DNA of 34,938 nt, from contig JAAYAP010000014.1 in the NCBI GenBank assembly GCA_012719315.1, forward strand, positions 1 to 34,938, given 5' to 3'. Shown piece by piece: positions 1 to 34,938 of the stretch; the first letter of the stretch is position 1; each line of letters opens with the position of its first letter. The notes below the pieces were generated by a model that saw only the letters and a program-made list of their open reading frames with translations, was not told the origin of the DNA and made no database searches. The position numbers were made by a program, and so were the translations under genes. The stretch is from Methanobacteriota archaeon. Its GTDB lineage: Archaea; Thermoplasmatota; Thermoplasmata; Methanomassiliicoccales; Methanomethylophilaceae.

Positions 1-90
1 CCCGGGGTGACCCAGGTGCTGGTCGACACCTTCGGGATCAAGCCCAACAGCGATGTCGAATCGGACATGAGGATCCTCCACATAAAGTGA
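1..90 (+). CDS. C-terminal fragment of an unidentified protein (...PGVTQVLVDTFGIKPNSDVESDMRILHIK*)
   Basis: Frame open from base 1 to TGA at 88-90; truncated by window edge; coding-like composition only. Confidence 0.4.
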   Translation, partial: PGVTQVLVDTFGIKPNSDVESDMRILHIK

Positions 91-109
91 GACGGGACGC
101 CTCCGTGCA

Positions 110-131
110 AACCTCTTCGAAACCTCTTCGA
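110..131. repeat. Perfect 11-nt tandem duplication AACCTCTTCGA x2
   Basis: Direct reading: aacctcttcgaaacctcttcga. Confidence 0.7.
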
Positions 132-143
132 AAACCCCTTACG

Positions 144-170
144 ACCCGGCGGCGCTTTCCGCCGTCGGGC
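144..170. terminator. Hairpin between convergent genes (CCCGGCGG...CCGTCGGG)
   Basis: 8-bp stem with one G-U pair immediately downstream of both convergent stop codons. Confidence 0.4.
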
Positions 171-1397
171 TCATCTCGCCAACTCCTCGCGTTCCGAGGC
201 ATGGCCGAAATCGGCCTCGCCCCTGCCGATCAGGAAGATCGCCGCGTACTCGGGCACTTCCGTCTCTCCGGCCGCGAGGTCGAACCGCTCGTCCTTCATG
301 CGCAACGCGTACGGGCGGCGCATGGTCACTTTGACGGGTTCGTCGGTGTAGACGTCGGGCACGGCCTGCGTCAGCGGCTCGTAATCGCCCAGTTCGTCGC
401 GTGTCAGGGTGCTGACGCGCAGGCCGGTCTTGCCGTGCACGGATCCCGGGAGGCGGATCAGCCTCTTTATGTCGGGTGTGACCGGCTTATCGACCTCTCC
501 CGCCATCATGCGCGATTTGTCCTCCTTCATGATCTTCACGAGCAGCTCCTGGTCGCGTTTGTTCAGCAGGCTCATGTCATCCTTCTCGAACAGCGAGTCG
601 CGGACCGGGATCAGCCTGCCCTGCAGGTTGAGCAGGCTGCTGTTGCCGCTGCCTTTGATCGACGGGTACGCCCGCTTCAGCGCGGCCGGCTCCATGGTGC
701 AGACGTCCTCGACGACCTCCATGAGGCCGCGGCGCATCCGCAGCCGCCAGCCCCCCGAATCCTCGGAGGGGATCCTCCGGATCTCGGCGATGTTGCGGCG
801 GGTCTGCCCGGCCACGACCGCGCTGCCGACCAGCCTGTGGTCCACCGGGAAGATCCAATCGATGTTCATGCCCGAGCAGGTTATGTAATCCACCAGCTCC
901 CGGCGTTCATGCGTTCCGAGCGTGAGCACATCGTCCTGCGTGACGTGCGCGTGATACCCCCTGCCGCCGGAGAAGCAGATCTGGATGCTCTCCTCCCGGA
1001 AGCCCAGGTCCCCCATGAGGAACGAATCCACCAGCGTGACCATCTCCCCGCGGATCCGCGACATCATGCCGTCGTAGGTCATGTCCCCGGCGCCCTCGAG
1101 ATGATCGGCATCGAGATCGAAGATGAGCTCGGCACCCAACCACTCCTTCTCGTCCATGGTCGGCGCCCCCGGCCGCCTGTAATAAGCGGTCGAGTAGTAG
1201 CTGTGCCTGGGCACCTGCGAGATCAGGAACCGTCTCAGCTCGTCCTGCGTGCCGAAGGAGGTGTGCCGCTGCATCATCTCCCGGTCGAAGAACATGAATC
1301 CGAACTCCCGGCGGGTGAACCGATGCGGCATCGGGGGAGCGCAGCTCTTGTAGTATTTCCTGAGCGATCTCAAAAGGAAACGGGAGTTGCGGTCCAT
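171..1397 (-). CDS. priS: DNA primase small (catalytic) subunit PriS
   Basis: Archaeo-eukaryotic primase motifs ELIFDLDADH and CFSGGRGYHAHV; full-length ORF, TGA stop. Confidence 0.93.
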   Translation of the reverse strand: MDRNSRFLLRSLRKYYKSCAPPMPHRFTRREFGFMFFDREMMQRHTSFGTQDELRRFLISQVPRHSYYSTAYYRRPGAPTMDEKEWLGAELIFDLDADHLEGAGDMTYDGMMSRIRGEMVTLVDSFLMGDLGFREESIQICFSGGRGYHAHVTQDDVLTLGTHERRELVDYITCSGMNIDWIFPVDHRLVGSAVVAGQTRRNIAEIRRIPSEDSGGWRLRMRRGLMEVVEDVCTMEPAALKRAYPSIKGSGNSSLLNLQGRLIPVRDSLFEKDDMSLLNKRDQELLVKIMKEDKSRMMAGEVDKPVTPDIKRLIRLPGSVHGKTGLRVSTLTRDELGDYEPLTQAVPDVYTDEPVKVTMRRPYALRMKDERFDLAAGETEVPEYAAIFLIGRGEADFGHASEREELAR

Positions 1398-1451
1398 CGG
1401 TTATATCTATCGCGGGTAATCTATAATTACGTTGCTCAGCGCTTAAGGGGC

Positions 1452-2288
1452 ATGGACGGCCTGCCCGCGTACGACAATCATTTCCACATGAGGCCGGACG
1501 GCAGGAACGTCGAGGCGGTCAGGGAGTTCGCGGCCGCCGGCGGGACCGGGCTGACGCTGGTCACCCTGCCCTACGCGGAGGTGCCGATAACCTGCGGCGC
1601 CGACTTCTCGGAATCCTACGGGATCACCTACCGGCTGGCCCGCATGGCCGTCGAGGCGGTCGGTATCGAGGTGAACATCGCGGTCGGACCGTACCCGGTC
1701 CTGATCCTGCCGCTTGCCGAGCGGTACGGCCTGGAGGCGGCCGAGGCGATGATGATCGAAGGCATGGAGGCCGCCGCCGCGGATGTCGCCGAAGGCCGGG
1801 CCTGCGCCCTCGGGGAGATCGGCAGACCGCATTTCGAGGTCGGATCGGATCTGATGGAGGCTTCGGACCGCATCCTGCTGAGGGGCATGGAGCTGGCCCG
1901 GGAGCACGACGTACCGGTGATCATCCATTGCGAATCCGGCACCGTCGACACCAACCGCTCGTTGCGCGCCATCGCCGATGCGGCGGGGCTCGACCCGGCG
2001 CTGGTGGTCAAGCACGCGTCCCCTCCGTTCGTCACCGACGCCGAGACGTACGGGGTGATGCCTTCGATGCCGGCGTCCAGATCCAACCTGGCCGAGGCCC
2101 TGTCGAAGGGCTCCTCCAGGTTCCTGATCGAGACGGATTACATCGACGACCTCGGCAAACCCTCCGCGGTCATGGCGCCGACGACCGTCCCCAGGAAGGT
2201 GAGGCAGATGACGTCCTCGGGCCTGGCCGACGCGGAGGCGGTGCACAGGATCTGCAGGGATCTGCCCGACATGCTGTACAAACGCTGA
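1452..2288 (+). CDS. TatD-like TIM-barrel metal-dependent hydrolase
   Basis: N-terminal DNHFHMRPDG, internal HCES and IETDYIDD motifs; true start is the ATG at 1452, within the longer 87..2288 ORF. Confidence 0.8.
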   Translation: MDGLPAYDNHFHMRPDGRNVEAVREFAAAGGTGLTLVTLPYAEVPITCGADFSESYGITYRLARMAVEAVGIEVNIAVGPYPVLILPLAERYGLEAAEAMMIEGMEAAAADVAEGRACALGEIGRPHFEVGSDLMEASDRILLRGMELAREHDVPVIIHCESGTVDTNRSLRAIADAAGLDPALVVKHASPPFVTDAETYGVMPSMPASRSNLAEALSKGSSRFLIETDYIDDLGKPSAVMAPTTVPRKVRQMTSSGLADAEAVHRICRDLPDMLYKR

Positions 2289-2359
2289 AACGGGCGGGCG
2301 CACGCACGGTGCAAGACGATGTTTTTATCGCAGGGAGTCAATCACCTCACCGTGGCAGC

Positions 2360-3115
2360 ATGAAGGCGAGAATACTCTGTGTTTATGACGAAGGGGCGCT
2401 GGAGGCGACGCCGTTCATCGGCGCGAAGGGAGCGTCCATGCTGATCGAGGTCGACGGACAGCGCACCCTGTTCGGCACCGGCATGCGTTCGAGGTACCTC
2501 GCGCACAACATGGATCACCTGGAGATCGACCCGGAGAGCCTGGACAGGGTGGTGGTGTCGCACGGGCACAGGGATCACGTCGGCGGCCTGGGGGCGGTGC
2601 TGTCCGCGAGGCGGTCGCCGATCGGGATCCTCGCATCCCCCTCGTCCGCCGGCAGGAAAGGCCCGATCAGGTCGCACGGCATCCGCATCCCGTCCGAACT
2701 GGCCGACATGGCCCGCGTCGGATATGTCGAGGACTGGACCGCGCTCAGCGACAATCTGCACATCACGCCGCCTCTGCCGTTCCCGGGAGGCGACGAATGC
2801 TTCCTGGTGCTGACGACGGCAGACGGGCCGGTGGTGCTGAGCGGCTGCTCCCACTGCGGGCCGGAGGCCGTTGCGGAAACGGTCAGGGACAGATTCGGGA
2901 GGGACCCCCGCGCGTACATCGGCGGTCTGCACATCGTCCGCAGGGACAAGGTGCGGGCGCGGGCCGCGGCCGAGTTCTTCAAGGGGATCGGCTGCTCGGA
3001 CCTGCGGCTCAACCACTGCACCTGCCCGGCCGCGATCACCGATATCAGAGGCGTCCTCGGCAGCGACGCGGTCGGCGACTTCCACGTGGGCATGGCCGCC
3101 GAGTACGGGGTGTGA
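2360..3115 (+). CDS. MBL-fold metallohydrolase (COG1237-like)
   Basis: HxHxDH motif (SHGHRDHVGGL), GCSHCG motif; ATG at 2360. Confidence 0.85.
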   Translation: MKARILCVYDEGALEATPFIGAKGASMLIEVDGQRTLFGTGMRSRYLAHNMDHLEIDPESLDRVVVSHGHRDHVGGLGAVLSARRSPIGILASPSSAGRKGPIRSHGIRIPSELADMARVGYVEDWTALSDNLHITPPLPFPGGDECFLVLTTADGPVVLSGCSHCGPEAVAETVRDRFGRDPRAYIGGLHIVRRDKVRARAAAEFFKGIGCSDLRLNHCTCPAAITDIRGVLGSDAVGDFHVGMAAEYGV

Positions 3116-3118
3116 CCG

Positions 3119-4009
3119 ATGTTCGCGCGCGCCAAGACCGGATTGCTGTTCCTGCTGATGACGGGGGCGCTGCTGGGCGTAGGGTATGTCATCGGCTTCG
3201 TCGCCGACGCATGGCAGACAGGACTCGTCGCGATGCTGGCGGTATCCGTCCTGATCGGAACCTACTCGTACTTCTTCTCCAAGAACGCGGCGCTCAGGGC
3301 CAACCGGGCCCGTATCGTCACCGAGCAGGAGGAGCCGCGGCTGCATGCGATCGTCCGCGACCTCTCGTTCAAGGCGGGCCTGCCGATGCCGGAGGTCGGC
3401 ATAGCCGACACCATGATGCCGAACGCCTTCGCGACCGGCAGGAATCCGGCGAACGCCGCGGTGGTGGCCACGCGCGGACTGATGCAGATGCTGTCCGACG
3501 ACGAACTCAAAGGGGTCTTCGCCCACGAATTGTCACATGTGAAGAACCGGGACATCCTGGTGATGTCGGTGGTGTCCACCATGGCCGCCACGATCAGTTA
3601 CGCGGCGAGGTATGCGGCGTGGTTCATGCTGATGGACGGGAAGTACAAGGCGCAGGCGACGATGATCGCGCTGATCCTGAGCATAACCGCCCCCGCGGCC
3701 GCGCTGATGATCCAACTGGGCATCTCGCGGAGCCGCGAATACCTCGCGGACGAGTCGGCCGCGCTGATGACGGGCGATCCGCTGGCGCTCGCCAGCGCGC
3801 TCCGGCGCATCGACGGCGGGTGCGCCGCCGCTCAGGAGCGGTCCGTCAACCCGTCGTACGCCAATCTGATGATCGCCAACCCCCTCAAAGGCCGTAACAA
3901 GACGTTGCTGTCGGGCATGTTCAGGACCCATCCGCCGATCGAGGAGAGGATCAGGAGGCTCGAGGTCATGGCCGGCAGGGGCTATCTGCACGAGGGCAGG
4001 CGCCGCTGA
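3119..4009 (+). CDS. htpX: HtpX-like M48 membrane zinc metalloprotease
   Basis: HELSHVKNRD zinc-binding motif, N-terminal TM segments, SREYLADESAA. Confidence 0.92.
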   Translation: MFARAKTGLLFLLMTGALLGVGYVIGFVADAWQTGLVAMLAVSVLIGTYSYFFSKNAALRANRARIVTEQEEPRLHAIVRDLSFKAGLPMPEVGIADTMMPNAFATGRNPANAAVVATRGLMQMLSDDELKGVFAHELSHVKNRDILVMSVVSTMAATISYAARYAAWFMLMDGKYKAQATMIALILSITAPAAALMIQLGISRSREYLADESAALMTGDPLALASALRRIDGGCAAAQERSVNPSYANLMIANPLKGRNKTLLSGMFRTHPPIEERIRRLEVMAGRGYLHEGRRR

Positions 4010-5308
4010 TCACTTCACCGGTTCCCATTTGGCCAACTCGTTGACCTTGGACAATGTGGATCCCCTGCGGATCTCCTCGCGGGTGCGGTTCTCCCGCTCG
4101 TTGACATCGATCGAGCGGTTGGCGACCTCGACGGCATGCTCGGCGGGCACCACGACGAGGCCGTTCTCGTCGCCGATGATCCAATCCCCGGTACGTACCC
4201 TCTGACCGCCGACGGCGATCTCCATGCCGATGCCGCCGTAGCCTTTGGCTTCGCCGGCGCAGGGCACGACGCTCCTGGAGAAGGCGGGGAAGCCGATCCT
4301 GCGGATATCGTCGATGTCCCTGATCGCGCCGTCGATGACGACCCCTCTGACGCCCATGACGATCGCGGAGTTGGTCGCCAGCTCCCCCCAGACGGCCATG
4401 GGGGCGCCGCCGACATCGATCACGATGACATCCCCGGGCATGGCGCGGTCGATGGCCTCGACCGGTTTGGCCCAGTCGCCGTTGCTGGTCTGGACGGTCA
4501 GCGCCCTGCCGACCATCCTGGCGCCGTCCTTGATATGAGGCTGCAGGCCCATGACGATCCCCGTCTTGTGCTGTGCGTCGGATATGTTGCAGGTGGAGCA
4601 TTTCGAGAAGGCTTCGAACAGCTCCTCCTCCCCGTATTTCTTGGCGATCTCCGACCTGACCTCGACACCGGCCATGGCCTTCTTGACGGTGGCCGCCGCC
4701 GATCTGATGTCGGGGGCCTTGATGATGCCGCCGCCGACGATCACGGCGGAGGCGCCGGCCTCGACGTATTCGCGGGCGGTGTCCGCGGTTATGCCTCCGG
4801 CCACCGCCACGGGCAGGCCGGTCTCGGAGACCATCCTCCTCAAGACGTCGATCGGGGGCTCCTCCCCCTTCATCTGGGAATCGATGCCCATGTGCAGGCA
4901 GATGTACCTCGCGCCCAGCTTCTCGACCTCCTTGGCCCTGGCCACGCGGTCGGGCACGCGTATCATGTCGACCATCACCGATGCGCCGTATTTCCTGCCG
5001 ACGGAGACGGCCTCCTCGATGGTGGCATCGTCGGCGAGACCGAGGACGGTGACGATATCGGCGCCGGCCTTGGCCATGATCTCCACCTCCAACCCGCCCA
5101 CGTCCATGGCTTTGACGTCGGCGACGATGGTGGCTTCGGGGAATTCCCTGCGCATGGCGCGGACCGCGTCCGCGCCTTCGCTCTTGACCAGAGGGGTGCC
5201 GACCTCCACCCAGTCGGCGCCGCCGTCAACGGCTTCCTTGGCGATGACGACGGCCCGGTTCAGCTGTATCAGGTCCAGCGCCACTTGCAGGACAGGCTTC
5301 ATGCGCAT
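4010..5308 (-). CDS. Bifunctional 3-hexulose-6-phosphate synthase / RraA-like (demethylmenaquinone methyltransferase-fold) fusion
   Basis: N-half HPS (LDLIQLNRAVVIAKEAVDGGADWVEVGTPLVKSEG, ADVKAMDVGG); C-half RraA-like (DVGGAPMAVWGELATNSAIVMGVRGVVIDGAIRD). Confidence 0.88.
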   Translation of the reverse strand: MRMKPVLQVALDLIQLNRAVVIAKEAVDGGADWVEVGTPLVKSEGADAVRAMRREFPEATIVADVKAMDVGGLEVEIMAKAGADIVTVLGLADDATIEEAVSVGRKYGASVMVDMIRVPDRVARAKEVEKLGARYICLHMGIDSQMKGEEPPIDVLRRMVSETGLPVAVAGGITADTAREYVEAGASAVIVGGGIIKAPDIRSAAATVKKAMAGVEVRSEIAKKYGEEELFEAFSKCSTCNISDAQHKTGIVMGLQPHIKDGARMVGRALTVQTSNGDWAKPVEAIDRAMPGDVIVIDVGGAPMAVWGELATNSAIVMGVRGVVIDGAIRDIDDIRRIGFPAFSRSVVPCAGEAKGYGGIGMEIAVGGQRVRTGDWIIGDENGLVVVPAEHAVEVANRSIDVNERENRTREEIRRGSTLSKVNELAKWEPVK

Positions 5309-5321
5309 GCATCATGATGGC

Positions 5322-5333
5322 GATTATATACAT
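5322..5333 (-). promoter_or_regulatory. TATA box for HPS-RraA gene (GTATATAATC on minus strand)
   Basis: AT-rich box about 20 nt upstream of the ATG at 5308. Confidence 0.5.
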
Positions 5334-5346
5334 CTATTGAGAAGTC

Positions 5347-5407
5347 CGCCGCTCAGCTCGCCCGTCTATCATCACGTTCAGCTCGATAAACGATCATCAT
5401 CGCGGCA
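5347..5407 (-). ncRNA. C/D box sRNA (2'-O-methylation guide)
   Basis: Minus strand: GCCGC-G-ATGATGA(C)-TCGTTTATCGAG-CTGA(D')-AC-GTGATGA(C')-TAGACGGGCGAG-CTGA(D)-GCGGC. Both guides exactly 12 nt; 5-bp terminal stem. Confidence 0.88.
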
Positions 5408-5426
5408 TCCTGCCAATCACGGCACG

Positions 5427-5437
5427 GGTTAATACGT
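5427..5437 (-). promoter_or_regulatory. Box A promoter for the C/D box sRNA (ACGTATTAAC on minus strand)
   Basis: TATA-like element centred about 25 nt upstream of the predicted sRNA 5' end. Confidence 0.55.
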
Positions 5438-5515
5438 TTTGGCAATGCGGGGGCGTCTGACGGCCGCGACGGCGGGATCCGGGCAGGCTGCGGACCCCGT
5501 CGTCGCGGATACGCA

Positions 5516-6136
5516 TCAGGCCGTCTACGGGCAGAGGGACCGGGACGGCTCCGCCTCCTCGACCGCCGTCGCCCCGTTCCCGTCCAGACGCACCAGCGAC
5601 ACGATCGTCGGCCCCGTCTCCCCGCGGCGCAGACCCGTCCCGCGGTCGTTGCGCGACACGGCCTCCGTCCCGCGTCCGACCGGCCGACGTCGGCCGATCA
5701 GCACGTTGCGCACGCCCGTGTCCGGATCCGGCACGCATCTGACGGATGCGGAGGCCGCATCCGACGGCAGCATCTGCATGACCAGGGGCCCGAACTCGTC
5801 CTCCGTCCGGATCATGACGACCTCTGTCGCCGACGGACCCGATACGAACACCTCCTGTTGCCGCATGATGCTGCCGGTGAAGACGAGTCCCTCGGCAGGG
5901 TCGTTCTCCCCGGCCACGATGTACACGGGGCAGATGTCCGCCGCGCAGGCGAGGAAAGCATCGAAGGCGTCGACGGATCCCCCGTCCGGCTCGGAGGAGC
6001 CGTAGACATCCCCCGTGATGACGATGCCGTCGGCGCGTTCGCTCAAAGCGATGTCGCAGATCCCCTAGTGCGTGAACGCCGGCGATTCCGCGACGGGCGC
6101 TCCGATGCGCAGGTCCGACACATGGACCAATCTCAC
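5516..6136 (-). CDS. Divergent calcineurin-like metallophosphoesterase (SbcD/Mre11-like N-terminus) with in-frame TAG at codon 24; Pyl-containing gene or pseudogene
   Basis: VRLVHVSDLRIGAP...FTH[TAG]GICDIALSERADGIVITGDVY...VYIVAGENDP...; TAG at 6067-6065 and second TAG at 5527-5525 followed by ACG GCC TGA. Confidence 0.65.
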
Positions 6137-6191
6137 GGCCGCAGCCTCCCCGCTGCCGATGACGGCCCGTTTCCGCTCAGTTCCCGCGTCC

Positions 6192-6248
6192 GCACGGTCC
6201 GATCGCATACGACCGTGCACGCATTCCCATGATCCGGACAGGGTCCGG
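6192..6248 (-). other. Two perfect hairpins in the leader of the metallophosphoesterase gene
   Basis: GCACGGTC(11 nt)GACCGTGC at 6192-6218 and CCGGAC(AGG)GTCCGG at 6234-6248. Confidence 0.5.
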
Positions 6249-6308
6249 CATGTCTGTTGCCGCATCCGCCGACGGCGTTCCCCGGGGCCGACGACGGTGC
6301 GGCTGCTC

Positions 6309-6365
6309 TCATCCCATCTTCTTCTTGCATTTCACCCACTCCTTGGAGCGCACGGATGCGCTCAT
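6309..6365 (-). CDS. Putative 18-aa leader peptide MSASVRSKEWVKCKKKMG
   Basis: ATG..TGA sORF beginning about 25 nt downstream of a minus-strand TATA-like element (GTTAATATCTT). Confidence 0.3.
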   Translation of the reverse strand: MSASVRSKEWVKCKKKMG

Positions 6366-6446
6366 GATGAACAGGCGGTGCGGAAGATATTAACAAATCG
6401 TTGTAATCAATGTAATACATGTATGTTATGCAACGTATGATATACA

Positions 6447-6494
6447 GCAGCGCAGGCGACTGCCGGCGCCTCCGGCAGCCGTCTCCGACGCTGC
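6447..6494. other. Nested inverted repeat / strong stem-loop in intergenic region
   Basis: Outer GCAGCG...CGCTGC, inner CTGCCGG-CGCCT-CCGGCAG. Confidence 0.5.
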
Positions 6495-6558
6495 GGCGAG
6501 GCGTCACCGCCGCCGGACAAAACGTTTATCCCCTCATCCTGTTCTCCATCCGATTACA

Positions 6559-7035
6559 ATGTCCGATAAACCCGCGGAGAGGCTGAGAGTGCTGTTTGTG
6601 GATCAGAAGAACGACTCGGTGTCGCAGATCGCCGAGCACTTCACCAGGCAGATGTACGGGGACCTGTACGAGGTCTACAGTGCGGGTCCGGAGCATGACA
6701 TCGTGGATTGCGACCTGATCATCGCGATGTACCGGTCGGGCGAGGACATCAGACGGCATGTCTCCAAGGACTTCAAGAACCTGGAGCTCCTCCGCGAGGA
6801 CGAGGAGTACGACTTCGTCGTCTACCTCGCCGGCGGCACCTTCGAAGCGTGGGCGCCGAAGACCCCGTGGCAGGGGAAGCAGATCCTCGCCGACATGGGC
6901 TCGATACGGGATTACGAGTTCACCGACGAGGCCGAGCTGTTCGACGCCTACGACGAACTGGTGGCCAAGATCAGGAAGTGGGTCGTCGGGAACATGGGCG
7001 ATCCCGATCGCCTCAAGGCGCTAGTGTGCGCATGA
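6559..7035 (+). CDS. LMW protein tyrosine phosphatase / ArsC-fold pseudoenzyme
   Basis: VLFVDQKNDSVSQIAEHF...YSAGPEH matches the LMW-PTP N-terminus but the CxxxxxR P-loop is replaced by DQKNDSVS. Confidence 0.7.
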   Translation: MSDKPAERLRVLFVDQKNDSVSQIAEHFTRQMYGDLYEVYSAGPEHDIVDCDLIIAMYRSGEDIRRHVSKDFKNLELLREDEEYDFVVYLAGGTFEAWAPKTPWQGKQILADMGSIRDYEFTDEAELFDAYDELVAKIRKWVVGNMGDPDRLKALVCA

Positions 7036-7556
7036 TCCCGGTCAGAGTCTATGACGAGTGCCAATGCGATCCCCGCAAGTGCACCGCCAAGCGGATGCTG
7101 AGGTTCGGTCTCGCCCGGGAGGCGAAGCGGCTGTCCGACATCCCTCCCGGCTCGGTGGTGCTGTCGCCGTTCGCGGACCGGGTGCTGTCGCCGGCCGACC
7201 GCCGGCACGCCCGCAGGGGGCTGGTGGTCATGGACCTCACCTGGTCGCACATAGACGGGTTCCCGAAGGTCAGACGCGTCGAGGAGCGGGCGTTGCCGTA
7301 TCTGCTGGCCGCCAACCCGGTCAATTGGGGACGGCCCCTGGAGCTCAACAGCGCCGAGGCGGTGCTGGCGGCCCTGGTCATCCTCGGGGAGACGGAGCAG
7401 GCCGGGACCTTCATGGGGCGGTTCAACTGGGCTCCCGAGTTCATGAGGCTCAACGGGGACCTGCTGGCGGGTTATTCCGCGGCGAAGGACGGCGCCGAGG
7501 TCGCGAGGATACAGGAGGAGTACATCGCCTCCGTCGCGGATTCCCCCCGGACGTGA
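7032..7556 (+). CDS. tsr3: Tsr3-like 16S/18S rRNA aminocarboxypropyltransferase (DUF367)
   Basis: DECQCDPRKCTAKRML, VVMDLTWSHIDG, LPYLLAANPVNWGRPLELNSAEA; ATGA overlap with upstream gene. Confidence 0.92.
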   Translation: MIPVRVYDECQCDPRKCTAKRMLRFGLAREAKRLSDIPPGSVVLSPFADRVLSPADRRHARRGLVVMDLTWSHIDGFPKVRRVEERALPYLLAANPVNWGRPLELNSAEAVLAALVILGETEQAGTFMGRFNWAPEFMRLNGDLLAGYSAAKDGAEVARIQEEYIASVADSPRT

Positions 7557-7607
7557 GGCGCCGCGACATGACACTTTATTTACACGGGCATCGTTAGGAG
7601 GAAGCAG

Positions 7608-7841
7608 ATGCAGGATGATATCGCGCCGTTGGTTTGGAAGGTCATGGACGGGACGCCGTTGACCACCGGGGAGGTGATCGGGAGACTGGACGACCAGTTC
7701 CGCCACAGATGCCCGGACGACATGGCCAAGGCCCTCAACCGGCTGCGGAGGAGGGGGCTGATCAAAGGCGAGGTCTCCGCGGACGCCGGCGGGTGGGTCT
7801 GGTGGACGGACGCGGAGTGCCTTGCGCGGAGGGACGGGTGA
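7608..7841 (+). CDS. Small winged-helix-like protein upstream of MCM
   Basis: 77-aa ORF, HTH-like TTGEVIGRLDD...MAKALNRLRRRGLIKGEV...GGWVWW; 2 nt before MCM start. Confidence 0.65.
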   Translation: MQDDIAPLVWKVMDGTPLTTGEVIGRLDDQFRHRCPDDMAKALNRLRRRGLIKGEVSADAGGWVWWTDAECLARRDG

Positions 7842-7843
7842 CG

Positions 7844-9946
7844 ATGTCGGGATTCCAGGAGCAGGACATAAAGGCCGGATGGGAGGCGATCCTCGGCGAC
7901 GACCGGTACAGGCTCATCATCGCGGACACGGCCGCGAACTACCCCGAGAAGAAGAGCGTGACCGTCTCGTACAAGGACATCGAGGCCTATGACATAGATT
8001 TCGCGCTGAACGTCCTGGAGTACCCGGACCTGTTCATCGCCAAAGGCAAGGAGACGATCAAGGCCTCCCTGCCCCCGACATGGGACGGCAAGCGGGAGGT
8101 CAACCTCCGGATCGTCGAGCTGCCCCGCGACGCCAAGGTCGACATCCGCCACCTGCGGTCCAAGCACCTCGGCAAACTGGTGGCCGTGGAGGGGCTGGTC
8201 AGGAAGGCGACCTCGGTCCGCCCGAGGATGACGCACGCCCTGTTCAGGTGCGCCCGCTGCAACGCGGAGATGTGGGAGGAGCAGAAGAGCATGATCCTGA
8301 AGGAGCCGATCATGTGCGTCAACGCCGAGAGCGGCTGCAACAAACAGGCCGTGCGTTTCATCCTGGACGACAAGCAGTCGCTGTACAAGGACACGCAGAA
8401 GGTCGAGATCCAGGAGAGCCCGGAGGGATTGCGGGGCGGAGCCCAGCCCGAGCGGCTGTCGGGCTACGTCGAGGACGACATCTCCGGGGCGATAACCGCA
8501 GGCAACCGGGTGACGATGAACGGCATCATCCGCTCGGTGGAGAAGCCCGAGCGCGACAAGACCACCGTCTTCGAGATCTACATCGACGTGATGTCGGTGG
8601 AATTCGAGCAGCACGAGTACGACGACATACAGATCACCGAAGAGGACGAGGAGCAGATCCTCGCGATGTCGCGCGACCCCGCGCTCTTCGAGAGGATCGT
8701 GGCTTCGATATCCCCGACGATCTTCGGCATGGACGAGGTCAAGAGCGCCATCGCCCTGCAGCTGTTCGGCGGCTGCCACAAGGAGATGGACGACAAGACC
8801 TCGATAAGAGGGGATATACACATCCTGCTGGTCGGGGACCCGGGCGTGGCCAAGTCGCAGATCCTCCGGTACATGAGCCTGCTCGCCCCGCGCGGCATAT
8901 ACGCATCCGGCAAATCGGCTTCGGCGGCGGGACTCACGGCCGCCGCGGTCAAAGACGATTTCGGCGACGGGAGATGGACGCTCGAGGCGGGCGCCCTGGT
9001 GCTGGCCGACAAGGGTCTGGCTTGCATCGACGAATTGGACAAGATGACCACCCAGGACCGTTCCTCGCTGCATGAGGCGATGGAATCGCAGAGGATCTCC
9101 GTCGCGAAGGCGGGGATCACCGCCACGCTCCAGTGCAGATGCTCCATGCTCGCCGCCGCCAATCCCAAGTTCGGCAGGTTCGAGACCGAGAACATGGGCA
9201 CCCTCAACGAGCAGATCGACCTGCCTCCGGCGCTGATGTCGCGTTTCGATCTGCTGTTCGTGCTCACCGACCGGCCCGACCGCGTCAAGGACGCGGAGCT
9301 GTCGTCCCACATACTGGGGGTCCATCGCCGCGGCGAGATCAGGCAGATGGCGGAGGGGGCGGCCATCGACGGCATCGACGCCGAGGCCATCTGGGAATCG
9401 ACGAAGGGCGTCAAACCGTTCTACGACGTGGAGATCCTCAGGAAGTACGTCGCCTACTCCAAGCGCATCGTGCCGGTGATGTCCGATGCCGCGACGCGCA
9501 TCATCCAGGACAGCTATCTCAAAATCAGGGACATGGGCAGGGCGGACGGGACGATAACGATAACCGCGAGGCAGCTGGAGGCGCTGGTGCGCCTGTCCGA
9601 AGCCTCGGCGAGGCTGAGGCTCAACCGGGTCGTGGAGGAATCGGATGCCAAACGCGCGGTCGGCCTGGTGGAGTACTACCTGTCCGAGTTCGCATCCAGC
9701 AACGGCGGCCTCTGGGATATGAGCGCGATCGATTCGAACTACACCAAGAGGGACCGCGACCGCAACAAGACGGTGATGAGGATCATCGATATGTTCGGCT
9801 CCTCGGACGGCATCTCGCTGGAGGAGATCCTCGTCCATGCATCGAACGACGGCATGACCGACGACGAGGTCAAGAAGATCCTCCGCAACCTGGCCACGGA
9901 AGGGATGCTCTTCAATCCGCGCGCGGACATGTACAAGAGGGCTTGA
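7844..9946 (+). CDS. mcm: Replicative helicase MCM
   Basis: Walker A GDPGVAKSQ, CIDELDKM, LMSRFDLLFVLTD arginine finger; Cys4 zinc motif CARC...C; ATG at 7844. Confidence 0.97.
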   Translation: MSGFQEQDIKAGWEAILGDDRYRLIIADTAANYPEKKSVTVSYKDIEAYDIDFALNVLEYPDLFIAKGKETIKASLPPTWDGKREVNLRIVELPRDAKVDIRHLRSKHLGKLVAVEGLVRKATSVRPRMTHALFRCARCNAEMWEEQKSMILKEPIMCVNAESGCNKQAVRFILDDKQSLYKDTQKVEIQESPEGLRGGAQPERLSGYVEDDISGAITAGNRVTMNGIIRSVEKPERDKTTVFEIYIDVMSVEFEQHEYDDIQITEEDEEQILAMSRDPALFERIVASISPTIFGMDEVKSAIALQLFGGCHKEMDDKTSIRGDIHILLVGDPGVAKSQILRYMSLLAPRGIYASGKSASAAGLTAAAVKDDFGDGRWTLEAGALVLADKGLACIDELDKMTTQDRSSLHEAMESQRISVAKAGITATLQCRCSMLAAANPKFGRFETENMGTLNEQIDLPPALMSRFDLLFVLTDRPDRVKDAELSSHILGVHRRGEIRQMAEGAAIDGIDAEAIWESTKGVKPFYDVEILRKYVAYSKRIVPVMSDAATRIIQDSYLKIRDMGRADGTITITARQLEALVRLSEASARLRLNRVVEESDAKRAVGLVEYYLSEFASSNGGLWDMSAIDSNYTKRDRDRNKTVMRIIDMFGSSDGISLEEILVHASNDGMTDDEVKKILRNLATEGMLFNPRADMYKRA

Positions 9947-9947
9947 A

Positions 9948-10241
9948 ATGGTATACGTCAGGATACACGTTCACGAGAACGACCGGATACTGGCCGCCTG
10001 CGACGAGGACATCCTGGGGATGACGTTCAGAGGCGGAGGGGCGAGGATAACCGTCTCCGAGCGGTTCTACTGCGGGGAATCCGTCTCCGAGGAGACCTTC
10101 CTGGAGCGCACCCGCTCGGCATCGGTGATCAACATGGTGGGCAACGCCGTCATCGGGGTCGCGGTGCGCGAAGGGCTCGTCTCGGCGGACTGCGTCATGG
10201 ACATCGGCGGGGTGAAGCACGCCCAGGTGGTGATGATGTGA
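9948..10241 (+). CDS. DUF424 family protein
   Basis: 97-aa archaeal DUF424-like sequence adjacent to NMD3. Confidence 0.75.
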   Translation: MVYVRIHVHENDRILAACDEDILGMTFRGGGARITVSERFYCGESVSEETFLERTRSASVINMVGNAVIGVAVREGLVSADCVMDIGGVKHAQVVMM

Positions 10242-11275
10242 GGTTCTGCGTCAGATGCGGCAAGGATGTCGAGGAAGTGATAGACGGGCTGTGCACGGAA
10301 TGCTTCCTGGACGGCCGCAAGCTGCTGTCGCTGCCGCACCACGTCGATCTGCAGATGTGCACCAACTGCGGGGAGTTCCGCATCCGCAACGCATGGGTCC
10401 CGGTATCGCGGCCGCAGGCGGCGGAGGACGTGGCGATCGAGCATCTCTCGGCGATCAGGGAGGCGGAGGTCCTCGAGGTCGCGGCCGAGGCCGAGGAGCT
10501 TGACGAGAACAACTACCTCGTTCATGTCCGGGCGCTGCTGGAGGTCTCGGACGTCACCCTGGACGCCGAGGACGAGACCGTCGTCCGCGTGAAGAACACG
10601 GTCTGCAAGCGGTGCTCCAGGTACCTCGGCAACTACTACGAGTCGATAATCCAGATCCGCACCCGTCGCAAGGACCTGCCGCCGCGGCTCAGGCGCGAGG
10701 TGCTGGGGCGCATCGACGGCCAGGTGGCGGCGCAGGCGAAGAACAACCGCAACATCTTCATCTCGAAGATCGAGGATGTGCCCGGCGGGGTGGACGTCTA
10801 CCTGTCCTCGATCCAGCTGGGCAAGGCCATCGCCAAGGTCCTGTCGGACGCCTATTCGGCGGAATCGAAAGAGGCGTTCAAGCTCGTGGGCCAGACCCGC
10901 GACGGTCAGGACATGTTCAGGATAACCTATCTGGTCCGCCTGCCGGACTTCCACGTCGGCGACATCGTGAGGTATGCGGGCGGTCTGCACCTGCTCTCGA
11001 GGATCTTCGCCTCCGGAGGCAGGATCACCGCGCTCGCGGACTTCAGGGACCGCAACCTGAAGCATACGGAGATGGAGGGGCTGGAGGTGGTCCTCGGAGC
11101 CGACGAGCTGATCGACGCCGTCGTGGTGTCCAGATCGGAGACCGAGATCCAGATCCTCCACCCGACGACATACGAGACCATCGACCTGGTCGTGCCGGCG
11201 GGGACGCCGGCCGCGGAGACGGCCAAGGTCGCGAACATAGACGGCACGATCCTCTTCGTGCCCGAACGGATGTGA
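10238..11275 (+). CDS. nmd3: 60S/50S export adaptor homolog NMD3
   Basis: CxxC repeats (FCVRCGKDVEEVIDGLCTECF, CTNCGEFRI, CKRCSRYLGNYYESIIQIR); GTG start overlapping DUF424 stop. Confidence 0.92.
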   Translation: MRFCVRCGKDVEEVIDGLCTECFLDGRKLLSLPHHVDLQMCTNCGEFRIRNAWVPVSRPQAAEDVAIEHLSAIREAEVLEVAAEAEELDENNYLVHVRALLEVSDVTLDAEDETVVRVKNTVCKRCSRYLGNYYESIIQIRTRRKDLPPRLRREVLGRIDGQVAAQAKNNRNIFISKIEDVPGGVDVYLSSIQLGKAIAKVLSDAYSAESKEAFKLVGQTRDGQDMFRITYLVRLPDFHVGDIVRYAGGLHLLSRIFASGGRITALADFRDRNLKHTEMEGLEVVLGADELIDAVVVSRSETEIQILHPTTYETIDLVVPAGTPAAETAKVANIDGTILFVPERM

Positions 11276-11279
11276 ACAG

Positions 11280-12155
11280 ATGTCTGTGATAAAGCTTCCC
11301 GAATCCATCGAGGACGTGGTGGTCAACCTGCTGCGTCTGGCCAACACGAAACTGCCCCAGGACATCGGATGGGCGCTGGAGTCCGCTGCCGCCTGGGAGC
11401 CGAACGCCATCGCCTCCACCCAGCTGGGGGCGGTGCTGGACAACGTCAGGAAAGCGGGTCTGCTGGGGAGGCCGATGTGCCAGGACACCGGCATACCGGT
11501 GTTCTACGTCAAGGGCGGATACGACCCCTCCATCGCCGACGCCATCGCGCGGGGTGTGGAGAGGGCGACGCGGGAGATCCCGCTGCGGCCCAACACCGTC
11601 GATCCGCTGACCCGGGAGAACGACGGCAGGAACCTCGGCAGGGGCATGCCCGTGATCCATCACCTGCCGTCCGACGGCGATTACACGGAGATAACCGTCC
11701 TGGTCAAAGGGGCGGGCTCCGAGAACATGACCCGCCTCGGCATGCTCGACCCCTCGGACGGGGTCGCGGGCGTGATGCGCTTCGTCGTCGACGCCGTCCT
11801 GGATGCCGGGGGCCGGCCGTGCCCTCCCGGAGTGGTCGGCGTGGGCATCGGCGGCATGGCCGATGAGTGCGTCGCCATGGCCAAACGGGTGCTGGCGAGG
11901 CCGATCGACGAGGAGAACCCCGACCCCGTCCTCAGGGAGATGGAGGAGGACCTCTTCGTCAGGCTCAACGGCAGCGGGCTCGGGCCGATGGGGCTCGGCG
12001 GTTCCGCCACGGTGCTGGCGGTCCGGATCGACAAGGCGCACTGCCACACGGCGAGTCTGCCGGTGGCGGTCAACATCGGCTGCTGGGCCACACGCAGGGC
12101 CTCGGTGAGGCTCGGCGCGGGCGACGCGGTCTACAGTCAGGGGGCATGGCTGTGA
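11280..12155 (+). CDS. Class I fumarate hydratase alpha subunit
   Basis: PMCQDTGIPVFYVK, IGIGGMADECVAMAK-type motifs, followed by beta subunit. Confidence 0.9.
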   Translation: MSVIKLPESIEDVVVNLLRLANTKLPQDIGWALESAAAWEPNAIASTQLGAVLDNVRKAGLLGRPMCQDTGIPVFYVKGGYDPSIADAIARGVERATREIPLRPNTVDPLTRENDGRNLGRGMPVIHHLPSDGDYTEITVLVKGAGSENMTRLGMLDPSDGVAGVMRFVVDAVLDAGGRPCPPGVVGVGIGGMADECVAMAKRVLARPIDEENPDPVLREMEEDLFVRLNGSGLGPMGLGGSATVLAVRIDKAHCHTASLPVAVNIGCWATRRASVRLGAGDAVYSQGAWL

Positions 12156-12715
12156 AACGCATCCGGCTGCCGCTCTCACATGACGACGTGCGCGGACTGC
12201 GGATCGGCGAGGTCGTGTCGGCCAGCGGCCCGCTGGTCACCGGCAGGGACGCGGTGCAGATGCGCGCGCTCGACTACCATGACCGGGGCAAGGTCGTGCC
12301 TAAGGAGCTCGAGGGCGCCACGCTGTTCCATTGCGGGCCGATCATGGCCCGGGGGCCGAACGGATGGACGGTGGTGGCGGCCGGGCCGACCACCAGCGCC
12401 CGGATGGACAAAGCGGGGCCGGAGATGATCAGGACGTTCTCCGTCAGAGCGGTCATCGGCAAGGGCGGGATGTCGCAGGACGTCCTCGAGGCGATGCGGG
12501 AGGTCGGATGCGTCTACCTCGCCGCCACGGGCGGCACCGCGGTGTCGCTGGCCGAGAGCCTGCCGCGGGTCAGAGGCGTCGAATGGGAGGATCTGGGCAT
12601 GGCCGAGGCGATGTGGCTGCTCGAGGCCGAGAACCTGGGCCCGCTGGTCGTCGCCATGGACGCCCACGGCAACAGCCTCTACGAGGATGTCAGGAGATCG
12701 CTGAAGAGGAGTTAA
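12146..12715 (+). CDS. Class I fumarate hydratase beta subunit
   Basis: MAVKRIRLPLSHDDVRGLRIGEVVSASGPLVTGRDA; GPTTSARMD, GKGGM; overlaps alpha subunit 3' end. Confidence 0.9.
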   Translation: MAVKRIRLPLSHDDVRGLRIGEVVSASGPLVTGRDAVQMRALDYHDRGKVVPKELEGATLFHCGPIMARGPNGWTVVAAGPTTSARMDKAGPEMIRTFSVRAVIGKGGMSQDVLEAMREVGCVYLAATGGTAVSLAESLPRVRGVEWEDLGMAEAMWLLEAENLGPLVVAMDAHGNSLYEDVRRSLKRS

Positions 12716-13584
12716 CGTATCAAAACCGGGATCTCGTCGTCGTCGGCCTCTTCTTCGACATGGGTGTCGTCGATGATCCCGAGGTCGTCGCCCTTGGCGC
12801 GGGCCAACATGAACATCGAGGCCGAGAACGTGATGCCCAGCAGCACGCTCGCGATCATGAGGACATGGGCGGTGCCGAGCCCGAAGTAGGTGTTGCTGCT
12901 CTTCTGGACCAGGATCACCGTCGGCACGACGGTTGTGCCGCTGGCGGTGATCACGACCGGTTCGCTGGAGACGAAGCCGTTGCGGCTGACTTTCAGGTAG
13001 TACTCCCCGGTGGGGCATTGAACGGAGTACCTGCCGCCGGAGTCGGTGCTGCCGTTGTAGATACTGCCCGTGCTGCTCGAGATCAGCACCACATCGGCGC
13101 CGATGACCTGGCCCCCCGCATACGAGATGACACCGGTGACGACCGCGTAGGAGGTGCTCATGACGGCCGCCTGCATGCCGTTCGCCCCCGAGGTGATCCT
13201 GTATGTGTTGTGGACGTCGGGCTCGAGCCCGGCGAGGCTGAGTGGCAGGTATCCGTCGATATCGGCCTGCTCGCCGACGTTGGGACAAGCCCTCAGAGTG
13301 TACCCCTCTTTGGTGAACTTAATCCGCAGACCCTCGGACGAAGGCACGGACACCGAGAAGAACCCGTCGGGATCGGTGACGTCGATGTAGTCGGTGTTGA
13401 TGATGCGGATGGTGACCGTCACGCCTTCCAGCGGCATGTTCCCTTTGGGCTGGGTGTCGATGACGTAGCCTTCTACGGAATACGTCTCGGATGCCCCGGA
13501 TGCATCCGCGGCGAACGCCGGCAGCATCAGCAGGGCGATGAACAGCGCCAAGGCGGGCAACATCAGCTTGCGTCTCATCGCCAC
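12712..13584 (-). CDS. Secreted/surface protein with carboxypeptidase-regulatory-like domains and C-terminal TM anchor
   Basis: Signal peptide; repeated SVEGYVIDTQPKGNMPLEGVTV / VVTGVISYAGGQVIGADVVLI modules; C-terminal TM. Confidence 0.75.
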   Translation of the reverse strand: MAMRRKLMLPALALFIALLMLPAFAADASGASETYSVEGYVIDTQPKGNMPLEGVTVTIRIINTDYIDVTDPDGFFSVSVPSSEGLRIKFTKEGYTLRACPNVGEQADIDGYLPLSLAGLEPDVHNTYRITSGANGMQAAVMSTSYAVVTGVISYAGGQVIGADVVLISSSTGSIYNGSTDSGGRYSVQCPTGEYYLKVSRNGFVSSEPVVITASGTTVVPTVILVQKSSNTYFGLGTAHVLMIASVLLGITFSASMFMLARAKGDDLGIIDDTHVEEEADDDEIPVLIR

Positions 13585-13721
13585 ACCATCGTGTTACCTG
13601 TCTTTATATCTTCCACTCGGCAGCGGCAGGCGGGGCCGGGGCTTCCGCGGCCCGCGGGGCCGCCCCTCGGGAGTAATAAATACATCCTCCTCATAAGGTA
13701 AACGTTCATCCAGGTGAGTGT

Positions 13722-16700
13722 TTGGAACGGATTGATAGAGAGTACAGCATGGAGGAGGTGATGGGCCTGATGGAGCCCACGGTCTCCGAATGGTTCTACG
13801 AGCGTTTCGACGATCTCACCGAGCCCCAGTCCAAGGCGATCCCGGTGATCCACGAACGCCGCAACGTGCTGGTCTCGTCCCCCACCGGCTCGGGCAAGAC
13901 GCTCACCGCATTCACGAGCATCATCAACGAATTGGTCAGGTACGCGTCGGAAGGCCGTCTGGAGGAGCGGATCTACTGCATCTACATCTCCCCCCTTAAA
14001 GCCCTGGCCAACGACGTCAACAGGAACCTGAACGGGCCGCTGGAGGAGATGAGGCGGATCGCCGAGGAGAGGGGCCTGACCGTGCCCGACATCAGGGTCG
14101 CCGTGCGTTCGGGCGACACCTCCCAGAGCGACAGGCAGAAGATGGTGCGGCGTCCGCCGCACATCCTGATCACGACTCCGGAGTCGCTCTCGCTCATACT
14201 CGCCGCCCCCAAGTTCAGCGAGAGCTTCAAAGACGTGGAATGGGTGATCCTCGACGAGATACACGACATCTGCGAGTCGAAACGAGGCGTGCTGCTCTCG
14301 CTCTCGCTCGAGCGGCTGAGGCACTTCTGCAACCGCGACTTCACCAGGATCGGCCTGTCGGCGACCCTCGCCCCCATGGATGCGATCGCCGGCTATCTGG
14401 TGGGGTGCGATCCCGACGGCGGCATCCGCGATGTCGCCCTGATTGAGTCCGATTCCAAGAAGATGCTCGATCTGGAGGTGATCTGCCCGACCGAGGACAT
14501 GACCACACTGTCCTCCGACATCGTCAACTCGATGATGTACGATAAACTGAAGGACCTCGTCGACACGCACGAGACCACCCTGATCTTCACGAACACGCGA
14601 TCCGGGGCGGAGAGCGTGGTGTACAAACTCAAGGAGAGGGGCTTGGAGAGCATCGAGGTGCACCACAGCTCCCTGGGCAAGGAGATCCGCCTCGATGTCG
14701 AGGAGCGCCTCAAACGGGGGGAGATCAGATGCGTGGTCTCGTCCACCTCGCTGGAGCTGGGCATCGACATCGGCTCGGTCGACCTCGTCTGCCAGATCGG
14801 CTCGCCCAAGTCGGTGGCCAAGGGATTGCAGCGGATCGGCAGGTCGGGGCACAGCTTCGGCAGGGTGGCCAAAGGGCGCCTGCTGGTGTTCGACCCGGAC
14901 GACCTGGTCGAGTGCGCGGTCATGTGCCGCGCCGCGCATCGCAGCGACATCGATCGCGTGGGGATCCCGGAGAACTGCCTGGACGTGCTCGCCCAGGCGG
15001 TGGTGGGGATGAGCCTCGAATCCAGATGGGAGGAGGATGACGCCTATGCGCTGGTCAAGGGCGCGTACAACTACCGCAACCTGCCGAGGGAGAGCTTCAT
15101 CAACGTGCTCAGGTACCTGGGCAGCAAGGACGAGCACGAGGGCGTGTACTCGAAGATCTGGTACGACGAGGAGGAGCGGACCTTCGGCAGGAAGAGAGGG
15201 TCCCGGATGATCTACCTGATGAACCTGGGGACCATCCCCGAGGAGGCCAACTACCGGGTGGTGACCAACCGCGGCACGGTCGCCGGCGAGCTGTCCGAGA
15301 AGTTCGTCGAGAGGCTCTCGCCGAAGGATGTCTTCGTGCTCGGCGGCAGGTCCTTCGAGTTCGTGCGCTCCAAAGGGATGATGGCCTACGTCAAGGAGGC
15401 TGCGGGGAGGAAACCGACCGTGCCCTCCTGGGCGGGGGAGATGCTCCCGCGGAGCTTCGACCTTTCCTTAGACATCGCCGAGTTCAGGAAGGAGATGGTG
15501 CAGCGCATCGACGGCGACACGGAGACGCTGATCGCCGAGATGACGTACGAGTTCGACATCGACGACGGCTCGGCCAGGAGCATCGTATCCTACATGCGCG
15601 AGCAGAGGGCGGTCACGGGGTTCATCCCGGACATCGACACCCTGGCCATCGAGGAGTACATCGACCCGTCCGACAACCAGAGGATCATCTTCCACTTCCC
15701 GTTCGGCAGGAGGGTCAACGACGCCCTGTCGCGGGCGTACGCGTACCGGATGACCAACATCCTCGGGTCCAACGTGTCCGTGACCATCACCGACGACAAT
15801 TTCATGATCGGCACTTCCAGGAGGATCGACATCGAGCGGATCCCGGGGATGCTGTCCCCGTCGGACCTGCAGACGATCCTGAGGAAATCGATCAAGAACT
15901 CGGAGATCTTCAAGCTGAGGTTCAGGCACACCGCCGCCCGCAGCTTCATGATCCTCCGCAGTTACAAAGGCCGGCCGATCTCGGTCAACCGGCAGCAGGT
16001 GCGCTCGTCGTACCTGCTGGAGGCGCTCGGCAACATGGAGAACGAGCCTGTCATCGAGGAGACCTACCGCGAGGTGCTCGAGGACGACATGGACCTGAAG
16101 AACGCCGTCCGGGTGCTGGAGATGATCGAGGCCGGCACCGCGGTCCGCACGATCAGGTTCAGCGGCACGCCGTCGCCGTTCGCGCACTCGATAATCCTCT
16201 CGGGATTCTCCGACATCGTCCTGATGGAGGACCGGTCCGCGCTGCTCAGGGAGCTGCACCGCAAGGTGCTGGTCAAGGCCTTGGGGGACTCGGTCAGGGA
16301 TTTCGAGTTCGACGAGGACACGGTCGTCCCCTACTTCCGGCAGAAGATCGGGCGCGTGGCCGCCAAAGGGGACATACCCGCGCTGCTGATGCGCACCGGC
16401 CCGCTGCAGGCGATGCGGGAGCGCGGACGGCACATCTACGCCTACTGCGACGTCGAACGCAAGACGGTCGACGGTTGGATCGGCGAGCTGCTCAGGGAGG
16501 GCGGGATCGGCACGGTGTTCATGGACGAGCCGCACATCATGGCCGCATCCGAGGTGCCCGTCTATGCGGCGGCCACCGTCAAGGAGCGCGAGCTGAGCGA
16601 GCTGGATGCGCAGGTCTACGGCCGTGTGGAGCAGAGGACGGCCCTGAAGGAGATCGCCGACGGCCTGGAGGCGAGCGAGGACGCGGTATCCAGGTCCCTG

Positions 16701-19079
16701 CGCAAGCTGGAATCGATGTACCGCGTCACCAGGACGGACGTCACCGCGAACGGCAGGTGGCGTTTCGGCAGGGCCGACCATCCGGAGCTCAACCGCTCCG
16801 CGAGCATCGACGCGGCCGTGCTGCGTTTCCTGGAGTGCTTCGCGCCGGCCACGGTGCACGAGGTCGCGTATGCCCTGTCCCTGTCCGAGGAGGACGCGCG
16901 CACGTCGCTGGAGTCGCTGGTCAACGGAGAGGAGGTCGCCAAAGGGTTCTTCCTGGTCTCCGAGAGCATCCAGTACATGCGCATGCTCGACCGCCTGAGG
17001 CTCAGGGCGGGGGAGGAGAACGTCTACGACTTCGAGACCGTGGAGGATTACAAGGCGTCCAAAGGGGAGCGGTTCGACACGATCGAGGGGTTCTTCGGAT
17101 TCTACGGCTCGGCCGGCAGCGAGCTCGACGTGTTCAACCGGGTCGAAGGCTTCGATCTGCGCGAATGGCAGGCCCTGCGGGAATCCGAGCGGATCCTGCT
17201 CGGCAGGTTCGTCAGGGGCAAGGTGAGGTTCGTGCTGTCCGAGGACGGCGACCGGCTCGCCTCGCTGAGAGCGGACGAGTCCACCGACGAGGACAAGAAG
17301 CTCCTGGGTGCGATCGACGGCCTCGGGCACGCCACCATGAGGCAGCTGGTGGCGGCGACCGGCCTGGACAAAGAGGCGGTCAAGGATTCGCTGCAGCGCC
17401 TCGACCGCTCGCTGAAGGTGATCCGCGCTTTCGACGAACGGGAGGACTGGGGCACCGAGAACGTCTACAAGGTCTACCGCCCGCAGGCGCCCGGAGGCGA
17501 TCCCTCCCGCGACCTGGTCGGCGGCTACATAGCCTCGCACGGCCCCGTCTCGGCGCAGGCGCTGAGATTCATGACGGGACTGGACGCGGACGAGGTCGTC
17601 CGCATGGCCGAGGAGGTCGGAGCGGTGCCGATCCTGGTCGGCGGCTCGCAGCTGACCATGTACGTCATGCCCGACGAGGTCCCCCTGCTGGAGAAGGCCT
17701 CGCGGTCGGACGGGTTGGTGAGGGTGCTCTCCATGTTCGATCACGCCCTGGGCGTCAAATGGGCCGAACTGTCGGCCCGATACGGCGACCGGTGGATCTA
17801 CCCGCTGGTCCGGGGCAACGACGTCATAGGCGCGCTGGAACTATGGGAGATGTCCGGTTGCATCGAGATCCGCAGCATGGACCTGGATGCCCCGGAGGAT
17901 CTCGGAGAGGTCCTCGCCGCGGTCGACGAGCTCATGCGCTTCTACCGCATGAAGGGCACGGACATCGTCAGGATACGCGAGATCGCGGACGTCGATGCCT
18001 CCGAACTCGGCGACGAGGCCCGCGCGGCCTTGGATGCCGCGGGCTACGTGCTCATCAACGGATTCTATGCGAAGGGCAGGTTCGTGACCAGGACCATGAC
18101 CGAGGACGAGTACGTCAGCTACGTCTTCCGCAGACAGAGGGTGTCCAAGCATTCCAAGTACGCGACGGTCGACCAGTGCGTCGCCGCCAGAGGCTACATA
18201 CGCAACGACCAGGAGCTCTACACCAGGGTCGCCGAGAAGACCTCGATCAAGAAGCAGGTCGAGCGCGGCCTGCTGGTGAAGATGACCCTGTCCCCTCCGT
18301 ACGTGGGCTACACGACATTGGATTTCGCCCCGCTCTTCCGAGCGGCGAAGGAGTCCGCCATGGACGAGGACACCCTGCTGATCCATGCGCTCATCCAGGA
18401 CCGCCAGCCCCTGTCCAGACGCGAGATCGTCGACCATTCCCCCCTGTCCGCCGAGAGGACCGCGGAGGTGCTGGGCGCGATGTCCAAGCAATCCCTGCTC
18501 TATCAGGACGCGGATTCGTACTACAGCATCGTGCCGTCCCGGGGGATCGGGAACGTGCAGGCCCTGACGGAGATCGTCAGGATGCATTTCGACGACTTCG
18601 GGATCTTCTCCGCCGAGGGCCTGGCGCAGTTCATGGGCATGCGCATGGGCGTGACCCGGGAGATCCTCGCCAACCTGGAGGATGAGGGTCTGCTGGTCAA
18701 GGGTTTCCTGGTCCGTGACGATCCCACGCTCAGATGGATGCTGAAGGACGATGTCGGAACGGACATCGAGCCGTTCGCCGAGAAGCTGATCCTGAACACC
18801 CAGGATAACCTGCATCTGTTCCTCAGGGACCGCATCAAAAGGCAGGTCGGCTCATCCGAGTGCGTGGTCTTCTCCGGCACCGGGATCATCGGGTCGTTCA
18901 AGGGCAAGCTGTGCTCGACCGGAGCCAAGGTCGAGGATTTTGAGGGCTCCGATGCGGCCATGCGGCACATCCGGGAGTGCTCGCGGCAGCTGGGCGTCAG
19001 GATAGAGGACGACCGGGAGCAGGAGGACGAGGACTGGGACGTGTCCGAGTTCTACCTCAAGACCCATCCGGGCATGTGA
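13722..19079 (+). CDS. lhr: Long ATP-dependent helicase Lhr (1785 aa) with extended multi-winged-helix / YcaQ-like C-terminus
   Basis: SSPTGSGKT, LDEIHD, LSATLAP, SSTSLELGIDIGSVDLV, QRIGRSGHS; TTG start in ORF, ATG at 13749 alternative. Confidence 0.9.
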   Translation: MERIDREYSMEEVMGLMEPTVSEWFYERFDDLTEPQSKAIPVIHERRNVLVSSPTGSGKTLTAFTSIINELVRYASEGRLEERIYCIYISPLKALANDVNRNLNGPLEEMRRIAEERGLTVPDIRVAVRSGDTSQSDRQKMVRRPPHILITTPESLSLILAAPKFSESFKDVEWVILDEIHDICESKRGVLLSLSLERLRHFCNRDFTRIGLSATLAPMDAIAGYLVGCDPDGGIRDVALIESDSKKMLDLEVICPTEDMTTLSSDIVNSMMYDKLKDLVDTHETTLIFTNTRSGAESVVYKLKERGLESIEVHHSSLGKEIRLDVEERLKRGEIRCVVSSTSLELGIDIGSVDLVCQIGSPKSVAKGLQRIGRSGHSFGRVAKGRLLVFDPDDLVECAVMCRAAHRSDIDRVGIPENCLDVLAQAVVGMSLESRWEEDDAYALVKGAYNYRNLPRESFINVLRYLGSKDEHEGVYSKIWYDEEERTFGRKRGSRMIYLMNLGTIPEEANYRVVTNRGTVAGELSEKFVERLSPKDVFVLGGRSFEFVRSKGMMAYVKEAAGRKPTVPSWAGEMLPRSFDLSLDIAEFRKEMVQRIDGDTETLIAEMTYEFDIDDGSARSIVSYMREQRAVTGFIPDIDTLAIEEYIDPSDNQRIIFHFPFGRRVNDALSRAYAYRMTNILGSNVSVTITDDNFMIGTSRRIDIERIPGMLSPSDLQTILRKSIKNSEIFKLRFRHTAARSFMILRSYKGRPISVNRQQVRSSYLLEALGNMENEPVIEETYREVLEDDMDLKNAVRVLEMIEAGTAVRTIRFSGTPSPFAHSIILSGFSDIVLMEDRSALLRELHRKVLVKALGDSVRDFEFDEDTVVPYFRQKIGRVAAKGDIPALLMRTGPLQAMRERGRHIYAYCDVERKTVDGWIGELLREGGIGTVFMDEPHIMAASEVPVYAAATVKERELSELDAQVYGRVEQRTALKEIADGLEASEDAVSRSLRKLESMYRVTRTDVTANGRWRFGRADHPELNRSASIDAAVLRFLECFAPATVHEVAYALSLSEEDARTSLESLVNGEEVAKGFFLVSESIQYMRMLDRLRLRAGEENVYDFETVEDYKASKGERFDTIEGFFGFYGSAGSELDVFNRVEGFDLREWQALRESERILLGRFVRGKVRFVLSEDGDRLASLRADESTDEDKKLLGAIDGLGHATMRQLVAATGLDKEAVKDSLQRLDRSLKVIRAFDEREDWGTENVYKVYRPQAPGGDPSRDLVGGYIASHGPVSAQALRFMTGLDADEVVRMAEEVGAVPILVGGSQLTMYVMPDEVPLLEKASRSDGLVRVLSMFDHALGVKWAELSARYGDRWIYPLVRGNDVIGALELWEMSGCIEIRSMDLDAPEDLGEVLAAVDELMRFYRMKGTDIVRIREIADVDASELGDEARAALDAAGYVLINGFYAKGRFVTRTMTEDEYVSYVFRRQRVSKHSKYATVDQCVAARGYIRNDQELYTRVAEKTSIKKQVERGLLVKMTLSPPYVGYTTLDFAPLFRAAKESAMDEDTLLIHALIQDRQPLSRREIVDHSPLSAERTAEVLGAMSKQSLLYQDADSYYSIVPSRGIGNVQALTEIVRMHFDDFGIFSAEGLAQFMGMRMGVTREILANLEDEGLLVKGFLVRDDPTLRWMLKDDVGTDIEPFAEKLILNTQDNLHLFLRDRIKRQVGSSECVVFSGTGIIGSFKGKLCSTGAKVEDFEGSDAAMRHIRECSRQLGVRIEDDREQEDEDWDVSEFYLKTHPGM

Positions 19080-19872
19080 CGCCGCGGCCGCAGTGGTAAA
19101 GCAGTTCCTGGGCGTACCCTGCGTATCGGCCGAAGGTCTCGCGGCCGTAATCGGAGACCTTCCTGTAGCTGCCGGACACCCCGTACATCGATTCCATGAC
19201 CTTGGCGATGCGCACGTCGACGGGGAAGGCGTCCAGGTGGTCGAAGGCGAAGAGGGCTACGCAATCCGCCACTTTGGGGCCGACCCCTTCTATCTCCATC
19301 AGCGCCTCGACGCAGCCGACGCGGTCCTCGCCGGCGATGCGTTCCAGGTCCACCTCGCCGCATTCCACCTTCTCGGCCAGCTTCAGCAGCCTGCCCTCCC
19401 TGTACCCGAGTCTGCAGAGGCCGAGCTCGTCGCATCCGTCCAGGATCCGTCCGGGCTCGGGGAACGAGCGGCGGCCTCCGAGGTCGTCGCCGAACCGTTC
19501 GCAGACCGCTTCGACCATCGCGGCGATGCGTTTGACATTGGCGTTGGTGGCGAGGACGTATGTGGCCAAGCACTCCCATCGGTCCTGGCGCAGCAGCCTC
19601 AAGCCCGGGCATGCCGCCGCCAGGCAGGCTAAACGGGGGTCGCGGGAGGAGACCTCCGCGACCATGGCGGCCAGGTCGTCGTCCGCTCTGAAGTAATCCG
19701 CTATGCGCCGGCGGTCGGAGGATCCGGAGCAATCGAAACCGTCCTCCGTCTGCACCAGCGTCACGACCTCCCGGCCGATGACGCCCTGCCAGCCGTCGGC
19801 GGTCCTGACCCAGCGATGGGCCTGCCCGCATCCGAGCGTCGGATCGAGCGAGACGTCCATGGTGATCCGCAT
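19057..19872 (-). CDS. ogg: 8-oxoguanine DNA glycosylase (OGG1 family)
   Basis: HhH-GPD EIEGVGPKVADCVALFAFDHLDAFPVDVRIAKVM; OGG_N-like N-terminus. Confidence 0.9.
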   Translation of the reverse strand: MRITMDVSLDPTLGCGQAHRWVRTADGWQGVIGREVVTLVQTEDGFDCSGSSDRRRIADYFRADDDLAAMVAEVSSRDPRLACLAAACPGLRLLRQDRWECLATYVLATNANVKRIAAMVEAVCERFGDDLGGRRSFPEPGRILDGCDELGLCRLGYREGRLLKLAEKVECGEVDLERIAGEDRVGCVEALMEIEGVGPKVADCVALFAFDHLDAFPVDVRIAKVMESMYGVSGSYRKVSDYGRETFGRYAGYAQELLYHCGRGVTCPDGS

Positions 19873-19895
19873 CGTCTGCTCCGATGCATCGCGGA

Positions 19896-19927
19896 GTATA
19901 AACCCATTCCGAGGAATGATATAATCC
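19896..19927. promoter_or_regulatory. Divergent ogg/nfo promoter with central palindrome CATTCC-GA-GGAATG (19905..19918)
   Basis: Minus TATA GGTTTATACT and plus TATA GATATAATCC flank the inverted repeat; each is about 25 nt from the start codons. Confidence 0.55.
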
Positions 19928-19944
19928 GAATCCCATGGCGGTGC

Positions 19945-20754
19945 ATGAGATTCGGACCGGCAGGGTACCCTTCCGCAGGCAAGACGCCGGAGGGGTCGCT
20001 GAAATACACGAGGGAACTCGGCTTGGACGCCCTGGAGGTGGGATTCGTCAGAGGGGCGCGGATATCCGAGGAGAGGGCCAAGGCGATCGGCGCATACGCC
20101 AAGGGATTGGACATCAGGATGAGCTGCCACGCCCCGTATTACATCAATTTCAACTCCGAGAACCCCGAGACCAGGGTCAACAGCCTGAGATGGGTGACGG
20201 ACACCGCGAGGGCCGCGCATCATCTGGGAGCGTACATCATCGTCATCCATGCGGCATCGTACGGCAAGACGCCGGCGGCGGCCCTGCCGGCGGTGATCGA
20301 GGGACTCACCAGATGCAAGGACCTCATGGACGACGAGGGGATCCGGGACGTGACCCTCGGGATCGAGACCATGGGCAAGAAGGCCCAGTTCGGCACGCTG
20401 GAGGAGATCGCCGCGGTGATCGACGCCGTCGACGGCGTCAAAGCCGTGCTCGACGTCGCCCACGTCCACGCCAGAGACAACGGGCGCATCAAGACCCCGG
20501 AGGACATGGCCGGGATCCTGGACGAGTTCCTCCCGCTCGGAGGGGACATCGCGCATTTCCACATCAGCTGCATAAAATACGGGGAGAGGGGGGAGATCTC
20601 GCATCTGCCGCTCGAGACCAAGGAACCCGACCTGCAGTTCCTCGCGGATCTGATGGACGGATCCCCGCGGGATTGCACCTTCATCTGCGAATCGCCGCTG
20701 GTCGAGCAGGATGCGGTGGTGTTCAGGGATATGTTCCCTTCCTACCGCGTATAA
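19945..20754 (+). CDS. nfo: Endonuclease IV-like AP endonuclease (TIM barrel)
   Basis: SCHAPYYINFNSE, IETMGKKAQFGTLEEIA, LDVAHVHAR, HFHISCIKYGERGEISHLPL, FICESP. Confidence 0.9.
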   Translation: MRFGPAGYPSAGKTPEGSLKYTRELGLDALEVGFVRGARISEERAKAIGAYAKGLDIRMSCHAPYYINFNSENPETRVNSLRWVTDTARAAHHLGAYIIVIHAASYGKTPAAALPAVIEGLTRCKDLMDDEGIRDVTLGIETMGKKAQFGTLEEIAAVIDAVDGVKAVLDVAHVHARDNGRIKTPEDMAGILDEFLPLGGDIAHFHISCIKYGERGEISHLPLETKEPDLQFLADLMDGSPRDCTFICESPLVEQDAVVFRDMFPSYRV

Positions 20755-20793
20755 GCAACCTTTTTGTGCTTAGTCGAGTTAGGCGTTGGCAGT

Positions 20794-20868
20794 GCCACTG
20801 TGGCTCAGCGGTAGAGCGGCGGTTTCGTAAACCGTAGGCCGGGGGTTCGATTCCCTCCAGTGGCTCCA
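20794..20868 (+). tRNA. tRNA-Thr (anticodon CGT), CCA encoded
   Basis: Complete cloverleaf: acceptor GCCACTG/CAGTGGC, anticodon loop TTCGTAA, T-loop TTCGATT. Confidence 0.95.
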
Positions 20869-20878
20869 TTGCCTTATC

Positions 20879-22171
20879 TCATGCCTCGTCGTCGTCCGGA
20901 TCCTTGACGAGGTACTTGCCGACGATCTTGATGGCGCAGACGTCCCCGCACATGGAGCAGCCCTCCTCCTTCTCGGTGCAGCCGCGCTCGCGGTAGGCCC
21001 GGGCTTTGACCGGATCGATGCAGACGTCGAACATCGCATCCCAGTCGAGCTGTTTCCTCGCCTTCGCCATGGCGGTGTCCCGCTCGCGTCCCCTTCCCCT
21101 GCAGAGGTCGCCGACATGGGCGGCGATCTTCGAGGCGATGACGCCTTCCCGGACATCGTCCTCGTCCGGCAGCGACAGATGCTCCGCCGGAGTCAGGTAG
21201 CAGAGGAAATCGGCGCCGTTCTGAGCCGCCACCGCGCCTCCGATCGCACCCACCAGGTGATCGTATCCGGGGGCGATGTCGGTGACCAGGGGCCCGAGGA
21301 CGTAGAACGGGGCCTCGTGGCAGAGCCTCTTCTCCAGCTGCATGTTCATGGCGATCTGGTCCAACGGCACATGGCCAGGTCCCTCGACCATCGTCTGCAC
21401 CCCCGCCTCGCGCGCCCGTTCGACCAGATGCCCCAAGGTCATCAACTCGGACAGCTGGGCGGGATCGGAGGCGTCGTCGATGCATCCCGGCCGGAGGCCG
21501 TCTCCGAGCGAGAGCGCGAACTCGTGCTCCCGGGCGAGTTCCAACAGGTAATCGAAATCCTTGAACAGGGGGTTCTCCTCGTCATTGTGCAGGATCCACG
21601 CGGTCAGGAACGACCCTCCCCGCGAGACCACGTCCATGAGGCGGCCGCTCTTCTTGAGCCACGACACCGTCTCCCGGGTTATGCCGCAGTGCACGGTCAT
21701 GAAATCGATGCCGTCGCGCGCGTGTTTCTCTATACCTCCGAAGATATCGTCCTCGGTCATCTCCACCACGGCATCCCGCCTGGCCGCGGTCAGCCCGGTC
21801 TGGTAGATGGGGACGGACCCCATGATCACGGGGCATCCCCCCAGGAGCCTGGCCCTGATGGCGTCGATGTCCCCGCCGGTGCTGAGGTCCATCACGGCGT
21901 CCGTGCCGTGTTCCAAGGCGATCTCCAGCTTGCGCATCTCGCTGTCGACGTCCACGAGGTCGCGGGAGGTCCCCAGGTTCACATTCACCTTGACCGACAT
22001 GCCCGCGCCGATCGCGCAGGGCTCCGGATCGTGCACGGGATTGCAGGGTGCGCAGATGCGGCCGGAGGCGATGCCGTTGCGGACGAACTCCTCGCTGACC
22101 CCCTCCTTCTTCGCGATCTCCCTGATCAGAGGCGTGATGCCTCTGCGGGCTTCCTCCATTATCGTACTCAT
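20879..22171 (-). CDS. thiC: Phosphomethylpyrimidine synthase ThiC
   Basis: ThiC conserved sequence (GTDAVMDLSTGGDID, EGPGHVPLDQI, FYVLGPLVTDIAPGYDHL) and C-terminal CSMCGDVC cluster; ATG at 22171 preferred. Confidence 0.95.
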   Translation of the reverse strand: MSTIMEEARRGITPLIREIAKKEGVSEEFVRNGIASGRICAPCNPVHDPEPCAIGAGMSVKVNVNLGTSRDLVDVDSEMRKLEIALEHGTDAVMDLSTGGDIDAIRARLLGGCPVIMGSVPIYQTGLTAARRDAVVEMTEDDIFGGIEKHARDGIDFMTVHCGITRETVSWLKKSGRLMDVVSRGGSFLTAWILHNDEENPLFKDFDYLLELAREHEFALSLGDGLRPGCIDDASDPAQLSELMTLGHLVERAREAGVQTMVEGPGHVPLDQIAMNMQLEKRLCHEAPFYVLGPLVTDIAPGYDHLVGAIGGAVAAQNGADFLCYLTPAEHLSLPDEDDVREGVIASKIAAHVGDLCRGRGRERDTAMAKARKQLDWDAMFDVCIDPVKARAYRERGCTEKEEGCSMCGDVCAIKIVGKYLVKDPDDDEA

Positions 22172-22230
22172 CGGTATCACCTTGTTATCGGGGCATTTTT
22201 ATTTTAAGGTGATGGCGACGCCCGCGGCCT

Positions 22231-22255
22231 CGCGCGCGCTCGCGCGTATATATAG
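22231..22255 (+). promoter_or_regulatory. gyrB promoter: CGCGCGCGCTCGCGCGTATATATAG
   Basis: Canonical archaeal TATA box abutting a CG-alternating tract, 32-40 nt upstream of the gyrB ATG. Confidence 0.6.
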
Positions 22256-22280
22256 GTGTACAGCATGTCCTGGTCGTTGA

Positions 22281-24209
<1,929 letters not shown>

Positions 24210-24213
24210 TATC

Positions 24214-26673
24214 ATGGAAGAGGAGAAGAGGATCATCAAGCAGGGCATCGAGAAGCAGATGCAGCATTCGTACATCGACTACTCCATGAGCGTCATCGTG
24301 GGACGTGCGCTGCCGGACGTGCGCGACGGCCTCAAACCCGTGCACAGGCGGATACTCTACGCGATGCACGGGCTCGGGTTGCAGAGCAACCGCCCGTTCA
24401 AGAAATCGGCGACGGTCGTGGGAGAGGTCCTCGGCAAGTACCACCCGCACGGAGACACGGCGGCGTACGAGGCGATGGTCAGATTGGCGCAGCCGTTCGC
24501 GATGAGGTACATGCTGGTCGACGGCCAGGGCAACTTCGGTTCGGTCGACGGCGATTCGGCGGCGGCGATGCGTTACACCGAGGCCCGGCTCTCGAAGATG
24601 TCCAACGACATCCTCGAAGGGCTCGACAAGGAGACGGTCGACATGATCGACAACTTCGACGGCTCGCTCAAAGAGCCTTCCGTGCTCCCGTCGAAGCTGC
24701 CCAACCTCCTGGTCAACGGCTCGTACGGCATAGCCGTGGGGATGGCCACCAAGATGCCTCCCCACAACATCACCGAGGTCTGCAACGCGATCAAGCACGT
24801 GATCGCCGATCCCGATGCCACGGTGTCGGAGATCATGGAGCATCTGCCGGGCCCGGACTTCCCGACGGGAGGGACGATATACGGGCTCGGAGGCATCATC
24901 TCCGCGTACGAGACGGGACGCGGGCGGATCAAGCTCCGGGCGAACACCCATTTCGAGGAGATGCCCAACGGGAAGACGCGCATCATCGTCGACGAGATCC
25001 CCTACCAGGTCAACAAGGCGCAGCTGATCGAGAACATCGCCGAGCAGGTCAAGAACAAGACGCTCGAGCACATAACCGATCTGCGCGACGAATCGGACCG
25101 GTCCGGCATGCGCATCGTGATCGAGCTGCACAAGGACGCGTTGGAGAACGTCGTCTTGGAGAACCTCTTCAAGAAGACGCAGATGGAGATCACCTACGGG
25201 ATCATCAACCTCGCCCTGGTCGACGGCAAGCCGACGCTCCTGGGGATCAGGGCGCTGATCGGCAACTACCTCTCCCATCGGAAGGAGGTGATCGCCCGCA
25301 GCACGCGTTACGATCTCGGGCAGGCGGAGCGGAGGCACCACATCCTCGAGGGGCTGACCAGGGCTCTGGGCATGCTCGACGAGACGATCGCGTTGATCCG
25401 CGCATCCGATTCGGGCGAAGAGGCCAACCAGCGCCTGCAGACGCTCCTGGGCATCGACCAGGAGCAGGCCAAGGCGATCCTGGACATGAGGCTCCAGCGG
25501 CTGACCGGCCTGGAGATCGGGGCGATCGAGGAGGAGCACCGCGACCTGCTGGTGCTGATGGCGGATCTCCGCGACATCCTCGCCAACGAGCAGAGGGTGC
25601 TCGACATCATCGTCGGGGAGCTCGACGGCATGATCGGATCGTACGGCGACGGACGCCGCACCGTGATCAACGAGCATGCCCTCGACATCGACGAGGAGGA
25701 CCTGATCGAGAGGCAGGACGTCGTCATCACCATCTCCGCCGACGATTACATCAAGAGGATCCCGCTCAGCACGTACCGGGAGCAGGGGCGCGGCGGAGTC
25801 GGGCTGACCGGCATGCGCACCAAGGAGGAGGACCACGTCAAGAGCATGTTCGTCTCCTCGTCGCACGACTACTTCATGTTCATCACCAACCGGGGACGGC
25901 TGCATTGGCTCAAAGGGTACAGGGTGCCCGAGGGCAGCAGGCAGTCGCGCGGGAAGCCGATCATCAACCTGCTCCCCGACCTGGAGGCGGGCGAGAGGGT
26001 CATGGACGCCATCTGCGTCAGCGGGTTCGACGAGGACAGGTACCTCGTCTTCTGCACCAGGAACGGGCTCATGAAGAAAACGTCCCTCCGCGCTTACGGG
26101 AACGTCAGGGCCAAGGGGATAAAGGCGATCAGGATCGTCGACGGGGACGAGTTGGTGGAGACGGCCATCACCGACGGCACCCGGCTCATCATGCTGGCCT
26201 CCGCCAACGGCCTCGTCTGCACCTTCGACGAGGACAGGGTCCGTGCCACCGGCAGGGACACGATGGGAGTCAGGGGCATGGCCCTGGGCAAGGGCGACCG
26301 GGTCGTGTCGATGGCCGCGGTCGGCGAAAAGGACCGGCTGCTCACGGTCACCGAGAACGGTTACGGCAAGATCTCGAACGTGGCCGATTACCGCGTCACC
26401 GGTCGCGGAGCCAAGGGGGTCATCACCATCCGGACCGACGACAGGAACGGGAAGGTGGTGTCGGTGAGGAAGGTCGAACCGGGCGATCACCTGCTGGTGA
26501 CCAGCAGGCAGGGCAAGATCATCCGCATGGAGGTCGACGACATCAGCGAGCAGAGCCGGCGCACCAGAGGGGTGATCCTCATGGACATGCGCGACGGCGA
26601 CACGATCACCGCCGTGCAGACCCTCGTGCCCGGGGATGCCGAGGAGCCGGCGGATCCCGTCGCGGAGGAATGA
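24214..26673 (+). CDS. gyrA: DNA gyrase subunit A
   Basis: [32 protein letters not shown], active-site region EARLSKM, GyrA CTD repeats; ATG at 24214. Confidence 0.97.
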
Positions 26674-26963
26674 GGATGCGGACGGGGACAGCCTGGTCGG
26701 TGCTCGTCGCGACGGTGGCGGCCTGTGCCGTGCTGTCCCTGGCCGCGGCGATCCTGTCCGGCGGCATGGTGCGTGCGCTGTTCGCCGCCTGCGCGGTGCT
26801 GTTCGCGCTGTCGGCGGGGCTCATCGTCGCCACCCGCAGGAGGTATCTGGAGCTCCTCGATGCAGCCAGCGTCATCGATTGTCTCAAGCTGAAGAGGCCC
26901 GGCGTCCTCCCCAGGGGGGACGCCGAGGCGATCGTGCCGAAAGGCAAGATGCCGGAAGAATGA
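26670..26963 (+). CDS. Small two-TM membrane protein coupled to gyrA
   Basis: 97-aa ORF with ATGA overlap with gyrA stop; two hydrophobic segments. Confidence 0.65.
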
Positions 26964-26973
26964 ATGCCAATAA

Positions 26974-26983
26974 GCTTTATATG
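26974..26983 (+). promoter_or_regulatory. Box A of tRNA-Phe (GCTTTATATG)
   Basis: TATA box about 26-30 nt upstream of the tRNA 5' end. Confidence 0.7.
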
Positions 26984-27007
26984 CAGTTCGAACTATGGGG
27001 GAATCAC

Positions 27008-27083
27008 GCCGTGGTAACTCAGTTGGGAGAGTGCGTGACTGAAGATCACGAAGTCGCTGGTTCGAGCCCGGCTCACGGCACCA
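27008..27083 (+). tRNA. tRNA-Phe (anticodon GAA), CCA encoded
   Basis: Cloverleaf: GCCGTGG/TCACGGC acceptor, anticodon loop CTGAAGA, T-loop TTCGAGC. Confidence 0.95.
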
Positions 27084-27119
27084 TACATTCTACACAGGCT
27101 GTGACCCGGAGGCGATGGC

Positions 27120-27278
27120 TTGGCTGAACCCGACCTGATCCTCATCGACATCGCCACCTGCGGGCTGACGCTCGCCGAGACGCTCGCCGAGATCGGACGG
27201 CTGCAGTCCGAGTATCCCGATCACGAGATCTTCCTCGACGGGGATGCACGTGCGATCGTCGGGAGGAAGAGGGTATGA
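27120..27278 (+). CDS. Small protein, 52 aa (MAEPDLILIDIATCGLTLAETLAEIGRLQSEYPDHEIFLDGDARAIVGRKRV)
   Basis: TTG start, TGA overlaps next ATG (ATGA) indicating translational coupling; below the ORF-track length cutoff. Confidence 0.55.
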   Translation: MAEPDLILIDIATCGLTLAETLAEIGRLQSEYPDHEIFLDGDARAIVGRKRV

Positions 27279-27826
27279 AGGGGATGCGCAGAGGCAGGGT
27301 GACCATCGGCCTGTACAACGCCTACGACCCTCACAGGTTCCGGGAGCCGCACCGCAGGGTGATCGCGAGAGCGGGGGATCTGGCATTGGCATTCGACATG
27401 AACCTGGCGCTTTTCGGGTTCCCCGTGCCCGAGGACACCAGGACGCCGCTGGAGGTGGCGCAGTGGATCGCCGATACCACCAGCATCGGCGACGACGGCA
27501 GGAACTTCTTGAAACTGGCCGAACAGGGGAGGTTCCATCGGTTCGAGTACCCGGCCAAGGGGTTCCCGCCGCAATTGGGGGAACCGATCCTCACCACCAG
27601 CAAACCGGTCCCGGGCAGAGGGGTCGATCTGAACCATGTCGCGGACGCCGTCCGCGAGGGCCGCAGCCTGCTCCTGGTCTTCGGCATCGGCCCCCACGGG
27701 GTGCCCAAGAGCGTCGCCTCGATCCCGAAGCACGATTTCGACGTGACCGGCGGCGGTCACTCGCTGGAGACCTGCACCGCATTGGGCGCGGTCTGCGGGG
27801 CGCTGTACGCGAGACTCGATCAATAA
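27275..27826 (+). CDS. DUF531 family archaeal protein
   Basis: VTIGLYNAYDPHRFREPHRRVIARAGDLALAFDMNLALFGFP... DUF531-like. Confidence 0.75.
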   Translation: MKGMRRGRVTIGLYNAYDPHRFREPHRRVIARAGDLALAFDMNLALFGFPVPEDTRTPLEVAQWIADTTSIGDDGRNFLKLAEQGRFHRFEYPAKGFPPQLGEPILTTSKPVPGRGVDLNHVADAVREGRSLLLVFGIGPHGVPKSVASIPKHDFDVTGGGHSLETCTALGAVCGALYARLDQ

Positions 27827-28839
27827 TGGTCGTAGGCGATCCCGGACGGCTCGAGCAACACGCCCTCGCCCTCCTCCACCCGTCCGACGACGGATGCGTT
27901 CCCGTATGCGGCCGCGATCTCCTCGGCGGCATCCGCCGGAGCGACGATCGCGAAGCCCATGCTCATGTTGAGCGTCTGATAGATCTCCCGGTCATCCATG
28001 CGCCCCAGTTCCCGGATGGCGGAGAAGATCGGCGCGGGTTCCACCGGATCGCTGATGACGTACCTGAGCCCCTTACGCATCCTGAGGAAGTTCCTGAGTC
28101 CGCCCCCGGTGATGTTCACGAGGCCGTGGACGGGATGCTCGCGGGCGATCTCCAGCACCTGCTTGACATAGATCTCGGTCGGTTCTAGCAATTCCATCCC
28201 CACCGACCTGCCGAGTCCGGGAAGCGAATCGTCCATCGCCACGCCCTGCGAGCTCAAGACCTTTCTTGCCAGCGTGAGGCCGTTGGAATGTATGCCCGAC
28301 GACCTCAGCGAGACGATGAGGTCGCCCTTCTCGCAGGATTCGCCGGTTATGACCCGGTCCTTGGCGACGTAGCCCATGCAGGTCCCGGAGAGGTCCACGC
28401 CCTTCACCATCTCGGGCAGGACGGCCACCTCCCCTCCGACGATCTCCATGTTGGAGAGTTCGGCTCCTCTCTGCAAGCCGACGCCGATCTGGCGGGTCAG
28501 CTCTTCGTCCGGCTCGTCGATGGCGATGTAGTCGACGAACGAGACCGGTTCGGCATTGACGCAGATGGTGTCGTTGACGTTCATGGCGATGCAATCGATG
28601 CCGATGGTGCTCCAGATGCCCATCTCCTCGGCGACGAGGATCTTGGTCCCCACTCCGTCGGTGGCGAGGGTGATGTACATGTCGCCGAAATCCACGAGAC
28701 TCGCGAACAACCCCGGTTTGCTGACCATCTGCCCCAGGCCGGTCCGTCTGTATTTCAGTTCGCCGACCAGAGATCCGATGGCACTCGATTTCTTGTCGAT
28801 GTCAACGCCCGCTTGTGAGTAGGTCCAACCTGCCGTCAT
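27820..28839 (-). CDS. purM: Phosphoribosylformylglycinamidine cyclo-ligase PurM
   Basis: TYSQAGVDIDKKSSAI, LATDGVGTKILVAEEMG, GIDCIAMNVND, SSGIHSNGLTLAR; ATG at 28839 preferred over 28896. Confidence 0.95.
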   Translation of the reverse strand: MTAGWTYSQAGVDIDKKSSAIGSLVGELKYRRTGLGQMVSKPGLFASLVDFGDMYITLATDGVGTKILVAEEMGIWSTIGIDCIAMNVNDTICVNAEPVSFVDYIAIDEPDEELTRQIGVGLQRGAELSNMEIVGGEVAVLPEMVKGVDLSGTCMGYVAKDRVITGESCEKGDLIVSLRSSGIHSNGLTLARKVLSSQGVAMDDSLPGLGRSVGMELLEPTEIYVKQVLEIAREHPVHGLVNITGGGLRNFLRMRKGLRYVISDPVEPAPIFSAIRELGRMDDREIYQTLNMSMGFAIVAPADAAEEIAAAYGNASVVGRVEEGEGVLLEPSGIAYDHY

Positions 28840-28944
28840 CTGAATGTCCCCGACGAGAGGATGGCGTACCCTGATTATTATCTTTGCATGGGACATGGCG
28901 TCCGCCGCGAAAACAGTTTAAATAAGCACAATATAGACAGAGGC

Positions 28945-29628
28945 GTGAGTCTGCACGATCGTTGGGTTGTTGAAAGGCAGAATGAGTACTACTACAAGCT
29001 GGCCAAGAAGCTGAACTACAGGTCCAGGGCATCCTTCAAACTCATGCAGATCGACGACAGATTCGGCATATTCCGCCGCGGCGATGCGGTCGTGGACCTG
29101 GGAGCCAGCCCGGGAGGGTGGCTCCAGGTGGCCAAAGAGCGGGTGGGGGCCTCGGGCAAGGTCGTGGGCGTCGACCTGCAGCGCATCAGGCCGTTGGACG
29201 ACGTGGTCACCATCGTCGGCGACATCAACGACGACAGCACGATGATCGAGCTGTTGGAGGTCTTCGGCGGCAGGGCGGACGTGGTCCTCTCGGACATGGC
29301 TCCGAACATCATGGGGCATTATTCCACGGATCATGCGAGGTCGGTCGATCTGTGCATGTCGGCCATCGATGTGTGCGACCGCGTGCTGAGGAAGAACGGC
29401 AAGATGGTCTGCAAGGTGTTCATGGGCGATCTGATGGACACGCTGCTCAACGCGTTGGACAAGAAGTTCCGGAGCGTGCGGGTCTACTCGCCGGCCGCAT
29501 CGCGCGAGACCTCGTCGGAGGTCTATGTCATCTCCGAGGGGTTCCTGGCCAAGCACAACGTGGATCTGAGGGACCTCAAGGTCGAAGAGGAGAAGCCCGC
29601 CTTCGTCAAGAAGGGCGTCAACATCTGA
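28945..29628 (+). CDS. RrmJ/FtsJ-like rRNA (uridine-2'-O-)-methyltransferase with C-terminal extension
   Basis: RSRASFKLMQIDDRF, VVDLGASPGGWLQVA, VLSDMAPNIMG; GTG start at 28945 fits a TATA at about 28916. Confidence 0.92.
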   Translation: MSLHDRWVVERQNEYYYKLAKKLNYRSRASFKLMQIDDRFGIFRRGDAVVDLGASPGGWLQVAKERVGASGKVVGVDLQRIRPLDDVVTIVGDINDDSTMIELLEVFGGRADVVLSDMAPNIMGHYSTDHARSVDLCMSAIDVCDRVLRKNGKMVCKVFMGDLMDTLLNALDKKFRSVRVYSPAASRETSSEVYVISEGFLAKHNVDLRDLKVEEEKPAFVKKGVNI

Positions 29629-32370
29629 TCAGTCCCAGAACCTCTTCGTTTTCGCATAGGTTATCTCGGCGTTCATGATGTTCCTGAGGAGCTCGTCCTC
29701 GTCGTCGTGCATCGAACGCAGTATCCTGGAGGCGCCGTCCGCTCCGATCCCCCTGCCCGCCAGGACCTTGGCCGCAATGCCGCCGTACTCCCTCACGAGG
29801 TTGGCGTTCCTCATGATGCGCAGAGCCTCGCGTTTCTGCTGGTCGTCGGGCGTATCGGTCCTGATGACGTCGATGCTCTCTCGCTCGTAGCCCTTCAGCA
29901 GTGCGACCATGGTGCCGCCGCATCTCGGGCAGACGAATCTCCGCGGAGCATCGGCGACACGGACCCTCCACTGGTTCAGGCAGTTGACGCAGGAGGCATG
30001 CAGGACCTCGTCGCCCAACCGCTTGTCCAGAGCCATGAGGATCGAGCGGTCGGCGCGCAGCGGCTGCATGAGCTCCTTGGACCTGGTGACGCCCTCCAAG
30101 CCGATCGGCGACAGCCCGGATTCGCGGACCTCGATGCGGCCGTCGTGCATCATGGACACGGCGAGCTCGGTGTTGGCGATGTCCAGATCCTCGTACAAGA
30201 CCAGGTTGACGGCGTCATCGTAAGCCGGAGTGCCCTGATGCATGTCGAATAGCCTGTTGAAATTCATGAAACGATGGTCGGCACCCCGCTCGATGATGCC
30301 GAATTTCTTGGCGACGTGGGCGAACCTCCACCTGAGGTAGGTGGAATTCAACACCGTCAGCCTCGCCAAGGCCTCGATGGTCCCCGGCCGTATCGACATG
30401 AACGTCTCCGTCAGCACGGCCCTGCCGATGCTGCGGGGCAGCTCCAGGATGATGCGGTACGGGTCCGCGGTGACGCCGATGCTCTCGCCGATGCGGGCGG
30501 TCAGCAAAGCGGAGTAGATCTTCCCGAGGGTCTCGTTGACCCTGCTGCCGAAGCAGCAGTTGATGATGGCCAGGCGATCCCCGGTCTCGATCGTCACCGT
30601 CTCGTCGGTGGGGACCGTCCACCGTTCGTCCTGCGCTTTTAGGTAATCGGATACGCGTTCGCGGCACAGGGCATCCCCCGGATAGCGTCCGAGATCGCGC
30701 ATCCGGCGCATGGCCCCCACCTCCATGGCGACCTCGAACGGGACCGGTATGTCGGAACCCGTCCACGAAGGGACGGACCCGATCTCCCGCACCTCTTCCA
30801 CGAGGATCTCGTCCTCGCGCATCTCGACGATGCGCCAGGTGCGCCCCTTGGCGATGAACATGGCGAAAGGCTCGGCGAAAGTGGCCACGAAGCTCTCGTC
30901 GAGCGTGCCGATCACACCTCTGGTGGCGATGTCCCTGATGAGGTAGGTGCGCTCGTCCGGGATCATCGAGATGTTGCTGTAGAAGTACTCCATGCCCTTC
31001 CGGGAACGTCCCAGCGTGCCGTCGTCCTCGAAGAGCATCCTGATGCTCTTGAGCTGCTCGATGACACGGTCCAGCTCCGATTCCTCCAGGTCGCTGAAGG
31101 CATTGCTCCTCCTCACCGTGTCCAGCACCTCCTCCCTGGTCACTCTGCCGACCATGGTCATGGCCACCAGCTGGTTGGCCAGCACGGAGAGCGGATCGCG
31201 CCTTCCGGGACGGTACTCCAATTCCTTGGCATCGGCTCTTCTGGCGATGACCATCGCCTCGGCCACCTCGTCGGGAGCGGTGGCGAGGATCACCGACCGT
31301 ATCTTCTCGCCGATGCGGTGCCCCGCCCGCCCCGCGCGCTGGATCATCCGCGACACCTCCCTCGGCGAGTTGTATTGCAGCACGAGGTCGGCCGAGCCGA
31401 TGTCGATGCCCAATTCGAGCGACGATGTGCAGACGAGCGCTTTGAGCTCCCCCCTCTTGAAACGGTCCTCGGTGTCCACCCGGGTGTCCCTCGAGAGCGA
31501 TCCGTGGTGCACCTCGATGGGTATGTCCTCTTCCCAGAGATGGTACCTCGCGGCGAGCCATTCGGCGGTCTCCCGGGTGTTCACGAAGAACAGGGTCGAT
31601 CTCCCCTCGTCGATGAGCTCCCGCGCCCTCACCATGACTCCGATGATATCGGGGTCTCCCTGCAACCTGTCCACCAGCACGGGGTCCTCCGTCGGGGGAG
31701 GGCATTCCACGCGGATGTCGAAGTCCCGATGGATGTCGTGCTCGCAGACGCTCACCTCCCTGCCGACTCCGCCCAGGAAATCCCGGATGTCGCCGATGCT
31801 GCCGACGGTCGCCGACAGTCCGATCCGCCGGTACTCCCCGGAGATGGCCGTCAGCCTCTCCAGGGCCACGCCGAGCTGGGCTCCCCGTTCGGTGCCGGCC
31901 AGTTCATGGACCTCGTCGATGATCACCCATTCGATGTCTTTCATATGCTGTCTCAGGCGTTTGCCGGTGAACAGCACCTGCAGGGTCTCCGGCGTGGTGA
32001 TCATCACGCTCGGAGGATTGCGCGACTGACGGTTCCGCTCCGCCTGCGTGGTATCCCCGTGCCTCACGCCCACGGTCACGCCCAATGCGCCTCCGTATTC
32101 CTCCATCCGCATCAGCATGTCGCGGTTCAATGCCCTGAGCGGGGTGATGTAGAGGCAGCGGATGCCGGGCCGCCCCTCGGTCCTGGCGATCCTGTCCAGG
32201 ATCGGGAGGATCGCCGCCTCGGTCTTGCCGATGCCCGTAGGTGCCACCAGCAGGACGTGCTCGCCCCTCCGGATCCGGGGGATGACATCCTTCTGCGGCT
32301 CGGTGGGTTCGTATATCCCCCTCTTGTTCAGAGCTCCGACGAGCTCGGGCAGGAAATCATCAAAAGGCAT
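29629..32370 (-). CDS. ATP-dependent helicase aLhr (913 aa) with C-terminal zinc ribbon
   Basis: APTGIGKTEAA, IDEVHELAGTERG, LSATVGS, CTSSLELGIDIGSADLVLQYNSP, QRAGRAGHR; CVNC...CPRC. Confidence 0.94.
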   Translation of the reverse strand: MPFDDFLPELVGALNKRGIYEPTEPQKDVIPRIRRGEHVLLVAPTGIGKTEAAILPILDRIARTEGRPGIRCLYITPLRALNRDMLMRMEEYGGALGVTVGVRHGDTTQAERNRQSRNPPSVMITTPETLQVLFTGKRLRQHMKDIEWVIIDEVHELAGTERGAQLGVALERLTAISGEYRRIGLSATVGSIGDIRDFLGGVGREVSVCEHDIHRDFDIRVECPPPTEDPVLVDRLQGDPDIIGVMVRARELIDEGRSTLFFVNTRETAEWLAARYHLWEEDIPIEVHHGSLSRDTRVDTEDRFKRGELKALVCTSSLELGIDIGSADLVLQYNSPREVSRMIQRAGRAGHRIGEKIRSVILATAPDEVAEAMVIARRADAKELEYRPGRRDPLSVLANQLVAMTMVGRVTREEVLDTVRRSNAFSDLEESELDRVIEQLKSIRMLFEDDGTLGRSRKGMEYFYSNISMIPDERTYLIRDIATRGVIGTLDESFVATFAEPFAMFIAKGRTWRIVEMREDEILVEEVREIGSVPSWTGSDIPVPFEVAMEVGAMRRMRDLGRYPGDALCRERVSDYLKAQDERWTVPTDETVTIETGDRLAIINCCFGSRVNETLGKIYSALLTARIGESIGVTADPYRIILELPRSIGRAVLTETFMSIRPGTIEALARLTVLNSTYLRWRFAHVAKKFGIIERGADHRFMNFNRLFDMHQGTPAYDDAVNLVLYEDLDIANTELAVSMMHDGRIEVRESGLSPIGLEGVTRSKELMQPLRADRSILMALDKRLGDEVLHASCVNCLNQWRVRVADAPRRFVCPRCGGTMVALLKGYERESIDVIRTDTPDDQQKREALRIMRNANLVREYGGIAAKVLAGRGIGADGASRILRSMHDDEDELLRNIMNAEITYAKTKRFWD

Positions 32371-32387
32371 ATGCAGCGGATTAAGCG

Positions 32388-32409
32388 GGGAGCGACAGGC
32401 GCCGCTCCC
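32388..32409 (-). other. Hairpin GGGAGCG(8 nt)CGCTCCC in the leader of the aLhr gene
   Basis: Perfect 7-bp inverted repeat 18 nt upstream of the ATG at 32370. Confidence 0.5.
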
Positions 32410-32532
32410 GGTTAGACGGTGTTCTCATGACGGCTCGGGCATCCGTGCACGGGATGAGCCGGGCCGGCCGGATACGCAGACGAGGACGGGAAGAACCTTC
32501 CGCTCCCCCGCATCCGGCCGACAGGAGCGTCC

Positions 32533-33771
32533 TCACTCCGTTTCCGCTTTCGCCGCGGGTTTCGCCGTCGCCGCGGGCGGGCATGCGCACTCGTCCGCGG
32601 GTTTCTCCTCGATCTTGGGGCCGGTGACGTGCAGGAGCACATCGGCGAGGTCCATGACCTTCATCTTGGACTTCATCTTGGCGGCCGCCTGGGCGAGGTT
32701 CAGCACGCAGAACGGACAGCAGGTGATCAGGATCTCCGCGCCGGTGGCCTCCGCATCCCTGATCCTCTCCATGCCGACGCCGATCGCGAAGTCGGTGTAC
32801 TGGCTCCGGTAGCCTCCGCCCGCGCCGCAGCATCTGGAGTTCTCCCTGGTCCTACCCATCTCCACGAACTCGATGCCCTTGATCTTCTTGAGCACGTTCC
32901 TGGGAGCGTCGTACACTCCCATGTGCCTGCCCATGTGGCAGGGATCGTGGTAGGTGACTTTGGCTTTGAACTCGTTGTTGAACGGGAGTTTCCTCTCGTT
33001 GATCAGGTTCTCGACGTACTGCGAGAAGTGGTACACGTTCTGGCCGACCTTTGAATAGTATTTGCCGAAGTCGGTGGAGACGGTCTTGTAGCAGCCGGAG
33101 CAGGTCATGACCATGTCCTTGGCGCCCATGCCGTCGGCTTTCTCCACGACGGTCTGCGCGCAGTCGAGCGAGTAGTCCAGGGTGCCGGTCCTGATCAACG
33201 GGGAGGTGCAGCACCTCTCCGCCTCGCCGAGGATGTTCATCTTCACGCCGGCCCGGTGCATGACGCGCACTCCGCTCTGGCAGATGCCCTTCTCCCTGTA
33301 GGATCCGGTGCATCCGGCGAAGAATATGACATCGGGGACGTCGGTCTTGGGCACATCCTCCGGCCACCAGTCGCCCCTCTTGGAGCTGGGCTCGCCGTAG
33401 GGGTTGTGGTTCTCCTCGACCTTATCTGCCATGATCTTGTGGGCTTTCATCGGCGCCACGCCCTCTTTGACCAGCCAGGCTCTCACCTTCTCCCACAGCT
33501 CCATGAGCGGGATGTTGGCGTGACATACCACTTCGCAGTTGCCGCATCCGGTGCATTTGTACATGGCGTCGACAAAATACGGGTTGAGCGAGACCTCCCT
33601 GTTCAGGAGCTTGTCCATGCCGTCGGCCTGTGACAGTTGGTTCAAATAATAGATCTTTCCCCTGGGGGTCACGGACTCCCAGGGCGTCTGACCGTGCGTC
33701 TCGCAGACGTTTATGCAGTAGCCGCACTGAAGACAGGCAGTGAGCTCCTTTTGGATACGTGGCATTTTCAT
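32533..33771 (-). CDS. hdrD: CoB--CoM heterodisulfide reductase subunit D homolog (HdrD)
   Basis: Two 4Fe-4S motifs (CLQCGYCINVC, CTGCGNCEVVC) and two CCG domains (GCTGSYREKG...RCCTSP; CHMGRH...RCCGAGGGY...CCPFC). Confidence 0.9.
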   Translation of the reverse strand: MKMPRIQKELTACLQCGYCINVCETHGQTPWESVTPRGKIYYLNQLSQADGMDKLLNREVSLNPYFVDAMYKCTGCGNCEVVCHANIPLMELWEKVRAWLVKEGVAPMKAHKIMADKVEENHNPYGEPSSKRGDWWPEDVPKTDVPDVIFFAGCTGSYREKGICQSGVRVMHRAGVKMNILGEAERCCTSPLIRTGTLDYSLDCAQTVVEKADGMGAKDMVMTCSGCYKTVSTDFGKYYSKVGQNVYHFSQYVENLINERKLPFNNEFKAKVTYHDPCHMGRHMGVYDAPRNVLKKIKGIEFVEMGRTRENSRCCGAGGGYRSQYTDFAIGVGMERIRDAEATGAEILITCCPFCVLNLAQAAAKMKSKMKVMDLADVLLHVTGPKIEEKPADECACPPAATAKPAAKAETE

Positions 33772-33794
33772 CTGAGTCTACCTCTTGAGCGGAA

Positions 33795-33826
33795 GGTCCG
33801 GTTCGAACCGGGCCTATATAATAAGC
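33795..33826 (-). promoter_or_regulatory. hdrD promoter: TATA (TTATTATATA) abutting a 20-nt palindrome GGTCCGGTTCGAACCGGGCC
   Basis: Palindrome 33795..33814 lies between the TATA box and the predicted TSS. Confidence 0.55.
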
Positions 33827-33918
33827 AGACAGAAGGCACGAACATATATTAAGGCTTTCAGTGGACACGGGCCGGACCGGCGGTGCTGGTGCCGTCCGTC
33901 GGGAGGATATGTGGATAG

Positions 33919-33995
33919 TGGTGGGCCCAGCCGGATTTGAACCAGCGACCACCCGGTTATGAGCCGGGCGCTCTACCTGTCTAAGCTATGAGCCC
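33919..33995 (-). tRNA. tRNA-Met elongator or tRNA-Ile2 (anticodon CAT), CCA encoded
   Basis: Cloverleaf: GGGCTCA/TGGGCCC acceptor, loop CTCATAA, T-loop TTCAAAT; not the initiator anticodon stem. Confidence 0.93.
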
Positions 33996-34058
33996 ACGTC
34001 CCAGGCCAGAGATGGGACGGACAACACGCCCGTCGGATGACGGAATGTTAGGATCCGA

Positions 34059-34134
34059 TGGCGCCGTCGCACGGATTTGAACCGAGGACCTTGTGATTAA
34101 CAGTCACACGCTCTACCTGCTGAGCTACGACGGC
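34059..34134 (-). tRNA. tRNA-Asn (anticodon GTT), CCA encoded
   Basis: Cloverleaf: GCCGTCG/CGACGGC acceptor, loop CTGTTAA, T-loop TTCAAAT; box A ATATTAATATG at about 34161. Confidence 0.95.
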
Positions 34135-34176
34135 ATTATGTCTGTGCGAATGAAGGACTCATATTAATATCTTATC

Positions 34177-34494
34177 TCATCCCAAATCGATCTCGGAACG
34201 CATGTCCACGACCTGCCGCTCCAACTCATCCAGATGGACGGACAGCGCCTTCATGAACCCGGGGTACTTGTCGGTGATCATCGCGCCGTCGGGCGTGGCG
34301 ACGATCAGACCCTCCCGTTCCAACAGCCTCAGGGAATACCTGACCTTGTGCTTGGGGATATCCAGGATCTCCGACAGGCGGATGATGCCCACCGGCTGAT
34401 GGTCCTTGGTTATCCTGAGCATCTCAAGATGCCTTCTGACGAGGTCCATCTCCTCCATCGTCTTCGAGAGCATCCTGGAATTCCCGTCGGTCAT
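34177..34494 (-). CDS. Winged-helix transcriptional regulator-like protein
   Basis: PVGIIRLSEILDIPKHKVRYSLRLLEREGLIVATPDGAMIT wHTH. Confidence 0.75.
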   Translation of the reverse strand: MTDGNSRMLSKTMEEMDLVRRHLEMLRITKDHQPVGIIRLSEILDIPKHKVRYSLRLLEREGLIVATPDGAMITDKYPGFMKALSVHLDELERQVVDMRSEIDLG

Positions 34495-34607
34495 ACAATC
34501 ATCAACGGTATGCGATTAGATAAACCCTGTTCGAAGGGGGATCCGAGGAACCCGACATAGCAAAAGCTGATCGTGGGAAGAAGTATGCGGTTCACCGGAT
34601 CGGCTGT

Positions 34608-34775
34608 TCAGCGTCCGTACCACTTCTGCTTGCCCCACCTGGAGTAGTTGGCCCACCATCCCTGGGTGAAGGATCCGCAGCAGTCCAGCGCTTTCTGTTC
34701 GGCATCCTCCCCTTTGTAGGTCTTGTAGCAGTTCAGGCACTGCCATCTGAGTTCCAAGGGCTTTTCTTTCGCCAT
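34608..34775 (-). CDS. Small Cys-rich (zinc-ribbon-like) protein, 55 aa
   Basis: MAKEKPLELRWQCLNCYKTYKGEDAEQKALDCCGSFTQGWW...; ATG at 34775 matches a box A at about 34800. Confidence 0.65.
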   Translation of the reverse strand: MAKEKPLELRWQCLNCYKTYKGEDAEQKALDCCGSFTQGWWANYSRWGKQKWYGR

Positions 34776-34861
34776 CGTTCTCCCGAATGCGATTGTGCTA
34801 ATAAAGCTTGTTGCGGAAAGGTTAATAAACACATACCCAGGCCGGGGGTCTGGTAAGAGAG

Positions 34862-34894
34862 ATTATATATTCTCCTGGTGATTATATATATCCT
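34862..34894 (+). promoter_or_regulatory. Tandem TATA-like elements (GATTATATATTCTCCT / GATTATATATATCCT)
   Basis: Two 20-nt-spaced repeats directly upstream of an ATG at 34895. Confidence 0.55.
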
Positions 34895-34938
34895 ATGAAC
34901 AGGATTAAGGTCATCAACGAACCATCCGAGTTAGTGCC
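34895..34938 (+). CDS. N-terminal fragment of unidentified protein (MNRIKVINEPSELV...)
   Basis: ATG downstream of strong TATA, open to the window end. Confidence 0.45.
   Translation, partial: MNRIKVINEPSELV

Follow-up and report, generated by a model that had tools for sequence, protein, structure and literature searches.

An archaeal contig carries on its minus strand a previously uncatalogued sRNA gene, borne by gut-dwelling methanogens, which we read as a monocistronic archaeal C/D box sRNA gene with a D guide directed at C1402 of 16S rRNA and a lineage-specific D' guide; from sequence comparison we give this reading as a whole a probability of about 0.9. The window, meaning the whole stretch of 34,938 nt that was analysed (contig JAAYAP010000014.1), belongs to a metagenome-assembled genome of the Methanomethylophilaceae. 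The initial annotation had called a C/D box sRNA at this place, and that call is backed by conserved boxes, a 12-nt D guide, a covarying terminal stem, a promoter, pairing with helix 44 of 16S rRNA and a fibrillarin gene in the genome. The gene adds an uncatalogued RNA family that is open to study in gut methanogens, whether cultured or enriched; the predicted target of its guide is methylated in all three domains, by different means.

Read from 5406 to 5348, the minus strand of the window is GCCGC-G-ATGATGA-TCGTTTATCGAG-CTGA-AC-GTGATGA-TAGACGGGCGAG-CTGA-GCGGC, identical base for base to the string originally reported. The features of the locus are the following:

5348 to 5406, minus strand: C/D box sRNA of about 59 nt, its 5-bp terminal stem included (sequence, homologues, stem covariation)
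5402 to 5406, minus strand: 5' arm of the terminal stem, GCCGC, partner of 5348 to 5352, covarying in relatives
5394 to 5400, minus strand: box C, AUGAUGA (RUGAUGA in 97 of 98 loci, ATGACGA in one)
5382 to 5393, minus strand: D' guide UCGUUUAUCGAG, 12 nt, lineage-variable
5378 to 5381, minus strand: box D', CUGA (CUGU, CUGC or CCGA in some relatives)
5369 to 5375, minus strand: box C', GUGAUGA
5357 to 5368, minus strand: D guide UAGACGGGCGAG, with nt 3 to 10 complementary to CGCCCGUC of 16S helix 44
5353 to 5356, minus strand: box D, CUGA
5348 to 5352, minus strand: 3' arm of the terminal stem, GCGGC, covarying with the 5' arm
5428 to 5440, minus strand: archaeal promoter, BRE-like AAAAC plus TATA-like TATTAA
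5323 to 5330, minus strand: TATA-like TATATAAT of hps, some 20 nt upstream of its probable start codon (ATG, 5302)
4010 to 5302, minus strand: hps, bifunctional hexulose-6-phosphate synthase / RraA-like protein, conserved downstream neighbour
6559 to 7035, plus strand: arsC-like / LMWPc-related gene, conserved divergent upstream neighbour

The consensus boxes (RUGAUGA and CUGA), the 5-bp stem and the short D'-C' spacer of 2 nt are all present as first described. Both guides are 12 nt long in the window, also as claimed; across relatives this length holds for the D guide but not for the D' guide. The interval proposed for the element, 5347 to 5437, does contain the sRNA, while its right limit takes in the promoter and the RNA alone is about 59 nt. 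When the stem is left out, a relaxed four-box pattern matches once in the window, against one match in total over 200 dinucleotide-shuffled windows. Two ORFs overlapping the element (5397 to 5738, minus strand; 4551 to 5432, plus strand) are mechanical, support for either having not been found. Pairing between the D' and D guides in the fold of the window RNA (z -2.8) was likewise set aside, since it lacks conservation: over 70 loci the mean z is -0.17.

With a cut-off of E≤1, a 101-nt BLAST query matched 140 of 151 relatives, the weakest matches being due to chance, and full-length strong matches occur throughout the genera of Methanomethylophilaceae, nearly all of which carry a homologue. 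We parsed 98 non-redundant loci for boxes, guides and stem, a set in which retrieval by BLAST favours conserved copies, and the D guide was 12 nt long in all 98. The initial annotation had named loss of the boxes or of the 12-nt spacing beside conserved flanking genes as evidence against the gene, and for the D guide this spacing is intact in every locus. The terminal stem takes 19 distinct forms over 127 loci, including GCCGC/GCGGC, GCCAC/GTGGC, GCTGC/GCAGT, TGCGC/GCGCA, CTCTT/AAGAG and CCCGC/GCGGG. Its pairs are standard in 99.4% of cases, compared with 87.9% when partners are shuffled, and at least four of the five base pairs covary.

Pattern scans demanding GAYGGGCGA, which divergent D guides would escape, matched 158 of 390 Thermoplasmatota genomes, nearly always with one copy each, and the reversed control pattern gave zero in all rows listed. 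Some large families of the phylum sample had no match to the pattern. Among 84,980 species genomes 99 loci were found, almost all Thermoplasmatota by title, and most of the named homologues were Methanomethylophilaceae or Methanomassiliicoccales; a single Bradyrhizobium locus is evidently a chance match. By these comparisons the gene is unusually strongly conserved over a whole archaeal phylum, the RNA type itself being well known. There were 24 relatives with no or weak sRNA match, 13 of which have hps. Within the family hps lies at a contig end in most such relatives, which are therefore uninformative on sRNA loss. In only one genome of the family (G077, 65% complete) is the sRNA missing although over 1 kb of sequence precedes hps, a probable case of loss or rearrangement. 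In that genome (L307, contig C30) a promoter-like stretch, TTTTATCC...CGATTG, persists upstream of hps, and an unrelated ORF occupies the place of the sRNA.

In the D guide, nt 2 to 7, 9 and 10 are invariant over the 98 loci and nt 8 is C or U. Nucleotides 3 to 10, GAYGGGCG, form 8 bp with CGCCCGUC at the top of helix 44, whereas nt 1, 2 and 11 are mismatched. The sole change, C to U, stands opposite a G, so that a wobble pair is retained. The genome of the window (0.98 Mb, 84% complete) holds no 16S or 23S gene, and the rRNAs of related genomes were therefore used for the target search. The helix 44 site was the best SSU match of the D guide in nine of nine genomes tested, and 17 genomes have this site with the same sequence. 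Taken in a single genome, an 8-bp match of this guide is not significant against shuffled guides; the weight of the pairing comes from the fact that the invariant nucleotides are the paired ones and that the tolerated C to U change keeps the pairing. The guide nucleotide five positions upstream of box D, which designates the modified residue under the N+5 rule, is paired, and it faces a position that we take to be C1402 (E. coli numbering), counting from the universal 1392 primer site. The most likely target of the D guide for 2'-O-methylation is thus, as predicted from pairing, C1402 of the decoding centre. As a side observation, the 16S and 23S rRNA genes of two related genomes, G001 and G002, are unlinked (L034, L040, L047, L049), an arrangement described for Thermoplasmata.

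According to this reading, a TBP/TFB promoter would direct transcription from the G that opens the terminal stem, or from close to it, and the RNA would fold into a C/D kink-turn, which the 5-bp stem closes, and an internal C'/D' motif. The folded RNA would bind L7Ae, Nop5 and fibrillarin, its D guide would pair with the top of helix 44, and fibrillarin would then methylate the 2'-OH of C1402, near the P site.

The D' guide is a different matter. In Methanomethylophilaceae it is a drifting, UCGUUUUCGAG-like stretch of 11 to 14 nt, sometimes with an altered box D'. In two sister families (f2 and f5) a D' guide of UAAACCCAGCU or similar pairs almost perfectly, over 10 to 11 bp, with AGCUGGGUUUA of 23S rRNA, the N+5 nucleotide of this pairing corresponding to G2581 in the peptidyl-transferase centre. 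A comparison of rRNA pairings yielded no target common to the whole of Methanomethylophilaceae, and a search of G002, a complete genome of the same genus as the window, for perfect D' guide complements yielded no convincing mRNA. The 23S site CUCRAAAAG was rejected as a family target, as it does not covary with the guides. In Methanomethylophilaceae the D' guide is probably lineage-specific, drifting or orphan; in archaea both the drift of guides and the existence of orphan ones are documented (PMC7994747). In two loci of Ca. Methanoplasma sp. Co333_bin25 (L101 and L225) a run of T stands in place of the D' guide and D' box, with C, C', D guide, D and stem intact; either the assembly is at fault here or the D' half has been lost. 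At the level of the phylum, some loci (L342 to L349) have long variants of the D' region, for example ACGCACTTGAGCGGACTGCTGTTTCAG, with the D' box displaced or absent and the D guide still GATGGGCGAA.

It could be argued that the RNA, although a genuine C/D sRNA, acts in this family mainly on a tRNA, an mRNA or 23S rRNA through its D' guide, with 16S rRNA as a secondary target. A common family form, UCGUUUUCGAG, pairs over 9 nt with the anticodon arm of tRNA-Ser(CGA) of G002, and in the genus of the window 10 nt of the D' guide can pair with H68 of 23S rRNA. However, neither pairing holds across genera. The tRNA match was seen with one guide variant only, and G002, whose tRNAs were searched, has a guide other than UCGUUUUCGAG. 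The H68 pairing is not significant, since 36 of 300 shuffled guides score as high. Given also that the D' guide drifts in length and sequence while the D guide is fixed, we consider a main target outside 16S rRNA very unlikely.

The sRNA had further been credited with its own promoter, and a TATA-like element about 25 nt upstream of the 5' end was indeed found, ACGTATTAAC at 5437 to 5428, centred about 26 nt before the stem. When 73 loci, nearly all from Methanomethylophilaceae, were aligned on box C, the BRE-like AAA and TATA signature proved to be conserved, with an AAA or A-rich triplet at -40 to -38, a T/A-rich hexamer at -34 to -29 and an A/T dinucleotide at -16/-15. Counted from a start at the opening G of the stem (-6 from box C), these elements would lie at about -33, -26 and -10, where the archaeal BRE, TATA and proximal elements are usually situated. 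From this conserved spacing we infer a start at or near that G. A sigma-70 and terminator scan, which is ill suited to archaea, returned nothing. A conserved promoter of its own sets the sRNA apart from most archaeal C/D genes, a TATA-like motif having been found upstream of only ~20% of them (PMC7994747).

Downstream, hps lies on the same strand and starts within ~170 nt of box C' in ~36 of the 80 loci read. Because hps has its own TATATAAT, the simplest reading is that the sRNA and hps are two separate tandem transcripts, that of hps being probably leaderless, with a start near the ATG at 5302. The short distance, ~60 to 170 nt in many loci, nevertheless invites the suggestion that the element acts in cis, as a kink-turn of the 5' hps mRNA leader through which L7Ae regulates hps, and is not a free guide; for archaea, one published report proposes translational regulation mediated by L7Ae (PMC5539422). 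Several observations speak against this. The TATA-like box of hps lies between the element and the ATG, 0.3 to 3.9 kb separate the two in several genomes, and f5 and f6 genomes have hps without the element nearby, f6 having the sRNA at another place. In addition, the D guide, which is irrelevant to a kink-turn, is the most conserved part of the element. A leader function is therefore highly improbable. That the element is a chance box-like sequence or a decayed pseudogene, as might be supposed from the shortness of the boxes and from the three-box chance matches that occur in single genomes, is contradicted by conservation, covariation, promoter and synteny, and we dismiss it.

Upstream, the arsC-like gene is divergently placed in many related loci. 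Between it and the sRNA the window has a short SbcD-like (metallophosphoesterase) ORF (5525 to 6046, minus strand), which was not at this place in 29 related loci searched.

For the guide RNA proposed here, sRNP proteins are encoded at hand: fibrillarin in the window's own genome (E 2e-76), and, in G002, Nop5 (Pfam, E 1.6e-55) and an L7Ae-like ORF recognised by sequence only. A whole-genome scan of G002 for boxes, spacing and stem scored this sRNA at 14.0 and one other candidate at 11.4, the best score in four shuffled genomes being 8.8. These two candidates above background suggest a very small C/D repertoire in G002, a number that is provisional because the scan is uncalibrated on a genome with known C/D RNAs. 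The mesophile M. maripaludis has 7 C/D sRNAs (PMC4644070). The RNA-seq-defined set of N. equitans numbers 26. The second candidate, on the minus strand of G002 contig C1 at ~696055 (L406), reads ATGAAGA-TAACTTTCGG-CTGA-TTT-ATGATGA-TCCCTATGAGTA-CTGA and has a strong terminal stem; a clear rRNA target was not found for it.

Rfam matches at the locus are almost only to C/D families and all fall below gathering: sR1 (RF01152) at 33.8 bits against a threshold of 45, snoPyro_CD (RF00095) at 31.6 against 45 and sR2 (RF01139) at 29.6 against 42. The boxes of these models align end to end with the window sRNA, but the guide sequences do not correspond, and membership in sR1 or sR2 was rejected on score and on the unrelated guides. 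Thirteen related loci likewise gave no C/D match at the Rfam gathering score. Since the locus and these 13 fall below gathering, the gene lies outside the coverage of Rfam 15. In its C/D'/C'/D boxes, 12-nt guide and terminal stem the RNA resembles the C/D box sRNAs of Sulfolobus, Pyrococcus and Methanopyrus (PMC4644070, PMC7994747), and it shares with archaeal dual-guide sRNAs a length of ~59 nt and, as predicted, N+5 targeting of rRNA. It differs in that the D guide is kept over a phylum and the D' guide is not, whereas archaeal guides usually turn over fast.

C/D guides for the C1402-equivalent nucleotide include human U43/SNORD43 (18S Cm1703) and yeast snR70 (Cm1639). To these may be likened, by target, the eukaryotic snoRNA AtU43 of Arabidopsis (18S Cm1645) and, compared by target alone, the Pyrococcus abyssi guide for 16S Cm1369 (PMC11542601). 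Equivalents of C1402 are listed as 2'-O-methylated in E. coli (Cm1402), yeast (Cm1639), human (Cm1703), plants (Arabidopsis, Cm1645) and P. abyssi (Cm1369) (PMC11542601). In bacteria RsmI and RsmH modify the same nucleotide (m4Cm1402), 2'-O-methylation included, but as stand-alone protein enzymes that use no guide RNA (PMC5053481). Among the titles listed in the exact-pattern scan of species genomes there were no Thermococci.

One may speculate, at somewhat less than even odds, that the C/D sRNP machinery of host-associated Thermoplasmatota methanogens has been reduced to about one guide RNA, kept for the ancient C1402 mark while its second guide drifts, the gene being phylum-wide and vertically inherited, contrary to the usual fast turnover of guides. 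If the small repertoire is real, these archaea would offer a natural minimal system for assessing the value of one decoding-centre 2'-O-methyl group, a system that would also bear on why guides are normally lost or replaced.

Elsewhere in the window (33921 to 33995, plus strand), the Rfam Plastid-ycf2 5'UTR model matches antisense to a tRNA gene, at 40.4 bits and below gathering, which is probably an artefact of a tRNA-like model.

Follow-up and report, generated by a model that had tools for sequence, protein, structure and literature searches.

When an archaeal frame is interrupted by a TAG codon, does it encode a pyrrolysine protein or is it a gene in decay? The question is raised by positions 5516..6136 on the minus strand of the window, that is, the whole 34,938-nucleotide stretch of DNA analysed here. 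A first, sequence-only reading offered two alternatives, UAG decoded as pyrrolysine or a degenerating gene. Both turn out to be partly right and not mutually exclusive, since the host appears to decode TAG and the gene has decayed. The frame is very probably a decaying fragment of sbcD, a DNA-repair nuclease gene, in a TAG-decoding methanogenic archaeon, in which the two TAG codons resemble missense changes and do not break the frame.

A frame with two TAG codons and its relation to SbcD

The minus-strand open reading frames 6265..6065 and 6046..5525 lie in one frame, with a TAG at 6067-6065 between them, at exactly the coordinates first reported. Judging from the sequence, the GTG at 6136 is likely the better start; it is preceded, 8 nt away, by a candidate Shine-Dalgarno-like site, GGGGAGG (6145..6151, minus strand). 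From this GTG, the read-through frame runs over 206 codons to a TGA stop (5516..6136), and contains a first TAG at codon 24 (6065..6067) and a second at codon 204 (5525..5527), the latter followed by ACG, GCC, and the TGA at 5518-5516, also as first described. The length of the open frame is weak evidence in itself: with the region's composition, a run of 174 codons without a stop has a chance of about 0.02 per frame, the regional GC content is 63.7%, and an antisense frame (5439..6005, plus strand) is likewise open. The continuation of the codon-position GC bias past the TAG, another early observation, holds, with GC at codon position 3 (GC3) of 0.83 before the first TAG and 0.86-0.91 after it. 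Over the fragment frame, GC3 is 0.85, which is gene-like (0.87 in genes versus 0.57 in spacers).

The frame is nevertheless taken as real because the sequences before and after the TAG are both homologous to relatives, and in one frame. A single homology match crosses the TAG, which rules out two unrelated reading frames, as had been argued at the outset from composition. In a whole-genome search, 36 of the 102 genomes of the family gave matches to the fragment (best foreign E-value 2.7e-25). They pass the TAG without leaving the frame, and the window's own match contains that TAG as its sole stop.

The gene had been described as metallophosphoesterase-like; this homology is real, but the family is narrower, namely SbcD/Mre11. 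A profile built from 24 relatives scores 88 bits against residues 1-137 of the frame and nothing beyond, so delimiting a part (5726..6136, minus strand, 137 codons) that corresponds by homology to about the first 143 residues of SbcD, and is 44% identical to the SbcD copy of a congener. The remainder (5516..5725, minus strand), of high GC content at codon positions 1 and 2, shows no detectable SbcD homology: its score of -1.6 bits was equalled by 260 of 2000 shuffles. A plausible-looking alignment extending SbcD homology to the frame end, with further in-frame deletions, was rejected since the tail does no better than these shuffles. Against TIGR00619 (SbcD, the nuclease subunit of SbcCD, Mre11 superfamily), the window frame reaches 42 bits, below the cut-off of 77.65, whereas the relatives are SbcD proteins, the copy of the congeneric genome G009 scoring 149 bits. 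These relatives' genes are intact (362-392 aa), and the next frame, directly after, begins like SbcC; an SbcC profile confirms sbcC after sbcD in G009.

The distribution of sbcD in the family is patchy, with matches in the same 36 genomes and none in the congener G008, which is 99% complete, so that the sbcDC genes look accessory in this family. Another sbcD-like copy of the family (L029, in G072:C40) has a TAA inside the match; decay of sbcD may therefore not be unique to the window.

TAG usage in the host genome

By all genomic evidence, the host decodes TAG as pyrrolysine. The search for pylTSBCD in the parent genome, proposed as a check, found these genes, plus two mtmB genes with one in-frame TAG each. 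Contig C17 carries pylS (279 bits by profile), followed by frames assigned, from their sequence and gene order, to pylB, pylC, pylD, and a reductive-activator-like protein. The pylT gene, missed by ARAGORN, was located by sequence just upstream of pylS.

In all three species of the window's genus and in four species of another genus (at the end of G000:C73 (L054), and at L055, L056, L136, L137, L138, and L181), a mini-ORF lies 58-90 nt before pylT; it has a Shine-Dalgarno-like site and a start codon, and TAG as its fourth codon, with a TGA or TAA within a few codons after it. It is present in 7 of 45 pylT upstream regions, versus 0.35 expected in shuffles, these sequences being related and not independent. 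It could be a putative UAG leader peptide, sensing the pyrrolysine supply.

TAG usage was counted on a 307-kb sample of the host genome with 224 gene calls, which end with TGA (200), TAA (16), or TAG (8). The eight TAG ends consist of the two mtmB genes, three genes with strong coding past the TAG, two antisense false calls, and the frame studied here, leaving no credible TAG-terminated gene among the 224 calls. Two antisense frames ending in TAG (1628..2086 and 7049..7453) were dropped as TAG-stopped genes because they lie opposite real genes. An in-frame TAG occurs in a cytidylate kinase gene (L158, G000:C8:1908-2441, plus strand) at codon 109, within the Pfam domain, in a DHH/DHHA1 phosphoesterase gene (L157, G000:C7:7874-9226, minus strand) at codon 235, in the stretch that separates its two domains, and in a gene for a BspA-like surface protein (L168, G000:C18:2-1951, plus strand) at codons 264 and 318, between domains. 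There are reportedly archaea in which every TAG codon is pyrrolysine, as a later paper is said to argue. The same trend was described for 'Ca. M. alvus', in which TAG stops make up 1.6%, and 16 predicted pyrrolysine proteins were listed beyond the methyltransferases, half of them with TAG-free homologues (Borrel et al. 2014, PMC4153887).

These counts bear on the nonsense mutation initially invoked for the degenerating gene: decay stands, but the term 'nonsense' is doubtful, with no credible TAG stop in the 307-kb sample. If the TAG at codon 24 were a true stop, without read-through, the gene would be a truncated pseudogene. A scarcity of methylamines may limit the incorporation of pyrrolysine, and some genes of other Methanomassiliicoccales still end at TAG (PMC4153887, PMC3941956), but housekeeping-type genes of this host read through TAG, and we regard a true stop as very improbable.

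In this host, TAG is best regarded as a sense codon for pyrrolysine, so neither TAG indicates a broken frame, and the one at codon 24 is real and probably readable. In a draft genome of 94 contigs, the TAG could conceivably have been introduced into an otherwise normal gene by faulty sequencing or assembly; nevertheless, the gene has decayed independently of this TAG, and the frame holds a second one, so that an error has a next to negligible probability.

A readable TAG is not necessarily a useful one. Conservation of the UAG position among relatives had been proposed as a check, and it was not observed: both the whole-genome matches and the alignment lack a TAG at the codon-24 site in every relative. 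In the alignment, this codon falls on a site that varies among relatives (D, Q, E, G, N, and others), although a gap of some 15 nt close by allows other placements, one of which sets the TAG on a conserved Q. Two TAG codons in 206 represent a density far above that of the credible genes in the 307-kb sample. A functional pyrrolysine enzyme is ruled out by the unconserved TAG and the altered metal site. Because what is left of sbcD here is truncated and decayed, it is very unlikely that pyrrolysine contributes to a function.

Signs of decay within the fragment

The metal-site motifs differ from those of SbcD (DLH to DLR, GNHD to GEND, with GD kept), as noticed early on and now confirmed against relatives; in the alignment with these relatives, the later motifs (H, GHxH) are not retained in the fragment. 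The full-length nuclease and capping domains are missing from the frame, the homology stopping at residue 137. Loss of constraint was assessed on invariant columns, defined as conserved in at least 95% of relatives: the fragment keeps 18 of 38 such residues, some of which fall in the poorly aligned tail, versus at least 35 of 38-40 for relatives under the same test. In the homologous part alone, 15 of 23 invariant columns are kept. The terminal branch leading to the fragment measures 1.43 substitutions per site, against 0.65 for the second longest, with a branch placement that lacks support.

Several features count against a decayed relic, namely the gene-like GC3, the absence of any frameshift, TAA, or TGA across the 137 homologous codons, and the Shine-Dalgarno-like site. 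In simulations, the absence of TAA and TGA arises by chance in about 0.3-0.85 of neutral cases, and the absence of frameshifts becomes less likely if indels are frequent, the indel rates being assumptions and the model simple and neutral. The gene-like GC3 and the unshifted homologous part suggest that decay is fairly recent, or that translation of the frame persisted for some of the time.

These same features, together with a TAG-decoding host and the fact that the stops in the frame are TAG only, would also fit a living gene, encoding a catalytically dead SbcD-like protein of 206 residues with two pyrrolysines, selected for a new, non-nuclease role. Nevertheless, family-invariant residues have been lost at random positions, the last third is without homology, no partner gene accompanies the frame, and no relative has the same form or conserves the TAG, which makes a living gene unlikely.

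The insert, the missing partner, and the meaning of the probable relic

The preferred reading, a decaying sbcD fragment, is also consistent with the surroundings. The fragment is flanked by a gene for a HUMPS/OMP-decarboxylase-like domain fused to an RraA-like domain (4010..5308, minus strand), and by one for a low-molecular-weight phosphatase-like protein (6559..7035, plus strand; E-value 7e-4, below the curated cut-off). In the congeneric genomes G008 and G009, these genes are divergent direct neighbours, separated by a spacer of about 0.2 kb without sbcD. The spacer beside the HUMPS-RraA gene aligns with these congeners up to about position 5442; the other 1.1 kb or so, which contains the fragment (5443..6558), is extra in the window and absent from the same spacer in both. 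In the genome collection, both flanking genes were found in 33 of 67 loci, within about 0.7 kb of each other in 25 of them, and the fragment is absent from all 33 other loci holding both. The sbcDC genes of G009 are located elsewhere, away from the flanking pair.

Regarding the origin of the insert, a search for mobile-element ends yielded weak repeats only, and no relative was found among viral contigs. The upstream ORF 6133..6507 was considered as a possible leftover of the gene that stands before sbcD in G009, but the two share a 17-residue match only (E-value 0.025). The spacer ahead of the HUMPS-RraA gene holds a C/D-box sRNA-like element (5350-5404, minus strand), conserved in G008 and G009; its best Rfam match is sR1, at 33.8 bits, below the gathering score of 45.

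No sbcC lies beside the fragment, and the rest of its own genome gave only short ATP-binding matches; since the assembly is 83.7% complete, an sbcC gene could be in the missing part. The archaeal Mre11 repair pathway is probably intact, as the genome carries an open Mre11-like gene at C55:28830.

The arguments for decay are thus that the gene is truncated, that catalytic residues are altered and constraint is lost, that the partner is missing, and that the insertion is private. The locus is best explained as a fragment of sbcD, within a lineage-specific insert, that has lost catalytic residues and its C-terminal half and has no sbcC partner. We infer a fragment without function, in the frame of which TAG is decoded; if still transcribed and translated, it would yield a short protein without activity, in which codons 24 and 204 are read as pyrrolysine, with neutral effect.

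Compared with known systems, the fragment resembles SbcD in its N-terminal 137 or so residues, but differs by its truncation, altered metal-site residues, lack of sbcC, and in-frame TAG codons. Like mtmB, in which the TAG serves catalysis, it carries an in-frame TAG in this host genome; the MtmB TAG is conserved across species, whereas that of the fragment is not conserved and does not fall on a catalytic site. The amber-codon genes described outside the methyltransferases in Methanomassiliicoccales (PMC4153887) share with it the in-frame TAG, the pyl-bearing host, and TAG-free homologues in relatives, but are mostly intact and conserved.

The relic itself matters little, but it offers a clean example for judging decay in organisms using TAG as an amino acid codon. 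Under standard annotation, such a frame would be broken in two and labelled a pseudogene with a nonsense mutation. TAG is uninformative here, and the evidence for decay has to come from the loss of motifs, from truncation, and from constraint. More broadly, the counts suggest that the host hardly uses TAG as a stop, so that housekeeping proteins, cytidylate kinase for example, may contain pyrrolysine.
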